Source of the DNA: an uncultured archaeon
Lineage (GTDB): Archaea > Thermoplasmatota > Thermoplasmata > Thermoplasmatales > Thermoplasmataceae
Reading direction: 5' to 3'
Assembly: GCA_000965745.1 (NCBI GenBank)
Contig: CP009479.1
Coordinates: 1,436,457 to 1,500,456, forward strand
Length of the DNA stretch: 64,000 nucleotides
The translations under genes and the position numbers were made by a program. Within the stretch, counting starts at the first letter, position 1. Every line of letters starts with the position of its first letter. This document shows positions 1 through 64,000 of the stretch, piece after piece. Under the pieces are notes generated by a model. The model was not told where the DNA came from, did not search any database, and worked only from the letters and a program-made list of their open reading frames with translations.

Positions 1-2
1 TG

Positions 3-902
3 ATGAAGTGCACCGTCTGTAATTACAACTCCAGCAGCATGGATTATGCGGACCTCGGTGGCCATTTCATTGACATGGCATCAGAAAGTGATGCCGATCA
101 CATAATGTGGCTGAACCGTTTTATAACTAAATCAAAAACAGGGAGGCAGGACCTTGCCAATATGCTCAGGGAGTTCTTTGAGCTTAATGAATCTGGCCTC
201 AAGAGGTGGATCATAAACAGATTTGTGTCAAACTTCTTCTCTGAACCACCGCACCTGTTCATAGGGGCCATGCAATCACCTGAAAGAAAGGTGCTCCTGG
301 GGTATGTGGTGGAGCATCACCACTTTCTGAAGCAATGGATCAAATCATGCGCTTACGTCATAGCAAAGACGGATAATGAGGATGTGCAGATGTACGAAAT
401 GGAAAACATAATGGCTGAAATGCACGGTTTCGGATCAAAAACACCATCACATCATGAACTTCTACTCAGAATGGGGGAATCACTCGGACTGCCGCGAGAA
501 ACGGTTCTAATGTCCGAACCCCTGCCCGCAACAAGAAAGGCTATTGAACTCTGGGGAAATTTATCCAGAAACTCTCACTGGATAGAAATAATGGCAGCAA
601 TGCACTCTCTGGAACTCATAGCAACAAGGGGGCTTGAAAAATATGGTGCGAAATACTCTTACTTCGACCCAGCCATCTTCCAGAGGTCCGATATTCCAAA
701 TGAAGTTAAAGATTTCTTGAGAGAGGGCTACGACGCCGACGCTTCCCATTCGGATGAGGCTTTGAACCTTATTGAAAAATATTCAGATGAGTATGGGGAC
801 ATCCAGGCCATACAGGCAACATTCATCAGGTCGATGGTGGCTTTTGACAGCTACCTTAACGCAAGGCTGGAAAGGGGCGAGCAATATGAAAACGAATTAT
901 GA
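3..902 (+). CDS. Heme-oxygenase-fold (TenA/PqqC/HDO-like) protein with N-terminal zinc finger
   Basis: A 299-residue protein that starts two bases into the window, so a start further upstream cannot be excluded. The N-terminus has a C2H2-like metal site (C3, C6, H21, H33). The rest is all-helical and resembles the TenA/PqqC/heme-oxygenase-like fold, with histidine- and acid-rich helices at about residues 102-108 (VVEHHHF), 138-142 (AEMHG) and 198-204 (AAMHSLE). These could supply ligands to a di-metal centre, as in heme-oxygenase-like diiron oxidases. The substrate is unknown. The stop overlaps the next gene by 17 bases, so the two are probably translated together. The fold is a pattern-based inference; the zinc motif is visible directly. 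Confidence 0.7.
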   Translation: MKCTVCNYNSSSMDYADLGGHFIDMASESDADHIMWLNRFITKSKTGRQDLANMLREFFELNESGLKRWIINRFVSNFFSEPPHLFIGAMQSPERKVLLGYVVEHHHFLKQWIKSCAYVIAKTDNEDVQMYEMENIMAEMHGFGSKTPSHHELLLRMGESLGLPRETVLMSEPLPATRKAIELWGNLSRNSHWIEIMAAMHSLELIATRGLEKYGAKYSYFDPAIFQRSDIPNEVKDFLREGYDADASHSDEALNLIEKYSDEYGDIQAIQATFIRSMVAFDSYLNARLERGEQYENEL

Positions 903-1173
903 AGGGTGTGCCCTGTGTGATGCAACATGGGGAGAATACTGGAGAGAGATTGAAGGGCAGAACATGTTTTTCTGCTGCAATATCTGCGCTGATGCGTACG
1001 AGAACATGATAGGGGAGGTCAAAAAAAAAACAGGCTGGGAAGAACTGGACTATGTCGAAATAACCGGCAACTACCGGCTTGGCAGAACCTGCAGAGCCAC
1101 CAAAGGAGACAGTGAATACAAGTACTTCTTCAGGCACGAGAACGGGAATATTACCCAGTTTGAGGAAAGATAG
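886..1173 (+). CDS. Ta0938-like small zinc-binding protein
   Basis: A 95-residue protein with Cys pairs at C8/C11 and C30-C31/C34 and a further C69, consistent with a treble-clef or ribbon-type zinc site. It resembles the Thermoplasma acidophilum protein Ta0938, recalled as a solved small zinc protein of unknown function. The start was placed at 886 because the upstream in-frame stretch lies inside the preceding gene and does not look protein-like. The overlap with the heme-oxygenase-fold gene suggests a shared transcript and a shared role, possibly metal delivery or partner binding; that role is inference. Confidence 0.75.
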   Translation: MKTNYEGCALCDATWGEYWREIEGQNMFFCCNICADAYENMIGEVKKKTGWEELDYVEITGNYRLGRTCRATKGDSEYKYFFRHENGNITQFEER

Positions 1174-1174
1174 C

Positions 1175-2224
1175 CTAAAAGATTATTCCCTTGGACGCAA
1201 GCTTCTTCCTGATGAAATCGAACGCTTCCTCATTGTATCCTATATTTTCAGGTGGCAGGACACCTTTACCATCCACTTTCCCTTCAATGACCGCTTCGGC
1301 GATCACTGAAGCTGTGTATCCTGTCATGCGGCTCATGGAGCTAACCCCATTCTTATCGTCGTAACGGTCAATACAGAAGAATTCCCTGTTTTCCTTTCCT
1401 ATTCCTCTAACTATGAGGATGCAAACATCCTTTTCTCCCGTTCTCAGTTTTTCGAAAACCTGCTCAGAAACCTTTCTGACAGTGGTACCGGATACCTTCT
1501 TGTCAGAAAAGAAACCCATCTCCCTCAGAAATCTTATTTTTGCGAGGTGTCCCGGGTATCTGAGAGTCTTTTCGAACATGTTTACAACCCTGTCAGAATC
1601 CAGAAGTGTTCTCAGGCCGTCAGAGTAGAAAGCCTCGAAGTCACCCAGCCCCTCGACGTGAAAGCAGGATATGTCATCAAGGGGATCGACTTCCCTCAAT
1701 TTCCTCTCTGCTATTATTCTGGCAGGTCGGGTATACTCGTCTATCAACCCCTCAACAGACCAGGTTACAGCGTAGTCAAGAGGTGGTTTCTTTTCCTGAG
1801 GCAGCCCTGCTACGTACATCTCAACAGAATGGTATCTGCCCTCTTTCAACAGGTTCCCGGCCAGGATGTTGGAAAGGCCAGGTGCAAATCCTGCGTCAGG
1901 TATGAGGAGGGCATTGTTATCCTCGGCAAGGTCTTGAAGCTCCATTGGATCATTCTCCGAAAAAGATATGTCTACAACTTTTAACCCGTGCGATACAAGT
2001 TTCTTTACAACCCCGAAAGCAACACTCCCGGGAAGGGCTACAAGAACAACGTCGGACCTCTCAAGCACTTCCCAATGGTCATCTACGGTTCCTGCAAGCC
2101 ACCTTATGCCCTTGATCTTCTTCAGCCTCTCGGCGTCTAAATCAACAACTGCCACTTCATGGTTCCCTGAAAGATAATCTGAAATCGTTTTACCGATGGC
2201 CCCTGCTCCGACAACTGATATCAT
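1175..2224 (-). CDS. Saccharopine dehydrogenase-like NAD(P)-dependent oxidoreductase
   Basis: A 349-residue protein with an N-terminal Rossmann fold: the glycine motif GAGAIG is at residues 6-11, followed by an acidic residue at the end of strand 2 (VVDLD). The remaining two thirds match the saccharopine dehydrogenase / lysine 6-dehydrogenase family, including a catalytic-domain segment around DAGFAPGLSN. Members act on amino-acid-derived substrates, but the substrate cannot be told here. The gene converges on the zinc-protein gene with only one base between stops, and is divergent from the eIF2B-like gene. Confidence 0.8.
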   Translation of the reverse strand: MISVVGAGAIGKTISDYLSGNHEVAVVDLDAERLKKIKGIRWLAGTVDDHWEVLERSDVVLVALPGSVAFGVVKKLVSHGLKVVDISFSENDPMELQDLAEDNNALLIPDAGFAPGLSNILAGNLLKEGRYHSVEMYVAGLPQEKKPPLDYAVTWSVEGLIDEYTRPARIIAERKLREVDPLDDISCFHVEGLGDFEAFYSDGLRTLLDSDRVVNMFEKTLRYPGHLAKIRFLREMGFFSDKKVSGTTVRKVSEQVFEKLRTGEKDVCILIVRGIGKENREFFCIDRYDDKNGVSSMSRMTGYTASVIAEAVIEGKVDGKGVLPPENIGYNEEAFDFIRKKLASKGIIF

Positions 2225-2241
2225 GATTTCATTAAGTGTTG

Positions 2242-2250
2242 GTTATATAA
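2242..2250 (+). promoter_or_regulatory. TATA box for the eIF2B-like gene
   Basis: The stretch gttatataaa lies about 45 bases before the ATG at 2291, in the 66-base gap between two divergent genes. An archaeal TSS about 25 bases downstream would give a leader of roughly 20 bases. Confidence 0.5.
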
Positions 2251-2290
2251 AATTACCATCCCTTAGCAAAGATTATGCCGCTGTTAGCCC

Positions 2291-3127
2291 ATGGTTAATG
2301 CGTTAATGGCAGGCAATAACTCTGAAAACTCCCTGAATGAGATCGTCAGGGACAACAGGTCCGGTTCAACAGAGCTTTCATTGAAGGTGGCAGATTTCTA
2401 TTCCAGATGCTCCAGCTGCAATGGGGACTTCATGAAAGACGCGATGGGAAGGATAGGCTCCGCCCACATTGGGATGGGGCTAGTGAGAAATACAAACAGA
2501 ATCATGTTTTCAGCATGGGAAAACGATCCTCACTCCCTGGTTGAGGAATCTGAAAAACTGAAACTGCAAATAAAAACCCTGTCCGAAAAGGCTGTGAAAA
2601 ATTCTCCGGATATCCTGCCCGACGGGGTATCGGTGGCTACTATAAGCAATAGTTCAGCAGTCAGAAACGCTCTTGTTTTAAACAGGAAGAAAATTGCGCG
2701 GGTATATGTACTGGAAAGTAGGCCGGGGCTGGAGGGGCAGTCAATGGCGGAGGAACTCGACAGAAACGGGATCGACACTGTGCTAATGGTTGATGCGGCT
2801 GTCCAGAAGGCATCCCAACTCGCAGGCATCGCCATATGCGGCTCCGATTCTGTGTTGTCAGACTACTCCCTGGTGCACAAAGTCGGAACGTACCCCCTGT
2901 TCATGTCGATGAGAAAAGAAAACAGGAAAACCTACTCTCTTTCGATAAGCCTGAAGTTTGAAGCCGAATTCGACGGTGGGTCTTACCCTTCATTTGCCGT
3001 TCACGACCCACGGGAGATCGTGCAAGGAAACCTCGAAGCACTGAACTTATATTTTGACATAACCCCTCCAACGCTAATTACAGCGTATGTGACGGACAGG
3101 GGGATCCACTTACCACGGAGCGATTAG
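2291..3127 (+). CDS. eIF2B alpha/beta/delta-family protein (IF-2B domain)
   Basis: A 278-residue protein with the IF-2B domain of eIF2B regulatory subunits, 5-methylthioribose-1-phosphate isomerase and ribose-1,5-bisphosphate isomerase. The hallmark stretch ESRPGLEGQ, followed by a variable substrate loop and VDAAVQ, is visible around residues 145-180, and the C-terminal family segment is present. Archaeal members are often labelled translation factors, but several are sugar-phosphate isomerases. No RuBisCO or other AMP-pathway gene lies in the window, so the reaction is open. ATGs at 2291 and slightly downstream are possible starts; the first fits the TATA box at 2242-2250. Confidence 0.75.
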   Translation: MVNALMAGNNSENSLNEIVRDNRSGSTELSLKVADFYSRCSSCNGDFMKDAMGRIGSAHIGMGLVRNTNRIMFSAWENDPHSLVEESEKLKLQIKTLSEKAVKNSPDILPDGVSVATISNSSAVRNALVLNRKKIARVYVLESRPGLEGQSMAEELDRNGIDTVLMVDAAVQKASQLAGIAICGSDSVLSDYSLVHKVGTYPLFMSMRKENRKTYSLSISLKFEAEFDGGSYPSFAVHDPREIVQGNLEALNLYFDITPPTLITAYVTDRGIHLPRSD

Positions 3128-3173
3128 CAAATCTTTATAACTCCCGACTTTTATGGCGCCTTGATACTGATAT

Positions 3174-3758
3174 ATGAGCTCCTTTGTAAACTTCCTTTCC
3201 AAGTTGCTTGCCAATCCACTCAGCTACTTCAATCTGCCAAATTTCCAGATCTACCAGCTCTCATTCTTCGCGATTCTCATTTTCGTCCTGATTGCATTGA
3301 GGGTGGGACTTTCAGTGGCTGGCAGGAAGTATTCTACTCTTAAGCTTTTTACTGGTCCTGTTTTCCTGGTGCTCCTGGTTACTTACAACTATTACAATTC
3401 CTATCTTGTCTCGCTGACTCTTAACCTCTCAAGCCTGACGAAGGTCGAAGTACTTCTAGTCCCGTTCCTTGTGGCGCTTGGAATTGCCGCAGGCCACAGG
3501 CTTGCCAGGAACGACAGAGTTTATATTAAGAAAGGTGCGCCGCACTACAGCAGTTCTGCGATCATCTCATTAGTATGGGCGCTTTCTTTCCTGATCAGGA
3601 TGGGCATAATCACCTACCTGCCGCTCATACAGGTAAGCGTTGCAATCTTCTCCTCTGTTGTGCTGGATATCGCCACAGGACTTATCCTCGGAGAGTCGCT
3701 TAAAATATACAGGACGTACAGGAGGAACTTTTCAGGTGCGGATGCCTCTCCGGCATGA
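3174..3758 (+). CDS. Integral membrane protein, about five TM segments
   Basis: A 194-residue hydrophobic protein with TM segments near residues 28-48, 58-76, 91-108, 127-147 and 150-172, separated by short basic loops (RNDRVYIKKG). The C-terminal tail is polar and basic, so probably cytoplasmic. No catalytic motif is visible; the size and layout resemble CcdC/DUF1453-type membrane proteins, but this is a loose comparison. It starts 47 bases after the eIF2B-like gene and ends 203 bases before the pilin gene. Confidence 0.6.
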   Translation: MSSFVNFLSKLLANPLSYFNLPNFQIYQLSFFAILIFVLIALRVGLSVAGRKYSTLKLFTGPVFLVLLVTYNYYNSYLVSLTLNLSSLTKVEVLLVPFLVALGIAAGHRLARNDRVYIKKGAPHYSSSAIISLVWALSFLIRMGIITYLPLIQVSVAIFSSVVLDIATGLILGESLKIYRTYRRNFSGADASPA

Positions 3759-3763
3759 TGAAC

Positions 3764-3804
3764 CATGCGAAATTATTCGAAAAAACAAATTTCGCATGCG
3801 AAAT
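3764..3804. promoter_or_regulatory. Palindrome and repeated half-site upstream of pilin gene
   Basis: The 10-mer catgcgaaat occurs at 3764-3773 and again at 3795-3804, 31 bases apart, about three helical turns. The second copy is half of the perfect 16-base palindrome atttcgcatgcgaaat at 3789-3804. The elements sit in the gap between a membrane protein stop and a type IV pilin promoter. Spacing and symmetry suggest a dimeric regulator site, or a transcript-end hairpin for the upstream gene. Confidence 0.4.
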
Positions 3805-3908
3805 GGTGTCAGACAACTGTATATAGTTATGCAACTGGCTGTACAGGCATACATGTATGGGCTTAATATCTCGAGACTTCCTATATCCCGTTCTTTTCGG
3901 ACGAAAGA

Positions 3909-3920
3909 TTTATTATTATA
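3909..3920 (+). promoter_or_regulatory. TATA box and RBS of pilin gene
   Basis: The AT-rich element tttattattata lies about 45 bases before the ATG at 3962. A GTGAT Shine-Dalgarno match at 3952-3956, five bases before the ATG, supports that start. Confidence 0.45.
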
Positions 3921-3961
3921 GCGCAGTTGTGATTTACCACGCATTGGCTGTGTGATTTACG

Positions 3962-4441
3962 ATGAAAGAAGTAATACAGAGACAAGATAAGGCAGTATCA
4001 CCAATAATTGCAACTATATTGCTGATCGCCATTACAGTGGTCCTGGCTGCAACTTTATACACTATTCTTGGCGGCTACACAACATTCCTTGGGGCATCCA
4101 CTCCCACGGCGTCAGTTCAGGTAACAAATTCGTCGACATCTACTCTCCCGTTCTATTTTGTCTACGTGGAGCAATTCGGCGGCAACGTATCGCTTAACTC
4201 AGTTCAGCTTAGGATAACGGAGGCCAACAACTCGATCTACGTTGTACCGTTGGCTCAAGGCACTACTAGCATTGCAGGTGGCCTGTGGAATCTAACAGTA
4301 AGGGGCTCTTCATATCTGAGTGCTTCTACGGCCATGACACTACAGGGAAACAAAGGGTTATCACCACTTCCTTTCATAGTGCAGATACAGCTGATTGACC
4401 TGAAAACAAACGGAGTAATTTCCACGAATACTGTCCAGTAG
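3962..4441 (+). CDS. Archaeal type IV pilin-like protein with class III signal peptide
   Basis: A 159-residue protein with a short charged leader followed by KAVSPIIATILLIAITVVL, the typical archaeal Pilin_N/DUF1628 N-terminus. Prepilin peptidase would cut near the KA(V)SP boundary, leaving a hydrophobic helix that packs in the filament core. The rest is Ser/Thr/Asn-rich with several NxS/T sequons, as expected for an exposed, glycosylated headgroup. No pilus ATPase, platform protein or prepilin peptidase lies in the window, so assembly genes must be elsewhere. The palindromic element upstream may control it. Confidence 0.85.
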   Translation: MKEVIQRQDKAVSPIIATILLIAITVVLAATLYTILGGYTTFLGASTPTASVQVTNSSTSTLPFYFVYVEQFGGNVSLNSVQLRITEANNSIYVVPLAQGTTSIAGGLWNLTVRGSSYLSASTAMTLQGNKGLSPLPFIVQIQLIDLKTNGVISTNTVQ

Positions 4442-4524
4442 TATTCATTTATATTATTTTATAAGAAAAAAATAGAACGGTTATAGTAAGATTTCAAGGA
4501 AAGATCTAACCAGCCTCTCCCGCT

Positions 4525-6609
4525 TCATTGTTTCCTTGAAAGCAGCTTGATTAAGTCTTCCGGCTTATATACCGGCGGGTAACAGGTATTGTCTGAACAC
4601 ACATAGACCGTGGTTTTTCCGCCTTCCATTTCCGTGTTCCTTACCCTTTCCGAAAGTTCCCGTATCTTTTGATCTTCGCCGTCATAAAGAACTGTTACTT
4701 TGTTTGGGAGGAACCTCTGCCTGAGCTCATCTACAATCTGAACAGTCGCCGGCAGATCTTTGTTCCCGGCAACAGTGATCTCGAATGACGGTCCAACTGC
4801 AAAGTCTATTGCAGTCGCCAGGAACGTGTGATACATGGGCCCCATCCTCATGTCCTCTGCCACCGAACTTGCCACCTTGAACGCCTTTTCCCTCAGTTCT
4901 TCATCACCCTTTATCAGCGATATCCTGAGCATGTTCAGCATCTGGACGGAATTTCCCGATGGCACTGCCCCGTCGTGCCCCTCTTTTGGCCTTATAAGAA
5001 CCGTTTCGGAAGAATCGGGAGTGTAATAGAAACCACCGCTCTTCCCATCCCAGAAATGCTCCAGCGAGTAATCCATAAGTTTCATGGCGCATGCAAGGTA
5101 CTTCGCCTCGAAAGTTGCCTCATACAGCTCAAGGAGCCCCCATGTGAGGAACGCGTAGTCATCGATGAATCCGTCAACAGCAGCTTCCCCGTCCCTGTAT
5201 CTGTGCAGGAGCTTTCCGTCTGAATACATCCTGTCGAGAATGAAATCTGCTGCTTTCTGTGCAATATCCAAGTATTCCTGGTCGGAAAATTTCTGGAACG
5301 ACCTTGACAACGCCGCTATCATCAGGCCATTCATATCGGCAAGCACCTTGTCATCCATATGGGGGTAAACTCTCTTGCTCCTGCGTTCCAGAAGTTTTTC
5401 TCTCAATGAGTTTATCTTCGAAATGAATTCTTCATCTCCTTCGTCCCGACTGCCTGCAATCTTCCTCAGCAACTGCTCCAGGAAAAGGATATTCTTTCCG
5501 GTGCTTCTGCCTGTTGCCTCTTCAACATAATTACCTTCTGGGTCTATGTTGAAGACCTCCGCAAACAGCTCACCATCATCGTTGCCCAGGGCTGACATGA
5601 TCTCTTCCCATTTCCAGGTGTAGTATTTTCCCTCCTCATTTTCACTGTCAGCATCTATCGCAGTGTACACTCCGCCTTCAGGGCTGAGCATTTCGCGCTT
5701 TACAAACTCGAGGATCTCGTCGGATACGTGCTTGTAGAAATCATTTCCGGTCAGGACAAAAGCATCAGTGTAGGCGAGCATTAGAAGTGCCTGGTCATAA
5801 ATCATCTTCTCGAAATGCGGGAGGAACCATCCTGAGTCCGTGGAATACCTGTGAAATCCGAAGCCGATCTGATCATACACGCCCCCCATCCTCATCCTGA
5901 GCAGTGTCTTTTCCACCATTTCAAGACTCTCGGACTCTCCGTGCCTTTTGAAGTGCCGCATTAGAAACAGGAGGTTGTGCGGCGACGGAAACTTGGGTGC
6001 GACCCCAAATCCACCGTTGTCCCTGTCAAAATTCGCCTTAAGGCTGTCATACACTCTATTCAGGGTCTCTTCATTTACTATGTCACCACTCTGCTCCCTG
6101 ACAACCTTTTTCATGTTCCCGATCACTTCGTCAGCCTTTGTTTCAAGATCATTCCTGCTCTCTTTCCAGAGGTCATTTATCCCCTTGGCGAGCTCAACTA
6201 ACCCCATCTGGCCATGCCTGCTCTCCTTTGGGATGTACGTGAGTGCGAAAATGGGCTTCTTCTCAGGGGTCATAATTATGTTTAAGGGCCATCCTCCTGA
6301 TCCAGTCATCATCTGGCTAACAATCATGTAAGTGCTGTCAAGGTCCGGCCTCTCCTCTCTGTCAACCTTGATGCATACAAATACTTCATTGAGAACCTTG
6401 GCAACGCCCTCATCCTCAAAGGACTCCCTTTCCATTACGTGGCACCAGTGGCAGGTTGAGTATCCTATACTAAGAAACACAGGTTTATCCTCTTTCCTTG
6501 CCTTCTCAAAAGCTTCTTCAGACCATGGGTGCCAGTCCACCGGATTATGTGCATGCTGCAGCAGATAAGGGCTTTTTTCATTGATCAGTCTGTTAGTGTG
6601 TTCATCCAT
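4525..6609 (-). CDS. Thioredoxin-domain DUF255 protein (YyaL/SPATA20 family)
   Basis: A 694-residue protein of usual family length. The N-terminal thioredoxin-like domain carries a CHWC redox motif at residues 53-56 within the family signature [14 protein letters not shown]...[14 protein letters not shown]. The C-terminal two thirds form an (alpha/alpha)-barrel like N-acylglucosamine 2-epimerase/glycosidase folds, with signatures such as [17 protein letters not shown] and [10 protein letters not shown]. The function of the family is unsettled. It faces the pilin gene convergently and is divergent from the phosphatase gene. Confidence 0.9.
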
Positions 6610-6781
6610 CTTGAAGTCCCCGCATCATGATTTATTTCTCTTATTAACAATTGATGTATAGGCAGGGGGAATATTGATTGCTCCAGGCGATGAGTTCAGG
6701 CTTGTCTGCATTGATTGAAGTTTCAGCAGAATATGCCGGTAGCCGATTTTATTTTTAAGCCAGAAGTCACTTCCATGCCTG

Positions 6782-7354
6782 ATGGACTCCATTATACTTG
6801 TTAGGCATGGTCAGAGTACCTTGAACGTACAGAGAGTGATATCATGCGATCATGGAGGTTACCCTCTCACTCACGTGGGGGGAGGGGAGGTAGAATACCT
6901 GTCCTCCCAGCTTACTGGAATTCGCCTGTCAGGGATTCTCTCTTCCCCGGTGCTAAGGGCACGGCAGACAAGCGAGATAATCTCCAGAGCGTTGCAGCGT
7001 GACTACGAAGTGGATAATCGCATCAGGGAATCAGGGCTTGGCAAGTACAACAATTTCAAAATAACAGGCATGCCGCCTCTGTCCCATGAGGAACTCGGCA
7101 TGGAATCGTGGGAATCCCACATCGAGAGATTTCTCTCCCTGATTGATTCCAGAAGTGGAAGGCACATACTGGTCTCACACGCTTATCCAATAAGGGCGAT
7201 TCTCTCCCACTACCTTGGTTTGGGGGAACATGAAAGCCTTGGAATTGAGGTAAGAAATGCAACAGCATCGGTCATCGACGTTGAAAACAGGATAGTCCTA
7301 AGCATTGGATCTTCAATTATAAGCGGCAGGGTTCTGGAATTCCTAAGGTCATGA
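6782..7354 (+). CDS. Histidine phosphatase superfamily (phosphoglycerate-mutase-like)
   Basis: A 190-residue protein with the catalytic RHG motif at residues 8-10 (phosphohistidine H9), R61 in a SSPVLRARQT motif, and the second catalytic His (H133) in VSHAYPIRAI. This is the branch-1 histidine phosphatase pattern. The protein is shorter than dPGM, so a small-molecule phosphatase is more likely than glycolytic mutase, but the substrate is not evident. An AT-rich TATA-like element (ttttatttttaag, about 6746-6760) precedes it. Confidence 0.8.
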   Translation: MDSIILVRHGQSTLNVQRVISCDHGGYPLTHVGGGEVEYLSSQLTGIRLSGILSSPVLRARQTSEIISRALQRDYEVDNRIRESGLGKYNNFKITGMPPLSHEELGMESWESHIERFLSLIDSRSGRHILVSHAYPIRAILSHYLGLGEHESLGIEVRNATASVIDVENRIVLSIGSSIISGRVLEFLRS

Positions 7355-7372
7355 GGAATGATGCTGCCTTTG

Positions 7373-7846
7373 CTACTCTTTGCTGTAAATCTCTCGGACT
7401 CTTCCACTTATCAGCTCTCCAACGTCAGCTAGAAATACTTCATCTTCTTTGTTGAATGCTGATGCAGTGTTGGAATCAAGATCGAGCTCTCCAATAGGCA
7501 ACTGCCCATCCCTGATTGGCACAACAAGTTCGGACCTGGTTGAACGGAAGCAGGCAAGATAATCGGAATTTGATGTCACATCAGGCTCATTGACTATGGC
7601 GTTTGTCACAATTGCCTTGCTGCAAAGGCCGTCCCCTATGGATATGACATTATGTTCTGTCTTCTCCCCTGCAAACGTGTCGAGAACCAGCTTCTCACCT
7701 TTTACAACGTAAATGCCGACCCAATTGTAATTCCCGTTAACATTCATCAGCTCTTTGCAGACAAACTCAAAAAGCTCCTTTCTGTCTCCGCTCAATCTGG
7801 ACTTCAGCAACTTAAGAAACTGTTCCCCGCTCTCCATTGCAATCAT
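7373..7846 (-). CDS. msrC: Free methionine-(R)-sulfoxide reductase (GAF domain)
   Basis: A single GAF-domain protein of about 157 residues. It follows the fRMsr pattern: NWVGIYVV, GDGLCSKA with a conserved Cys, DYLACFRSTRSELVVPI with the second Cys, then GELDLDS. In that family these cysteines reduce free Met-R-sulfoxide through a disulfide relay. The open frame extends to 7987 but would cross the divergent cysS promoter. An AGGAT element precedes ATGs at 7846 and 7837, so one of these is the likely start. A cytosolic antioxidant role fits an aerobic acidophile. Confidence 0.7.
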   Translation of the reverse strand: MIAMESGEQFLKLLKSRLSGDRKELFEFVCKELMNVNGNYNWVGIYVVKGEKLVLDTFAGEKTEHNVISIGDGLCSKAIVTNAIVNEPDVTSNSDYLACFRSTRSELVVPIRDGQLPIGELDLDSNTASAFNKEDEVFLADVGELISGRVREIYSKE

Positions 7847-7962
7847 TATCCTTTCTGCATTTATACCCGTTTCCTGTCGTGGAAAACTACAGTAGCTGTA
7901 CAGTGCAACGGGCAAAATCAGGTAAATTATTAAGTGAACTTCGCATTTATTGATAATCACAG

Positions 7963-9333
7963 ATGTTCTTCCACAACACCTTAACAAGGAGCCCGCAGGA
8001 GTTCAAACCTATGCACAGGGGGAGGATTAACCTCTTTGTCTGCGGACCGACGGTGCAGGATCACTTCCACATCGGCCACGCGCGCACATACATCTTCTTT
8101 GATGCAGTTGCAAAGTTTCTGAGGAAAACCGGGTACTCCGTATTCTACCTTCAGAACATCACCGATATAGATGACAAGATAATTAACCGCGCAAAGGAAG
8201 AGAAGTCTGATCCTCTTGAACTAGCCGAATCATATCTCGAGGAATACTACCGGGAGATGAAGGAACTGAAGGTTGACAGCATTAACTTCTATGCCAGGGC
8301 AACTCTTCACATCGATGAGATCGTTTCCCAGATTGAGAGGCTGGTTTCCGCCGGACTTGCCTACGAAACAGAAGATGGCGTCTACTTCGAGGTGAGGAAG
8401 TTCAAAGATTATGGGGAACTCTCCGGGCAGAATCTCGACCAGATCAAGCATGGTGTTAGAACTGACATAAGCGAAAGCAAGAGAAACCCGGAAGACTTCG
8501 TTGTATGGAAGAAAATGAAACCGGGAGAGCCATTCTGGGACTCTCCATGGGGCAAGGGAAGGCCTGGGTGGCACGTTGAGGATACCGCAATAACCGAGTC
8601 TTATTTCGGCGAGGAGTATGACATACACGGTGCAGGATCTGACCTTATATTCCCGCACCACGAAGCTGAAAATGCCATTGCCCGCTCGCTTTCTGGAAAG
8701 AAGCACCTTGCAAGATACTGGATCCATACCGGAATGCTGAATGTGAACAGTGAGAAAATGTCAAAATCCCTGAAGAACTTCAGAACAATTTCGGAAATAC
8801 TTGAAAACTACTCCCCTGAAGTCCTGAGGTACGCGATGCTAAATGCGAATTACAGGACAATGCTGGACTTTTCAGAAGAAATGATGGAAAGCTCCAGAGA
8901 AAATGTGGGTTATATAACTAAAGTCTACAAAAGGCTGAAAAAGGTCAAGGGAAAGGAGGGGAAGTTTAAGATCGATCTAAAGTCAGAACTTTCGACACTC
9001 ACGAAGGCGATGGAGGCCGACTTTGACACACGCGGAGTGATAATGAGGCTTCTAGAAATATGCTCGGACATAAACAGGAATATAGAAAGCATATCATCAG
9101 AGTCTGCGGACTCAATCATTGAACTCCTGGACTGGGCTAACAGCTTTCTGGGAATAGTTGAAAGCGGTGAGCAGCCATTGGGCTACGGCCTTATTTCATC
9201 CATTCTTGAAATAAGGAAAGACCTCAGGAAGAAGAAGGAGTTCGATCTTTCCGACAGAATAAGGGCCGAGTTGAAGGCATACGGGATCTACATTGAAGAT
9301 GTGAATGGCGGGACGGAATGGTGGTTCGAATAA
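7963..9333 (+). CDS. cysS: Cysteinyl-tRNA synthetase
   Basis: A 456-residue class I aminoacyl-tRNA synthetase. It has the zinc-site cysteine in LFVCGPT (C27), the HIGH motif at 36-39 (HIGHAR), the CysRS signature RPGWHVEDTA, the zinc-ligand stretch FPHHEAENA and the KMSKS loop at 265-269. Length matches the family. It charges tRNA-Cys in the cytoplasm. It is divergent from the methionine-sulfoxide reductase gene, with an AT-rich element (aaattattaag, about 7924-7934) as a possible promoter. The nicotinamidase gene follows after 16 bases. Confidence 0.97.
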   Translation: MFFHNTLTRSPQEFKPMHRGRINLFVCGPTVQDHFHIGHARTYIFFDAVAKFLRKTGYSVFYLQNITDIDDKIINRAKEEKSDPLELAESYLEEYYREMKELKVDSINFYARATLHIDEIVSQIERLVSAGLAYETEDGVYFEVRKFKDYGELSGQNLDQIKHGVRTDISESKRNPEDFVVWKKMKPGEPFWDSPWGKGRPGWHVEDTAITESYFGEEYDIHGAGSDLIFPHHEAENAIARSLSGKKHLARYWIHTGMLNVNSEKMSKSLKNFRTISEILENYSPEVLRYAMLNANYRTMLDFSEEMMESSRENVGYITKVYKRLKKVKGKEGKFKIDLKSELSTLTKAMEADFDTRGVIMRLLEICSDINRNIESISSESADSIIELLDWANSFLGIVESGEQPLGYGLISSILEIRKDLRKKKEFDLSDRIRAELKAYGIYIEDVNGGTEWWFE

Positions 9334-9349
9334 ACCATGAAGGAAGCAG

Positions 9350-9904
9350 GTGATATTCACGGCAGATGATGGGAATGCAGCCCTTGTGGTAGTTGACATC
9401 GTAAATGATTTTGTTACAGGGGTGTTCGGATCCGACAAGGCAAAAAAGACTGCAAATCTAGTTGCCTCTGTCCTCAAAGACGTCCAGGGTAGAATTCCGG
9501 TCATATTCACGAAGGACTCGCACCTCAAGGATGACCCTGAGTTCAAGGTATGGGGTGAACACTGCATTGACGGAACAGGCGGATCAGAATTGTATCCGGC
9601 GCTTTCGGGATTTACAGGTTTTCATATCAAGAAGAGGCACTTCGACTCGTTCTTCGACTCTGATCTTGACGGCCTTCTTCGTGCAAAGGGGATAAAAAGG
9701 ATTTACCTATGCGGCATAAGCACCGATATCTGCGTTCTTCACACTGCGTCCGGGGCCTTTTACAGGTACTACGACATAACAGTGGTCGATGACATGTGTA
9801 CATCGATCGACCCTTCAAAACACTCTGAAGCGCTGAAAAACATGAAGACTAACTACGGGGCAAGAATAATAAGCTCAAAGGAATTTATAGAGGAGGTTGT
9901 ATAA
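9350..9904 (+). CDS. pncA: Nicotinamidase / isochorismatase-family hydrolase
   Basis: A 184-residue cysteine hydrolase. It has the N-terminal VVDIVNDF motif with catalytic Asp (D16), the metal-site stretch FTKDSH, a Lys in [10 protein letters not shown] and the catalytic Cys (C128) in [12 protein letters not shown]. The direct neighbour is nicotinate phosphoribosyltransferase, so hydrolysis of nicotinamide to nicotinate for NAD salvage is the best reading. The start is the GTG at 9350; no in-frame ATG precedes the catalytic VVVD strand. Confidence 0.88.
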
Positions 9905-9938
9905 TACGAAAAACATGGTTCTTTTGGAGACAGAACGA

Positions 9939-11123
9939 ATGTTCAACATTGCTACCGATGAGGATATACTTGGAGGGGATGCATCTGACGTATATTTCCA
10001 GAGGAGCATTTCAGGCATTAAGAAGAAAGGCTTTGACTATGATGTATCAGCAGAATTCACTGTTTCAGGGCCCCTCAACACATGGCTCAATTTTTCAGGC
10101 CTGGACGAAGTTGTAAATGCCCTGGAAGGAAGGAACGTCGATCTATATGCGATTCCGGAAGGGACAGTAATGAACCCGAGGGATTCTGACGGAATTCCTG
10201 TGCCGTTTCTCAGAATAGAGGGAAAATACAGTGAATTCGGGGAAATGGAGACTGCAATTCTCGGTTTTATCTGCCAGTCGACAGGCATTTCAACAGAAGC
10301 ATCAAAGGTCAGGATTGCAGCTGGAGACCTGCCGTTCTTCTCCTTCGGCATCAGAAGAATGCACCCCGCCATATCTCCAATGATAGACAGGGCAGCTTTC
10401 ATCGGTGGAGCGGACGGCGTTTCGGGAATACTGGGGGCAAAGATAGTGGGCCTTGAACCTCTCGGGACAATGCCTCATGCACTTTCTCTGCTTGCAGGTG
10501 ACGATGAAGCCTGGGCAATCTCACAGATGAACATCCCAAAAGGCCACAAGAAAGTGCTCCTTATCGATACCTACATGGACGAGAAGTTTGCCGCAATGAA
10601 GGCGGCAGACATGTTCCCCAATGTTGATTATCTGCGTTTAGACACTCCGGGTTCGAGGAGAGGGAATTTCCCGGCACTTCTAAGGGAAGTGAGGTGGGAA
10701 CTCGACCTTCGCGGCCACTCAAAAGTGAAGCTGATGGTGACAGGCGGGCTGAATGCAGAGTCAGTGAGTCAGTTGAAAGAAGCAGGTGCTGACGCTTTCG
10801 GAGTTGGAACATCAATATCATCTGCAAGGCCCTTCGATTTCGCCATGGATATTGTTTCAGTCAGGGGAGCTCCATTGACCAAGAGGGGAAAGTTTTCAGG
10901 CACAAAGAATGTCTTCAGGTGCCCTTCCTGTGGAAGGATCGAAGTCAAACCTTCAAAAACAACTAGGAAAACCTGTTCCTGTGGAAAGAGGATGGAGCCT
11001 ATGCTGAAGAAATTCATCGAGGCTGGAAAAGAAGCTGGAAACTACGAGCATCCAAAAGAGATAAGGGAGCGTTCAGTGAAGGAAATCTCGAAGTTCGGGA
11101 CAATGTTCAACCGGGATCAGTGA
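9939..11123 (+). CDS. pncB: Nicotinate phosphoribosyltransferase, archaeal type with C-terminal zinc ribbon
   Basis: A protein of about 394 residues that makes nicotinate mononucleotide from nicotinate and PRPP, the committed step of NAD salvage. It closely follows the Thermoplasma acidophilum enzyme as recalled: ATVSGPL-type N-terminus, [31 protein letters not shown] and VTGGLNAE. The C-terminal ribbon has CPSC and CSC cysteines. The ATG at 9939 was chosen because a GGAG element lies nine bases upstream and the homologue begins here; TTG 9897 and ATG 9915 are in frame upstream. It sits in an operon after the nicotinamidase. Confidence 0.93.
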
Positions 11124-11491
11124 GATCTGCAATCTTTCTCGAACTCTTCAAAGTTCAACAGGATATCCCGCAGAACAACTGCATTGTTGTGACTTTCATC
11201 CTTTGCAGCATATAGCAGTGTTATCAGGCCTGAATCAGCCAATCGGCGCAAGTCCTTCAGCAGCTCATTTTCGCACAACTCTCTTGCATAGTCTTCCCGG
11301 AATTGGTTCCAGTTCTCCGGTCTGTGCGCAAATTTTTTCCTGGTCTCGATGGAAGGTGCAATTTCTTTCATCCACGTCCAAACCGAGGCATCCTCTTTTC
11401 TGATGCCCCTCGGCCACAGGCGGTCGACAAGGATCCTCTTTCCGTCCAACTTTTCTGCCGGTTCATAAGCACGCTTGATCTTCACGGTCAT
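11117..11491 (-). CDS. DUF488-family protein
   Basis: A 124-residue protein with the DUF488 signatures IKRAYEP near the N-terminus, [10 protein letters not shown] around residues 21-30 and [16 protein letters not shown] near the C-terminus. Members are small soluble proteins of unknown biochemistry, often with a conserved cysteine or arginine pocket. It overlaps the end of the nicotinate phosphoribosyltransferase gene by seven bases, tail to tail. Confidence 0.85.
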
Positions 11492-11594
11492 GGATTGAAT
11501 ATCATATCTTAGGATTTGTATATAAGCTGATGCCTCTCCCGGATAGATCCCGGTCCAGAGTCACATTAAACTATGGGCTGCCCATGTTGTTATC

Positions 11595-12332
11595 ATGAAC
11601 CATTCCGGCGGCATGGGTGCTGGAAAATGGAACCTGGAAGCTGTCCTGAGCCAGCTGAGGAAACTATCCAAAAGAGAATACAGGGATGGGATGGCAGGCT
11701 TCGGCATCAAAATGGACAGGACACTTGGGGTCCCCGTGCCTGATATCAGGAAGCTGGCCAAAATAATTGGAACGGATCATGTGCTTTCATTGGAGCTTTG
11801 GGATTCAGGAATACACGAGGCAAGAATCCTCTCGAGCATGACGGCGGATCCTGCGAAGATCACGGAAGAAGAAATGGAAAGGATGGCAGGGGAAATAGAT
11901 TCATGGGACATATGCGACAACATCTGCGGAGAACTCTTTCTGAAAACACCATTCGCAGAAAGAAAGATAACTGAATGGTCGAGAAGAGAGGAAGAGTTTG
12001 TAAAGAGGGCCGCCTTTGTCCTGATTGCCTATTTCGCAGTTCATAGGAAAAACATGGACGATGAACAATTCATTCAATATCTCGACCTTATAAAGGAAGG
12101 GGCCAATGATGACAGGAACTATGTCAAGAAAGGGGTGGACTGGGCGCTCAGGCAGATAGGCAAAAGAAGCCTGAAACTCAACAGGCTTGCCGTTGAAGTT
12201 GCTAAGGCCCTGAAGGACTCTGGTTCAGGGCCTGAAAAGTGGATCGGCTCACGCTCATACCGGGAACTTGCAAGTCAAAGAGTGCAGGAAAGGCTAAAGG
12301 CGAAACAGGAAAAAAAATTGAAACATATTTAA
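11595..12332 (+). CDS. DNA alkylation repair protein (AlkD-like HEAT-repeat glycosylase)
   Basis: A 245-residue all-helical protein in the AlkD/AlkC family (DNA_alkylation). The family stretch GVPVPDIRKLAK, a WDSGIHEARILSS segment, the SWDICDNIC motif with its acidic residue, and NYVKKGVDWALRQIGKR are all present in the expected order. Characterised members excise N3- and N7-alkylated purines from DNA without flipping the base. The stop is 27 bases from the convergent radical SAM gene. Confidence 0.88.
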   Translation: MNHSGGMGAGKWNLEAVLSQLRKLSKREYRDGMAGFGIKMDRTLGVPVPDIRKLAKIIGTDHVLSLELWDSGIHEARILSSMTADPAKITEEEMERMAGEIDSWDICDNICGELFLKTPFAERKITEWSRREEEFVKRAAFVLIAYFAVHRKNMDDEQFIQYLDLIKEGANDDRNYVKKGVDWALRQIGKRSLKLNRLAVEVAKALKDSGSGPEKWIGSRSYRELASQRVQERLKAKQEKKLKHI

Positions 12333-12359
12333 CTGCCTGTCGATAGAGAGTATAAAAAA

Positions 12360-14039
12360 TTAGGAAGATATATTCGAGGACGTGCTGGAAGGTTGTTCCA
12401 CCTTGTCGGAAGAATCCATCCAGTTCGGAATGTACCCGAACCTCTTCTTGAACTGGTTCCTGAGGAACCTCAATATGTATCCGCTTATTGCGTATGTTCC
12501 AAGGATTGTTCCCACTCTTGTCAGCATGTTGAAGCTCTGCGTTGCCAGCCATATGCTGTCGGTGAACTCTCTCGCATTGTGTTTCCATGCTGTGTAGTAT
12601 AGCTTCCAGTGATTCTCGCTCATCATGTCGTAATCCATAGTCCTTTCCGGCTTGTGGTAGTCAACATACAGAAGCGGAGCAACTATGCCCTTCATCTTGT
12701 CCTTGACAGAAAGCCTGTTGATGAAATCGGTAGTCATGTCAACCTCGTCAGGCTCCTCATCGGGATGTCCCACAACCAGGGTTATTGCCGGGTAATAGTA
12801 ATTACTGTTCATTATCTTTACAGCTTCCCTTATAGTTTCAGGATACTCCTCCGGGCTGTAGGGCTTCATCTTGTAAGGCATGTATTTCTTGACAAGCCTC
12901 GGTGAAATCCATTCCAGGCCAGGCTGGACACCCATCCATTCATCAGGGCTCAGCTCGTTGATATGAGAGATTTTGCTAATCATGTCAGGCGCGGCCCTTA
13001 CTCCCGCAAATGTCCAGTGTGTCGAACCTATCCTTCTTGCACCTGCATTCCTGAGGGACTGAAACAGATCCACAATAGCGTCTTCATTGGGCACCTTATC
13101 CTTGTTGTCGCACCCATAGAGAGTGAGCTCTTCGGTAAGAAGCCAGACCGAGTCATAACCCTTCTTTATGTTTACACTTGCTTCACGAACCAGCCTGTCG
13201 ATGGGGAAATCCCTCTTGGTTCTCAGGTTTGGGGCACAGAAATCACAACCTCTGCCGCATCCCCTCATTATTTCCACTGTACCGGTCAGGGTACCTCTCT
13301 TGATTTCAGGGATCTCGTCCAGGTCCCCTATGCTGTTCGTCATTGACCTTATGACCTCAGGGGCCTCTTCGCTCTCTATCCTTTCGAAAATGTCAGGAGC
13401 GGTTACGTCCGCCTCACCCTCAATTACGTAATCCACTCCGAGTTCTTCTTTAACCCATGGGTCTATTCCTGTTCTCTTCCTGTTAACTGTATCTGTGTCG
13501 CCACTGTATTTCGAAGCGTCTCTGCCAAGAGGTGTAAGCTGCCTTCTCATGTAATCTGTGAACGGATTCAGCAGTTGCCACGATCCGGGACCTCCGACTG
13601 CGACCTTGAAGCCGTACTTCTCCTTGAGCTTCTTCAGTTTTTTCGTGACCCGTGTAAACCACATCCTGTTCCACGGATCATTGTTCCAGCTGATTGCTGT
13701 ATCTACTGTCCCTATCCCAAGCGGGCTCATCTCGGTAAGTCCGACAATCCTGGTATCCTTGTCTATTGCTTTTTCAAGCTCAAAAGGGTGCTGTGCAGTA
13801 ACAGCTTCCTGCCCGTATCTGTTTTCAAGAGACTGTTGAACTCTCCTCAAACCAAGGGGTGCCAGTTCCATTTCCCCAGTCTTCCTGTTATATGTGTCAT
13901 TCGTCGGGCAAATCATCGAATAAATTGGGCCCGGGGATACCTTGGCGGGCCCGCAAGAAAGAAACCCGAAGAGGAAATTACCTCTAAAATTGGATACCTG
14001 CGACCGATCTGCGGTCATAACATACTTCTTTCCAGACAT
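12360..14039 (-). CDS. Radical SAM enzyme with B12-binding-type N-terminus; candidate GDGT ring synthase (Grs) family
   Basis: A 559-residue protein. The radical SAM cluster motif C261-x3-C265-x2-C268 (RGCGRGCDFC) lies mid-protein, after a 230-residue Rossmann-like domain of the B12-binding radical SAM type (VGLTEMSP, VAVGGPGSW, VIEGEADVT). The downstream TIM-barrel region has the LVVGHPDEEPDEV stretch. Archaeal GrsA/GrsB, which put cyclopentane rings in GDGT lipids, share this architecture and size, and acidophilic Thermoplasmatales make ringed tetraethers. The Grs assignment is inference; the radical SAM class is clear. The ATG at 14039 has an ideal GGAGGTGA site. Confidence 0.75.
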   Translation of the reverse strand: MSGKKYVMTADRSQVSNFRGNFLFGFLSCGPAKVSPGPIYSMICPTNDTYNRKTGEMELAPLGLRRVQQSLENRYGQEAVTAQHPFELEKAIDKDTRIVGLTEMSPLGIGTVDTAISWNNDPWNRMWFTRVTKKLKKLKEKYGFKVAVGGPGSWQLLNPFTDYMRRQLTPLGRDASKYSGDTDTVNRKRTGIDPWVKEELGVDYVIEGEADVTAPDIFERIESEEAPEVIRSMTNSIGDLDEIPEIKRGTLTGTVEIMRGCGRGCDFCAPNLRTKRDFPIDRLVREASVNIKKGYDSVWLLTEELTLYGCDNKDKVPNEDAIVDLFQSLRNAGARRIGSTHWTFAGVRAAPDMISKISHINELSPDEWMGVQPGLEWISPRLVKKYMPYKMKPYSPEEYPETIREAVKIMNSNYYYPAITLVVGHPDEEPDEVDMTTDFINRLSVKDKMKGIVAPLLYVDYHKPERTMDYDMMSENHWKLYYTAWKHNAREFTDSIWLATQSFNMLTRVGTILGTYAISGYILRFLRNQFKKRFGYIPNWMDSSDKVEQPSSTSSNISS

Positions 14040-14233
14040 TCATTCACCTCCAATAATATAGGACGTTATGATACTAAAAAGATTTCGTTTGGTTAATTTG
14101 TCTCTCGAATCAATTATTTATAGTTTTTCCAAGCTATAATCATACTGGTGTTTATCACATCTAAAGGGCCCCGTTATCGTCTCGGGAATATTTCAAGCCC
14201 CGAGCCCGAATAAACCGGGAATTTCTACTGGCC
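14040..14233. other. Gap between pntB end and radical SAM start
   Basis: Besides the ribosome site, this gap holds AT-rich promoter-like sequence near 14085-14130 and a weak 6-bp inverted repeat (ctcggg 14181-14186 / cccgag 14199-14204) that could mark the pntB transcript end. No ORF or RNA gene is evident. Confidence 0.3.
14044..14051 (-). promoter_or_regulatory. Full-length Shine-Dalgarno site of the radical SAM gene
   Basis: On the minus strand ggaggtga lies four bases before the ATG at 14039. It is an eight-base match to the archaeal anti-SD, stronger than other sites in this window, suggesting high translation. Confidence 0.7.
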
Positions 14234-15610
14234 CTAGAGCTTCTTTACCCCCTGTATGAGTTTAGTGATGGAATCGGTGGCATCGCCATAGAGCATTTTT
14301 GTCTTGTCATTCCGGAAAAGCTCGTTTATAACTCCTGCAAAACCCTTTCCTGTTCCTCTCTTCAGAACTATTATGTTCCGGGCCTTGTCAACATCGAGGA
14401 TTGGCATTCCGTAGAGAGGGCTTCCCGGTTTCTTTGCAGCAGGATTCACCACGTCATTTGCACCGACTACAAGCGCCACATCGGAGCTTGGGAAATCCCT
14501 GTTCGCATCCTCCAGATCAAGCATCAGTTCATAAGGCACTCCCGCCTCAGCCAGAAGCACATTCATGTGGCCGGGCATTCTTCCGGCCACAGGATGAATT
14601 GCAAAACCGACCTTTATTCCTCTGGAAAGAAGGATGTCAAGGAGTTCCTTTATCTTGAACTGCGCCTGGGCAGCTGCCATCCCGTAACCAGGAACTATCA
14701 TGACCCTCTCTGAATAGGCGAGCATTATTGCCGCATCATTTGCCTCTATCGGCTTGAGGGTCCCTTTTACGGTATCCGGCCCTTCCACTTCCTTTCCGAA
14801 TGAGCCGAAAAGAACACTTGCGAGAGACCTGTTCATCGCCCTTGCCATGGCCACGGTCAGCAATGTTCCAGCTGCACCGACAAAAATCCCCGCGACCATC
14901 ATGGCATAATTTCCAAGGGAAAATCCGTCGAAAGCAACAGCTATGCCGGTCATGGCATTAAAAAGGGCGATCACCACCGGCATGTCACCACCCCCTATGG
15001 GAAAGGCCATGAGGAAGCCATATGATATTGATAGAACAAAGAATGGGACAACCAGGCTGATCCCAAAGAGCGATATGGAACCATTAAGGAGGTATGCAAC
15101 TCCAAAAAGAAGCGATACTGCCAGTATTGCAACATTGAAACCCTGCTGCCCCACAAATGTAATGGGCCTCTGCCTCATCCATCCCTGCAGTTTCAGGAAT
15201 GCAATAATGCTCCCGGATATCGACACACTGCCTATTGCTGCCCCTGCAAGGGCCAATGCGAGGTCAAAGAAGGACCCTGAAAGTCGAAGGAGCTCAATTG
15301 AAGCCACTCCGGCTGCGGCCCCCGCACCCATTCCGTTGTATATGGCAACCATCTGCGGCATGTCTGCAATTGTAACTCTGACAGCGGCGAACCACCCTAT
15401 TGCACCGCCTACCGCAATCGCAATCAGTATAAGGGGTAAGTTGGAGAGCCCGGGAATGGTGAATGTTATTATCACTGCAGCAGCCATGGCAAAGCCGGAC
15501 CACATTATTCCGGATTTGGCGGTTTTAGGATGCCCCATCCTGTGGAGCCCAAGTATGAAAACTCCTATGGCAACTATGTAGATCGGGTTGTACAGGTCCA
15601 CCATTTTCAA
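14234..15610 (-). CDS. pntB: NAD(P) transhydrogenase subunit beta
   Basis: A 458-residue protein. The N-terminal half has about eight or nine TM segments (domain II), including the family stretch GGADMPVV-like GGGDMPVVIALFNAMTG. The C-terminal domain III binds NADP(H): YSERVMIVPGYGMAAAQAQ, HPVAGRMPGHMNVLLAEA and VGANDVVNPAA are canonical. With PntAA and PntAB it couples proton translocation to hydride transfer between NADH and NADP+. Its start overlaps the pntAB stop by four bases. Confidence 0.96.
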   Translation of the reverse strand: MKMVDLYNPIYIVAIGVFILGLHRMGHPKTAKSGIMWSGFAMAAAVIITFTIPGLSNLPLILIAIAVGGAIGWFAAVRVTIADMPQMVAIYNGMGAGAAAGVASIELLRLSGSFFDLALALAGAAIGSVSISGSIIAFLKLQGWMRQRPITFVGQQGFNVAILAVSLLFGVAYLLNGSISLFGISLVVPFFVLSISYGFLMAFPIGGGDMPVVIALFNAMTGIAVAFDGFSLGNYAMMVAGIFVGAAGTLLTVAMARAMNRSLASVLFGSFGKEVEGPDTVKGTLKPIEANDAAIMLAYSERVMIVPGYGMAAAQAQFKIKELLDILLSRGIKVGFAIHPVAGRMPGHMNVLLAEAGVPYELMLDLEDANRDFPSSDVALVVGANDVVNPAAKKPGSPLYGMPILDVDKARNIIVLKRGTGKGFAGVINELFRNDKTKMLYGDATDSITKLIQGVKKL

Positions 15611-15897
15611 TCACCCTTCTTTCTGACGAACATGCTGAGCATTCTGTCTGTCACGACATAGCCTCCTGTAACGTTCAGTGTCCCCATCACCACTGCAACG
15701 AAGCCTATGGCCCTCTCAAGGTCATTCTGCGCCATGCCTAGTGCGATGATAGACCCTACAAGCACTATTCCATGGATGAAATTGGAACCTGACATTAGTG
15801 GGGTGTGAAGAGTTACGGGAACCCTGCTGATCACTTCATACCCGATAAATGCAGCAAGCATTACAATGTACAGGATTATCCAGAAATCCACGCTCAT
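15607..15897 (-). CDS. pntAB: NAD(P) transhydrogenase subunit alpha part 2 (membrane)
   Basis: A 96-residue protein with three TM segments and the family stretches VPVTLHTPLMSGSNFIHG and TDRMLSMF. It is the separate membrane part of the alpha subunit, as in three-subunit transhydrogenases. Four-base overlaps with both neighbours imply coupled translation and fixed stoichiometry. Confidence 0.94.
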   Translation of the reverse strand: MSVDFWIILYIVMLAAFIGYEVISRVPVTLHTPLMSGSNFIHGIVLVGSIIALGMAQNDLERAIGFVAVVMGTLNVTGGYVVTDRMLSMFVRKKGD

Positions 15898-17033
15898 TTT
15901 GCATCACCGCCCTCTGCTCCTTTCGCTTTGTAAAAGGTCCGGCCATCATGTGTAACCATGCAGGCTTTCAGTATCTCGTCTGAACCAGCCTCTCTGATAT
16001 TTCCCTGCTCATCGACCAATAAATCCAGGAAGGAGAGAATGTTCCTCGCGTACATTTCACTCGAGCTGAATGGCACTTCGGATGGCAGATTTGAAGGCCC
16101 AACAATCCTCACGCCGCTTTCAACAATTGTTTTTCCGATCTGGGTGAGCTCGCAGTTCCCGCCTGATTCTGCTGAGAGGTCCACCAAAACTGATCCAGTC
16201 TTCATGCTCTTGATCATTCCGGCCGAAACAATCTTGGGGGCAGTTTTACCAGGCACGCTGGCTGCAGTTATTACGATATCCGCTTCTGCCACTGCATCAC
16301 TTAACAGCTTCTGCTGCTCGGCCTGCTCATCTGCTGTCAGGTCTCTGGCATATCCTCCCTCGCCTACTGCGTCAAACGTGGTTTCAAGGAATTTAGCTCC
16401 AAGGCTTCTCACATCTTCGCCCGCCGATTTCCTGACATCGAATGCTGAAACACTCGCCCCAAGCCTCTTTGAGGTGGCTATTGCCATAAGGCCGGCCACT
16501 CCTGCACCTATGATAAAAACCTTTGAAGGGCGGACTGTGCCGGCAGCAGTTGTAAGCATAGGCATTAACCGCGGTGAATTCACTGCAGCTAGTATTGCTG
16601 CCCTGTATCCTGCCACTGAAGATTGTGACGAAAGCACGTCCATGGTCTGGGCCCTTGTTATTCTGGGCATCAGCTCCAGAGAGAATGATGTAATTTTGTA
16701 TTCTGCAAGCTTCTTGACAATATCGGGAAATCTCCCGGGAAAGATTGTCCCTATCACAATTGAGCCCGGTTTCATATGTTCCACATCCACTGGTTCCGGC
16801 CTCTGAAGTGTGAGGATTATGTCTGAAGCACCCAATAGCTCATTCCTGTCTTCCCTTATTTCGGCACCGCTTCCGACATACTGTTCGTCATCAAAGAAAG
16901 CAAGCTTTCCAGCCTCTTTCTCAACAATAACCTTCAATCCCTTCTCTATAGCTTTCCTGACAACATACGGGACCATAGAGACCCTCTGCTCTGTCTCTGA
17001 GACTTCCCTCACAACGCCTACTGTCAATACCAT
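15894..17033 (-). CDS. pntAA: NAD(P) transhydrogenase subunit alpha part 1 (NAD-binding)
   Basis: A 379-residue soluble NAD(H)-binding subunit of the alanine dehydrogenase/PNT superfamily. Visible family features are VGVVREVSETEQRVSM at the N-terminus, IIGAGVAGLMAIATSKRLGA (dinucleotide fold) around residues 173-192, and the mobile-loop region GGYARDLTADEQAEQQ. First gene of the pntAA-pntAB-pntB operon. The 172-base gap to the divergent dsrE2 operon carries the promoter. The complex would balance NADH and NADPH at the expense of the large proton gradient of an acidophile. Confidence 0.96.
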   Translation of the reverse strand: MVLTVGVVREVSETEQRVSMVPYVVRKAIEKGLKVIVEKEAGKLAFFDDEQYVGSGAEIREDRNELLGASDIILTLQRPEPVDVEHMKPGSIVIGTIFPGRFPDIVKKLAEYKITSFSLELMPRITRAQTMDVLSSQSSVAGYRAAILAAVNSPRLMPMLTTAAGTVRPSKVFIIGAGVAGLMAIATSKRLGASVSAFDVRKSAGEDVRSLGAKFLETTFDAVGEGGYARDLTADEQAEQQKLLSDAVAEADIVITAASVPGKTAPKIVSAGMIKSMKTGSVLVDLSAESGGNCELTQIGKTIVESGVRIVGPSNLPSEVPFSSSEMYARNILSFLDLLVDEQGNIREAGSDEILKACMVTHDGRTFYKAKGAEGGDAK

Positions 17034-17149
17034 AATCGAACTCCGGGCAATATTAATGTACTCAGCATTTTAAAAAGTATTGACCGTATTACTAATACTT
17101 TCAAGATTGGTTTTCCAAAATATTGATATGCCGGGAATTTGAAACCTCA

Positions 17150-17159
17150 TTATATAATA
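17150..17159 (+). promoter_or_regulatory. TATA box of sulfur-relay operon
   Basis: The stretch ttatataata lies about 50 bases before the ATG at 17206, giving a predicted leader near 20-25 bases that holds a GGCGAT element just before the ATG. Confidence 0.5.
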
Positions 17160-17205
17160 GGCTTCCAGTTTATTTTCGAGGGGTCAATAATCGATAGGCG
17201 ATAAT

Positions 17206-17616
17206 ATGCCCGACAAAATGTCTCTTGTATTGTTTTCCGGAACTGACGACAAACTGATGGCTGCTTCGATAATTGCATCTGGAGGGGTAGCTAACGACAT
17301 GGATGTGGATATTTTCATCACATTCTGGGGTCTGACAAAGATAGAAAAAGACGGCCAGAAAAATCCCGACGTGAGTTTTGAAGGACAGCCGATGAAAGAC
17401 CAGGTTTTTGCGTTGATGAAAAAGAATAACGTCCCAGACTGGGTGACTATGCTCAAGAACGCGAAGGAGGTTGGAAACATAAAGGTCTACGGATGCGCTA
17501 TGTTCGCAGATCTGCTTCAACTGAAAAAGGAGGATCTTGACCCGATCGTTGACGACATTATTGGAGTTAATGAATTTGTATCGATGTCAAAGGATTCCAT
17601 GACTATGTTTATATGA
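17206..17616 (+). CDS. dsrE2: DsrE2-like sulfur carrier (DsrE/F/H-like family)
   Basis: A 136-residue protein of the DsrE2 type: an [20 protein letters not shown] nucleotide-like N-terminus and the conserved Cys in [18 protein letters not shown], followed by a GVNEFVSMS-type C-terminus. In this family the cysteine carries persulfide or thiosulfonate. It heads a four-gene operon with tusA two bases downstream. In Sulfolobales and sulfur-oxidising bacteria DsrE and TusA exchange sulfur between oxidation enzymes; the same role is inferred here. Confidence 0.85.
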
Positions 17617-17617
17617 G

Positions 17618-17869
17618 GTGAAAAAGATGGAAAGTGAAGTTAAGCCTTCGAAGGTTGTAGACGCCAGAAACACATTCTGCCCAGGCCCGCTGATGGAACT
17701 CATAAAAGCCTACAAGGCGGCAAAGACTGACGATATCATATCGTTATACTCAACAGACAGCGGAACCAAGAGAGACGCGCCCGCGTGGATTAAGAAATCA
17801 GGAAATGAACTCGTTGGCGTTTATGACAGGGAAGGATATTTCGAAATAGTCATGAAGAAAACCAAGTGA
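17618..17869 (+). CDS. tusA: TusA-family sulfur carrier
   Basis: An 83-residue protein with the TusA/SirA signature: [17 protein letters not shown], where the Cys of the CPGP motif carries persulfide, and a C-terminal beta-alpha-beta core with the [14 protein letters not shown] helix. It overlaps the next gene by four bases. Neighbouring DsrE2 and the SQR-like flavoprotein point to sulfane-sulfur relay rather than tRNA thiolation. Confidence 0.92.
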
Positions 17870-19014
17870 GTATGACTATGCCGACTAAAATACTTGTACT
17901 AGGGGATGGTGCGGCGGGCACCATCATTTCCAATAAACTACGGTATCTCATCAGGAAAGAGAACGCTGAGATAACTGTTATAGGCAACTCAAAATACCAT
18001 TATTTCAAACCTGACGGAATTCACATACCACTGGGGATGAAGGACTACCAGACAAGTGTGAAGAAACCCGATTATCTCTTCAACTACGGAATCGATTACA
18101 TCAAAGATACTGTGACGAAGATTGATGTTGAAAACAGGAAGGTGGATGTAAGTTCAGGCAGGGAATACACATATGATTACCTTATAATCGCAACAGGGGA
18201 CAGATTAGTGACTGACGAGTTCCAGAACTTCGACTCTGAAGCGCACCACTTCTACTCACTTGAAGCTTCTCTGGAATTGGGGAAGGAACTTTCAAAATTC
18301 AACGGTGGAAAAATAGTGGTGGGGCCTTCGAGCATACCATATCAGTGCCCACCTGCCCCATATGAATTTACATTCCAGCTAGACAGGTATCTCAGAAGGC
18401 GCGGAATCAGAGACAAGACAGAACTGCACTACACCTTCCCGCTGAACAGGGTATTCACCATGGAAAATGTCTCTGAAAGAGTCCAGGACCTGTTTGACGA
18501 GAAGGACATCGAGTACCACACCATGTTCAATCTGGAGTCGATCGATGCCGACTCCAAGAAACTGGTATCCCTTGAGGGTGATGAGCTGGATTATGACCTC
18601 CTTATCCTGGTGCCCCCCCATAAGGGACAGCAGGTAATCACCGACTCCGGTCTTGCTGATGAGCAGGGGTATATAGACGTCGACAGGCACAAACTCTCAT
18701 ACGGGAACTACGACAATGTATTCGTCATAGGTGATGCCACAAACCTCCCGATTTCAAAAGCTGGTGCTACAGCGCATTTCGAGTCAGAATACCTTGCAGG
18801 GAAAATTGCATCTGAGGTTTCCGGGTTTGTGTCAGAAGAGTTTTATGATGGTTCTGTGGCATGCACAACAGTCACTGGAGATGAGAGGGCCTTCACCCTG
18901 TACTTCTCATACGAAAGGCCTCCGAGAGCCATGTACCAGAGCAAGCTGGACTTCCTGCTTAAATGGACTTCAGCAGACACTTATTTCAGCGCAATGCTAA
19001 GAGGGGTGATGTGA
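17866..19014 (+). CDS. Sulfide:quinone oxidoreductase-like FAD flavoprotein
   Basis: A 382-residue two-dinucleotide-fold flavoprotein. It has an N-terminal FAD motif [10 protein letters not shown], the ATGDRL motif at about 109-114, and [22 protein letters not shown] near the C-terminus. C161 (YQCPPAPYE) and C333 align by context with the redox-active cysteine pair of SQR. A third cysteine, often seen about 50 residues earlier in archaeal SQR, is absent. The C-terminus is amphipathic, fitting monotopic membrane attachment. Between tusA and DUF1641, it may pass sulfane sulfur to TusA. Confidence 0.78.
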
Positions 19015-19485
19015 ATGGAAAGACCTGAAATGTTAAATGACGAGATGGAGGAACTTCTCGTCAAGGTATTGGAAAATGCAGACGTCATAAATTCGATGGT
19101 GGGCGTTGTTGAGAAGCTTAAGGCGGCAGGTATCATAGACCTGATGACGAGCATTGTCAACGACTATCTCCCCACGGATGTAGATTTCCTTGGGAAATTC
19201 TTTTCTTCAAAAGAATTCACAATGTCTCTCATGAAGACCTTCAACGTTCTGATATCGGTAATGGGGGCAATGGGATCGGAGAAGAATTCTGACATCGTAA
19301 AGGGGCTCATGTTCAATTCGGAGAATGTAACTGACGGCATGATGGACGCTGTCCACAACCCAAAGAAATACTCTCCGTTCAAAATTGGAAAGCTCCTCTC
19401 TGACGAGGATATCATGGTAACCATGTCCGCTCTGGTTGCACTGATGAAAAGTATGGGGCAGATATTAAGGAAAATCACCCCATAG
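19015..19485 (+). CDS. DUF1641 protein
   Basis: A 156-residue mainly helical protein of the DUF1641 type (LVKVLENADVINSMVG..., KAAGIIDLM). The ATG directly follows the flavoprotein stop, so the two are almost certainly co-translated. DUF1641 genes recur beside SQR-like flavoproteins and sulfur carriers; a structural or membrane-docking role for the flavoprotein is inference. Confidence 0.75.
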   Translation: MERPEMLNDEMEELLVKVLENADVINSMVGVVEKLKAAGIIDLMTSIVNDYLPTDVDFLGKFFSSKEFTMSLMKTFNVLISVMGAMGSEKNSDIVKGLMFNSENVTDGMMDAVHNPKKYSPFKIGKLLSDEDIMVTMSALVALMKSMGQILRKITP

Positions 19486-19552
19486 CCTGTTTTATAATCT
19501 CCTGCTACTCCAAGCCGAACTAGTAAAAAAAGGCGTCTCCAATCAGATGGAA

Positions 19553-19625
19553 TGCGGGTGCCGGGATTTGGACCCGAGGCACGAGCTTGGCAAGCTCGCG
19601 TGTTACCAGGCTACACCACACCCGC
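19553..19625 (-). tRNA. tRNA-Gly(GCC)
   Basis: Minus-strand cloverleaf of 73 bases. The acceptor GCGGGTG pairs with CACCCGC and is followed by discriminator A. The D-stem is GTGT/ACAC. The anticodon stem CGAGC/GCTCG encloses loop TTGCCAA, giving anticodon GCC. The T-arm loop is TCCAAAT. No intron and no encoded CCA. Confidence 0.96.
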
Positions 19626-19934
19626 CTGCAGCCCTAATTGATTCTGAAGTATTTATTTTTTAGTTTCTGTGGTATCTCCTTGCACCGAAAAACAAACAGC
19701 CAAAAAATTTAAGTATTGGAAAAAGCGAAAAAGAAAAATGATATAAACCATAGACGAATTGCTTTACTGTTAATGCCCTTAAATAGCAGTTTTCCAATGA
19801 TTTCATTGCTTAATATTTAAGTATTCTACTTGTAGGATTGCTAACTAATAAGCAAAATAGGGAATTAGCTACAACACCGACAAAACTGTTTTAATATATC
19901 TGTTTCTACTCGATTACAATAGGTGATACCAGAA
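19626..19934. other. AT-rich region upstream of tes
   Basis: This 309-base gap holds no ORF of note. It is strongly AT-rich, with two copies of tttaagtatt (about 19718 and 19815) of unknown meaning, and the tes promoter at its right end. A leader RNA or regulator sites are possible but not recognisable. Confidence 0.3.
19890..19927 (+). promoter_or_regulatory. tes TATA box and GGTGAT ribosome site
   Basis: The TATA-like tttaatatat is at 19890-19899 and GGTGAT is at 19922-19927, eight bases before ATG 19935. This fixes 19935 rather than GTG 19923, which lies inside the ribosome site. Confidence 0.6.
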
Positions 19935-21770
19935 ATGATTGTGTCTGAGGAAAGAGACAGGTATCCGGAGATCAGATTCGCCAACGACTTCGAGCTGAGC
20001 AAGAATGCTCCGTTCAAGGCGGTTGACGAGTTCGTCAACGAGATGGGGCATCTGATAAATCCCGAAATGATGATTCTTAGAGTAACTCTGAGTCTTTGTC
20101 CGATCTGTGTTGACGACGAGAAGTTTGATCAGATGAGGATACCCGCGATAGTGTACGAAAATGCTGGTGAAGTGAAACTCGTTAAGGAATGCGAGGAGCA
20201 CGGAGTGACTGAAGAAAAATACTGGGAAGACTATGAAATGTACCAGGAGGCCAAGAAATGGCTCGACCCTGGTGTAAAGATTCTCAACCCACATGTTGCA
20301 TACCTTGAATCAAAGATCAAGTGCCCAACACACTGTGGACTTTGTGTTAAGCACAAATCACACACAGGACTTGGAAACGTTGTTGTAACGAACAGATGTG
20401 ACCTTTCCTGCTGGTACTGTTTCTTCTACGCGAAGGAAGATGAGCCAATATATGAGCCATCACAGGACCAGGTCAGGATGATGCTCAGAAGAATGAGAAA
20501 CGAGAAGCCAGTCGGGGCAAACGCCGTCCAGATTACTGGTGGAGAGCCAGCAATAAGGGACGACATCATTGACATAATCAAGATAGCAAGAGAAGAGGGC
20601 TATGAGCATATACAGCTCAACACAAACAGTGTAAGAGCAGCCTTTGACCCGGACTTCCCCAAGAAGATCAGAGGTGCAGGCTCAAATGTCATATACACAA
20701 GCTTTGACGGCCCAACACCGAGATCCAACCCAAAGAACTTTTGGGAAATCCCCGCAGCTCTTGAAAATTACAAGAATGCACCTCTTGGTGTTGTCCTCGT
20801 TCCGACAGTCATTGGCGGAATAAACGACATGTATCTGGGAGACATGATCAAGTTCGGTCTGTCCAACATAGATGTCGTAAGGGCAGTAAACTTCCAGCCG
20901 GTAAGCCTGGTAGGAAGAATGCCGGAGAGGATGAGAGCCAAGCAGAGAGTCACGATACCCGGAGCTATCAAGAAGATAGAACAGCAGACAGATGGTATGA
21001 TAGGAAGGGAAGACTTCTTTACAGTGCCTTCAACTGCAAAGGTTTCAAACTTCGTAGAACAGCTCAAGGGTAAAGAAATGTACAAGCTCTCCATACACTT
21101 TGCCTGTGGAATGGGAACATACATCTTCAAGGACGATGACAGAATCATACCGATTACGAGGTTCATCGATGTCAGAGGAATGTTCGAGTACATCGGGGAA
21201 CTCGCAGACGAGATGAAGAACGCTTCGTTCAAGAAGATAAGGAAGGTTACCTCCACATCCAAGCTGCTTATGAGCCTGAGGAAGTTTGTCGACTACGAGA
21301 AAGCACCAAAGGACTTCAAGCTCAAGGACATGGTATACAATGCATTCACAGACGGAGATTACCACGGCCTGAAGGCATTCCACTACAAGTCAATGTTCAT
21401 TGGGTTCATGCACTTCATGGATCCATACACGTATGATGTTGACAGAGTGGAGAGGTGTGATATACACTACGCGATGCCTGATGGAAGAGTTGTTCCGTTC
21501 TGTGCTTTCAATGTCATACCAGAAATGTACAGAGACGCAACACAGAGGAAATACTCAGTACCAGCAAGGACATATGAGGAGAGGACCGGAAAGATCCTCA
21601 AGAAAGACAAATATTTCAGAGACTACAGCATGGAAGACAAGAAGAGAATCATTGACTTCTACAACAAGAGCATAGGCAGGGAACTCTCCGAAAGTGAGAT
21701 AGGCCTTAATCTTAACAAGGCTATACCTGTGATACAGTCTCAAAGACCGGATGAGCAGCTCGAAGAGTAG
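19935..21770 (+). CDS. tes: Tetraether synthase (Tes), radical SAM
   Basis: A 611-residue enzyme expected to join two archaeol lipid tails through C-C bonds, giving the membrane-spanning GDGT core. The radical SAM cluster motif is C155-x3-C159-x2-C162 (CDLSCWYC followed by FFYA). The extra iron-site cysteines of the MJ0619/Tes family are present: C55/C58 (CPIC), C130, C134, C137 (CPTHCGLC) and one in KECEEHG. The order matches Tes, formerly called a class D radical SAM methyltransferase. Recognition rests on these motifs and overall length. Confidence 0.9.
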   Translation: MIVSEERDRYPEIRFANDFELSKNAPFKAVDEFVNEMGHLINPEMMILRVTLSLCPICVDDEKFDQMRIPAIVYENAGEVKLVKECEEHGVTEEKYWEDYEMYQEAKKWLDPGVKILNPHVAYLESKIKCPTHCGLCVKHKSHTGLGNVVVTNRCDLSCWYCFFYAKEDEPIYEPSQDQVRMMLRRMRNEKPVGANAVQITGGEPAIRDDIIDIIKIAREEGYEHIQLNTNSVRAAFDPDFPKKIRGAGSNVIYTSFDGPTPRSNPKNFWEIPAALENYKNAPLGVVLVPTVIGGINDMYLGDMIKFGLSNIDVVRAVNFQPVSLVGRMPERMRAKQRVTIPGAIKKIEQQTDGMIGREDFFTVPSTAKVSNFVEQLKGKEMYKLSIHFACGMGTYIFKDDDRIIPITRFIDVRGMFEYIGELADEMKNASFKKIRKVTSTSKLLMSLRKFVDYEKAPKDFKLKDMVYNAFTDGDYHGLKAFHYKSMFIGFMHFMDPYTYDVDRVERCDIHYAMPDGRVVPFCAFNVIPEMYRDATQRKYSVPARTYEERTGKILKKDKYFRDYSMEDKKRIIDFYNKSIGRELSESEIGLNLNKAIPVIQSQRPDEQLEE

Positions 21771-21811
21771 CCATCCAAACAATTTTTATTTTTATTTATC
21801 ATATTGACTTA

Positions 21812-22219
21812 TTGAAGTACGAGATTTTTGAACATACCGCCGATATTGGCATCAGGATTTTTGGGAGTAGTTACGAAGAGATTTTCAACAACTCTGTTGA
21901 ATCATTTTCCGATCTTATTGTTGATACCGGATCACTTGAAGGCAGTAATGTGCAAGAAATCTCTATACGGTCAGATTCCCCTGACCTTCTGCTGGTGGAC
22001 CTTCTTTCACTGATACTCTACGATTTTGAAGGCGAGGGCATATTGTATTTCAAGGCAGACCTGGAATACAGCGATGAGAATGTTTCGTTAACTGGAAGAA
22101 TGTACGGGTCAGAAATACCTGAAAATGTAGATTACAGGAATGTGATAAAGGCGGTGACTTACCACAGCTTGGAAGTGTCGCCAGAGAAAGGGTATGCAAA
22201 GGTTGTTTTTGACATTTGA
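21812..22219 (+). CDS. Archease
   Basis: A 135-residue protein with archease hallmarks: EIFEHTADIGIRIFG at the N-terminus with the metal-binding Asp, SPDLLLVDLLSLILYDFE mid-protein, and IKAVTYHSLEV with its His near the C-terminus. Archease activates the RtcB tRNA ligase. The start is TTG 21812; no in-frame ATG precedes the conserved domain. A T-rich TATA-like run about 25 bases upstream suggests a leaderless message. RtcB is not in the window. Confidence 0.92.
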   Translation: MKYEIFEHTADIGIRIFGSSYEEIFNNSVESFSDLIVDTGSLEGSNVQEISIRSDSPDLLLVDLLSLILYDFEGEGILYFKADLEYSDENVSLTGRMYGSEIPENVDYRNVIKAVTYHSLEVSPEKGYAKVVFDI

Positions 22220-22242
22220 AATGGGGCCTGGACACAAAATGT

Positions 22243-22252
22243 ATTAAATAAA
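22243..22252 (+). promoter_or_regulatory. TATA box of arginine decarboxylase gene
   Basis: The stretch attaaataaa lies about 25 bases before ATG 22271, predicting a leaderless transcript that likely also includes leuS. Confidence 0.45.
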
Positions 22253-22270
22253 CTGAGTAATTAGCTGCCT

Positions 22271-22816
22271 ATGTCTCCATTAGTACCTAGGAAAGTATTC
22301 TTCACGAGAGGCGTGGGAAGAGGCGATAGTCTGTTGCAGTCATTCGAAGAAGCACTGAGAGATGGGGGCATTGCAGAATTCAACCTTTCAAGCATAAGCT
22401 CTATATTCCCGCCATTTGCAGAAATTGTGGACAGGGACGAAGGCCTTGAGCTTCTGTCCCCTGGCCAGATACTTTTCACGGTACTTGCGCGTAATTCTTC
22501 AAATGAACTCAACAGGATGGTATCATCCGCCATAGGATATGCTATACCCACGGACAGGAGCAAGTGGGGTTATCTAAGCGAGCACCACAGTTTTGGTGAA
22601 ACTGAAAAAGTCTCCGGCTTCTTTGCCGAAAAACTTGCTGCTGAAATGCTTGCTAGTACAATGGGTGAAGCGGATAACCTGACCTGGGACAAGGATAAGG
22701 AAGAATATGTTCTGGTGGACAAGATACTTGCAACAAAGAACATATGTTCCACTGCAGTTGTTCTCAAGGCAGGTGAATGGACTACCACAATAGCCGCGGC
22801 TGTTCTTATTGTTTAG
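22271..22816 (+). CDS. pdaD: Pyruvoyl-dependent arginine decarboxylase
   Basis: A 181-residue proenzyme. Autocleavage is predicted between S43 and S44 in the stretch ISSIFPP, matching the cleavage site ISSIMPP recalled for the Methanocaldococcus enzyme; S44 would become the pyruvoyl group. Other family features are [18 protein letters not shown]-like [11 protein letters not shown] and the C-terminal AAAVL. The product agmatine feeds polyamine synthesis and agmatidine in archaeal tRNA-Ile. leuS follows after nine bases, so the two are likely co-transcribed. Confidence 0.9.
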
Positions 22817-22825
22817 TGATACATC

Positions 22826-25654
22826 ATGGAGAAAGAAACAGAAGAAAAATGGCAGGAGAAATGGGCTGAATCGAAGATATTTGAACCTTCCACAGATCCG
22901 GATAAAGAGAAATTCTTCATAACTGTGCCTTGGCCATATGTAAACGGTTCCCTCCACGTTGGCCATGGGAGGACATACACCCTTGCAGACATAATTGCAA
23001 GATACAAGAGATCAGAAGGGTACAACGTTCTTTTTCCAATGGCCTTTCACCAGTCGGGAACACCTATTCTTGCTTTCTCACAGAGGCTGAGAATGGGGGA
23101 CCCTTCAACTATAAAACTCTACAGAGACTATATACTCCAGTACGAAAGTGAAGAAAAGGTAGAGGAAAGGCTGAAGAGTTTTGAGGAACCAAAAAACATA
23201 GCTGACTATTTCTCAAAGGCTGTCATAAGCGATTTCAGGTCCCTTGGGTACTCAATCGACTGGACCAGAATCTTCACATCGGCTGACCAGGAATACCAGG
23301 AGTTTGTCAGATGGCAATTTGAAAAGCTGAACTCTCTCGGTCTTATCAAGAAAGGGAGCTACCCTGTCCTGTACAGCAAGGTGGACGACAATGCCGTAGG
23401 CGAAGACGACATCAAGGATGGCGACACGGACAAAGTCTCCATAGAGGAATTCACCGGTGTAATATTCAAGGGAAACGCGTTCTCGCTTATAGCAGCGTCA
23501 CTGAGGCCGGAGACAATTTTCGGGATAACCAATATCTGGATAGGAAAGGAACTCGACTATGTTGTGTGCAGGTTTTCAGGAAACAGCTATGTTGTGACAA
23601 AAGAATCATTCCAGAAACTCAAGCTTCAGATTCACGATGCCGAATTAATAAGGGAGGTTCCAAACAGTGAGATTCTCGCACAGGAATATGAAGTTCCGGA
23701 AACTGGAAAGAAGGTCAGGGCACTCGAAACCACTTTTGTTGATCCAGACAACGGAACTGGCGTGGTCTACTCCGTCCCCGGGCATTCAATCTGGGATTAC
23801 GTGGCACTTGATCCGGAGGAGAGGGAAAACATCCCGCGCATAATAGAAATGCCCAAAAACCAGAACATGAATGTCGAAGGCCTTGTTAAAAAACTTCAAA
23901 TTCAGTCTGTAAACGACAGGGAAAAACTACTGGAAGCTACTCAGATCCTTTACAAAGATGAGTTTTACAACGGATTTATGAACAACGAATGCGGCCAGTT
24001 CGCGGGCATGTCTGTAAACGAGGCGAGGGAAAAAATAAAAGAGACACTCCTTTCGGAAGGTAAGGCAATCAAATTTCTGGAGACTTCAAGGAAGGCTGAA
24101 ACCAGGTCAGGATCCAAGGTTGTTGTCGCCGTTCTCCAGGATCAATGGTTCATAGATTATTCCCCCGACTGGCTTAAAAAGAAAGCCCATGACCTTGTCA
24201 ACTCAATGTACTATTATCCTGAATACTACAGAGCAGCCATGAACGACGCAGTCGACTGGCTGAGGGAGAGGCCCTGTGCCAGAAGAAGGGGTCTGGGGAC
24301 GAGGCTCCCTTTCGATGACAGGTGGATCATAGAATCCCTGTCTGACTCTACAATTTATCCGGCAGTATACACATGCATACAGGAGCTGAAGAATATATAT
24401 GCAGAGCTTGGAAAAATTCCGGACGACGTAACTGAATACATATTCTCGAGTGGTGATGAGAAGTTATTAGCCTCATACTCTGAAGCAGTGGCGGAAAATT
24501 GCAATAACGCAAGAAAACACTTTACTTACTGGTATGGCGTTGATATACGCCTGACAGCTTACCCTCACCTTTCAAACCACCTTTCATTCTATGTAATGAA
24601 TCATGCCGCACTTTTCAAAGAACCATTTCTGCCCAAGGGGCTGATAATATCGGGACTTGTTGTATCAAACGGTGCGAAGATTTCCAAAAGCAAGGGCAAT
24701 GTAATCTCCCTAATGACCATTTCAAACCACTATTCCGCCGATATCTACAGGCTCTATGTTGCCATTCAGGCCGACATACAATCCACTCTTGACTGGAATG
24801 AGAATGACCTCAGGACGATAATCAAGAAATATGACTCACTGAGAGAGCTGTTCGCCAGGATAGACCTAAACAAGAACGTCAACCCTTCATACATTGACCT
24901 TTGGTTCCTCGCTAGATTCAACAGAAGAATGGAGGATTTCAGGAAAAACATGGGCGGATTCAATATCAGGGCAGCATATGTGAGCATATTCTACGAAGTC
25001 CTGAACGATATCAGAAGGCTCGAGGCCAGGGGAGGGGACATGAACACTTCAATGAAATATATAATCAGGGAGTGGCTTGTTGCACTTTCGGCTGCTATCC
25101 CGCATGTTTGCGAGGAACTGTGGCATGAGCATGTTGAAGACTCTTTTGTGAGTTCTGCCACCCTTACTTCAACAGCCAGGAATGCCCTGAATGAACTCTT
25201 CTCGTCAATGAAAGGGGAACTTGAAAAGATATTCCCCGCAGAACTTATTTCATCAATAGAGGGCAACCATGAGAAGATTACTGACCTGCTGCTGTCGTCT
25301 GAGGAATACATTTCAGGAATTGAAAACGATATAAGGGAGATCATCAGGGCCACTGGAATTTCGCCCAAGGGGATCGATGTGGCCGTTCCGGATGATAGCA
25401 TTATCCAAGCCTCAAGACACCTGATCAATAACGAGAGGGACTCGCTCATGCCTGAACAGAAGCGCATGATCCCTGAGTTCATGAAAGTCAGGAAAAATAT
25501 CTCTTTCCACGAATTTGATGAGTACTCCCTGCTGTCCAATAACTCTGAATACCTCGGGAAGGTGTTCTCTGCAACCGTCAAAGTGAAGAAGACGGGCCCG
25601 GTAATGAAGGGAAAGAACCCATGGCCGGGACGCCCGCTGATAAGGCTAGAGTAG
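22826..25654 (+). CDS. leuS: Leucyl-tRNA synthetase, archaeal type
   Basis: A 942-residue class Ia synthetase. The HIGH-type motif HVGH is at 44-47 (WPYVNGSLHVGHGRTYTLAD), the CP1 editing domain follows (ALETTFVDPDNGTGVVYSVPGH), then the archaeal signature GLGTRLPFDDRWIIESLSDSTIYPA, and the KMSKS-type loop KISKS at 618-622. The length and C-terminal extension are archaeal/eukaryal. A GTGAT ribosome site at 22816-22820, overlapping the upstream stop, supports the ATG at 22826. Confidence 0.97.
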   Translation: MEKETEEKWQEKWAESKIFEPSTDPDKEKFFITVPWPYVNGSLHVGHGRTYTLADIIARYKRSEGYNVLFPMAFHQSGTPILAFSQRLRMGDPSTIKLYRDYILQYESEEKVEERLKSFEEPKNIADYFSKAVISDFRSLGYSIDWTRIFTSADQEYQEFVRWQFEKLNSLGLIKKGSYPVLYSKVDDNAVGEDDIKDGDTDKVSIEEFTGVIFKGNAFSLIAASLRPETIFGITNIWIGKELDYVVCRFSGNSYVVTKESFQKLKLQIHDAELIREVPNSEILAQEYEVPETGKKVRALETTFVDPDNGTGVVYSVPGHSIWDYVALDPEERENIPRIIEMPKNQNMNVEGLVKKLQIQSVNDREKLLEATQILYKDEFYNGFMNNECGQFAGMSVNEAREKIKETLLSEGKAIKFLETSRKAETRSGSKVVVAVLQDQWFIDYSPDWLKKKAHDLVNSMYYYPEYYRAAMNDAVDWLRERPCARRRGLGTRLPFDDRWIIESLSDSTIYPAVYTCIQELKNIYAELGKIPDDVTEYIFSSGDEKLLASYSEAVAENCNNARKHFTYWYGVDIRLTAYPHLSNHLSFYVMNHAALFKEPFLPKGLIISGLVVSNGAKISKSKGNVISLMTISNHYSADIYRLYVAIQADIQSTLDWNENDLRTIIKKYDSLRELFARIDLNKNVNPSYIDLWFLARFNRRMEDFRKNMGGFNIRAAYVSIFYEVLNDIRRLEARGGDMNTSMKYIIREWLVALSAAIPHVCEELWHEHVEDSFVSSATLTSTARNALNELFSSMKGELEKIFPAELISSIEGNHEKITDLLLSSEEYISGIENDIREIIRATGISPKGIDVAVPDDSIIQASRHLINNERDSLMPEQKRMIPEFMKVRKNISFHEFDEYSLLSNNSEYLGKVFSATVKVKKTGPVMKGKNPWPGRPLIRLE

Positions 25655-25702
25655 GCGCGGGCAAGTGGCATAATTAATTATAATCAGGTATTATCAAAGA
25701 AT

Positions 25703-27676
25703 ATGAAATCCAAGTGGTCAGACAGAAACTTTCAGGACGATCTGGATGAACGCGTTTATTCTTCAAGGCTTCTGGGCCAGGATGAAACACTGGTCCTTCA
25801 TGGCGGGGGCAACACCTCAGTGAAAACGGAAGAAACAGACCATACTGGCAGGAAAGCCAGGGTGCTCAGGGTGAAGGGAAGCGGATCGAATCTTGCTACT
25901 ATGGAGAGGAAAGGCTTTACCGGTGTCAGAATGGAAGATCTTCTGGCCGCTGAAAACATAGAAAAAATGACTGATCAGCAGATGGTGGATTATCTGAAGA
26001 AAAGCATGGTAGACCCATCAGAACCATCACCATCAGTTGAAACATTCCTTCACGCATTCTTGCCATTCAAGTTCATAGATCACTCGCATTCGGACGCGAT
26101 TCTGTCAATTACCAATACGGGGATGACTGCCGATGAGATAAGGAAGATTCTGCCAAGCGTGCTTGTTGTCCCGTACATTCCACCGGGCTTCAAGCTTGCA
26201 AAGGCAATGCTGAGCCATGTGGCATCAATAGACAAGAGTGTGGAAGGCATAGTGCTATCGAAACATGGTCTATTTACTTTCGGAGACACTGCCAGGGAGA
26301 GTTACGAAAGGCACATAAGAGTCGTTGACAAAGCTGAGAAATACGTCGAAGAAAAGCTGAAGGGTGAAAGATTCAGGAAGGTTTACGACAAGGCGGACGA
26401 GAACGCAGTGGAGGAAGCACTCCCAATGATAAGGGGGAAGCTTTCAAAGGTCAGGAAGAAGATCCTCAGAGTGGACAGGGAAGGGGAAGCCCTGAAAATT
26501 TCCCTCTCGGAGGAGGGTAAAAAATTCAGCCAGTTCGGCCCCGCCACGCCGGACATGCTAATCAGGACAAAATACGACTATCTCTACATCGACAATGTGG
26601 AAAATGCAGCGGAACTAATTGAGAAGTTCGCTGAGAATTACAGGTCAGAGTATGGAAAATATGTGGAGGGATTCCCCATGCACGATCCGTACCCAGCAGT
26701 AATCGTGGTAAGGGGGTACGGCATCATAACCGCCGGAATTTCAGCAAAGGAAGCAGAAGTCATTCATGACCAGGTACTCCATACATTTCAAGTGAACTTC
26801 AACGCTTCCTCCCTTGGAAAGCATGAGTTCATCTCAAAGAAGAAAGCATACGACATGGAGTACTGGCCCCTTGAAGAGGCAAAACTAAAAAAATTCAAGC
26901 CGAAGCAGCTTCAGGGGACAGTCTCATTCGTTTCTGGTGCAGCCAGCGGAATAGGGCTTGAAGCGTTCAGGAAACTATCGGAAAACGGTTCAGTAGTCAT
27001 AGCGTGCGATATTGATCCAGCAATGAAGGAGATAGCAGAAGAAGTGGAAAGGGAGACCGGAACACCTTCATTGCCATTCGTATTGGATCTATCAGACGAG
27101 GATGGTATAACCGGGATGTTCAGGATTGCTGTGAAAACCCTTGGGGGTGTTGACATTGTGTTCAACAATGCCGGGGTTCTTAAGAGCGCCCCATTTGACG
27201 AAGTGAATGTATCCGACCTAGACCTGCATTACAGGGTAAACTCAAGGGCGAGTTTCATTGTGTCAAGGGAAGCATTCAGGATAATGAAGAGGCAGGGAAC
27301 CGGCGGAAATTTTGTCTTCAACATCACAAAGAATCTCCTCCATCCAGGCCCGGGAATGACCTCATACGGATCATCCAAGGCCTTTGCAGCACAAGTATGC
27401 CATTACATTGCCAAGGAAGGCGGAAAATATGGAATAAGGGCCAATATCATCAACCCTGACAAGGTCTTCAAGGGGTCGAAGATATGGGAAAACGGAGTCC
27501 TGGAGGCAAGAGCAAAGGCAAAGGGCCAGACAGTTGAGGAATACAAGACGCAGAACCTTCTGAGAAGGGAAGTCCTCCCGGAACACGTCGCCAATATGCT
27601 TCTTGCAATAGTCAATGAGGACATATTCGGGGCCACAACTGACGCGATGATTCCCATAGACGGAGGAGTAGTATAG
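25703..27676 (+). CDS. Bifunctional class II aldolase / short-chain dehydrogenase (RhaEW-like)
   Basis: A 657-residue fusion. Residues 1-390 form a class II aldolase/adducin-like domain with the metal-ligand cluster DHSHSDAILS and a later HGLFTFG stretch. Residues 400-657 are an SDR domain with SGAASGIG (cofactor), NNAGVL and the catalytic YGSSK. This matches bifunctional rhamnulose-1-phosphate aldolase / lactaldehyde dehydrogenase-type proteins, often just called aldolase/SDR fusions. Phosphorylated or free deoxy-sugars are possible substrates. No sugar kinase or isomerase is adjacent, so the pathway is unresolved. Confidence 0.85.
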   Translation: MKSKWSDRNFQDDLDERVYSSRLLGQDETLVLHGGGNTSVKTEETDHTGRKARVLRVKGSGSNLATMERKGFTGVRMEDLLAAENIEKMTDQQMVDYLKKSMVDPSEPSPSVETFLHAFLPFKFIDHSHSDAILSITNTGMTADEIRKILPSVLVVPYIPPGFKLAKAMLSHVASIDKSVEGIVLSKHGLFTFGDTARESYERHIRVVDKAEKYVEEKLKGERFRKVYDKADENAVEEALPMIRGKLSKVRKKILRVDREGEALKISLSEEGKKFSQFGPATPDMLIRTKYDYLYIDNVENAAELIEKFAENYRSEYGKYVEGFPMHDPYPAVIVVRGYGIITAGISAKEAEVIHDQVLHTFQVNFNASSLGKHEFISKKKAYDMEYWPLEEAKLKKFKPKQLQGTVSFVSGAASGIGLEAFRKLSENGSVVIACDIDPAMKEIAEEVERETGTPSLPFVLDLSDEDGITGMFRIAVKTLGGVDIVFNNAGVLKSAPFDEVNVSDLDLHYRVNSRASFIVSREAFRIMKRQGTGGNFVFNITKNLLHPGPGMTSYGSSKAFAAQVCHYIAKEGGKYGIRANIINPDKVFKGSKIWENGVLEARAKAKGQTVEEYKTQNLLRREVLPEHVANMLLAIVNEDIFGATTDAMIPIDGGVV

Positions 27677-28639
27677 TCAAAGGAAATGCCGGATAACCTT
27701 TGACATCTTGAAATCTATGCCAAACATCTCAAGGTCTTTCTTTGCCAGCCTTGCTGAACTCAAATCGGAAAGGCCCAGTTTTGTCCCGGACTGAATCTTG
27801 TATACAAGTGCCCTCAATTTTTCATAGTATCCAAACTCCCTGAAGAGTTTCGCCTTATAGTCTTCCGCGATCCTTTCAGGCTCACTATGCTTCTTCAAAG
27901 CCTGAAAGAGAAATTCTGCAGACTTTATCGAGGGGACTATTCCTTCGCCGCTGATCGGGGATACGGTCCCAACCGCCTCCCCCACTCCAATTATGTTGCC
28001 TCTGGAAACATTGTCAAACAGTGGGGCAAGCCTGATCATCCTGCCTGTTACAACTTCCCTGGCATAGCCGGATAATTTCTCGTTGATTATTTCAAGGCTG
28101 TCTGATCCTGCCCCGACATGGTACTTGCCGCCAAGTGGAAACTCCCAGAAATACCCATGGCCTCCCTCAAAGAAATAGAAGTAGAAATCGTCGTGGGCCG
28201 ATCCCGGAGAAAGGTATTCCCTGGCATACATCCTGTAATCTTCAGGATGAGGCCCAAGCAGAGCCCTGCTTATTCCAGTGGCGTCCACCATTACGTCAGC
28301 ATTTTCCATTTTTGCAGACGCCCCTCTGTGGAGTCCCCGAACCATGTCCTCTTCAAGCCTTTTTTTCTCTATGGTGCACATCCCGCGGGCATTGAATGAG
28401 ATCTCACCGAAATTATGGCCCGAAAATATTACATTCTGCGCCCGGCTCAAGACGTATTCCCCAATCCCCATCCCAATATTATTGAGGTAGGTGTCCAGGA
28501 GAAATTCGTTCGTGGCATAACCGCATGGGAGGTAGTAGCCCTCTCTCTTGGGGTCGTATGCAGAAACGTCAAACCCATCGTCATTGAGTCTTCTGAAGAG
28601 GTATGAACCCGCAACTCCTAATCCGGAAATATGGATCAT
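27677..28639 (-). CDS. Geranylgeranyl reductase-family FAD oxidoreductase
   Basis: A 320-residue flavoprotein with an N-terminal FAD motif (ISGLGVAGSYLFRRL) and the geranylgeranyl reductase signature GYFWEFPLGGKYHVGAG around residues 170-186, followed by IGVGEAVGTVSPISGEGIVPS. Family members saturate the isoprenoid chains of archaeal lipids, or menaquinone and other prenyl chains. At 320 residues it is shorter than typical archaeal lipid reductases (near 400), so another prenyl substrate is possible. Its stop abuts the aldolase fusion tail to tail. Confidence 0.85.
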   Translation of the reverse strand: MIHISGLGVAGSYLFRRLNDDGFDVSAYDPKREGYYLPCGYATNEFLLDTYLNNIGMGIGEYVLSRAQNVIFSGHNFGEISFNARGMCTIEKKRLEEDMVRGLHRGASAKMENADVMVDATGISRALLGPHPEDYRMYAREYLSPGSAHDDFYFYFFEGGHGYFWEFPLGGKYHVGAGSDSLEIINEKLSGYAREVVTGRMIRLAPLFDNVSRGNIIGVGEAVGTVSPISGEGIVPSIKSAEFLFQALKKHSEPERIAEDYKAKLFREFGYYEKLRALVYKIQSGTKLGLSDLSSARLAKKDLEMFGIDFKMSKVIRHFL

Positions 28640-28691
28640 GTTCCGTTACGCATATGATATATTCATTAAATTTCTTGGCATTTTGTTCAGG

Positions 28692-29459
28692 ATGTACTAT
28701 CTTCTCAAATTCGGGTATGACGGCAGGTGCTTCACAGGGTATCAGCGCGGCAACGGGCATAGGAGCGTGGAAGACTCCATACTGGAGGCAATGGGGAAAT
28801 ATGGGATATCCGATAGCTTTTCAAGCGCAGCGAGAACGGACAGGGGAGTATCTGCAGCAGGCAATGTCATAGTCTTCAAGTCAGGCATGGAGATAGGCAA
28901 AATAACCGGGATATTGAATTCCCAGGTCAGGGGAATGATCTTTCATTCATACGCCGAAGTTGACAGGAGCTTCAGGGTCAGGTTCTCAAGCATGAAGCAC
29001 TACCGGTACTTTCTCAACAGCAGAGGTATTGATGCGGCCAGGTTCAGGAGGACCATGGGCATGTTCTCAGGAACTCACGATTTCTCCCTGTTTTCAAGAA
29101 AAGACTCAAGATCCCCGGTCAGAACCGTTGAAAGCGTATCGGTAATCGAAAGGGATGGCTTTCTGGAGGTGAATATTTTCGGCCCTAATTTTGTCTGGAA
29201 CCAGATTCGGTACATGGTAGGGTTTGCGAGATTCTACTCGGCCGGGAGTGAGGAGGTGCCATATCCGTTCGACCTTCAGCACCGGAAGTGGCCTCTTGCT
29301 GCATCGGATCCGCTCATTCTCATGAATATAGATTACAAGGATCTGGACTTCAAGAGATCTATCAACAAGAAGAAAGTTGGCTTATGGGGGCGTCAACTGA
29401 TGGATCTGCGATTACACGCCGCAGTCCTGGACAGCATAATTAACATTGCGTATGAATGA
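28692..29459 (+). CDS. truA: tRNA pseudouridine synthase A
   Basis: A 255-residue protein that converts U38-40 of tRNA to pseudouridine. The catalytic Asp (D50) is in SSAARTDRGVSA, with YLLKFGYDGRCFTGYQ at the start and FVWNQIRYMVGF near the C-terminus. The frame is open from 28548, but the first 48 codons overlap the divergent reductase start and are not family-like, so ATG 28692 was chosen; the AT-rich ttcattaaat about 25 bases upstream fits a leaderless message. Confidence 0.92.
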   Translation: MYYLLKFGYDGRCFTGYQRGNGHRSVEDSILEAMGKYGISDSFSSAARTDRGVSAAGNVIVFKSGMEIGKITGILNSQVRGMIFHSYAEVDRSFRVRFSSMKHYRYFLNSRGIDAARFRRTMGMFSGTHDFSLFSRKDSRSPVRTVESVSVIERDGFLEVNIFGPNFVWNQIRYMVGFARFYSAGSEEVPYPFDLQHRKWPLAASDPLILMNIDYKDLDFKRSINKKKVGLWGRQLMDLRLHAAVLDSIINIAYE

Positions 29460-29480
29460 TTCGCCAGGCCAGTCACCAAC

Positions 29481-29490
29481 TTAAATATAT
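29481..29490 (+). promoter_or_regulatory. TATA box of MFS transporter gene
   Basis: The stretch ttaaatatat lies 25-34 bases before ATG 29515, predicting a leader of under ten bases. Confidence 0.5.
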
Positions 29491-29514
29491 TAGGTTGTAA
29501 AAACTAAAGGTAGA

Positions 29515-30720
29515 ATGAATTACCGGGTTCAGGCAGTTTCAATCAACGCCGCAAGGGCGGTGTATGCACTGAACTGGTTTGACATTGCACCCGGATTGAA
29601 ATACATAGCACAGTCGCTGGATTTGCAGATAGTTCAGCTTGGCATTGTCACTACAGGCTTCTATGTTGGCCTTGCATCCTTTCAGCTTTTCGGCGGATAT
29701 TTCGCTTCCAGGATAGGCAACAGGAGGACTGAAACAATAGGGCTGCTGATACTCGGCTTTTCAGTAATGGGATCAGGCATTGCACCTAACCTGGGCATCC
29801 TGTTCCTGACGCGCCTTCTTGCTGGATTCGGCTCCGCGTTCTTCTTCTCCCCTGCACTTGGCATGCTCGCTGAAATAGTTCCAGATGAAAAGTACAGTTT
29901 CTACGTTGGGGCCTTCAACGGGTCTTTCAACATTGGCGCGGCAGTTGGTGTGCTTGGCTGGGTCTATATTGACGAAACTCTTGGCTGGAGGATAGGACTG
30001 ATCATAGGCGGGGCAATGACAGTGGCCATGGCCATAGAGAACTACCTTGTCCTAAGGGGTGTTGTAGTCCACACAAGCCGTGGGCGTGATCTTTTCACCA
30101 AGGTGAAGACGACACTCAGGGAACGGGCGATGTGGATACTCCCCATCGCCGGTATCGGCAGCATGGTGTCTGAAACTGTCATGGGCCAGTTTTTCGTTTA
30201 TTACGCCGAGCAGTCACTGAATTTCTCTCCATCGCTTTCAGGCTCCCTCGGCTTCATGTTTCTCATAGTGGGTTTCCTCGGAGGCATCATTGGAGGGTAC
30301 CAGTATGGCAGGACAAAGCACAAGAACGCTACTTTTGTTTCAGTGCTCGTTCTTACGGGAGTCCTTACGATGGCGATTCCTTTCCTGTCCTCTCCCCTGT
30401 CGATTGCCATGCTGGCAGTACTGCTTGGTCTTGTCGTGGTAGACGGGTTCTCTATACTGTACACAATAGCCGCTAAACTTGCACCTGATAAGTCTATGGT
30501 CTCATTCTCACTCTCTTTTGTCAACTTCATGCAGCAGGCAATCGGAGCAACTTTTCCATTCATTTTCACAAGTATAGTGTATTTCTCCGGCTACACTACC
30601 TCATGGGTGGTCATGGGTGCAATTTCGTTCCTGTCGGTCATTCTGTTTCCACTGGCAGCAGGGAAACACCAGAGACCTGTAAGCGGGGTGGCTAAAGTGG
30701 ATTTTAATATTTACAAATAA
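29515..30720 (+). CDS. MFS transporter
   Basis: A 401-residue protein with about 12 TM segments. The MFS loop 2-3 motif appears as GGYFASRIGNRRTE, a variant of GxxxDRxGRR, and RLLAGFGSAFFFSPALG is typical of TM4. The N-terminus FDIAPGLKYIAQSLDL resembles archaeal MFS sugar/organic-acid transporters. The cargo is not identifiable. The ligase gene follows after nine bases, so a shared transcript is possible. Confidence 0.88.
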   Translation: MNYRVQAVSINAARAVYALNWFDIAPGLKYIAQSLDLQIVQLGIVTTGFYVGLASFQLFGGYFASRIGNRRTETIGLLILGFSVMGSGIAPNLGILFLTRLLAGFGSAFFFSPALGMLAEIVPDEKYSFYVGAFNGSFNIGAAVGVLGWVYIDETLGWRIGLIIGGAMTVAMAIENYLVLRGVVVHTSRGRDLFTKVKTTLRERAMWILPIAGIGSMVSETVMGQFFVYYAEQSLNFSPSLSGSLGFMFLIVGFLGGIIGGYQYGRTKHKNATFVSVLVLTGVLTMAIPFLSSPLSIAMLAVLLGLVVVDGFSILYTIAAKLAPDKSMVSFSLSFVNFMQQAIGATFPFIFTSIVYFSGYTTSWVVMGAISFLSVILFPLAAGKHQRPVSGVAKVDFNIYK

Positions 30721-30729
30721 TATCTAGCT

Positions 30730-32487
30730 GTGCAATTCAATTTTGTCAGCCAGAAGTTCAACGAACTGGACAAAACCACCAAAAGGCTCGAAATGACAGC
30801 CATACTCAAGGAACTGTTCCTTGAGGCCGATGAAGATCTCAAGATGCTGGTTTACTTGATTCTGGGGAAAGTCGCACCTGATTTTGAAGGCATCGAATTC
30901 GGCATGGGCAACAAGTTGATAATCAACGCCCTCAGCAGCGTTTCAGGAAAGAGCGAAAAGGAAATATCAGGCATGTTTGCAAGAACAGGTGATGTGGGGT
31001 CCGTTGCACGCGACATAACCGCCGTGAAGAAGCAGAAATCCCTTGCCAGCGAGGAGCTCACGGTCAAATACGTTTTCAACTCTCTTAGGAAACTTGCTGA
31101 TACAAGCGGCGCAGGAAGCGTGAAGGAGAAGGAGAGCATTTACTCTGACCTGATATTAAACGGAACTCCTGATGATGCCATGTACATCACCCGCGTGATT
31201 GCGGGAAAGCTAAGGCTCGGGGTATCGGACGCAACCGTTCTCGATGCGCTTGTTGAGGCATTCTATGAAAAAACGGACAAATCCAGCGTGGAAACGGCCT
31301 ACAATTTTCACCCGGACCTCGGGTACATTGCTGAATTACTAAGAGACAGGAAAATAGACCAGATCAAGAAAATTGGGCCGGAACCACTCATTCCATTCAA
31401 GGTCATGCTGGCAGAACGGCTTCCTGATATCGACCAGATCCTCGGAAAAATGTCTGGCGAAAAAGCTGCGTTCGAATTCAAGTACGATGGCCTCAGAGCC
31501 GGAATACACAAACTGGGTGACAGGGTGAGGATATTCTCAAGAGGAAATGAGGATACGACTTCACAATTCCCTGACATTGTTGAAAACCTGAAAAAGACAT
31601 TCAGGGCAGAATCCGTTATTCTCGACGGAGAGGCAGTGCCATACAACCCTGAAACCGGTGAGCTTTACCCGTTCCAGATGGTGTCACAGCGGAGGGGGAG
31701 GAAATACGATCTGGACGAGATGAAAGAGACTGTGCCAGTTGTCGTATTCCTTTTTGATATTCTGTATCTAAACGGTGAATCTCTGGTCTCAAAACCATAC
31801 CTGGAGAGAAGGAGGACTCTTGAATCATTGTTCGAGGAGAACGACTCATTCAAAATGGCCAGGTCTGTCGTTTCAGATGATCCGGGGGAAATTGAGAAGT
31901 TCTTTGAGGACTCAATAGAGCACGGGTGTGAGGGTGTAGTTGCAAAGAATGTCGGGCCAGAATCGGTGTACCGTGCAGGGTCTAGAGGCTGGTTGTGGAT
32001 CAAGTTCAAGAGGGACTATCAGGCAGAACTTTGGGACGCACTGGATCTTGTCGTTGTGGGCGCTTTCCATGGGCATGGCAGAAGAAAGGGAACCTACGGG
32101 GCACTACTCATGGCTTCATACAATAAAGAGAAAGACGTTTTCGAAACGGTGTGTAAACTGGGGACCGGGTTTACGGATGAAGTTCTTTTCAGCCTCCCGG
32201 ATAAGTTTTCAGGCCTTGCACAGGACAGGAAGCCGCCAAACCTGGAATGTGAACTTGAGCCTGACGTCTGGATCTATCCGGAGAAGGTCATGGAAATCGT
32301 TGGTGCCGAGATTACTCTCAGTCCTGTGCATACGTGCGCTTTCAGCATGGTAAAAGAGGGTTCGGGACTCGCACTGAGGTTTCCAAGGTTCAATGGCAGA
32401 TGGCGTGACGATAAAAGTCCCACTGATGCTACAACAACCAATGAAGTGCTGGAAATGTATAAAAACCAGAGTAGTAAAAATAAATGA
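30730..32487 (+). CDS. lig: ATP-dependent DNA ligase
   Basis: A 585-residue replicative-type archaeal ligase. Domains in order: N-terminal DNA-binding helices (1-210), the adenylation domain with catalytic Lys K251 in FEFKYDGLRAGIH, motif III (VILDGEAVPYN), motif IV (EGVVAKNV) and motif V (WIKFKRDY), then the OB domain with motif VI near ALRFPRF. It seals Okazaki fragments and repair nicks. The start is GTG 30730, nine bases after the transporter stop. Confidence 0.97.
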   Translation: MQFNFVSQKFNELDKTTKRLEMTAILKELFLEADEDLKMLVYLILGKVAPDFEGIEFGMGNKLIINALSSVSGKSEKEISGMFARTGDVGSVARDITAVKKQKSLASEELTVKYVFNSLRKLADTSGAGSVKEKESIYSDLILNGTPDDAMYITRVIAGKLRLGVSDATVLDALVEAFYEKTDKSSVETAYNFHPDLGYIAELLRDRKIDQIKKIGPEPLIPFKVMLAERLPDIDQILGKMSGEKAAFEFKYDGLRAGIHKLGDRVRIFSRGNEDTTSQFPDIVENLKKTFRAESVILDGEAVPYNPETGELYPFQMVSQRRGRKYDLDEMKETVPVVVFLFDILYLNGESLVSKPYLERRRTLESLFEENDSFKMARSVVSDDPGEIEKFFEDSIEHGCEGVVAKNVGPESVYRAGSRGWLWIKFKRDYQAELWDALDLVVVGAFHGHGRRKGTYGALLMASYNKEKDVFETVCKLGTGFTDEVLFSLPDKFSGLAQDRKPPNLECELEPDVWIYPEKVMEIVGAEITLSPVHTCAFSMVKEGSGLALRFPRFNGRWRDDKSPTDATTTNEVLEMYKNQSSKNK

Positions 32488-32534
32488 ACCCGGCCAACAC
32501 AGGCCAGGTTTGTAGATTTATAATGGCAATATGC

Positions 32535-32999
32535 TTAATCGTATGATTCTGAAGAATCTGAATACCTGTCTCTGCCGCCGCCGCCGTTGAAGTTTCTTCT
32601 TCCTCTTCCTCCACCGCCGCCGCCACCGCGGTACCTGAACTGGTTCTCGTATTCCTTCTCGCTCATGTCCAGTTCTTCGTTGACTTCGGATACTTCTTCA
32701 GTTGAATCGCTGAGTGAACCATATTTTCCGACGTTAAGTCTCATATGGCCTCTCACCAGTGATATGTAACCATTGTCAATGTATATGGTCCTTCCGTCAG
32801 AAGCCTGATCTGCCTGACTACCCCAGAGTGACAGAATAACCTTTCCGGTCTCGTCCCCTATGATAACCTCAGTTACAGATTTCTGTTCGCCAAATCTGGT
32901 CTGGATCTCTTTTGGCTCGCCTACTGATACAACCTTTCCAAGAACATTTACTCTTCTGGAAGAAGGTGTAAGGTCTTTTATTTTGGTATTGCCTTCCAT
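32535..32999 (-). CDS. Single-stranded DNA-binding protein, single OB fold
   Basis: A 154-residue protein. Residues 1-100 are an RPA-like OB fold (IKDLTPSSRRVNVLGKVV, TEVIIGDETGKVILSLWG). Then comes a flexible tail rich in Gly and Arg (RYRGGGGGGGRGRRNF) and an acidic end (SDSSESYD). This is the Sulfolobus-SSB-like layout in which the acidic tip recruits partners. It is convergent with the DNA ligase gene. Confidence 0.9.
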   Translation of the reverse strand: MEGNTKIKDLTPSSRRVNVLGKVVSVGEPKEIQTRFGEQKSVTEVIIGDETGKVILSLWGSQADQASDGRTIYIDNGYISLVRGHMRLNVGKYGSLSDSTEEVSEVNEELDMSEKEYENQFRYRGGGGGGGRGRRNFNGGGGRDRYSDSSESYD

Positions 33000-33090
33000 T
33001 TTGTATTACTTCCTTTTGTCTAAAAAAGACTATCCTCCATTTTTGATAGATATATATACCTTTCTTTAAAATTGACATTAGGCTCCCAAT

Positions 33091-33915
33091 TTATTCAGCG
33101 TTTATGTCCGATATTCTGTCCCTGATCCATGGCAAAACCTCTCTGATGAAGGTAGGGCCATGATGTGCAAGGAAATCCAACGGCCCTGGAGTTACAAAGA
33201 ATGCATTATTCTTCACTGAACTGAGGGAACCCCAGCCCCTCTTTTCTATCAATTCTTCCCTGTTCCTGTCAGTAAATCTGGAGTACATCTTGGGCTCATA
33301 TAGAATAACTTCCGGGTCTGAGCTCACAACAAAATCAAGGTCCGGCTCAATCCACTCCCTATCTTCTCCCCCGTATATGTTCATTATTCCGAGCAGGGAT
33401 AGTGCATCAGTGATATAGCTCCTGTAACCAAAGGTAACAGGTCCTCCGAGATCAATTTCAACATATGCTCTGATCTCATTGTTGGCTCTGAATCCGGAGA
33501 TTTTGCTTATTAGTTCTCTTTCTATATCGGAAGCTTCGAATGGCCTTTCAGATACGATTCCCACCTTGTTTACCAGATCTATTATGCCTGCAACAGATGA
33601 CGGGAGCTCGAAGACATAAACTGGAAACTTTTCCGAGAGCCTCCTGGAAAAATCCTCAGGGTATCCTGACACCGTGTATATTACATCAGGATTCAACTCT
33701 TCTATCACTTCTATTCTTGCCGACCCATAGCTCCCCACCTTCCTTATTCCGGATGTTCCAGGGGGACGGGAACAGAATGCTGAAACCCCTACTATCCTGT
33801 CCCGCAGTCCCAATTCAAAGAGAATTTCTGTTACAGCGGGGCTGAGGCTTATTATTCGCTTTACATCCTCCCGAACCTGGATTTTATCTCCAAGAGCTGT
33901 TATCAGAGTTCTCAA
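33091..33915 (-). CDS. BtuF/TroA-like ligand-binding protein without signal peptide
   Basis: A 274-residue protein of the periplasmic cobalamin/iron-binding type: RIISLSPAVTEILFELGLRDRIVGVSAFC, KVGSYGSARIEVIEELNPDVIYT and the later HHGPTFIREVLPWI match helical-backbone binding proteins. Unusually, no signal peptide, lipobox or TM anchor is present, so it may be cytoplasmic. No BtuCD-type permease or ATPase adjoins it. The MFS gene upstream may share its promoter (25-base gap). Confidence 0.8.
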   Translation of the reverse strand: MRTLITALGDKIQVREDVKRIISLSPAVTEILFELGLRDRIVGVSAFCSRPPGTSGIRKVGSYGSARIEVIEELNPDVIYTVSGYPEDFSRRLSEKFPVYVFELPSSVAGIIDLVNKVGIVSERPFEASDIERELISKISGFRANNEIRAYVEIDLGGPVTFGYRSYITDALSLLGIMNIYGGEDREWIEPDLDFVVSSDPEVILYEPKMYSRFTDRNREELIEKRGWGSLSSVKNNAFFVTPGPLDFLAHHGPTFIREVLPWIRDRISDINAE

Positions 33916-33940
33916 CCGAAACCCTCCCGCAAAGGGGACA

Positions 33941-35203
33941 CTAATCTGCTGAAGTCTGGCCCAGCTTCCTTTCCACGTTTTTCTTTGAAGGAAGAAATGG
34001 AATGAGCACAGTTGATATTACCGAGAAGATAAGCATTACCCACATTCCTTCAGTCAGTGGCACTTTAAGAAGCATCAGGCTGAGAAACGCGATTCCAACG
34101 CCTCCGCCCACAGTCTGTCCAACACCCCACACCATGGCGTTTGCTGTTGTGGAAAGGGTCTTTGGCACAATCTGGCCAACGTAGCCAAGAAGAATTGGGA
34201 AACCACTGAAAGTGAGGAACGCATAAAGCCCGTACAGTATCCCTATGAATGTGATTCCGTAGACGAGACCCGTGGATGCAACATCACCTGCAAACAGGAG
34301 AAGGATGAAGAATACAAGTGCGGACAGTGCTGTGGAAACTCCAACAGTGAACTTTCCTCCCCTTTTTGTCGTTAGCTTGCCAAACCATACCTGGCCGAAG
34401 ATCGGAGGTATAAACGCAAGTGTAAGAACAGTGCCCATAATTGTTGAAGAACCAACGAGATCATCGATATATGTTGGTATGAAGGTAACTATTGCTATGT
34501 TGAACATAGACCTGAGGAATATCACGATTGTAATGGTCACTATCATTCCCCAGTATATCTGCATCCCTTTCTTCTTGCCGACTACTATCTTGTCCTGCTC
34601 CTCGTCAACTGAGGTCCGGTAGTCTTTCCTTTTAAAGAACTTGAGACCTGCGAATATGATGCTGGCGGAGATTATGGTGTAGAAAGCTATTATGCTCAAC
34701 CCTGTAAATCCGCCTATCAGTTCTATGAGGGTCACTATAACGATTGGCATCGCAGCTCTCCCAACACTTCCAAAGCCACCGTTTATTCCCATTGCCGGTG
34801 GTGCCTTGTGGCTTCCATATGTGTGGTATATCACGCTTGCACCGAGTGGATGGTAGAAAGCCTGGCCTACACCAAGAAGCACTGCGGCGGATATGAGAAG
34901 CCAGTAGATGTATGACGGATAAAGGAAAGGCAGCGCGAAAAGCATCATTGCCAGGGCCTGAATGCCGATCCCAAATGACAGAAGAAAAGAGTCCTTGTCG
35001 TACTTGTCAGCGATAACCCCAATTGGCGCACTGAGCGCTCCGGACAGGACGTAATAGATCACTGCCATTATTCCGAGTGCTACTAGGTGCACGTTGGGAA
35101 GAAGGCTGTAGAACGTAATCAGGATTGGATAAAGCAGAAAATTTCCATCATTTACAAGATGGGCCATTGATGTGAAAACAAGCGATCTTATCTCCGCTTT
35201 CAT
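33941..35203 (-). CDS. MFS transporter
   Basis: A 420-residue protein with about 12 TM segments and the motif GVIADKYDKDSFL between TM2 and TM3. The N-terminus (VFTSMAHLVNDGNFLLYPILI) resembles the fosmidomycin-resistance-like MFS branch. TM4-5 has LGVGQAFYHPLGASVIYH. It is predicted to export or import a small molecule, identity unknown. It lies directly upstream of the BtuF-like gene on the same strand. Confidence 0.88.
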   Translation of the reverse strand: MKAEIRSLVFTSMAHLVNDGNFLLYPILITFYSLLPNVHLVALGIMAVIYYVLSGALSAPIGVIADKYDKDSFLLSFGIGIQALAMMLFALPFLYPSYIYWLLISAAVLLGVGQAFYHPLGASVIYHTYGSHKAPPAMGINGGFGSVGRAAMPIVIVTLIELIGGFTGLSIIAFYTIISASIIFAGLKFFKRKDYRTSVDEEQDKIVVGKKKGMQIYWGMIVTITIVIFLRSMFNIAIVTFIPTYIDDLVGSSTIMGTVLTLAFIPPIFGQVWFGKLTTKRGGKFTVGVSTALSALVFFILLLFAGDVASTGLVYGITFIGILYGLYAFLTFSGFPILLGYVGQIVPKTLSTTANAMVWGVGQTVGGGVGIAFLSLMLLKVPLTEGMWVMLIFSVISTVLIPFLPSKKNVERKLGQTSAD

Positions 35204-35302
35204 TGACGGTATAGTTAAAAATTGTATTTAACAACTGCGTGGAAATATTACGTCAGCAAGGGCTTTCAATGGTATGTGGACGGTAGAATGTTACGGGATT
35301 TA

Positions 35303-35617
35303 TTATTTGTACTTTATAGTCTCCATCCTGAAGGACTGTGCCACATACTCGCCGTTATTCGTCAAGAGAACCTTGTTCTTCTCCTTCTTTGCATAGTCGT
35401 AGCTTATGAGCTTCTCTATGCATGCATCCACGTCATTGACTTCAACCTCACTCTTGACTCTGGCTTCCGGAACTATTCCACCATGGTTTCTTACAAACAT
35501 GAGAACCTCTTTTTCATCGCTTCCGAGACCGAAAGAATCATGTTTGCTTCCCACGACTTCGACTATGTTGGTCGGAGCAACAAAAATTGTATTTTTTGAG
35601 CCTTTTTGCCTTGCCAT
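35303..35617 (-). CDS. Small winged-helix-like protein
   Basis: A protein of about 104 residues when started at the ATG encoding MARQKGSKNTIF. A recognition-like segment (DEKEVLMFVRNHGGIVPEARVKSEVEVNDVDACIEKL) followed by a KVLLTNNGEYVA wing suggests a MarR/PadR-like winged helix, so it may be a regulator. The open frame reaches 35662, but a minus-strand TATA-like attatat element at about 35660-35672 sits over that start, which favours 35617 or 35626. Confidence 0.6.
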   Translation of the reverse strand: MARQKGSKNTIFVAPTNIVEVVGSKHDSFGLGSDEKEVLMFVRNHGGIVPEARVKSEVEVNDVDACIEKLISYDYAKKEKNKVLLTNNGEYVAQSFRMETIKYK

Positions 35618-35816
35618 ACAGATCATCAGGTTAATTGCGGTGATTGGGAATTGGTTACTCACATATAAATTCCAGTCATACTAGGTTTATTACGCTCAAT
35701 GTGCCCTTGCATCAGGTAATCTCTCGGGGCAGTGCATTTATACCATTTCTCCTGCAAACATGCATATATCTCTTTTCACTATATGGTTACAGAACCGAAT
35801 GTTGCCCACGTTCCAT

Positions 35817-35890
35817 GCCCGAGTGGGGTAGTCTGGATATCCTCGAGGCCCGCGGAGCCTCAGAGCCGGGTTCAAATCCCGGCTCGGGCA
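35817..35890 (+). tRNA. tRNA-Arg(GCG) with unusual C33
   Basis: Cloverleaf of 74 bases: acceptor GCCCGAG/CTCGGGC with discriminator A, D-stem GGGT/ATCC, anticodon stem GAGGC/GCCTC, T-stem CCGGG/CCCGG with loop TTCAAAT. The seven-base anticodon loop is CCGCGGA, giving anticodon GCG (arginine CGC/CGU). Position 33 is C rather than the near-universal U. No intron. Confidence 0.88.
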
Positions 35891-36027
35891 TCATAATAAA
35901 AGCTTGTTTCCAGCATAAATTCTTAAGTATTTACTGTCAGGGCATTTGCAAACGGTTCATTACTGCCTCAGTTAACAATTAGGATTCCTGCTTATATATG
36001 CCTTTCAGAATAAGTAATTGCATAGAT

Positions 36028-36306
36028 ATGTCAGAGCGTGAAGAGGAAAGAACCAGGATCACAGGAGAGCAGAAAAGCAAGGGTCCGGGAATAACCAGCA
36101 GGTCTCAAATGAGGCTTGTGATAGCATCAATTCTGTCGGTCATTGCATGGGCTGTTTTCATACTTGTTTTCGCACTAGCATGGTCCGGAAGATTCAGCAT
36201 TTTCCAGAACATAATTGTGACTATTGTCAGTCTGTTCATAACCGGGCTTGTGATAGGGCTTGTATGGGTAATCTGGGGTTCCAAAGAAAGCTGGAATGTA
36301 CGGTAG
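36028..36306 (+). CDS. Small two-TM membrane protein
   Basis: A 92-residue protein with a charged, probably cytoplasmic N-terminus (SEREEERTRITGEQKSKGPG), then TM helices at about residues 28-50 and 60-82. ATG 36028 was chosen because a TATA-like ttatatatg at 35991-36000 would start transcription near 36020; the further upstream ATG overlaps that box. No family recognised. Confidence 0.55.
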   Translation: MSEREEERTRITGEQKSKGPGITSRSQMRLVIASILSVIAWAVFILVFALAWSGRFSIFQNIIVTIVSLFITGLVIGLVWVIWGSKESWNVR

Positions 36307-36379
36307 GCAGAACCGGTTCGACCTCCCGTGGATATTGTCCTAGCAAGTCAATTATATTCCACACTCATTTAAGTTACAT

Positions 36380-37960
36380 ATGCAGACACGTTCAACCGTT
36401 ATGGCAAGCAACGCTGTTGTTACAAGCTCACACCAACTTGCTTCATTTCACGGAGCCGATGTTATCAGGAACGGCGGGAATGTTTTTGATGCGTTGATTA
36501 CAACAAGCTCAGTGCTCACTGTTGTACAGAATAACCTGTGTGGCATCGGAGGTGACCTGTTCGCACTCCTTCGTGGAAAAGATGGGGTTATAAGGGAGAT
36601 AAACGGCAGCGGAAGAGCTTCCAGAAACGCAACAATTGATTTTTACAGGAGGAGTGGCATGGATGAAATTCCCGACAGGGGCCCATTGGCAGGAATAACT
36701 GTTCCAGGAATAGTGGACGCATGGGGGGAAATCAACAGCAAATACGGATCTATGGAAATATCCGACCTCCTGAAACCCGCGATCGAGATTGCAGAGTACG
36801 GATACCCTCTCACAAGAAAGTATGTTCAGTCAATAAAAGGGACCGCCAGGTTTCTATCGGACCAGAAAGGCTGGTCTTCCCTCTTCATGCCCAACGGGAG
36901 AATTCCCGGCGAGGGTGAAGTATTCAAGCAGAGGCATCTCGCAGAATCCTTAAAAATGATAGCTGAGGAGGGGCATGAAACATTCTACAGGGGCAGGCTT
37001 ATGGAGAAAATTGTCAAGGGTACAAAAGAGAATGGTGGCATATTTGACGAGGAAGATTTCAGAAAGCATTATTCCACCTGGGACACGCCCTTGATGACAA
37101 GTTATCACGGTGTGGATGTCTACGAGACATACCCAAATACGCAGGGCGCTGCGATAATACTCTGGCTTAACCTTCTCGAACTCTATGGCGGGGACATCAT
37201 GAACCAGCCAGAGAGCAAGACCCTGCCAATACTGCTGAAAACCGGTCTGAGGGCATATATGGCCAGATCGCTGTATATAACTGACCCTGCTTTTCATGAC
37301 CTTCCCCGGGGATTTGAATCCAAGGATTTTGCTGAGATGATAATGAACGAGCCTGTGGAAGAATGGAAGGCTCCGCCTGGGATTAAGGACAAAGGGGATA
37401 CCACATATTTCTGCCTTACCGACAGGGAGGGAAATAGCGCATCTGTTATTCAGAGCAACTACATGGGCTTTGGATCAGGGCTATCACCCACAAAAACTGG
37501 TTTCATAATCCATAACAGGGGATCTTATTTTTCCCTCGACCCGGATCACCACAATTCACTGCAGCCCGGAAAAAGGACTTTCCATACTTTGTGCGCAGCC
37601 ATGGGCATAAAGGACGGCGAGATGTCATTCATAGCAGGGACAATGGGTGGAGATATTCAGCCCCAGGTCAACGTGCAGCTGATTAACCGCATTGTAGACA
37701 GGGGGATGGACGTGCAGGATGCTCTAGATCATCCAAGGTGGGCTTTCTTTGGGACAATATATGAAAAGCCGTCAGTTCTTAGTGTTGAAGAGTCCCTCGC
37801 AGGCAGCATCAAGGGTGTTGATACTCAGGGGTTGAAGCTTGAAAAAATACCAGACATGTCATCAAGCACTGGGCACGCCCAGGCAATCGTTTTCGGAAAA
37901 AAGGGGGGGCTGTATGCAGGATCGGACCCAAGGGGAGACGGAATCGCATCAGGATTCTGA
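36380..37960 (+). CDS. ggt: Gamma-glutamyltransferase, apparently cytosolic
   Basis: A 526-residue Ntn-hydrolase proenzyme. The N-terminal part has GADVIRNGGNVFDALITTS and NLCGIGGD; autocleavage is predicted before T341 in GDTTYFCLTD, making that Thr the nucleophile; MGFGSGL and GTMGGDIQPQ follow. There is no signal peptide, unlike secreted bacterial GGT, so it may act inside the cell on gamma-glutamyl compounds. A similar signal-less form is recalled from Thermoplasma. ATG 36380 fits; M8 is a possible alternative. Confidence 0.92.
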   Translation: MQTRSTVMASNAVVTSSHQLASFHGADVIRNGGNVFDALITTSSVLTVVQNNLCGIGGDLFALLRGKDGVIREINGSGRASRNATIDFYRRSGMDEIPDRGPLAGITVPGIVDAWGEINSKYGSMEISDLLKPAIEIAEYGYPLTRKYVQSIKGTARFLSDQKGWSSLFMPNGRIPGEGEVFKQRHLAESLKMIAEEGHETFYRGRLMEKIVKGTKENGGIFDEEDFRKHYSTWDTPLMTSYHGVDVYETYPNTQGAAIILWLNLLELYGGDIMNQPESKTLPILLKTGLRAYMARSLYITDPAFHDLPRGFESKDFAEMIMNEPVEEWKAPPGIKDKGDTTYFCLTDREGNSASVIQSNYMGFGSGLSPTKTGFIIHNRGSYFSLDPDHHNSLQPGKRTFHTLCAAMGIKDGEMSFIAGTMGGDIQPQVNVQLINRIVDRGMDVQDALDHPRWAFFGTIYEKPSVLSVEESLAGSIKGVDTQGLKLEKIPDMSSSTGHAQAIVFGKKGGLYAGSDPRGDGIASGF

Positions 37961-38478
37961 ATATTCTACATACCCGATTAAACGAAAATAACCAGCTCGA
38001 CTGTCCACGGAAAAAAAGGTGCGTTACGTCAAAAACTATACAAACTGTGAAGAGGATTGCGGCATGGTATGCTCCCAGAACGTAATAGAACTAACGGGCG
38101 AGATACTTCCCGATCAGCATCCACGGCAAAACCCAAATGCCTGAGCGAGTATGAAAAACCATTGCCTGAAATGAAAATCCATTACCGAAGGCCATAGCAG
38201 AAACATGCTTGCTGAAAATAAAAGTGCCAGGACTGAAGCAGAAACGATCCTTATTTCGTTGACGAATCTCTTCTAGTGTGGCCGGTCACGTCATCGCCGG
38301 CACATTTGGATGGTATCACTCCACAAGAAGGCGATCTTCAGGTCAGAATGCGGCCGATTTTTCCTTGAGGCAACTGTTTTAGCCTCTTTATTGAGGTACT
38401 TTGACAAATAGTGCTAAAAGTAAGGCTCTTAATTTAAATACTGACAATCTGTATTTATTTACATGCCTGGTGACTCAT
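37961..38478. other. Gene-poor stretch with degenerate coding traces
   Basis: No intact gene is seen in these 518 bases. A 41-codon GTG frame at 38019-38144 contains CxxxCxxxC-type cysteines. A frame ending at TAG 38382 reads WYHSTRRRSSGQNAADF, which weakly resembles the C-terminus of IS3/IS481 integrases (WYHxxRxHxxxxxxPxxF); upstream stops break it. This may be a decayed insertion element. Confidence 0.3.
38431..38473 (+). promoter_or_regulatory. TATA box and GGTGA site of 44-residue peptide gene
   Basis: TATA-like aatttaaata is at 38431-38440 and GGTGA at 38469-38473, five bases before ATG 38479. The pair supports a short real gene. Confidence 0.5.
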
Positions 38479-38613
38479 ATGTGCAACAAGTGTTTGATAG
38501 AGGAGGAATGTGTCTGCTTGAAAGAGGCCATGGCAAATCTGAAGTCAAAAGACGGGGCAGACTTCATACGAGACTTTTTGAGTAGGAAACGGGAAGGCCG
38601 AAAGAGCCTTTAG
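38479..38613 (+). CDS. 44-residue Cys-rich small protein
   Basis: A peptide starting MCNKCLIEEECVCLKEAM, then a basic, helical tail (KREGRKSL). The four cysteines (CxxC-x5-CxC) suggest a single zinc or iron-sulfur site. ATG 38479 was chosen over the longer open frame from 38401 because of the well-placed GGTGA ribosome site and TATA box. No family recognised. It lies 75 bases before the HNH gene on the same strand. Confidence 0.5.
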   Translation: MCNKCLIEEECVCLKEAMANLKSKDGADFIRDFLSRKREGRKSL

Positions 38614-38688
38614 CTTCCCAATCACATATACTGGACTTACTCTTTCCGACGAGAGGTTTAACAACAACCAGCTATTATTAATAATCAC

Positions 38689-39477
38689 ATGTCAAAGGAT
38701 CTGGAATCGGGCACAGGAAACAACCGTTCAGAAAATGTACTCCCTCCGTATGATCTTGAGATTGAGTCCTCACTGACCGGTAGAGTCAACCTCCTGCGCA
38801 ATGCGCTCAAATTCAAGACAGTTTCAGGAAGCCCCTGCATTGTGTACGGTCATGATCATCCGATTCTTTACATTCCTGCTGATACTGTAAGGGAGGACCT
38901 TCCCGGCTATATAGGCACTGTATCAAAATCCCTCTATTTTCTGGCAATAAATGGTGGAAAAATCTCATGCCCCAAATGCCTGACAATTCTGTCCTCTCAA
39001 TTCAGCTCTGCCCAATCGGGCAGCAGGACGGTGAAGGATTACGTCGGAGATCCTGAACTGCTGCAGCGCACCAGGCATCGTTACTCCTCCTCACACAACA
39101 GGTGGAGAAGGAACGTTCTGAAATCTTCCGGAAATAGTTGTAGTGTGTGCTCTGACAGTGAAAACCTTGAGCTTGCGCACATCACATCCGTGGAGGACTT
39201 CTTTTACAGGTACAAGAAAGGCAGATGGCTCAGATATCCGAACGCAAAATATCTCGGCGTGGAATACTCCTACAGGGAGGACAATCTCTCAATTCTCTGC
39301 AGGAGATGCCATGATGCCCAGACAGCTTCCTGGGACTTATTATGCGCTTTGGATGAACCTGACAAATTCCTTGAGGTTATCCACAGAAAGCACAAGGTAA
39401 CGGATCTGTTTGAAAACATTATGGAAAGAAGAGGCTGGAGATCTGCCGAGGACCTCTTCCAGAGTAGGCTGTTCTAA
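38689..39477 (+). CDS. HNH-nuclease-domain protein
   Basis: A 262-residue protein. The C-terminal half is an HNH domain: C151-x2-C154, LELAHI with H164, N199 in EDNLSILCRRCHDA, and C204-x2-C207-H208. The N-terminal half has a CPKC at 94-97, perhaps part of a second zinc site, and no recognised family. HNH enzymes are metal-dependent DNA nucleases in restriction, repair or mobile elements. No methyltransferase or portal gene is adjacent, so the role is open. Confidence 0.75.
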   Translation: MSKDLESGTGNNRSENVLPPYDLEIESSLTGRVNLLRNALKFKTVSGSPCIVYGHDHPILYIPADTVREDLPGYIGTVSKSLYFLAINGGKISCPKCLTILSSQFSSAQSGSRTVKDYVGDPELLQRTRHRYSSSHNRWRRNVLKSSGNSCSVCSDSENLELAHITSVEDFFYRYKKGRWLRYPNAKYLGVEYSYREDNLSILCRRCHDAQTASWDLLCALDEPDKFLEVIHRKHKVTDLFENIMERRGWRSAEDLFQSRLF

Positions 39478-39496
39478 AAAACTCCAATGTACGGCA

Positions 39497-40249
39497 TTAT
39501 CCGTACATGGTTTCAACGGGTCCCTTTTCCCCTTTCTTCATGAATTTCTTGTACTGGTCCATGAGCTCATTCAACTGATCGTGAAATTCCTTCACATTTT
39601 CTTCCAGTATTCCCGTATCAATCCTGAACTTGAACACTGAATTTACTGTCTGAATGAGTGAGAGCACTGCACCGGGATCTGGAATATTTATTGACGCCGG
39701 TGTGATAAGAGAAGTCCCCGCAACCTTTCTTGCAAGGCATTCATTGAGCATGGCCCCTCCCATTCCTGTAATCAGGGCTGAATGGGCTGCCTCGATTCCA
39801 TTCTTTGTAAACTGCTCGATTCTTCTTTCATTTGCTATGCAGTAGACCTTGTGTTCCTTGACGATCTCACCAGTTGGTGCACCCTCAAGCACTACAATTT
39901 CCTGCGGATTCTTGTCTTCCATCCAGTCCATCATTGCCTGTGATACTTCGTAAAGTCCATCGTCATCTATGGGGACCTCACATATCATCACAACGAGTGT
40001 ACCACCTTTGTTTGTATATATCCTGAAAGGGGTCCTCAGTTTCTTGCCAATGAAGACTGCCATCGGCGGGATATGTGGCGATCTTACATGTCCAATCTGA
40101 TGGAGCCCCATCCGCTCAATTATGTAACTTGCAGCAATGAATCCAGTAAGCGTGGGCCCAACAAACCCGCCGAGTACGACCGGGCTGTTGAAATCAGCCT
40201 TTTCAAGCTCCACAACAGTAGTGTCAAAAATATCTCTATGCCTCACCAT
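39497..40249 (-). CDS. PAC2-family proteasome assembly chaperone homologue
   Basis: A 250-residue protein of the PAC2 family (PSMG2/PbaB-like): VVLGGFVGPTLTGFIAASYIIERM near the N-terminus, VVLEGAPTGE, then GIEAAHSALITGMGGAMLNECLARKV. The C-terminus ends in Met-Tyr-Gly, a hydrophobic-Tyr-X (HbYX) tail like those that dock into the proteasome alpha ring. Proteasome genes are not in the window. An assembly or activation role for the 20S proteasome is inferred. Confidence 0.82.
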   Translation of the reverse strand: MVRHRDIFDTTVVELEKADFNSPVVLGGFVGPTLTGFIAASYIIERMGLHQIGHVRSPHIPPMAVFIGKKLRTPFRIYTNKGGTLVVMICEVPIDDDGLYEVSQAMMDWMEDKNPQEIVVLEGAPTGEIVKEHKVYCIANERRIEQFTKNGIEAAHSALITGMGGAMLNECLARKVAGTSLITPASINIPDPGAVLSLIQTVNSVFKFRIDTGILEENVKEFHDQLNELMDQYKKFMKKGEKGPVETMYG

Positions 40250-40504
40250 GGTTACTCAACATAATCAATTTGAAGATGGTTAAAAAGTATTCTCCCTAAT
40301 TGATACATGCATTATTCCTCTCATCCTCTACCTGCCCGTGCTAAAATGCCACTACAGTTTGCTCTATGGTCTCCAAGGGGCGAAATGTGCTTTGCCCACA
40401 TGATGTTAATAATATACATTATGTTCAAATTCTTGTGCAGGTACGATAGTATGTCTTTATGCAAGATATAAAGCTTTTAAATAACATCTAGATACAGAAG
40501 TAAT
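40250..40504. other. Divergent promoter region
   Basis: These 255 bases separate the PAC2-family gene and the giant surface protein gene. They are AT-rich toward the right end, and apart from the TATA box listed for the surface gene nothing specific is seen. Confidence 0.3.
40474..40483 (+). promoter_or_regulatory. TATA box of giant surface protein gene
   Basis: The stretch cttttaaata lies about 25 bases before ATG 40505, predicting a leaderless or nearly leaderless message. Confidence 0.5.
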
Positions 40505-43500
40505 ATGGAGGCCCGATTCAAATCAATACTTATGGCAGCAATATTCCTTGCTGCTGTGCCTGCCGGGTCCTCTCTTCTTTTCTCGAATCATACGGTAACT
40601 GCAGGCGTATCGGGCCAGGGTACCGGAACAGATGGCAACATCTCTGTCGCAGATTTTCTGAACCTTCTTGGCCACAGGTCAAATGGCACAGGAAGCCTGA
40701 ATTATTCTATTACCAGCTATTATCAGGCCTTATCAGAAAAATACCCTTCTCTCTCTAATTTCTCTGGGGCACCTGCATCAAATAATGTGGAATTCCAGGA
40801 AAGCGGCCTCCCAACGAATTCAACATGGTATGTATCACTGAACGGGATGAATTACTCCACAAATGAAACGTCCCAAACCTTATCACTACCTTCCGGAACC
40901 TATAGCTATCAAGCCGGGTCCTCCAGCTCGTATATGGCAAGGAATCCCGCCGGGAGCTTAAATGTAACAGGAACTGAACTTCAGATTAACATCAGTTTCG
41001 AATCATCCCTTTCTGTAAAATACACCCTCTCATTGAAGAACGGAACCTTGGTGAAGGGCAACTCAGCACCTTTGAACAGTACAAATTCACCAATCGGAAT
41101 TCTTAGTGACCCGGTAAACAACTACACTTACGTTACTGATTCATCAACGAATTTAGTGTATGTTATTGATCAGTCAGGAAGCATTATTGACCGGATCACT
41201 GTCGGCCAGAACCCAAGCCAGTTAGTGTTTGACAACAATAATGGATACATCTACGTAACCAACTCAGGCTCCAACAACGTTTCTGTCATAAATGGGTCCA
41301 ACAATGTTGTTGCATCCATAAGTGTCGGCGAGTTTCCTTTTGGAATTGCGTACGACTCCTCAAACAACTACCTCTATGTTGCAAATGTTTTTTCCAGCAG
41401 CGTTAGCATTATCGGGTCATATTCAAATAACGCCGGAGAAGTGGTTGCAAATGTTCGGCTTCCGTCGGATTTTCTTCCGTTTTCATCAGTGTATGACAAG
41501 TCTGCAGGGATGGTATACTTCTCCAACGTCAATGGTAACCAGATTGCAGAGGTTCAGGGAACCGAGCTTGCAGGATACATTACCGTAAAAGGGTCCCCAG
41601 CCATGATGGCATACGACGGGGTGAATGGAAACGTCTACGTCACTGATGCACAGACATCTGCAAGCACAGGTTATGGCTATCTTTCTGTCATTGGGAGCAG
41701 CGGCACAGTAAAAGCGAACATAACTATCCCCGGATCTGTTAACCCATTCGGCATCACCTACGACCAGAACAGAAACCTGATCTATATTTCTGACGCAAAC
41801 TCCAACCAGATGATTGTTTTCAACCCTGACAACAGCCAGTTCATCAACAGGATAAATGTTGGTTCTGAACCATATGGGGTATCTGTGAGCCAAACAGGGA
41901 ACTCTGTGGAAATATCCAATTTCAATTCCGGGACAGTCTCATTTCTGGGATATGCCGGAGCCGTCCGTGCTGTTACATTCCTGGAATCCGGCCTCCCCTC
42001 CGGGACTCCCTGGGCGGTTTCAGTCAGGAACACCAGCCTGAGCTCCTCCACCGGCAGTATAATGTTCAATGAAACTCCTGGGCATTACACCTTCAGCCCC
42101 TCACATATAGATGGCTACAAACTCGGCATAAATACAAATTCCTTCAATCTTTCAGGTAAGAATCTTGTAATCCTGGTTACATACCAGAAACTGTTTCAAG
42201 TGAACATATCTGAATCTGGCCTGTCATCAGGTTCCCCCTGGGGATTCACCCTTGATGGGAGTACCTACAGCACCTATGCCACCTACCTCAACCTGCCTCT
42301 TGTGAATGGCACTTATTCCCTTGTGCCTTATGCCCCATCTGCAAACTTCACAGCTGGATCTACTGATTTCACTGTAAATGGTGCGAATATTTCTGTTAAC
42401 ATCCAATATGTCAGGGCATACTCCCTGAACTTTACAGAGTCCGGCCTGAAAGGAGGCACCCTGTGGTCAGTTGTGGTAAATGGAACCAAGCATACCAGCC
42501 AAACCGGGACAATTCACATGATGCTTACGAAGGGGGTATACAATTTCACGGTGCTGAATGTAAAAGGCTACTCACTATCAAACAAGACAGGTCGGGTACA
42601 GGTAACTGGAAGCTCAAATGATGTGTTCATCAAATTCAGGGCCCTGTTCAGCGTGGAGTTCATCGAGAATGGCCTTTACCCCCACACTCAATGGAATGCA
42701 ACCCTGAACGGGACAAGCAGGAATGCATCAGCCGACACCATAAGTTTTCTCGCAGTTAACGGAACATACCAATTCACGCTTGGAGTGCCGGAAGGCTATC
42801 TTATTGACAGGAACAGCGGCACCGTGGAGGTTTCAGGAGCCAATGTAACAGTCACGGTGCATTACACAAGGCTCTACAACACAACTATAACAGAAAAAGG
42901 GCTGGCAAGGGGAACAGGCTGGTGGGCAGAAATTGGCGGCTTGAACCTCACTGGTAACGGCACTCAAATTCATTCCAGTCTGACTAATGGGACATACACG
43001 TACAAGGTCTCCAAAGTTCCGGGCTACAAGCTTGTTAACGGTTCAGGCTCCTTCACCATATCCGGGAACAAAGCATATGTCGCTGTGTCGTATGAGAAGA
43101 TCTACGCAATCAGATTTGTTGAGTCAGGCCTTCCCTCTATCTACTCATGGTCTGTCCTGTTCAATGGATCAGAATATAACATCAGGGGAAACTCCACGTT
43201 TATCCAGGCAATAAATGGGTCATACAATTACAGTATAGGATCAGTCTCACAATATGTTCCAACAAATCCTGGTGGAATAGTAAACGTATCAGGATCGAAT
43301 GTTACGGTCTCCCTCACCTTCATAAAGATGATGGGCACTCTCAACTTCACAGAGAGGAATGCGCCTGCGGGGGCGGAATGGTACATTCTCTTGAATGGAA
43401 CATACTATCACTCCTCACAGAACGGCTCATTATACATTAAGGAGCATCAGGGCAACTACACTTATGTTGCCAACTACACTATTTACGGCCTTAACATAAC

Positions 43501-44056
43501 AGTTCAGGGAAATGTCAGTGTAGGCTCCGGAAAAATGCAGGTAGTCATCGACTTCCCGGAACTCTACAAAGTCAAGTTCAAGGAAAACGGGCTCAGGGAC
43601 AAATCCTGGTGGGCCATAAACATGAGTGGATACAGTATTTCATCCTATGGCGACAGTATCATCTTCACACTTCCAAACGGCACTTACAATTTCTCAGTTT
43701 ATGATTCGTCGCATCAGAGTTTCAACGTTGTAATCCAGTACTGGGGGCAGGGGGAAGGAGACTACACGGCGTCCGCAATGGTGTCATCCAGCCATAGCGC
43801 AAGCCACATTTCTCAACCGCTTATGGTAAACGGGAAAAACATCACTGTAAAAGTGCTGTTCAACGAATCGCACGACCACCACCACACCCGCCATCATGGA
43901 TGGAGGGAGACGTTGAATTCAATCGAACAGGCAGTGATTCAGTATGTTGTATATCTTGAAGAGGTCGTCCAGATGGCTATTTCAACCATCACTGTCTCGC
44001 TGAAAGTGTATTTCTCCATTGCAATCCCGGGCTTATCAAGCATTCCACTGTCATGA
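40505..44056 (+). CDS. Giant secreted surface protein: YVTN beta-propeller plus nine Ig-like ESGLPSG repeats
   Basis: A 1183-residue protein with a signal peptide (residues 1-26). One ESGLPTNSTW-type Ig-like repeat (about 97-165) precedes a YVTN-type beta-propeller (about 185-480, e.g. GYIYVTNSGSNNVSVI). Eight more repeats follow, each with an ESGL-type motif, a conserved Trp and an NGTY/YxF strand. Near residue 1125 a His-rich cluster (SHDHHHTRHHGW) precedes a hydrophobic C-terminus that may anchor it. It has many NxS/T sequons. Such repeats occur across Thermoplasmatales and Sulfolobales surface proteins. A structural or adhesive role is inferred. Confidence 0.88.
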   Translation: MEARFKSILMAAIFLAAVPAGSSLLFSNHTVTAGVSGQGTGTDGNISVADFLNLLGHRSNGTGSLNYSITSYYQALSEKYPSLSNFSGAPASNNVEFQESGLPTNSTWYVSLNGMNYSTNETSQTLSLPSGTYSYQAGSSSSYMARNPAGSLNVTGTELQINISFESSLSVKYTLSLKNGTLVKGNSAPLNSTNSPIGILSDPVNNYTYVTDSSTNLVYVIDQSGSIIDRITVGQNPSQLVFDNNNGYIYVTNSGSNNVSVINGSNNVVASISVGEFPFGIAYDSSNNYLYVANVFSSSVSIIGSYSNNAGEVVANVRLPSDFLPFSSVYDKSAGMVYFSNVNGNQIAEVQGTELAGYITVKGSPAMMAYDGVNGNVYVTDAQTSASTGYGYLSVIGSSGTVKANITIPGSVNPFGITYDQNRNLIYISDANSNQMIVFNPDNSQFINRINVGSEPYGVSVSQTGNSVEISNFNSGTVSFLGYAGAVRAVTFLESGLPSGTPWAVSVRNTSLSSSTGSIMFNETPGHYTFSPSHIDGYKLGINTNSFNLSGKNLVILVTYQKLFQVNISESGLSSGSPWGFTLDGSTYSTYATYLNLPLVNGTYSLVPYAPSANFTAGSTDFTVNGANISVNIQYVRAYSLNFTESGLKGGTLWSVVVNGTKHTSQTGTIHMMLTKGVYNFTVLNVKGYSLSNKTGRVQVTGSSNDVFIKFRALFSVEFIENGLYPHTQWNATLNGTSRNASADTISFLAVNGTYQFTLGVPEGYLIDRNSGTVEVSGANVTVTVHYTRLYNTTITEKGLARGTGWWAEIGGLNLTGNGTQIHSSLTNGTYTYKVSKVPGYKLVNGSGSFTISGNKAYVAVSYEKIYAIRFVESGLPSIYSWSVLFNGSEYNIRGNSTFIQAINGSYNYSIGSVSQYVPTNPGGIVNVSGSNVTVSLTFIKMMGTLNFTERNAPAGAEWYILLNGTYYHSSQNGSLYIKEHQGNYTYVANYTIYGLNITVQGNVSVGSGKMQVVIDFPELYKVKFKENGLRDKSWWAINMSGYSISSYGDSIIFTLPNGTYNFSVYDSSHQSFNVVIQYWGQGEGDYTASAMVSSSHSASHISQPLMVNGKNITVKVLFNESHDHHHTRHHGWRETLNSIEQAVIQYVVYLEEVVQMAISTITVSLKVYFSIAIPGLSSIPLS

Positions 44057-44076
44057 TTCATTCTTCAAAAACAGGC

Positions 44077-44958
44077 TCAAAGTCCGCCCAGGATTGTAAG
44101 AAGTATGTTGTACGCTGTAACGGCTATGAAAAAGGCGTAGGAAACAACGGATGAATAAAAGGCTAGTTTGAAGAGGATGCCCTTGTCCTTGAACAGGGAT
44201 ATGAGGAATGTGATGCTCAGGATAAGTATTCCAAGGACAGAGTATATCATTACTTCCCCGCTGTAGGTGTACACATGGAACCAGTTGAATGACGGCGTCA
44301 GAAGTGACAGTGAAAAAACGCCCATAACAGTAAGCATCACCAGGGAAACTCTCTTTCTTGAGGTTCCTATAAAAAGGAACAGTGACGCAATTGTCCCCTC
44401 GAAAATCGTGATGGAAAGGACAATTATGATGGTCAGGTTAACAGTGAGGGAGGCAAAGTGGGGTATGAATATGAATATCTTCTGGTACGGCGTCAACAAG
44501 AGCAGTACTCCAGCCCATACCGCTATTGCGAAGAGGGCCGAATATGCATCATATATGCCCCGCCTGTAGAACAGTTCAGGGAATTTTACCCTGCTGCTTG
44601 GCGCCTTGAACGCGAACCTGTTCTTTCTGACATACTCGGCGGAAGAATACAAGCTTGAGCTTTTGATGAATCCGCTTCTTAGGTCTGAACCCGGAAGGTC
44701 TGAACTTAAAGAGCCCGCAGAATGGATTATGTTCATTGTAGTTATCCTGGCAATAACCTTCTCCAGGGAAGAAAAAAAGCTCATTCCAATGAGTTCAAAA
44801 TGTGAATGGAGGGGGTTGCGAAATTGTATCAGGCTGAATTCCGGCTTGCTGTAAAACCTTCTTCTCCTCAAGTTTGAAAATACATATAATGCAACCAGTG
44901 TTGCGATTATGTATTGAGGTATAAACGATACAAGATTGTTCAGATCCGGAGTCGGCAT
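44077..44958 (-). CDS. Polytopic membrane protein, possibly Yip1-like
   Basis: A 293-residue protein with one N-terminal TM (about 12-28), a long basic soluble stretch, then five TM segments (about 140-290). The TM half, including segments such as SVLGILILSITFLISLF, loosely recalls Yip1-type membrane domains, but no diagnostic motif is clear. It is the last of three minus-strand genes with the two small secreted proteins (50-base gap), suggesting a joint role at the membrane. Confidence 0.6.
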   Translation of the reverse strand: MPTPDLNNLVSFIPQYIIATLVALYVFSNLRRRRFYSKPEFSLIQFRNPLHSHFELIGMSFFSSLEKVIARITTMNIIHSAGSLSSDLPGSDLRSGFIKSSSLYSSAEYVRKNRFAFKAPSSRVKFPELFYRRGIYDAYSALFAIAVWAGVLLLLTPYQKIFIFIPHFASLTVNLTIIIVLSITIFEGTIASLFLFIGTSRKRVSLVMLTVMGVFSLSLLTPSFNWFHVYTYSGEVMIYSVLGILILSITFLISLFKDKGILFKLAFYSSVVSYAFFIAVTAYNILLTILGGL

Positions 44959-45008
44959 CTTACATCTTCTCCCTTATTCATCTCTTTCCCACCAACCACT
45001 CTGCCATG

Positions 45009-45641
45009 TCAGAAGATCTGTTCCGTTATTGCTATGTTGACGGTCTCATCTGTATGGACCGAGCCACCGGTGGAGTTTGCAAAGCTGACAACATTGAGAC
45101 TTAGGTATACGTAGTAGTACTGGATTATTTTGCTTGAAGTGGTGTAGGGGCTGAATGATATTGAAAAATTCAATGGTGTTGAAACTCCGATCTTGACAGG
45201 AATCCCGTAGTTGGAGAGGGATCCGTTGCTGAAATTCAGTTCTAGCTGGCCGGGTGATCCTGACTGGTTGAGGTATAATTTAAGCTTTGACAGGTGAGAA
45301 TTGCCACTCATCTGTGTCACTTCCACGTATGAGTAAGCATCGACATTGCTGTAAAGTTCCTGGGAGATGAATCCGTAGATATTCTTGGGACTGCTGGTAT
45401 TCGAAAGTTTCCATGTCCCGCTCATGGATACATTTGCAACATTGCCGTAACTGTTTATCTCCACATTGGAGGAAGGAAGAGATGAGGTATTGTTGGAAAG
45501 CTGGATGAAAGGCTTCACGCTGTGAGTCTGCAGTGAGAGTTGGTTGTTAACAATAACACTGCCGTATGCCGGTATTATCATTACCAGCATTCCCGTAACG
45601 GCCAATGCAGATGCTAATGTTTTCCAGCCTGCCATCTTCAC
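45009..45641 (-). CDS. Small secreted protein, paralogue of the next upstream gene
   Basis: A 210-residue protein with a signal peptide (WKTLASALAVTGMLVMIIPAYG) followed directly by SVIVNNQLSLQT. The mature part is Ser/Asn/Thr-rich, predicted all-beta, with several NxS/T sequons and no cysteines. The paralogue at 45654-46190 begins VIVNNPVSVNT after its own signal peptide, so the two share the mature N-terminal strand. It is encoded 12 bases downstream of its paralogue. Function unknown. Confidence 0.72.
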   Translation of the reverse strand: MKMAGWKTLASALAVTGMLVMIIPAYGSVIVNNQLSLQTHSVKPFIQLSNNTSSLPSSNVEINSYGNVANVSMSGTWKLSNTSSPKNIYGFISQELYSNVDAYSYVEVTQMSGNSHLSKLKLYLNQSGSPGQLELNFSNGSLSNYGIPVKIGVSTPLNFSISFSPYTTSSKIIQYYYVYLSLNVVSFANSTGGSVHTDETVNIAITEQIF

Positions 45642-45653
45642 CCTTACCCTAGA

Positions 45654-46190
45654 TTACAGATACTCCGACTGCAATGTCATTCTGTCATTCGTTACCTTGG
45701 CAATTGAGCCCTGTAGCACAATGCTAAGGTACAGTTTTGATGACGAAACATGTATCGGGGCACCGGTCTGAAGCTCAGTGCCTCCCACAACATTCCCGTT
45801 CTGGTAACTCATCGGTGAACTGCTGTAGAATATCTCCACCCCGCCCGGCAGAGTGCCGTTCAGGTATATGACAACTGAACCGGTGAAGCCAGGTGATGTG
45901 GCGTTAACGATCTCAAGGGAATTAATGAGTGTAGTGTTTCCAGTGCCGGGGGTGGTGTTCAGGTACAGTGTCTGAACGCCTGTGCTCTTGGCGCCGTTCC
46001 CGGTAAGAGATAAGTAACCAAGTTGATTGGCCAGTGAGTATCCCGGGCCGTCTGCAAGGTAAACCGGGTTGCTCTGGTTTGTATTGGTATTGACGCTAAC
46101 GGGGTTGTTCACTATAACAGCGGCAGTTGCTAGGGACGGGAGCAGTGCTACACTGAATATAATAAGCCCCAGGAAAGTCTTCCTTTTCAT
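45654..46190 (-). CDS. Small secreted protein, paralogue of the next downstream gene
   Basis: A 178-residue protein with a clear signal peptide (MKRKTFLGLIIFSVALLPSLATA) and a mature start VIVNNPVSVNT like its neighbour. The rest is predicted beta-rich and sequon-rich (NTTPGTGNTT, NLNGT-like). This leads the three-gene minus-strand unit. Length, lack of cysteines and a shared N-terminal strand would fit subunits of a donor-strand polymer, but this is speculative. Confidence 0.72.
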   Translation of the reverse strand: MKRKTFLGLIIFSVALLPSLATAAVIVNNPVSVNTNTNQSNPVYLADGPGYSLANQLGYLSLTGNGAKSTGVQTLYLNTTPGTGNTTLINSLEIVNATSPGFTGSVVIYLNGTLPGGVEIFYSSSPMSYQNGNVVGGTELQTGAPIHVSSSKLYLSIVLQGSIAKVTNDRMTLQSEYL

Positions 46191-46311
46191 ATGTATCGAG
46201 ATAATTAGGCATGAGTACTATATATTATTTTGCAGTTATATTATTCTCAAAACGCTTAACTACTACCTCTAGAAGTATGATAACGCCCCATAATTTTGTA
46301 TGTCGGTGATC

Positions 46312-46320
46312 CATTTAATA
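46312..46320 (+). promoter_or_regulatory. TATA box of 58-residue zinc-finger gene
   Basis: The stretch catttaata lies about 26-34 bases before ATG 46346, so the message may be nearly leaderless. Confidence 0.4.
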
Positions 46321-46345
46321 GGGACCTTTCCATAATTAATACGAT

Positions 46346-46522
46346 ATGACTGTACTCGGTCTCTGCCATATATGCAGCGCTCCAACCAACCTTCATTGCG
46401 GACTTTGCGGCAAGCCTACCTGCAATAAGCACTTGTCGTCCATCAGGGGGATGTCGGTCTGCCCTTCGTGCAGATTGAAGTTCGAGCCGGGAGAAGGAGA
46501 AAAACGGAAGCTTATGGAATGA
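46346..46522 (+). CDS. 58-residue zinc-finger protein (HIT-type-like)
   Basis: A small protein with Cys/His pairs spread as CHIC, HCGLCGKPTC, KH and CPSC, i.e. about seven Cys and three His in 42 residues. This matches a cross-brace, HIT-finger-like fold binding two zincs. The tail is basic and acidic (GEGEKRKLME). It overlaps the pheS stop by 11 bases, tail to tail. Function unknown. Confidence 0.6.
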   Translation: MTVLGLCHICSAPTNLHCGLCGKPTCNKHLSSIRGMSVCPSCRLKFEPGEGEKRKLME

Positions 46523-47984
46523 GCCTGAAATTTTTCAGCCAGTCTAGGTCACTGTTGTATATCTCCCTTATATCTGAAAGATTGTAGTATATCATCGCCA
46601 GCCTCTCAAGGCCAAGTCCCCAGGCAATCACGGGCTCCTTCAACCCTAGAGGCTTGGTCACTTCAGGCCTGAAAACACCTGAACCTCCAAGCTCAACTTC
46701 TTTCCCATTGATCTTCACAACCACATCAATGCTTGGCTCAGTGTACGGGTAATAGGAAGGCAGGAACTTTATGTCCTTGAACCCGAGGCTCTCATAAAAA
46801 ATGCGCATCAGCCACTTGAGGGTGGATATGTTTGCCTCCTTGCTATGTACGGCACCCTCTATCTGGTGCAATTCTGCGAGATGTTTCCAGTCCACGCTCT
46901 CATGCCTGAAAACCTTCTCCACAGAGAACAGTGCGAGAGGAGCCTCCTTGTTCTCATAGAGGTATCTGATTGTACTGACAGTCGTATGGGTCCTGAGCAA
47001 CAGTTCCCTTGCGCGTTTCTCACTCCAGTCATACTGCCATCCAGGGTACTCTTCAACACCCTTTTCATGGACCTTTTTCAGGACTTCTAAAATTTCCGGA
47101 TGTTCGAACTCAACTTCCTTTCCGCTTTTGAGGTAGAATGTATCCTGCATATCTCTGGCAGGGTGATCCTGGGGTATAAACAGGGCATCCATGTTCCATC
47201 CGGAATACTCAACATAGTGCCCCTTCATCTCCCTGAACCCCATTGAGAGGAAAATCTCCCTCACTCTTTCAATAAGGTATGTCATCGGGTGCTTTGAGGC
47301 GGAGTCAATCTTCTCAACCGGGGTATTGAGGTCGTATGATCTGAATCTCTTGCCCTTCCAGCTGCGTGACACAATCATATCAGGTGTAAGAAAATCAATT
47401 CTCTCCTCTTCTGCGTGAGTACTTAAATATTCTTCCCCATCCTTGCTTATCTTCACAAGCCTTGTTGTTACTGCACGCACTGAAATTACATTCTCCCTCT
47501 TCCTGAAATGGTCGACCAGGTCCTCAGGAAGATCCTTCTCCCCTTCCCTGAGGGAAACGAGAAACTTCTTTCTCCTGCCTATCTCCTTCTTGATCGCGTC
47601 TGGATCGGAAATGGAAATCTCACCTGCCTTGGGGCGGATCCCGAATCTAGAAAGCTGTGCCAGTGCTATCTTCCCCTCAGAAGGGCCGAGAATATCCATG
47701 CATTTCCTGACAGGCAACTTGCCTTCTTCCTGCAGAACAAGAAAGAGTCTCTCCTCCGGAAGCCCCTTTTCCAGGAATTCCTCTCCTTCATTGGAAAGCT
47801 GTATCCTGCTCCCTGTTTCCTTCTGAAGCTCGATCAGGCCCTTGGAATCAAGCCAGGAAACAGCGCTTGATATCTCCCTGTCTGAAAGAGATTCAATCTC
47901 CAGGGACTGTTCCCTTACAAAGCCTTTATCCTTCGTGGAAAGCAGGTGACGCAGTACACGCTCCTCATTGCGGCTTATTTCCAT
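46512..47984 (-). CDS. pheS: Phenylalanyl-tRNA synthetase alpha subunit
   Basis: A 490-residue archaeal PheRS alpha chain. The N-terminal third has winged-helix tRNA-binding domains (ISRNEERVLRHLLSTKD). The class II catalytic domain contains HPMTYLIERVREIFLSMGF, the DHPARDMQDTFY signature, motif 2 around EKVFRHESVDWKHLAELHQIEG, and motif 3 in VIAWGLGLERLAMI. The pheT partner is not adjacent. A 123-base gap separates its start from the divergent methyltransferase gene. Confidence 0.95.
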   Translation of the reverse strand: MEISRNEERVLRHLLSTKDKGFVREQSLEIESLSDREISSAVSWLDSKGLIELQKETGSRIQLSNEGEEFLEKGLPEERLFLVLQEEGKLPVRKCMDILGPSEGKIALAQLSRFGIRPKAGEISISDPDAIKKEIGRRKKFLVSLREGEKDLPEDLVDHFRKRENVISVRAVTTRLVKISKDGEEYLSTHAEEERIDFLTPDMIVSRSWKGKRFRSYDLNTPVEKIDSASKHPMTYLIERVREIFLSMGFREMKGHYVEYSGWNMDALFIPQDHPARDMQDTFYLKSGKEVEFEHPEILEVLKKVHEKGVEEYPGWQYDWSEKRARELLLRTHTTVSTIRYLYENKEAPLALFSVEKVFRHESVDWKHLAELHQIEGAVHSKEANISTLKWLMRIFYESLGFKDIKFLPSYYPYTEPSIDVVVKINGKEVELGGSGVFRPEVTKPLGLKEPVIAWGLGLERLAMIYYNLSDIREIYNSDLDWLKNFRLIP

Positions 47985-48119
47985 TATGACGTCATAATTA
48001 AGCTCAGTTAATAAAATGATTGCTTCTGTGCTTCAGCCTTAATGCATAGGAAATCATAACCCGGCATGATTTGAAAATAGGCAAATTAAATCAATAAACA
48101 TACCATATTGAATCAGGAA

Positions 48120-49325
48120 ATGAAGTCGGGCAGCAGTGATGGCACGGAAGACTCGGTTGTGGACGAATCCTCAACGAAGTACGGTCAACTCCCTGTTACT
48201 GTGGCCAATCTCTGGACGTCGGCCCAGAGAAAATCAAATTCCATTCATGAAATCTCTTACCGTGCCTGCTTCAAAGCAGAACTTCCGGAATTCTTCATAA
48301 CCAGGTACTCGAATGATGGGGACGTTGTGTATGACCCCTTCATGGGCCGTGGCACCACACCCGTTGAAGCAGCGCTGAACCGCAGAATCCCATTTGGTGT
48401 GGACATAAACCCGTTGTCGGTTATTTTTGCACTTCCAAGGCTTGCCCCTCCTTCCGTTGATGAAGTTAGAAAACGGCTCATTGAAATCCCCATGGAAAGC
48501 GCCCTTCATCCAGATATAGACCTTACAATGTTTTTCCATGAAAGAACGGAGTCGGAAATCATGAGCGTGCGCAAGTACCTTTCAGACAGAAGAAAGGATG
48601 AGGCGGAGGACAAAGTGGACAGGTTCATTAGGATGGTTGCAACAAACAGGCTTACCGGGCACTCATCCGGTTTCTTTTCCGTCTATACGCTTCCACCCAA
48701 CCAGGCAGCGACTCAGGAGTCTCAGGTAAGGATTAACAGAAGACTAGGGCAGGTGCCAGTTTACAAGGATGTAAAATCCATCATCTTAAGGAAAACCAAG
48801 TCGCTTCTAAGAGACATCGACAATCAGAGTTTAAATACGCTTCGTGATTACGGCAAGAAAGCTCTCCTCGGAGTCCTTGACGCAAGGGACACGTCCTCAT
48901 TGATAAAGGACGGTACGGTATCGCTGACAGTGACTTCACCCCCATTTCTCAACATAGTCCAGTACAAGCTTGACAACTGGTTGAGGCTCTGGTTCAACGG
49001 CATAGACTTAAGCGACCGGAAAAGAGAGCCCTTTGTGACATCAAACATGTCCCAGTGGAGTAAATTTACGGGGGAAGTATTCACTGATCTCTATCGAATT
49101 ACGAAGGCAGGAGGAAGGGTAGCTTTCGAGGTTGGTGAGATCAGGAACGGCTCATTGAAACTTGAAGAGTATGTTCTGGATGCGGGGAAGAAAGCTGGTT
49201 TTGACGTTGAACGCCTGTTTATCAATTCCCAGAAATTCACAAAGACATCAAACATATGGGGCGTAAAAAACAACAGGGACGGGACAAACACTAACAGGAT
49301 AGTCCTGTTCAGAAAGGGAGGATAA
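48120..49325 (+). CDS. Orphan DNA methyltransferase with DPFMGRGTT and TSPPF motifs
   Basis: A protein of about 401 residues. The SAM-binding motif I (DPFMGRGTT, near 72-80) precedes catalytic motif IV (TSPPF, 272-276), with a helical insert of about 190 residues between. TSPP-type motifs are typical of N4-cytosine and related amino-methyltransferases. The N-terminal HEISYRACFKAELPEFF stretch is shared by this subgroup. No restriction endonuclease lies beside it, so it may be an orphan epigenetic enzyme. ATG 48120 was preferred over TTG 48108. Confidence 0.8.
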   Translation: MKSGSSDGTEDSVVDESSTKYGQLPVTVANLWTSAQRKSNSIHEISYRACFKAELPEFFITRYSNDGDVVYDPFMGRGTTPVEAALNRRIPFGVDINPLSVIFALPRLAPPSVDEVRKRLIEIPMESALHPDIDLTMFFHERTESEIMSVRKYLSDRRKDEAEDKVDRFIRMVATNRLTGHSSGFFSVYTLPPNQAATQESQVRINRRLGQVPVYKDVKSIILRKTKSLLRDIDNQSLNTLRDYGKKALLGVLDARDTSSLIKDGTVSLTVTSPPFLNIVQYKLDNWLRLWFNGIDLSDRKREPFVTSNMSQWSKFTGEVFTDLYRITKAGGRVAFEVGEIRNGSLKLEEYVLDAGKKAGFDVERLFINSQKFTKTSNIWGVKNNRDGTNTNRIVLFRKGG

Positions 49326-49752
49326 ACTGGAAAACAGCCATTTAAGGCATTCTGCCTCGATTTTTGAACTGATATTTATCTTTATAACCTAACTGATAGC
49401 AAGTAACGGTAATTAGGACCTTTGGGGATACTTAATTAGGGTATCGTGGAAATCTAGTAGAGGTATGGAATACCAGTTACAACACTAACACTGAAAACGG
49501 AAAATTCAAAGGTACCGGATATTATGTCTGGCAACCCGAAGAATATACCGTTGTTAATGTTGCAACAGACGGATGATCGTCGGTAAACCATCCCGCAGTT
49601 CCATGGTACCCTATCTTATGTATTGAAATTTATTCCGAGGTTGATTTATAATTGGCACCTGATAATTTCTTGCAGTCCACTCTATTCCCGTTCTGTATTA
49701 AAGGTTATACATAATGGTTATAGGTATACCCGGGATAAATTTTTGACGAATT
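49326..49752. other. Gap between methyltransferase and thermopsin genes
   Basis: This 427-base stretch holds TATA-like sequence (atatttatctttataacc at about 49370-49389), a decayed coding fragment at 49436-49651 and the thermopsin promoter (AT-rich near 49715-49745). Nothing else was recognised. Confidence 0.35.
49436..49651 (+). pseudogene. Decayed fragment of a secreted-type protein
   Basis: The frame from 49436 reads a protein-like stretch (EVWNTSYNTNTENGKF, YYVWQPEEYTVVNVATDG), hits TGA at 49574 and continues in frame with SSVNHPAVPWYPI to TAA 49649-49651. An upstream TAA and the lack of a start argue for a remnant. The Asn/Thr/Tyr-rich composition suggests an exported protein or glycoside hydrolase; the family was not identified. 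Confidence 0.4.
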
Positions 49753-52700
49753 ATGAAACCTGCGTATTTTATTCGAACCATAGTGCTCACTATCAGTATT
49801 CTAGTTGCCATAAGTTCAGTTTATGTTATCTTTACGACAGCCGAGAACCCGGAGAAGCCGTCTGAGGGGCCAAGAGACGGCAACCCCTCTTATGCGCAGG
49901 CTTCTGTAGTGACAAACAGCAATGGCTTGTCAATACTCGACAAGGTAAATGGCTCTGGAATACCGGACCAGTACGTTTATCTGCCAAACTTCAACGCGCC
50001 GGGCCTGTCCGACAGTGGCGTAACACAGCTGTACAAGAGATCTCCTGCTCCAATGGGCATAGCAGACTACGGAATGATGGAACCGTCAGGGTTCGTTATT
50101 CCCTATGAATACAACACTTCTGGCTTCCTTGGCACAGTGAAGTTTGAGAGCATAAAACCATTTTACCCAATGAACAATAACCCCGGGTCCATTTCCACCC
50201 AGTTGAGTGCCGTTCTCTCTGGTGTCACCATCAATGGAAACAGTGGCAATGACTTATGGATCAAGAGCGTTATGCTCTACACTCCCGCTACATCAGAGGT
50301 ACAGTTTATATCAAACATATGGGACCTATCCACTCCAGGTATGGTTTTCCCTGTAAATGCCATCTCATCGGGTAACGGCCAGACTGTGCCAGGACTGTTC
50401 TACCATTACGCATCACCGAAATTAACGATGTCAGGCGAATTTACGGCAAGCCTGTACATGGACGCTGCAAACATCAACGGGAACAATGCGGTGATACTCA
50501 AGTATCAGTTTTCCAACACTGAACAGAATTTTACCAGTGATCTTGTGGCTTACGATACTGTTGTATTCAATTCGGTTTCATCAGACATCCAGACAGCCGC
50601 GAATGCTGCATTCGAGGTAAACGGTTTCAAGAAGACCGCCTCCGGGCTTTTGTATGATGCAGAACTCGTGGTTACCGGTCCGGGCTCAGGAAGCACGACA
50701 ACCATATACGAGGCAAATGGCCAGCTGACCCTGAAATTCAGGGCTGCTGACGGGACCCCTACGAAACTTCCTGCCTCATACAACTTTGGCTCGAACACCG
50801 GTGAGACTATACAAGGTCTTTCTGTCTGGTGGACATCGCTCATGAAGCCTATGGCCCACCTCAGCCTCGGGCCTTCTCTGCTCGTCTCTCTGTGGGGATC
50901 ACAGGTGAGCCATTCTGGAGCGGTGAATATTCAGGGAAAAATAAACCCGCCCAACTCATTCGTTTTCATCAGCATGGGGCAGACATTTGACAATTCGACT
51001 GCTTCCTGGGCTCCTGTCAACCCCAATGGAACCTACAAATTCTCCATGCCGGGAAGGATAGACTATTCTGGAATGGTTATCCTCAGCAATTATGAGCCAT
51101 TCTACTTCAAGACCGCTTCCGCAGAGACGCACAATGAGACTGGTGAAGGAGGGGAAGGGCAGCCTCACGGAGGGCAGGGAGGATCTGGTGAGGAAGAGAC
51201 TGCAGCCTGGCAGAATGCTACACTCAGCCTTAGCCTGACCAGAGGAGTTTACACCCCTCTGTATGCCAACGGTAATGATCAGGTGAAATACCTGACTGTC
51301 GGCTCATCATCAAATGGGACTTATGCCGGCAACGGCACTAAAGATTCCCCCTACAAACTGGAAAATAACCAGTACGCCAGTCTGAATCAGCTGTTTTCAC
51401 ACAGCAACTACTTCCTGTACCCGGAATTCTCAGGAATGCAGATCATGAACACTGGCGCAAGCATCGATGTAATATCTCCGCCAACCCTGCATATCCATTA
51501 TACCACAGATATGTACTGGGTTCTGGACAAATACAAGCTCCCACTCGTAAACAGCCTCAATATGGTATTCTATAACACAAGCGGTGTCAAGGTCTTAGAC
51601 GCCGACTCCATTTCCGGATGGTTCCCAACCACTATGCTTCATGCTCCAGCAGCAAGCATGATGTTCTATGGATCAACAGACTTCCTCATTGCTTCAGATA
51701 CTTTCAGTGGCATGGGGGCATCACTTCTCGTCTACAACAATGCGACTGCTGACACAAACGGAACAATCTGGGGAAACCACTTCCTGGCGGATCATGTGAT
51801 TCACAGCCAGTATTCCCTGAACATCAGGGGCGCAGACAACCCGTCGGGAGTTTCAGCATACAGTTCTGGAAACCTGATCTACAACAATTATTTCACATCA
51901 GGAATATCTGCCTTCAGTACCGGGGTTGACCCATACACAGGCAACGCATCTGTGGTGTACCACAATGACTGGAATCTCTCAGGAAAGATGCCAGTTTCAT
52001 ACGTCAAGCACGTGAACGGGTACAACCTGACTGGAAGCATAGTTGACAGCGGCTACCAGGGGGGAAATTTCTGGGACAGGGAAATCACGACCATACCGTA
52101 TAACTCCTCGGGGGGAATATCACACGGAGGGGATTACCTACCACTCATTGAAATAACATACGGGGTAGCGTTCAACAGCCTTGGGCTGCCATCTGGCATC
52201 CCATGGTCTGTCACCCTGGATAATTCAGCCAGGGCCGGGACAATTGGGACATCGATCGACATACAGGTTCCAAACGGCACGCATGTCTACAGGATCGGAA
52301 GCCCTGCAAACTATTCAGCAACTCCGGTGAACGGAACCATAATCATGCAGGGGAATGCACAGGAATTGAACATTACATTCACCCACATGACATACCCGGT
52401 TAATTTCATCAGAAGCGGACATCCGGATGGCTTATCCTGGGGAGTATCAATGGGTGGCAAACACTCAACCTCGACATCAGACGTAATTACTTTCCTTTGT
52501 GAAAATGGCTCTTACAGTTACACAGTGGACGCGCTAAAAAACTATAGCGCTGACAATTCATCAGGAAAGTTACTCGTCTATGGAGGCGAGGTCAATGAAA
52601 GCGTCCAATTCATGTATGCCCTTCACAGGATAACAGTACATGTAACAGGGCTGGCAGAGGGAAATGAATGGAGTTTCACGATATCAGGTGAGAGGCACAT

Positions 52701-53181
52701 GTCATCATCATCCAACATGTCCGTCTCCAGAGGAACTGGAATCTACAGTTACAGCATTACCCCTCCGGATGAATATGCCGCATCTCCCTCTACAGGAACC
52801 CTGATGGTTCTTGATGAGGACGTTGTTGTGTCTGTAACCATGCAGGTCAAAACCTACGAAGTCCATTTCGTCCATGAAGGAATGCCGAGTGGAGTTCCGT
52901 GGCAGGTTGAATTTGCAAACCATTCGTTTACTTCAACCTCATCGGTCATAAGCTTCACAGTAACATCTGGGAACTACAGTTACACTGTTTCACCCCCAGA
53001 CGGGTATTCTGCTGGGCTGAAATCCGGCTCCCTCGAGGTTGTCGCCAACGACCAGACCGTGAATGTTCAATTCTCAAAGAACCCTGACTATCTGGGAAAT
53101 GCAGCATTGATCTCAATAGGTACTGCAGTGGGAATCGTTACAGGACTCGGGGTCAGCCTGATGGTCTTCAGGAGGAAATAA
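49753..53181 (+). CDS. Thermopsin-family (A5) acid protease with Ig-like repeats and C-terminal anchor
   Basis: A 1142-residue protein. An N-terminal signal anchor (IRTIVLTISILVAISSVYVIF) is followed by a thermopsin domain (about 80-450) with the signature APMGIADYG, NDLWIKSVML and ISNIWDLS. A Gly/Glu/His-rich linker is near 470, then a thermopsin-associated region (YNNYFTSGISAFST, GGDYLPLIE) to about 790. Four Ig-like repeats of the LGLPSGIPWSV type (about 795-1110) and a C-terminal TM ending FRRK follow. Thermopsins work at acid pH outside the cell. Confidence 0.9.
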   Translation: MKPAYFIRTIVLTISILVAISSVYVIFTTAENPEKPSEGPRDGNPSYAQASVVTNSNGLSILDKVNGSGIPDQYVYLPNFNAPGLSDSGVTQLYKRSPAPMGIADYGMMEPSGFVIPYEYNTSGFLGTVKFESIKPFYPMNNNPGSISTQLSAVLSGVTINGNSGNDLWIKSVMLYTPATSEVQFISNIWDLSTPGMVFPVNAISSGNGQTVPGLFYHYASPKLTMSGEFTASLYMDAANINGNNAVILKYQFSNTEQNFTSDLVAYDTVVFNSVSSDIQTAANAAFEVNGFKKTASGLLYDAELVVTGPGSGSTTTIYEANGQLTLKFRAADGTPTKLPASYNFGSNTGETIQGLSVWWTSLMKPMAHLSLGPSLLVSLWGSQVSHSGAVNIQGKINPPNSFVFISMGQTFDNSTASWAPVNPNGTYKFSMPGRIDYSGMVILSNYEPFYFKTASAETHNETGEGGEGQPHGGQGGSGEEETAAWQNATLSLSLTRGVYTPLYANGNDQVKYLTVGSSSNGTYAGNGTKDSPYKLENNQYASLNQLFSHSNYFLYPEFSGMQIMNTGASIDVISPPTLHIHYTTDMYWVLDKYKLPLVNSLNMVFYNTSGVKVLDADSISGWFPTTMLHAPAASMMFYGSTDFLIASDTFSGMGASLLVYNNATADTNGTIWGNHFLADHVIHSQYSLNIRGADNPSGVSAYSSGNLIYNNYFTSGISAFSTGVDPYTGNASVVYHNDWNLSGKMPVSYVKHVNGYNLTGSIVDSGYQGGNFWDREITTIPYNSSGGISHGGDYLPLIEITYGVAFNSLGLPSGIPWSVTLDNSARAGTIGTSIDIQVPNGTHVYRIGSPANYSATPVNGTIIMQGNAQELNITFTHMTYPVNFIRSGHPDGLSWGVSMGGKHSTSTSDVITFLCENGSYSYTVDALKNYSADNSSGKLLVYGGEVNESVQFMYALHRITVHVTGLAEGNEWSFTISGERHMSSSSNMSVSRGTGIYSYSITPPDEYAASPSTGTLMVLDEDVVVSVTMQVKTYEVHFVHEGMPSGVPWQVEFANHSFTSTSSVISFTVTSGNYSYTVSPPDGYSAGLKSGSLEVVANDQTVNVQFSKNPDYLGNAALISIGTAVGIVTGLGVSLMVFRRK

Positions 53182-53225
53182 GATAAAGAGATAATTTTTT
53201 CACCAAAAAGGAAGGTGTGTCTTTT

Positions 53226-54248
53226 TCAGAAGCCTTCCAGAACAATTTTTCCAATTGTAGTGCCACTTTCAATCTGTTTATGTGCTTTTCGCATGTTTGA
53301 GGCATTTATTGGTGACATTGTTGAGTTCAGGGTAGTTTTTATCCTGCCATTATCGATCAAATCTGCCAGATCGTTGAGTATTTCATGCTGAAAAATCAGG
53401 TCAGGTGTGTTGTAATTCGGCCTCGTCGACATGAATTCCCATGAAAAGACAACGCTTTTGTCCCATAGTGCTCCCATGTCTATGGGCCCCTTCGGGCCTA
53501 TTATTGCGCATATGCGGCCCAGAGGAGCAATCACTTTGGCAATGCTGTCCCAGTGTTCGTCCAGCGAATTGAGGCAGAAGATATAGTCTACGTATTTCAG
53601 CCCTATATCGTTTATCTGATTCTTGAAATCTTTCGTCCTGTCTATTGTGTAAGTAGCACCATGTGCTAAAGCCCACTCGGTGGATTCTGGCCGGGATGTG
53701 GTGGCGATCACTCTTAAACCAGCTTCATGTGCAAGTTGTGTTGCAATGGACCCAACTCCTCCGGCTCCGCCAATGATCAGTATCGTTTTCCCGATATTGA
53801 GGTCAGGGTCTCTTATGATCTTCATTCTGTCAAACATGCCCTCCCAGGCGGTAATGGAAGTGAGAGGCATTGCCGCAGCTTCAGCATGGGACAACGAGGC
53901 TGGCTTCTTCCCGGCTATCCTCTCGTCAACTACGTGAAATTCAGAATCCGCACCTTGGACACTCACGCTCCCTGCATAGTAAACCTCGTCTCCAGCTTTG
54001 AAGAGGTGGCAATCAGGTCCCGTCTCTTCAACTATTCCAGAAACGTCCCATCCGGGTATGGCAAGTTTTCCGTCATCGGCTTTCCTTGCCCGGGTTTTGA
54101 CATCGACAGGGTTAACTGAAACAGCCTTGACCCTGACGAGAAGATTTCTCTCCCTGGGAGCTGGTTTGTCGATTTCAACATCTACAATGCTATTCGGGTC
54201 ATCCACTGGGAGGTTCCTGTAAAATCCAACCGCCTTCATGATCTTCAA
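53226..54248 (-). CDS. Zinc-less quinone-oxidoreductase-like MDR dehydrogenase
   Basis: A 340-residue medium-chain dehydrogenase of the quinone oxidoreductase/ZADH branch. It has VKAVSVNPVDVKTR, GWDVSGIVEETGPDC, GDEVYYAG, the cofactor motif IIGGAGGVGSIATQLAHEAG and TSRPESTEWALAHGAT. The catalytic zinc-ligand Cys and His of alcohol dehydrogenases are not in place. It is predicted to reduce quinones or activated ketones with NAD(P)H. ATG 54239 (MKAVGF) is an alternative start. It is convergent with the thermopsin gene. Confidence 0.88.
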   Translation of the reverse strand: MKIMKAVGFYRNLPVDDPNSIVDVEIDKPAPRERNLLVRVKAVSVNPVDVKTRARKADDGKLAIPGWDVSGIVEETGPDCHLFKAGDEVYYAGSVSVQGADSEFHVVDERIAGKKPASLSHAEAAAMPLTSITAWEGMFDRMKIIRDPDLNIGKTILIIGGAGGVGSIATQLAHEAGLRVIATTSRPESTEWALAHGATYTIDRTKDFKNQINDIGLKYVDYIFCLNSLDEHWDSIAKVIAPLGRICAIIGPKGPIDMGALWDKSVVFSWEFMSTRPNYNTPDLIFQHEILNDLADLIDNGRIKTTLNSTMSPINASNMRKAHKQIESGTTIGKIVLEGF

Positions 54249-54500
54249 TTAGGCGCATGTTGGTCATATTATTTTCTGAACAGGGGAAGCTACTGCTTTC
54301 CAAATGGAACTTCACTCCATATCTGGCCCATTGGTGGCATGTCTGAAGGAAACTTCCCGGAAGCTTCACCAAAGGCCCGTGGCGTAGATTAAATTTTTCC
54401 ATTTGCCTTTCCAGGAGTCCATGCATTCACACGCAACAGTATCAGTACATAATACCTTTATCCGGCGTGGACCGCCCCTGGAACCTGCAACCCATGGTTA

Positions 54501-54512
54501 AGGTATAATAGA
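54501..54512 (+). promoter_or_regulatory. TATA box of Dph6-like gene
   Basis: The stretch aggtataataga lies about 23-34 bases before ATG 54535, predicting a leaderless message and supporting that start over ATG 54559. Confidence 0.5.
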
Positions 54513-54534
54513 AGCTGCAAATTGGGAAATTCGT

Positions 54535-55221
54535 ATGTTGCCAGCCGAAAACCATGGCATGCCGAAGGCCGCATTATCCTGGAGCTCCGGCAAGGATTCT
54601 GCCTTTGCACTTTACCGGGTACTCCAGAGCGGGAAATACGACATAGTCACACTGCTGACCACTGTCACGACGTCCTACGACAGAGTTTCCATTCATGGCG
54701 TCAGAGAAGAATTGCTTGCTATGCAGGCTGAAAATACAGGCCTGCCTGTGATGAAGGTCGAGATACCTCCGAAGAGCAGTAATGCCGATTATGAAAGAGC
54801 AATGGCAGAAGCGGTGCAAAAGCTGAATCATATGGGTGTTGAATACATTATATTCGGCGATATTTTTCTTGAAGATGTCAAGAGGTACCGCGAGGACAGA
54901 ATGGCTGGGACCGGGATAACGCCAGTATTTCCTAACTGGGGTGAAGACACCGGGAAGATGGCAAGAGACATAGTCAATGCGGGAATTGGAGCCCGCATAG
55001 TTTGCCTTGACCCAAAGAAGCTTGACAGAAGATTTGGAGGGGCTGAATTCGATCTGGAATTTCTCGGGTCTCTCCCACCCGACGTTGATCCATGTGGGGA
55101 GAGGGGCGAATTCCATACATTTGTATACAGGGCGCCCTTCTTTGCAAAATCACTGGGTGTGAAGACAGGCGAGATTGTGGAACGCGATGGATTTTTATTC
55201 ACAGACCTGTATATTCCATAA
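54535..55221 (+). CDS. Diphthine-ammonia ligase-like ATP pyrophosphatase (Dph6 family)
   Basis: A 228-residue protein with the PP-loop SSGKDS at residues 17-22 (ALSWSSGKDSAFALYRVL), GDIFLEDVKRYRE, and the family C-terminus VDPCGERGEFHTFVY. Dph6 amidates diphthine on elongation factor 2 using ATP and ammonia; homologues such as MJ0570 have this same fold. Other PP-loop amidations are possible. The gene stands alone between a dehydrogenase and tRNA-Pro. Confidence 0.85.
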   Translation: MLPAENHGMPKAALSWSSGKDSAFALYRVLQSGKYDIVTLLTTVTTSYDRVSIHGVREELLAMQAENTGLPVMKVEIPPKSSNADYERAMAEAVQKLNHMGVEYIIFGDIFLEDVKRYREDRMAGTGITPVFPNWGEDTGKMARDIVNAGIGARIVCLDPKKLDRRFGGAEFDLEFLGSLPPDVDPCGERGEFHTFVYRAPFFAKSLGVKTGEIVERDGFLFTDLYIP

Positions 55222-55436
55222 GCTCTTCATTGAGGCCTTTAAGAAATAGGTTCCATGCCATTGTCTCCAACCTAAGGAGGTTTCATCATGCCCAATTTAC
55301 ATAGGACCGGGAACAAGTGAACGTTCATGATCGTTTAAGAGCGCCACAATAAGCGATACTGAAAGGAAACCAGAAACTTTGCGATGAGATCTTGGGCGCT
55401 TTCTCCAGATACAAGGCATTTGCTTATAATTGTCAA

Positions 55437-55509
55437 TGGGTCTGCCCGGATTTGGACCGGAGTCTCCAACTCCCGAAGCTGGAAGGATACCAGGCTACCC
55501 CACAGACCC
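55437..55509 (-). tRNA. tRNA-Pro(CGG)
   Basis: Minus-strand cloverleaf of 73 bases: acceptor GGGTCTG/CAGACCC with discriminator A, D-stem GGGT/ATCC, anticodon stem CCAGC/GTTGG with loop TTCGGGA giving anticodon CGG, and T-loop TCCAAAT. No intron, and normal T33. Confidence 0.95.
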
Positions 55510-55576
55510 AATTGACCGGATAATGTTCTCTATGCTTTTAAAGTTAACATTGACGACTCACAGGGCAACGGCTCAC

Positions 55577-56095
55577 TCAAAACGAGGTATATATACTGGC
55601 ATTAGGGGTGAATGTGTGCGCACTCATGTTCAAATCGCTCGAGGAGTTGAACTCAAACAACATTATAGTTGATTGATGCGCAAGTATTCTCAGCGTATGG
55701 CTTGTCTGGACAAATCTGGAATCAAGGTTGTAGGTTGTATTTTTGCCGTTGGCTGATACCGTCACTGCACCCATGTAGAGTTTTACTGCATTGTAATCCC
55801 CCGCTTTCATTGTAAATGCCCCCAGGTCCTGGGAGTGAGTGGCGTTCACATCAATATTCACTGTCTGATTGTTCAGGGAATGAGTTTCCCAGCTGGATTG
55901 ATTATCCTTTATGGCGACCTTGGTGAATGTTATGTATATTCCGGAGATGTTTGCGTTTGATGAATCTGCAACTGTAACGTTTAAATCCCCTTTCTGCACC
56001 TTATTTCCGAGCGCTGATGTATAGTATGTTATTCCAATCCCTGCAAGAATTATTACCGCGACAGTTATGCCTCCAATGATCTTCTTGCCTTTCAC
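55577..56095 (-). CDS. DUF4382 membrane-anchored protein
   Basis: A 172-residue protein. An N-terminal TM anchor (KIIGGITVAVIILAGIGITYYT) is followed by an extracytoplasmic beta-rich DUF4382-like domain, e.g. GDLNVTVADSSNANISGIYITFTKVAI and AGDYNAVKLYMG. There are several NxS/T sequons. Role unknown; it may be part of the envelope. Confidence 0.75.
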   Translation of the reverse strand: MKGKKIIGGITVAVIILAGIGITYYTSALGNKVQKGDLNVTVADSSNANISGIYITFTKVAIKDNQSSWETHSLNNQTVNIDVNATHSQDLGAFTMKAGDYNAVKLYMGAVTVSANGKNTTYNLDSRFVQTSHTLRILAHQSTIMLFEFNSSSDLNMSAHTFTPNASIYTSF

Positions 56096-56169
56096 ATTCA
56101 GTAATTACCATATTTTTTAAACGTTTTCGGGCGGGAAATCTTATAGTATAAAAATGGGCTGAAAAAACA

Positions 56170-56988
56170 TTATTCTATTTCCTTTCCATCCACTGTCATT
56201 CCGTCTAACCGTTCAGTATAGAAGCAGAAATATCCCTTTATCTTCCGGGATTCACCAAACGGTTCAAGGTAGCTCCAGGCCATGTTCTTGAAGGTCTCAC
56301 CTTCAATTCTGATATCCCAGTATGAGGCCTTTCCCTTGTATGGGCATCTTGTCTCATGGCGGGAAGGAACGAGAAACTCCATTTCAACATCCTTTGGCGG
56401 GACATAATACCGGGCAGGAAGGCCTGTCTCAAAAAGCATCATAGGCCGGCTTGATTCTGCAATCTTTACACCCTTCATCCGGATCTCTACTTTTCTGCTG
56501 CTTTCAAGAACATCAATTCTAGTATACGGGTCTCTGGGGTGTACCATCACGTTTTCTTCCTCTTCCATCCACCTGTCTACAGACGTCCAGTCAAGAATAA
56601 CTCTGTCGTGCAAACCCTGCATCCCTTCGGGAGTTTCACGGTATAGTTTCGCGAGTCCAGCTATAACTCTGCCATTCTCTTTCATGCTGTAGCTCGCATA
56701 CTTTCCAAGTTCATCACTGCCTTCGCCATCCTTTTCCATGGCAGAAAGTCTGACATCCATGGAAGGAAAGGAGTAGATTACGGGTTTCCCCGGGATTCTG
56801 AGTATTAGAACATTGACTGAATCTGCCAATACACCTTCTTTCATGAACGCCCTGACTCTTTTTTCCGTAGGCACTGCAAGTACAGTATTGCCATCAACCC
56901 TGAAAGTGAAATCATTTCCCGGGAACTTTGGAGTATGCATACACATGGATAACACTATTCCATTAAACAAATTGTTTGGTACGCCCAT
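56170..56988 (-). CDS. DUF427-domain protein
   Basis: A protein of about 272 residues. The C-terminal portion has the DUF427 pattern: RIDVLESSRKVEIRMKG, LFETGLPARYYVP, then CPYKGKASYWDIR and AWSYLEP. The N-terminal half (FRVDGNTVLAVPTEKRVRAF) is less familiar. The ATG at 56988 was chosen over the TTG frame start at 57021. Members are soluble and of unknown reaction. Confidence 0.8.
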   Translation of the reverse strand: MGVPNNLFNGIVLSMCMHTPKFPGNDFTFRVDGNTVLAVPTEKRVRAFMKEGVLADSVNVLILRIPGKPVIYSFPSMDVRLSAMEKDGEGSDELGKYASYSMKENGRVIAGLAKLYRETPEGMQGLHDRVILDWTSVDRWMEEEENVMVHPRDPYTRIDVLESSRKVEIRMKGVKIAESSRPMMLFETGLPARYYVPPKDVEMEFLVPSRHETRCPYKGKASYWDIRIEGETFKNMAWSYLEPFGESRKIKGYFCFYTERLDGMTVDGKEIE

Positions 56989-57117
56989 TTCCTTGTTGCC
57001 CAAAGTTATGCAGCAATTCAATCAGAATCTAATGGCTGCCTGATTTGCAAGGTAAAATGGGTGAGGAGTAAACGTTAGGCAACATATTTTTATATGGATG
57101 AAATATAAAAAGAAATA

Positions 57118-57891
57118 ATGGTAAACAGATGCCCTGAATGTGGCTATCAAAATGAAAGTTATATCAAGAAATGTGCCAAATGCGGCACATCCATGGAACA
57201 TGTTCTCCAGGATCAGAAGAGGAGCATGATGGACATACGTGTTTTTTCAATCATCTACCTGATCACTGCTGCAATCGGCACTGGCGACTTCATTTACAGA
57301 TACACCGTCGGAGGCCAGTTTACCTTCGGTTATTTCTCAAATATACCCAACGTTAACCCCGGGCAGGTTCAATCCGCTTTTGCCCCTTACCTCTACATAT
57401 TTGAGATACTGGGCGCTATTTCTGCTATTGTTACTCTAGTATCGATCTTTTTCCTCAGGAGCGGGTTTAAAACTCTCTTTAAGCATGACAAGGAATTCGG
57501 GACACCAGTTACTGGAACTACACTCATATTTGCAGGCCTTATAATAGTGGTAGTAGGCGTCTTTGTACTGGTAGCACTTCTCCTCACAATGCTCCCCGGC
57601 CTTCTGCAGAACCCGCCTGTTTTCTCCTTAAGCAACATAGCTGCTATCGGCGGCGTGGGAATAATTGTGGCCATTGGTGCGATACTTCTCCTCGTCGGTC
57701 TGATCATGGGCATCCTGATAGGCCTGCACAGGCTTGCGGTCAAGTTCGAAGACGGCATGTTTGAAGCAGCATGGATACTGTACATAATCGCCTTCTTCTT
57801 CTCCCCAATAGGCCTTATAGCAGCATATCTTTCGCTCGAGGGAACAAATCACACAATGAAGAGGCTTGATGAAGCGATTTCCCAGGTTTGA
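57118..57891 (+). CDS. Membrane protein with N-terminal zinc ribbon
   Basis: A 257-residue protein. The N-terminus is a zinc ribbon (RCPECGYQNESYIKKCAKCG, C5/C8/C19/C22), followed by five or so TM segments at about 43-63, 88-108, 128-153, 170-195 and 218-240. Such ribbon-plus-membrane proteins are common in archaea and uncharacterised. It overlaps nothing and the nitroreductase gene follows after six bases, so the two may share a transcript. Confidence 0.7.
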   Translation: MVNRCPECGYQNESYIKKCAKCGTSMEHVLQDQKRSMMDIRVFSIIYLITAAIGTGDFIYRYTVGGQFTFGYFSNIPNVNPGQVQSAFAPYLYIFEILGAISAIVTLVSIFFLRSGFKTLFKHDKEFGTPVTGTTLIFAGLIIVVVGVFVLVALLLTMLPGLLQNPPVFSLSNIAAIGGVGIIVAIGAILLLVGLIMGILIGLHRLAVKFEDGMFEAAWILYIIAFFFSPIGLIAAYLSLEGTNHTMKRLDEAISQV

Positions 57892-57897
57892 TGGTAT

Positions 57898-58410
57898 ATG
57901 CAGTTTGATGAACTCTTGGATCGTAGAAGGTCAACACGGGCCTTCAGCAGGGACAGCATAAGCGAAGACCAGGTCAGGTCTATTCTTGAAGCTGCAAATA
58001 AGGCCCCCTCTGCAGGCAACCTCCAGGCCTACGGGATATTTGCGGTATCTGACCACGATAAACTCACAGACCTTGTGGCAGCAGCTAAGGGCCAGGAGTT
58101 CATTGCTGAGGCACCAATATGCTTCGTGTTCTGTGCTGATCCTGAAAGGTCCGAATCAGAATACGGGAAAAGGGGACGGGACCTCTATTCCATCCAGGAC
58201 GCAACAATAGCCGCTACTTTTGCAATCCTCAAGGCGGTTGACCTGGGCTTGGCCTCGGTCTGGGTAGGCTCCTTTGACGAAGAAAGAGTGTCGAACATAA
58301 TCGGGGCCTACAAATTACGACCTGTGGCAATCATTCCGGTAGGGCATGGAGCTGAGAATCCGGAGGCAAAACCAAGAAGAAAGCTAAGCAGTCTCGTGCA
58401 TGAAATGTGA
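57898..58410 (+). CDS. Nitroreductase-family flavoprotein
   Basis: A 170-residue FMN protein: the FMN-binding DRRRSTRAFSRDSIS start, APSAGNLQAYGIF near residue 35, and DLGLASVWVGSFDEERV in the second half. The C-terminal VAIIPVGHGAENPEAKPR fits. Family members reduce nitro groups, quinones or similar acceptors with NAD(P)H; substrate unknown. Confidence 0.9.
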   Translation: MQFDELLDRRRSTRAFSRDSISEDQVRSILEAANKAPSAGNLQAYGIFAVSDHDKLTDLVAAAKGQEFIAEAPICFVFCADPERSESEYGKRGRDLYSIQDATIAATFAILKAVDLGLASVWVGSFDEERVSNIIGAYKLRPVAIIPVGHGAENPEAKPRRKLSSLVHEM

Positions 58411-58565
58411 AGCAAATGCTGCGATACGAATATCAAGGGAAAAGATCCTGAATCTCGGGAAGAATGAGTGAAAAAAAACTAGGTATCAGCCCCTATATTA
58501 ATTTTCCACTTTTATCCATTACATATTAGGTGGATTATTTTTAATTTTCAACCAGCTAAATATTT

Positions 58566-58570
58566 GGTGA
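58566..58570 (+). promoter_or_regulatory. GGTGA ribosome site of 30-residue peptide gene
   Basis: GGTGA at 58566-58570 lies six bases before ATG 58577, a placement like the best ribosome sites in this window; a weak TATA (aaatatttg) is close upstream. Confidence 0.45.
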
Positions 58571-58576
58571 GAGAAA

Positions 58577-58669
58577 ATGAATATATTCATGTCAAGAAGA
58601 ATGATGCTGATGTTCTTGATGGCGATCACTGCTTCTTTCCTGCTATACACGCTGTCAGAGGGCCTCTAA
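58577..58669 (+). CDS. 30-residue single-TM peptide
   Basis: A 30-residue frame with a basic-Met-rich start (MNIFMSRRMMLMFLM) and a hydrophobic stretch of about 17 residues, ending SEGL. It looks like a single-pass membrane microprotein. The support is the ribosome site GGTGA at 58566-58570; coding cannot be confirmed from sequence. It lies between the nitroreductase and a minus-strand membrane protein. Confidence 0.4.
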   Translation: MNIFMSRRMMLMFLMAITASFLLYTLSEGL

Positions 58670-58856
58670 ACAGAATGAAACCTTGCTGCCGGATGAAACA
58701 TGTTATTGAGGGATGAGAAGGGTTACTTGCAGGTATGCCGGGCGTTTTTTGCATGAAGGCCGTCCAGGATTCAACTCTTTTTTTGTTTTGACGGAGAATA
58801 ATGATTGCGTGCAAAGCTCTCCCGATCAGTAACGTTTGCGATATGGTTCCCGCTTC

Positions 58857-59462
58857 TTAACCAAACTCTCTCAGCCCAAAAATCCTTGTTATTGCGTATG
58901 AGAGCAGAACAGTCCCGGCTATTGTCATTGCCAGGCCGCCTCCGCCTATGTATCTTGAAGTGTGTTGAACCAGGGTTATGTTGTATGCCGCAACAATGTT
59001 GACATCAAACTTCCCGTTGTTGGAAGTCATGTTAAGTGAATAGACCTGCCCCTGGAGATTTGGTGTCGGTTCGATGTGTACCACCGTATTGTTGCTTGCA
59101 TTGCCCTCTCTCATGAAAGTGTACTGTGTGATCAGCTTTCCGCTGCTGTCTATATGGTAATACTTGTACAGTTCGTAATGCACTGATGAATTTGAAGGCA
59201 TTATGAAGGTTACATTCTCCGAAACGTTGTAGGGCTGATTGAACAATAATGATGAAACGCTCTGGTTATCAACAGTCTTGTCTATTGTAGTCACGTTTGG
59301 AGTTCTGATGACATCCGTATAACTATAGGACACCTCAATCATGATGAGGCCCACTGCCATGAGTGTCAACGCTACCAGTACAAATTTATTTGTCAGCACT
59401 CTCTTCGTTAGCTGTACTCTGGTCTCTTTTCTCTCACGCCTTACTATCCTTGGTCTGGGCAA
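58857..59462 (-). CDS. Membrane protein with two TM segments and exposed beta domain
   Basis: A 201-residue protein with a basic N-terminus, TM1 at about 28-45, a Ser/Asn-rich extracellular region with several NxS/T sequons (about 50-170), and TM2 at about 172-192. The start is TTG 59462, preceded by a GGAAT element; no ATG is available before TM1. Function unknown. Confidence 0.55.
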   Translation of the reverse strand: MPRPRIVRRERKETRVQLTKRVLTNKFVLVALTLMAVGLIMIEVSYSYTDVIRTPNVTTIDKTVDNQSVSSLLFNQPYNVSENVTFIMPSNSSVHYELYKYYHIDSSGKLITQYTFMREGNASNNTVVHIEPTPNLQGQVYSLNMTSNNGKFDVNIVAAYNITLVQHTSRYIGGGGLAMTIAGTVLLSYAITRIFGLREFG

Positions 59463-59473
59463 CTATTCCAGAT

Positions 59474-59650
59474 ATGCCTGAAGATAATAACACTTGCTTG
59501 AGACACATGTTCACAGAAACCTTGTGGCGCCTGTACAAATCAACCAGGACCGCCGGAATATCCGCAATAGAAGAAAAAGAGCATCAGGCCCTGAAGAGGC
59601 TTTTGTTTCTGTATTTTCGGACAAAAATGTATGAAAAATATTTTGAGTAA
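59474..59650 (+). CDS. Possible 58-residue protein
   Basis: A short frame beginning MPEDNNTCLRHMF, with a helix-forming, charged C-terminus (ALKRLLFLYFRTKMYEKYFE). Composition looks protein-like, but no ribosome site or promoter is clear, and it starts only 12 bases from a divergent gene start. Could be chance. Confidence 0.3.
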   Translation: MPEDNNTCLRHMFTETLWRLYKSTRTAGISAIEEKEHQALKRLLFLYFRTKMYEKYFE

Positions 59651-59686
59651 TTCATGTCTGCTCCTGAATTACTTTGATTTGTGGAT

Positions 59687-60277
59687 TTAAGCCGGCAATG
59701 TCGGATTCTTTGCAGTCTCTTTTTCCCTTATGGAGAAGAACGCTACTGCAAACAGAATTTCAGCTACCAGTATCAGGATGAATCCTATGGCAATGACAGC
59801 CGTGATCGCCCCAATAAGGTATATCAAGGCTGCTGTGCCAAACAGCCCAACGTCGAGTTTTGTGGCAATGCTGCTGTAACTCTTCCTCAGGAATACCGCT
59901 GAAATGATCAGCATGATCCACACTGCTATCAGGCCAGGTATTATTGCTAGTGCAAATGCAACCCAGTTTCCCTGCTGCAGATTCGGGGGTACGCCAGCAC
60001 TCATTCCGCCAAATCCGCCAACCCCAATGACAGCAAGAAAAGCTCCTATTATTGCAAGGCCGGCAACTACAACTGCAACAATCGCCAGTATTATTGCAAT
60101 CACCATGTTATTGAAGATGTCTCTGTCCTCGACGATCACGGAAATGGACCTTATCGCTATAAGCGTGAGTATAAACCCTACTATTCCAAGTAGCCACCCA
60201 ACACTGGGCACAGGGGTCAATAAAACCAGGACAGAACCAATCCCGCCCATGGCTTTAGCTTCTGATAATGACGCCAT
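59687..60277 (-). CDS. DUF996 membrane protein
   Basis: A 196-residue protein with the DUF996 start (SLSEAKAMGGIGSVLVLLTPVPSVGWLL) and about five TM segments, e.g. MVIAIILAIVAVVVAGLAIIGAF. A GGAGTTGAT ribosome site lies about ten bases before ATG 60277. The family is widespread in archaea and uncharacterised. Confidence 0.8.
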   Translation of the reverse strand: MASLSEAKAMGGIGSVLVLLTPVPSVGWLLGIVGFILTLIAIRSISVIVEDRDIFNNMVIAIILAIVAVVVAGLAIIGAFLAVIGVGGFGGMSAGVPPNLQQGNWVAFALAIIPGLIAVWIMLIISAVFLRKSYSSIATKLDVGLFGTAALIYLIGAITAVIAIGFILILVAEILFAVAFFSIREKETAKNPTLPA

Positions 60278-60554
60278 TATTGATCAACTCCTGTATTATT
60301 TACAGCCACTCCTAAAATAAGGACTTGCCCTTACGTATAAGGGACATCTGATAATGGCATGACTCAGTTCTTTTTAGATTTCAGATGCACTTGTTCATGG
60401 GTTAAATCATACATGAACGACAACCATTCTCTGTTGACACTTTAGAAATTAGCTTTGGGAAACACTCTTCGATTAGGTGTTACTGGTGAGGTATACTGTT
60501 GAATACACTTAGATTTGATTATTATAATGGGGCATTCAAAGGTGGCGATACCTC
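60278..60554. other. Gap with short perfect hairpin
   Basis: A gap of 277 bases. A 6-bp stem with loop CGTA (ccctta...taaggg, 60328-60343) is present. A TATA-like attattataa (60519-60528) and a GGTGGCGAT element precede the next gene. No ORF was recognised. Confidence 0.3.
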
Positions 60555-60806
60555 ATGAAATATGAAATAATATATGAGGAAAATTCTCCTGACATTCCCG
60601 ATGAAGAGAGGATAGCGTACGAGATAAAAGGTCATCCGGGAAGCTTCAATTATCTGCAGTTTGAACATGATCAGATATACACAAAGGAAGAGCAGGAGAA
60701 TAAGGCAGAAGAAATGAAGAAACTCGCACATGGCGCAGTGGCCGGATCAATTATATGTGCTTTCCTTACGATTGCCGCTGCGTTGTACGGGTTAGGCACG
60801 ATATGA
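60555..60806 (+). CDS. Small membrane-tethered protein
   Basis: An 83-residue protein with an acidic soluble N-terminal part (residues 1-55, EENSPDIPDEER) and a C-terminal TM (AVAGSIICAFLTIAAALYGLG). A GGTGGCGAT ribosome-site-like element ends about five bases before ATG 60555. No family recognised. Confidence 0.55.
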   Translation: MKYEIIYEENSPDIPDEERIAYEIKGHPGSFNYLQFEHDQIYTKEEQENKAEEMKKLAHGAVAGSIICAFLTIAAALYGLGTI

Positions 60807-61017
60807 ATGAAACAGCGTTAATCCCAAGAAATTCAAAAGAGAGTGCCAGCCATTCTCTACAAATTAATCTAAAAATTACCTTTACACGTAGAGCGTTGAC
60901 TGATATCAGATTCATTATTACGTTGTGATTGTTCCATTCTGCATGCCAGAATGGCAGCATGGCACTATGACGAACCCAAAAACGTTTAAGTTGCCGCGGC
61001 AATAAGATTGGGTTCAC

Positions 61018-61413
61018 ATGGACGATAAGCTCATAATCAAAATGTACACGGAAATATTCCTCACCTCAATCCGCTCTAGCGCTGTCAGTTGGGATAATTC
61101 CCTGATCCTCATGGGTGACATGACGAGGTCATGGGAGAGGTTAAACCCGGGGATTGCTGCAGGAAGGGAGGAAGTGGCTGTAATTGAGGAGATGTGCGGT
61201 AATGCCAGAGAAATCTGCAAGAAAGTTTTCGACAGATCCGTGGAATACATGCAGTACTATACAACACCTAGGGAGCCTTCATCCTATCTCCCAATGATAG
61301 AGGAGATGAGGGATTTGAACGAGGAAATGATCGAAGCAGGCAGCAAGGTCCGGGATCGGTACCAAAAACTTTCCGTTGCCTTTTTTAACACCGATTTCAG
61401 GCCCGAGGTGTAG
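61018..61413 (+). CDS. Helical hypothetical protein
   Basis: A 131-residue protein, mostly predicted amphipathic helix, with acidic and basic residues (MTRSWERLNPGIAAGREEVAVIEEM, YLPMIEEMRDLNEEMIEAGSKV). No known family or motif; it may be a small four-helix bundle. The upstream gtttaag at about 60984 is a weak TATA. The downstream gap to 61567 holds nothing notable. Confidence 0.55.
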   Translation: MDDKLIIKMYTEIFLTSIRSSAVSWDNSLILMGDMTRSWERLNPGIAAGREEVAVIEEMCGNAREICKKVFDRSVEYMQYYTTPREPSSYLPMIEEMRDLNEEMIEAGSKVRDRYQKLSVAFFNTDFRPEV

Positions 61414-61566
61414 CCAGATCTGCACCAAAGAAATTCAAAGCATCTTTTCCACCGCATGTATTTATTACTGAACACTTGAAGCATAACCCGAATCGAAAAA
61501 AAAAACATCGGCGTCTTTCTACCATTATGGTACCTTCAATCGGATAATCTATCAAACAAAAGACGC

Positions 61567-61782
61567 TTGGTTCGCAATGATTGCATTATTAAAACGCGTA
61601 ATGGGTGGTTGATCTTGGTTGTAGATAAAAGTGGACCGGATGGGATTTGCTTTGGCGCCGCTCTCAACGGCAACAAGCAGAAGGTCATAAGCCTTAATGA
61701 AGCAGAATCTTTCATTGAAAATGGCCGGGAATATGTAGGAACGCTTCCTGGTGAGAAGGCCATAATCAAGCCGCCAGGATGA
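61567..61782 (+). CDS. Small beta-rich hypothetical protein
   Basis: A 71-residue frame beginning at TTG 61567; TTG 61615 with a GGTGG element six bases upstream is another possible start. The residues (GWLILVVDKSGPDGICFGAAL, VISLNEAESFIENG, EKAIIKPPG) suggest an all-beta domain. No family recognised. The start and even coding status are uncertain. Confidence 0.4.
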   Translation: MVRNDCIIKTRNGWLILVVDKSGPDGICFGAALNGNKQKVISLNEAESFIENGREYVGTLPGEKAIIKPPG

Positions 61783-61851
61783 ATGCACACAAGACTGACT
61801 TATTGCCACATACCTAAAGGTTCATACTAAAGAAGTGATTGATCTTAGGCA

Positions 61852-62820
61852 ATGAGCTTGAAAGTCATCGAGATCGAGAACCTGACAAAGATTTTTGGGG
61901 GGAAGCTCATTGCGGTGAACAATGCGAAATTCACAGTCGGGAACGGCACCATCTTCGGCTTTCTGGGCCCGAACGGTGCAGGTAAGACCACCAATATCAG
62001 GCTGCTACTGGGACTGATACGGCCAACGGCGGGGGAAGTCAGGGTCTTCGGGGAGCGAATGACCCCCGGCTCCTCCAAACTCCGCAGGAGGATGGGCTAC
62101 CTTCCCACGAACCCCAGGTTTCCTTCAAAAATGACCCCCATCAAGTACCTTGATTTCGTAGGGAAGCTCTTCAATCTCGGGAAAGAGGAGAGGATGAACC
62201 GACTCTCCAGCCTCCTCCGGTCGGTCGGGCTGCTTGGCGATTCCTCTAGAGAAATCGGCGGGTTCTCCACGGGGATGACGACGCGTCTGGGACTCGCTGC
62301 GGCTCTGATGAACGACCCTGAACTGCTGATCCTCGACGAGCCCACGTCAGGCCTGGACCCGGCCGGAAGGAGGTCCACCCTGGAGATGATAGCAGAGCTT
62401 GGCAAGGAGAAGACGATTTTCGTGTCGTCTCACATCCTGAGCGACATCGACAGGATATGCTCGGACGTTGTCGTGATTAGCGGTGGAAGGAGCATCTTCT
62501 CCGGCTCGATGAAGGACATGAAGAAGCGCACTCGCAGCAACATAATCCGTCTGGAACTGGAAGGGGATCTGATCAAGCTTTGCGAAGCGTTGAATGACGC
62601 GAAATGGGTCGTCAGCTTTGAAACGAGGGGCGGCTACGGCGTGGACATCATGTTCGCCCCCGAGATGCCTATGGCCGACGCGGTCAGAGAGGTGACGAAC
62701 CTCGTTTCGCGGCAGGGCTTGGACTTAATTTCCGTGACCTCCTCGATGTCCAGTATCGAGGACGCCTTTATGGAGCTGCTCCGAGGTGAAGAATCCCGTG
62801 GGTTCCTCAGAGCTGCATAG
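61852..62820 (+). CDS. ABC transporter ATP-binding protein
   Basis: A 322-residue ATPase: Walker A GPNGAGKTT near 43-51, the signature FSTGMTTRLGLA (a departure from LSGGQ), Walker B LLILDEPTSGLDP, and the switch VSSHILSDID. It pairs with the permease at 62786-63541 (35-base overlap). The pair lies in a block of clearly higher GC with CGC/CGG arginine codons, unlike the AGG/AGA elsewhere, so horizontal acquisition is likely. An export role for an unknown substrate is inferred. Confidence 0.93.
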   Translation: MSLKVIEIENLTKIFGGKLIAVNNAKFTVGNGTIFGFLGPNGAGKTTNIRLLLGLIRPTAGEVRVFGERMTPGSSKLRRRMGYLPTNPRFPSKMTPIKYLDFVGKLFNLGKEERMNRLSSLLRSVGLLGDSSREIGGFSTGMTTRLGLAAALMNDPELLILDEPTSGLDPAGRRSTLEMIAELGKEKTIFVSSHILSDIDRICSDVVVISGGRSIFSGSMKDMKKRTRSNIIRLELEGDLIKLCEALNDAKWVVSFETRGGYGVDIMFAPEMPMADAVREVTNLVSRQGLDLISVTSSMSSIEDAFMELLRGEESRGFLRAA

Positions 62821-63541
62821 CTTTGGGGGCACCCTCGCCCCCTTCCTTGCAATCGTGGAGGCGGACCTGAGAAGCCTCTTCAGCAGCAAGATAACTTACG
62901 GATGGCTGCTCGCTGCGGTCTTCATCCAGGTGGTGATTACTCTCGGTTCACGCTCGGCCGGGACGACTTCAAACGTGGTTTCCTCCGGGCTCTCGGACTT
63001 TGTCTACCTCTGGAGTCTGGTGATTATCGGGCTGGCCGCGAGTTCGGTCTCATTGGAGGCGGGAGAGCTTGCAGATTCCATAATGAGCAAGTCGGTCACG
63101 CGCCTCGACTACGTCTGCGCCAAGTTTGCCTCGCGGATTGCGTACACTCTGATCGGCTTTTCTGTGGTCACTGCGGTGCTGGTGGGCCTCGCGCTGAGGC
63201 TGGATGTCAGCGACTACAGCACGGCCGGGCTGGCGTCGTCGATAGTCCTTGTAGCGCTGGCCCTGGTGATGCTGACGGCGCTCGGGGTCGGACTCAGCGT
63301 CGCAATGCCGTCCACCGTCACGGCCATGGTCACCCTTCTGGTCCTATGGTACTCTATGACATTTTTCTTCCCTGTCGTCGGTCTCGGCGTCCTTTCCCCA
63401 GGTACGCTGGTGGGCAACCTGCCGGGGATTATCAAGGGCGAGTGGAGCTGGGAGAACTGGGAGACCTTTGCGGGTTTCGTCGCAATCTCAGGAGTCTCAG
63501 CGGCGCTGTCTTCGGCGTACTTCTACCTCAAGGACATTTGA
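62786..63541 (+). CDS. ABC-2-type permease
   Basis: A 251-residue protein with about six TM segments (e.g. YGWLLAAVFIQVVITLG, FVYLWSLVIIGLAASSV, VLVALALVMLTALGVGLSVA). Its GTG start at 62786 overlaps the ATPase gene by 35 bases, indicating coupled translation. Layout matches ABC-2-type permeases that pair with a single ATPase. Same high-GC composition as its partner. Confidence 0.88.
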   Translation: MKNPVGSSELHSFGGTLAPFLAIVEADLRSLFSSKITYGWLLAAVFIQVVITLGSRSAGTTSNVVSSGLSDFVYLWSLVIIGLAASSVSLEAGELADSIMSKSVTRLDYVCAKFASRIAYTLIGFSVVTAVLVGLALRLDVSDYSTAGLASSIVLVALALVMLTALGVGLSVAMPSTVTAMVTLLVLWYSMTFFFPVVGLGVLSPGTLVGNLPGIIKGEWSWENWETFAGFVAISGVSAALSSAYFYLKDI

Positions 63542-63772
63542 GCCTTCGGTTCGTTCCCAGCGGTTGCCCAGCCGGTGCTATACAGTAATCAACTCCCGGT
63601 TCCAAACTTTCTCCGGGTGGGACGGCTCAACGTCCGACACCAGCGCCCGGCAGGTCGCTTTGACGGCTCTAGGAGACATGACGGGCACGTCGTTGCCCTC
63701 AATCCAGCGGAGGTCTGCTTGTAACAGAAGACGACTTCAAGGCGCCCATGGATTGAGTTCTTGGTACATGAG
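63542..63772. other. Short GC-rich tail of the acquired block
   Basis: No intact gene. The minus strand holds a protein-like open stretch (about 63575-63725, containing RWIEGNDVPVMSPRAVKATC) that lacks a start and may be a fragment. The composition remains GC-rich to about 63720, then turns AT-rich. Confidence 0.25.
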
Positions 63773-64000
63773 ATGTCAATTAAAAAGTTCGTTTGTCCAC
63801 GCTTTCATGATGATGATAGCGTGAAAGTATCCTATCCGAGTACCGAATGTAGGAAGGGAGATGAATGCTTCCTTACGAGGATGCTAACCTCAAGATCATC
63901 ATCGCACACCCTTGGCCAGATATGGGATCATATCTGGTTTAAAAGAATATACAAGATCATACAGGCAGTCCCAGCGAAGTTCAAGGACCTCATCCTGGCG
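63773..64000 (+). CDS. Partial ORF running off the window end
   Basis: An ATG frame open for 76 codons to the window end, starting MSIKKFVCPRFHDDDSV and including HTLGQIWDHIWFKRIYKIIQ near the end. No family recognised; three Cys in 32 residues. It may be a real gene truncated by the window edge or a chance frame. Confidence 0.3.
   Translation, partial: MSIKKFVCPRFHDDDSVKVSYPSTECRKGDECFLTRMLTSRSSSHTLGQIWDHIWFKRIYKIIQAVPAKFKDLILA

Follow-up and report, generated by a model that had tools for sequence, protein, structure and literature searches.

A tight cluster of four genes lies at positions 17206 to 19485 of the window, the whole 64,000-nucleotide stretch of archaeal DNA analysed here. The window's genome is a single 2.23-Mb contig, and the named relatives closest to it are metagenome assemblies of Thermoplasmata and Thermoplasmatales. 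The genes encode a DsrE2-like protein, TusA, a flavoprotein related to sulfide:quinone oxidoreductases (SQRs), and a DUF1641 protein. The features are as follows, in window coordinates:

17148..17162, + strand: operator-like element CATTATATAATAGGC, the window copy of the imperfect palindrome CCTAANATGTTAGGC
17206..17616, + strand: dsrE2-like gene (PF13686), ATG start, 136 aa
17618..17869, + strand: tusA, GTG start, 83 aa
17866..19014, + strand: SQR-like flavoprotein gene, probably type III-like, two cysteines, GTG start, 382 aa
17902..17919, + strand: GDGAAG, FAD-binding GxGxxG motif, flavoprotein residues 13-18
18346..18348, + strand: Cys161 codon of the flavoprotein, aligning with Cys201 of human SQOR
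18862..18864, + strand: Cys333 codon of the flavoprotein, aligning with Cys379 of human SQOR
19015..19485, + strand: DUF1641 (ForE-like) gene, ATG start, 156 aa

The tight packing described in an earlier note on this DNA is borne out: the spacings are +1 base between the dsrE2-like gene and tusA, -4 (an overlap) between tusA and the flavoprotein gene, and 0 between the latter and the DUF1641 gene. Alternative starts (ATG 17627 for tusA; ATG 17872 or 17878 for the flavoprotein) would shift these values slightly. A divergent gene for NAD(P) transhydrogenase (15894-17033, - strand) flanks the operon on one side; on the other come a tRNA-Gly (- strand) and then, at 19923-21770, the gene for tetraether lipid synthase (Tes), which scores 687 bits against an NCBIfam cut-off of 450.

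The flavoprotein

The flavoprotein matches Pfam PF07992 (65.7 bits; cut-off 26.1), and its nearest relatives among solved structures are SQRs. A single-sequence phmmer search places human SQOR, a type II SQR, closest (2e-40); a profile search of solved structures gives Acidianus SQR 3h8i (2e-59), and the predicted fold is best matched by SQOR 6oi6 (Foldseek, TM-score 0.76). Identity to human SQOR is about 25%; SQOR extends about 25 residues further, and no DUF1641 partner is known for it.

The earlier note had observed that the protein keeps C161 and C333 and lacks a third cysteine. Both cysteines are indeed present, and they are the only ones in the sequence. In the alignment with human SQOR they fall on its chain positions 161 and 339, which lie 178 residues apart just as Cys201 and Cys379 do; they also align with two of the cysteines of Acidianus SQR. 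The note's reading of the two-cysteine state as a peculiarity does not hold. Human SQOR works with two cysteines, carries a Cys379-S-S-S-Cys201 bridge, and hands the sulfur of Cys379 on to an external acceptor (PMC11039317), and a recent study describes two catalytic cysteines as canonical in type III SQRs (PMC13047784). The best family model is NCBIfam NF049943 (type III SQR, Caldivirga maquilingensis type), whose members share two catalytic cysteines and the FAD fold with the window protein; the score of 345 bits is below the cut-off of 525 of this narrow selenoprotein-subtype model, which is the only NCBIfam type III model, and the window operon differs in adding a downstream DUF1641 gene. 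Given the alignment with SQOR, the type III canon, and the rank of NF049943, the missing third cysteine is the normal look of this kind of SQR. The GDGAAG motif, also singled out earlier, is a standard GxGxxG motif, and its GDG is retained in nearly all window-type homologues. As read from the sequence, the flavoprotein is most likely an ordinary two-cysteine, type III-like SQR.

The flavoprotein might instead run reductively, reducing persulfide or polysulfide and so freeing sulfide from TusA or from low-molecular-weight persulfides. It belongs to the same two-dinucleotide-domain superfamily as CoA-disulfide/persulfide reductases, which are present among its weaker matches, but SQRs are its closest relatives by a wide margin. 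Moreover, there is no GxGxxG motif for NAD(P)H in its second Rossmann segment, an argument against dependence on NAD(P)H, and a DUF1641 protein resembling a quinone adaptor is kept beside it. We regard the reductive reading as improbable. Another reading, an enzyme like flavocytochrome c sulfide dehydrogenase (FCSD) that passes electrons to a cytochrome and not to quinone, draws on a match to the FCSD_central domain just over threshold (28.5 bits; cut-off 27). It is very improbable: SQOR and Acidianus SQR outscore FCSD, no signal peptide is visible at the N terminus, and the unit holds no cytochrome gene.

In the structure model, pLDDT falls below 50 at residues 157-163 (the C161 loop) and over the 42 C-terminal residues 341-382, so cysteine-flavin distances are unreadable from it.

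Conservation of gene order

We located the four families in 80 regions from 61 related genomes, the gene-order survey that the earlier note had proposed. Of the 19 nearest flavoprotein homologues (window protein included), 17 have the order dsrE2-tusA-SQR-like-DUF1641, and the arrangement is thus more than chance; of the two exceptions, one contig ends too early and one locus is without dsrE2-tusA. The other 18 proteins are 56-79% identical to the window flavoprotein. Both C161 and C333 are kept in all 19, and in all 25 members of a wider window-side clade. An orthologous flavoprotein gene of a metagenome assembly, with an in-frame stop that is perhaps an assembly error (L004:6001-7134), was left out of the alignments.

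In the tree, 48 flavoproteins form one clade with 100/100 support with outgroup, and DUF1641 lies directly downstream in 47 of them. Several members have SQR-DUF1641 without dsrE2-tusA; the carriers are therefore not obligatory. The pairing reaches haloarchaeal plasmids, where tusA-SQR-DUF1641 occurs in Halobaculum and Halobacterium and SQR-DUF1641 in Natronorubrum and Natronosalvus, all with both cysteines. The units of Halobacterium hubeiense pSTJ002 and Halobaculum halobium have the same order as the window's, but at 31-36% identity and with no dsrE2 directly in front, and are known there from annotated genes alone.

Three haloarchaeal loci have further features. The Halobaculum halobium plasmid carries two SQR-DUF1641 pairs in tandem (L163), and on the Natronosalvus amylolyticus plasmid the pair lies between two cytochrome bd gene sets (L167). 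In Haloarcula sinaiiensis, a hypothetical protein behind the SQR (L165:5098-5496) looks like an unrecognised, diverged DUF1641.

The sulfur carriers

The DsrE2-like protein scores 78.8 bits against Pfam PF13686 (cut-off 25), and its single conserved cysteine, Cys97 (KVYGCAMFA), is kept in 31 of 31 homologues collected. Its score against the NCBIfam DsrE2 equivalog NF047629 is 30.3 bits, short of the cut-off of 210; "DsrE2" is thus a family-level name for a PF13686 protein, not a proven DsrE2. TusA matches PF01206 (65.7 bits; cut-off 28.6), and the cysteine of its CPGP motif, Cys21, is conserved in 32 of 32 homologues. The family matches and the conserved gene order agree with the earlier note that TusA, a DsrE2-like carrier, and an SQR-type flavoprotein belong to one unit, and a sulfur relay among the three is plausible.

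This linkage has a published counterpart. In Methylacidiphilum fumariolicum, the operon MFUM_v2_0219-0221 comprises dsrE2, tusA, and a type III SQR gene, the same three gene kinds as in the window, and is up-regulated by H2S; DUF1641 is not mentioned in that paper (PMC10205796). The linkage of TusA and DsrE2 also occurs on haloarchaeal and Chloroflexota plasmids. The window's genome itself holds a second, canonical dsrE2-tusA-SQR operon (L042, G000:C1:556500-565500), whose SQR is 33% identical, has a longer C terminus, and lacks DUF1641; a transposase-like gene lies just upstream. The recurrence of the linkage beside this second SQR, on plasmids, and in Methylacidiphilum counts for an SQR made together with its sulfur carriers.

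With the same SQR, the carriers could serve biosynthesis and not energy metabolism, TusA and DsrE2 delivering sulfane sulfur for tRNA thiolation or for the assembly of molybdenum cofactor or iron-sulfur centres. Many bacteria use TusA to carry sulfur for biosynthesis, which counts for this reading. So does a PF02754 search, which finds no HdrB1 or HdrB2 of the sHdr complex type in the window's genome; the sole matches are an HdrD-like membrane protein beside ETF genes and a glycolate-oxidase-type protein. Against it, the genome has a fourth, unlinked TusA, whereas SQR-like flavoproteins accompany the linked ones, and expression of the Methylacidiphilum operon follows sulfide. We consider the biosynthetic role unlikely, if less so than reductive operation of the flavoprotein. 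A search for sulfur oxygenase reductase was silent in the controls as well and is uninformative.

Additional tusA genes were seen: the nearest relative has one divergent from the operon (L043:1737-2039), and a lone tusA in the window's genome (G000:C1:2084165) is similar to it.

DUF1641 and a possible route to quinone

The fourth gene product matches PF07849 at 26.4 bits (cut-off 21). It is predicted to be all-helical with no clear transmembrane segment (highest 19-residue hydropathy 1.57). A profile built from the window protein and eight relatives has one match in the PDB, ForE1 (8rqz); it covers residues 4-150, or 147 of 156 positions, and is weak at an E value of 0.0089. The structure model is poor (pLDDT 70, pTM 0.33), too poor for a fold search, which returned no match. 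A tblastn search of DUF1641 against plasmids was equally empty, though the SQR neighbours on those plasmids do encode DUF1641.

The earlier note held that DUF1641 has no known function. That view is out of date: Bacillus subtilis has a menaquinone-linked formate dehydrogenase for which the DUF1641 proteins YjgD and YrhD (ForE) are essential as partner subunits, and absence of ForE1 costs the enzyme most of its bound menaquinone as well as its quinone activity (PMC8808070). ForE structures exist, and both the coupling to quinone and its binding need ForE1 (PMC8808070, PMC13397495). ForCE, like the window operon, pairs DUF1641 with a dehydrogenase, and it reduces quinone; its catalytic partner is a Mo/FeS formate dehydrogenase, while that in the window is a flavoprotein. 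A role for DUF1641 in linking the flavoprotein to membrane quinone thus appears better founded than the earlier note knew, and its idea of membrane docking would give way to the more precise one of quinone coupling. Both DUF1641 genes of the window's genome lie directly behind an SQR-like gene. No description of an SQR-DUF1641 pair was found in the literature searched.

We considered and set aside two ideas on how the proteins might fit together. One is that DUF1641 replaces a C-terminal membrane segment of the SQR: 48-59 residues follow C333 in proteins with DUF1641 downstream and 49-81 (median 63) in those without, but nine of the proteins that lack DUF1641 have tails just as short, and the comparison is confounded by phylogeny. 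The other is that the tail motif Y-[FW]-xxxx-RG forms the interface with DUF1641; human SQOR has the same motif.

A syntenic paralogue without the cysteines

The window's genome also carries a paralogous unit, tusA-flavoprotein-DUF1641-OsmC (G000:C1, about 1,384,350-1,386,870; L133:7852-10340), whose flavoprotein is 48% identical to that of the operon and carries Y and W at the positions of the two cysteines. Across the sample, 17 proteins lack both (L133 and loci among L065-L120), with many different replacements; DUF1641 lies downstream in 17/17 and OsmC in 13/17. The paralogue locus adjoins the same divergent gene in many genomes, and some species keep both cysteines there. In a tree built with the cysteine-flanking columns removed, the cysteine state must have changed five times or more, and two of these changes fall on nested branches with good support. 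The comparison of sequences thus indicates that this syntenic paralogue has repeatedly lost both cysteines, a loss that is new here.

Close cysteine-less pairs have dN of 0.02-0.06 at dS of about 1.1, signifying strong purifying selection, so the genes are being maintained. Among the most diverged of them, even FAD motifs have drifted. Since the cysteine-less paralogues retain DUF1641, its presence need not imply sulfide oxidation. Nevertheless, the cysteines kept in the window-side clade count for an SQR, although the neighbouring paralogue clade loses them.

A selenoprotein was considered for the paralogue L010, on account of an in-frame TGA there and of NF049943 being a selenoprotein model. 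The TGA is the tusA stop overlapping the next start, and there is no selenocysteine.

An operator-like palindrome upstream of dsrE2

The palindrome CCTAANATGTTAGGC lies at -57 to -62 from dsrE2 in 16 of 17 genomes (L043-L058), as scored with a leave-one-out PWM for which a chance match is expected in about 3% of genomes; the window copy CATTATATAATAGGC is the weakest of the sixteen. This conserved, operator-like element is new here. Similar high-scoring sites precede cydA in 4 of 26 genes examined; in three cases, those of the window's genome and its nearest relative included (L175/L225), the site lies near -57 to -63. Genome-wide, the pattern is not enriched over a reversed control (41 vs 88), and similar sites also precede unrelated genes; a regulator shared by SQR and cytochrome bd is therefore only a lead. 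Two further strong matches lie in the window, at 60329-60343 and 58517-58531, one of them some 52 bases upstream of a gene for a predicted membrane protein (59687-60277, - strand).

Proposed function and outlook

We propose that the operon probably encodes an SQR of the two-cysteine, type III kind, made with sulfur carriers and a ForE-like adaptor. Sulfide would attack the (poly)sulfide bridge between C161 and C333, with electrons moving via FAD to quinone, as in human SQOR. DUF1641 would act as a ForE-like peripheral subunit joining the flavoprotein to membrane quinone. Gene linkage and the conserved cysteines suggest a path for sulfane sulfur from C333 to Cys21 of TusA and on to Cys97 of the DsrE2-like protein, and electrons would end at the heme-copper or bd oxidases of the genome, which has two of the former and one of the latter.

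Homology to SQOR and Acidianus SQR, the aligned invariant cysteines, the linkage to DUF1641, and the relation to ForE1 all count for an SQR with an adaptor, as do the oxidases in the window's genome and the Natronosalvus pair between cytochrome bd genes. In the metatranscriptome of a sulfur-fed bioreactor, the most abundant sqr transcripts were those assigned to a Ferroplasma-like archaeon (PMC6289977).

The combination of SQR and carriers is mostly of known kinds, and TusA and DsrE2 beside a type III SQR are already published for Methylacidiphilum. The operon is real and conserved, and the parts worth following are the SQR-DUF1641 pairing and the cysteine-losing paralogue. Tentatively, and with somewhat less than even confidence, we suggest that SQR-DUF1641 is a two-subunit SQR in which the ForE-like adaptor provides the contact with quinone or membrane and can plug into soluble dehydrogenases in general (formate dehydrogenase, SQR, and possibly hydrogenase), and that the cysteine-less paralogue, kept with DUF1641 and OsmC and in some species lacking parts of its FAD motifs as well, has become a pseudo-SQR that serves a different function. 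Should DUF1641 be the quinone adaptor of this SQR, a single small helical protein would explain how several unrelated soluble dehydrogenases gain access to the quinone pool. The paired lineages, one with invariant cysteines and one that has repeatedly lost them, offer a natural experiment that may separate the residues of sulfide chemistry from those on the partner or quinone side.

Follow-up and report, generated by a model that had tools for sequence, protein, structure and literature searches.

C33 in place of U33 in a single-copy archaeal tRNA-Arg(GCG), and the recurrence of C33 among Thermoplasmata tRNAs

The U-turn by which a tRNA presents its anticodon is made by the uridine at position 33, which is for that reason taught as near-invariant, and a tRNA gene that encodes cytidine there raises the question of whether the base is real and, if so, whether the tRNA that carries it can work. 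U33 is near-universal in tRNAs, yet its presence does not strictly define the tRNA-Arg(GCG) isoacceptor. We address this question for a tRNA-Arg(GCG) gene in a 64,000-nucleotide stretch of DNA (the window), positions 1,436,457-1,500,456 of an archaeal genome that is assembled as one contig of 2,226,687 bases and is 99.4% complete. The features of the locus are as follows.

35817..35890, plus strand: tRNA-Arg(GCG) gene, 73 nt plus discriminator A73, CCA not encoded (ARAGORN; RF00005, 47.1 bits; ortholog identity 86-92%)
35851..35851, plus strand: C33, immediately 5' of the anticodon; all orthologs read have T here (sequence, ortholog comparison)
35852..35854, plus strand: anticodon GCG, which decodes CGC, plus CGU via G34 wobble (sequence, ARAGORN)
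35845..35861, plus strand: anticodon stem-loop GAGGC-CCGCGGA-GCCTC, with 5/5 stem pairs kept (sequence)
35779..35786, plus strand: AT-rich CTATATGG, a weak candidate TATA box about 38 bases upstream of the tRNA gene, at a position not conserved in orthologs

The ARAGORN call spans 35816-35892, within which the mature gene occupies 35817-35890. A preliminary description of this DNA had reported C33 together with full pairing of every stem. The C is present at base 35851, in an anticodon loop that reads C32 C33 G34 C35 G36 G37 A38, and pairing is complete in the acceptor (7/7), anticodon (5/5, GAGGC/GCCTC) and T (5/5) stems; the claim was slightly generous for the D stem, which consists of three pairs and a U13/U22 opposition that recurs in orthologs. 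The score of 47.1 bits, obtained in an RF00005 search of the gene's own genome, lies above the cut-off, and the gene falls under the Rfam gathering score when the window alone is scanned. C33 in an intact, single-copy tRNA-Arg(GCG) is confirmed; the gene folds as a cloverleaf with a seven-nucleotide anticodon loop, bears the GCG anticodon and is orthologous to archaeal tRNA-Arg(GCG). We looked for promoter sequence conserved upstream of the tRNA-Arg(GCG) orthologs and found none.

The rest of the tRNA set of this genome is uniform at position 33. RF00005 matches the genome at 45 places, a set that does not include its tRNA-Trp, and T33 is found in 44 of the 44 matches other than the window gene (43 read by ARAGORN and one by eye, an intron-containing tRNA-Tyr, L057, that ARAGORN mis-splits), the arginine tRNAs with anticodons UCG, CCG, UCU and CCU among them. 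A genome search for another tRNA-Arg(GCG), which the preliminary description had proposed, returned no second copy at E <= 0.001, the query matching one place only. As the other arginine tRNAs carry UCG, CCG, UCU and CCU, the window gene should be the sole standard reader of CGC and CGU. The tRNA-Arg(UCU) of this genome has a peculiarity of its own: T30 and T40 face each other as a mismatch in its anticodon stem, and the three relatives read conserve this mismatch (L048, L314, L318, L326).

The tRNA is needed, though for rare codons. CGU and CGC account for 71 of the 754 arginine codons (~9%) in window ORFs of at least 200 codons and for 8 of the 31 in two GC-rich ABC-transporter ORFs at 61852-63541 (Fisher p 0.006), in agreement with the earlier statement that these codons are rare in the window yet enriched in the GC-rich ABC genes. 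Their frequency per 1000 codons is 4.0-4.6 in a sample of the genome and 3.0-6.8 in five relatives; since this use lies inside the relatives' range, there is no clear codon avoidance of the kind that would mark a weak tRNA. The weaker decoding that the preliminary description expected of C33 is thus not demonstrated. A functional cost of C33 is nonetheless possible, because U33C in yeast tRNA-Gln gives a phenotype (PMC3664417, in excerpt). Over the ABC-transporter ORFs in the stretch from 61852 to 64000, GC content reaches 0.57 and arginine codon usage is unusual; this stretch is perhaps acquired DNA.

Among relatives, the orthologous gene carries T33 throughout. All 35 GCG loci read from relatives have T33, including three with an intron after the anticodon, as do all 8 named MAG contigs of Thermoplasmata. 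A pattern search of the family matched 57 of 71 genomes at 58 places, 57 of them with T33 and one, the window gene, with C33; the 14 genomes with no pattern match are all less than 90% complete and were left out of the count, and the gene is kept in 34 of the 34 family genomes of at least 90% completeness. T33 is thus the norm both in this genome and in its family, as the preliminary description had held. C33 in tRNA-Arg(GCG) is private to this genome in a comparison that took in a single assembly of it and no genus-mate. The window gene also has a second private base, in a variable loop that reads AGAG, a G that none of the other 57 family matches has there. In family f5 (L078, L079, L080), the anticodon of tRNA-Arg(GCG) is followed by an intron of roughly 50 bases, which the window copy lacks.

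C33 had also been treated as a near-unique oddity, a view that is not borne out: it recurs in Thermoplasmata, and it has been published for tRNA-Cys of Sulfolobales (PMC7668247, in excerpt). We searched with a class-I tRNA pattern requiring C33, using one T-loop variant on 400 Thermoplasmata genomes and the other on 300; with either base permitted at position 33, the two variants together detect 12 of 43 tRNAs of our own genome, and the searches thus sample about a quarter of tRNAs. The 400-genome search gave 47 matches in 43 genomes, and the 44 that were checked with ARAGORN comprised 34 C33 tRNAs, six false matches, which have T33 and arose through register shifts or an intron, and four ambiguous intron genes, which ARAGORN calls as Arg with T33 and which we read as intron-containing tRNA-Glu with C33. 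The 300-genome search gave 31 matches, all checked by ARAGORN, with 27 C33 tRNAs and four false. The resulting 61 ARAGORN-confirmed C33 tRNAs, drawn from up to 400 genomes and not independent of one another, have the anticodons Glu(UUC) (44), Arg(UCG) (5), Gly(UCC) (5), Gly(CCC) (2), Arg(CCG) (2), Gln(UUG) (2) and Arg(GCG) (1), and all 61 have C32, though the pattern permitted T32. For scale, 100 genomes yielded about 1,093 matches to the T33 version of the pattern, with overlaps counted in, and a verified C33 tRNA is present in 20 of those genomes. A control pattern with A33 or G33 matched 89 of the same 400 genomes; among the 26 loci checked there was no intact A33 or G33 tRNA, 24 being intron-containing Trp, Met, Tyr or Glu/Arg genes out of register and two giving no tRNA call. 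Among the loci examined, position 33 therefore appears to drift to C and not to purines.

Some of these cases lie close to our genome. In genus g6 of the same family, tRNA-Arg(UCG) carries C33 in five of five species, as a single near-identical copy per genome, which indicates that the base is inherited there and is not a read error. In genus g12, the draft genome G284 has C33 in tRNA-Arg(CCG), six genus-mates have T33, and position 33 is the sole difference between the G284 gene and its counterpart in one of those genus-mates, G293. Taken with the window gene, these cases suggest that every CGN-reading arginine tRNA gained C33 in some lineage of the family. Farther afield, C33 tRNA-Glu(UUC) is common to many genera of f14 and f15 and to f31 (L157, L160-L169, L180-L190, L222-L243) and looks old and stable there. 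On a 5,452-base contig (C94 of G123, L248), about 16 tRNA genes are densely packed on one strand, and several of them carry C33 (Gly, Glu, Val, Gln, Cys); the array resembles one of viral or mobile origin that was binned with a Thermoplasmata MAG.

We judge C33 to be real because the same swap is found repeatedly in tRNAs of related archaea, and we think it probable that the window encodes a genuine, working single-copy tRNA-Arg(GCG) whose lineage swapped U33 for C33, with the change tolerated and the tRNA used as transcribed. A single T-to-C transition would have turned U33 into C33, the tRNA would be used without editing and with C33 kept, and the loop would still turn after position 33, as a C-type turn that the ribosome could impose. 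Simple tolerance would be the likeliest mechanism, the stem and the remaining loop holding while the ribosome imposes the turn. Such a tRNA would read CGC and CGU, the roughly 9% of arginine codons counted above, and would be one of the recurrent U33-to-C33 substitutions in Thermoplasmata, on tRNAs with C32 and A38, that within the family would fall on CGN-reading arginine tRNAs. We infer that it is expressed, unedited and efficient enough. An intraloop C33-G37 pair was also modelled and set aside: its pairing probability is 0.057 with C33 and 0.002 with U33, the predicted minimum structures otherwise have the same shape, and blocking G37, as an m1G37 modification would, excludes the pair by construction.

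Several other readings would account for the C in different ways. The true base at 35851 could be T, as in the orthologs, with C arising from a base-call or assembly error, and it is consistent with such an error that C33 in tRNA-Arg(GCG) is known from this assembly only (1/58 family matches) and that the C33 of the draft genome G284, differing from G293 at that position alone, could be an error too. Against this, the genome is a single contig of high completeness, and across the acceptor, anticodon and T stems of 43 of its tRNAs, 731 pairs in total, there is one mismatch, the T-T in tRNA-Arg(UCU), which relatives share, so that the assembly's tRNAs are otherwise clean; moreover, the window gene bears another private base, and C33 has become fixed independently in the sister genus g6. 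We consider an error unlikely. As a separate matter, a restriction-motif cause for a miscall at CCGCGG was explored and led nowhere, the motif occurring 11 times in about 164 kb of the genome's own sequence. Decay of the gene, with all four CGN codons passing to tRNA-Arg(UCG), would fit both the rarity of CGU and CGC and the T33 of the genome's own tRNA-Arg(UCG) and tRNA-Arg(CCG), but the acceptor, anticodon and T stems have accumulated no mismatch and every near-complete family genome retains the gene, and inactivity is very improbable. The preliminary description had instead proposed C-to-U editing at position 33, which would yield U33 after transcription, as CDAT8 does at U8 in Methanopyrus kandleri. 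Recurrent C at the conserved U positions 33 and 55 within one class is the trace expected of a constraint relaxed by an editor; however, a PF00383 family search of the genome (E <= 1) returned two deaminases only, both small (one dCMP-deaminase-like, the other a small cytidine-deaminase-like protein), with a separate second domain found in neither and no CDAT8-like enzyme recognised. In M. kandleri, moreover, 30 of 34 tRNA genes have C8 and CDAT8 is needed (PMC3695527, in excerpt), as against C33 in 1 of 45 here. Editing is unsupported by these results, and we hold it to be highly doubtful. A small cytidine-deaminase-like gene and a tyrosine-recombinase-like ORF (L100 366-1340, plus strand, 324 codons by eye) adjoin the genome's tRNA-Pro(UGG), and this region is possibly an integrated element.

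C33 may, alternatively, have been selected rather than tolerated. With U at position 33, the sequence U33-N34-C35-G36 is UNCG, which is prone to a wrong (Z) turn, and C33 would shift the balance in CGN-reading arginine tRNAs. The three C33 cases in the family all fall on NCG anticodons (GCG, UCG, CCG), and an excerpt of PMC5311481 reports Z-turns in U33ACG loops. The same paper, however, describes Z-turns as possible in CNNG loops too, most C33 tRNAs across the class are Glu(UUC) and not NCG, and NCG arginine tRNAs are over-represented among the tRNAs that the pattern can detect (3 of 12 in our own genome). Selection of this kind seems quite unlikely.

A last reading draws on the other U-turn uridine, at position 55 of the T loop. 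C55 replaces T55 in seven of the 45 tRNAs of our genome (Gly GCC, Gly CCC, Asp, Glu UUC, Glu CUC, Pro UGG and Pro CGG), two of them in the window and five elsewhere (L045, L058, L060, L061, L065):

19553..19625, minus strand: tRNA gene with C55
55437..55509, minus strand: tRNA gene with C55

Two threonine tRNAs of the genome have A54. A C55 pattern matches 85 of 270 Thermoplasmata genomes. Every one of the 38 family genomes sampled is matched, at between 2 and 11 places, as are 5 of 5 in f3 and 2 of 3 in f4; family f5 gives no match in its 8 genomes, and outside the order 40 of 216 genomes match, most of them at a single place. When 50 C55 loci were checked, 46 were tRNAs with T54 C55 C56 and four gave no tRNA call. 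In this lineage, then, C has taken the place of U at both turns, often at position 55 and sporadically at position 33. Our search of open-licence PMC articles found no literature on either C33 or C55 in Thermoplasmata tRNAs.

A U-turn requires its first base, which may be U, G or protonated C, to donate a hydrogen bond to the fourth base's phosphate (PMC5311481, in excerpt), and an excerpt of PMC8080527 describes an equivalent turn at the T-loop pseudouridine as well as a mammalian initiator tRNA with C33. For Thermoplasma, Ferroplasma and Picrophilus, an excerpt of PMC3372908 gives cytoplasmic pH values of 6.2, 4.9 and 4.6 and describes tRNAs with extra C-A stem mismatches, which together suggest protonated cytidines. 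One could imagine that in Thermoplasmatales U33 and U55 are freely replaced by C, with protonated C (C+) supplying the N3-H of the turn in an acidic cytoplasm, so that these would be 'C+-turn' tRNAs. In its favour are the existence of U-turns on protonated C, the acid cytoplasm and C-A mismatches of those three genera, and the presence of C55 in 38/38 family and 5/5 f3 genomes against 40/216 outside the order. On the other side, our genome has no C-A mismatch in 731 stem pairs and is not extreme by that yardstick, C55 is found in 0/8 genomes of f5, and C33 tRNA-Glu occurs in families of unknown pH. We offer the C+-turn as a testable idea and not as a result, and we doubt that it is correct.

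Thermoplasmata are a class in which the exception to U33 is common enough to study. The repeated and, in some families, stable occurrence of C33 in elongator tRNAs, together with C55, provides natural material to test the need for the U-turn uridine, and C33 and C55 tRNAs could show whether cytoplasmic pH, editing or the ribosome compensates for its loss.

Known systems resemble the window gene in part. Like it, the tRNA-Cys(GCA) of Sulfolobales encodes C33 in an elongator tRNA of acidophilic archaea, although it serves cysteine, belongs to another phylum and accompanies its C33 with a G27-U43 pair (PMC7668247, in excerpt) that is absent from the window tRNA, an arginine tRNA with a standard G27-C43. 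The tRNA-Arg(UCG) of genus g6 comes closer, being a single-copy arginine tRNA with a paired anticodon stem and a CC-NCG-GA loop with C33; it differs in its UCG anticodon and in having C33 fixed across five species, whereas the C33 of the window gene is known from one genome. Eukaryotic initiator tRNA-Met is likewise a functional tRNA with C33, but it enters the P site directly, whereas the window tRNA is an elongator. The C8 tRNAs of M. kandleri also encode C where U is conserved, and again in an archaeon, but at position 8, in 30 of 34 tRNAs and with the dedicated deaminase CDAT8, as opposed to position 33, in 1 of 45 and with no such enzyme recognised. Set beside these systems, the window gene is a real tRNA that looks ordinary but has an unusual base, and it adds a further case to a known but rare kind.
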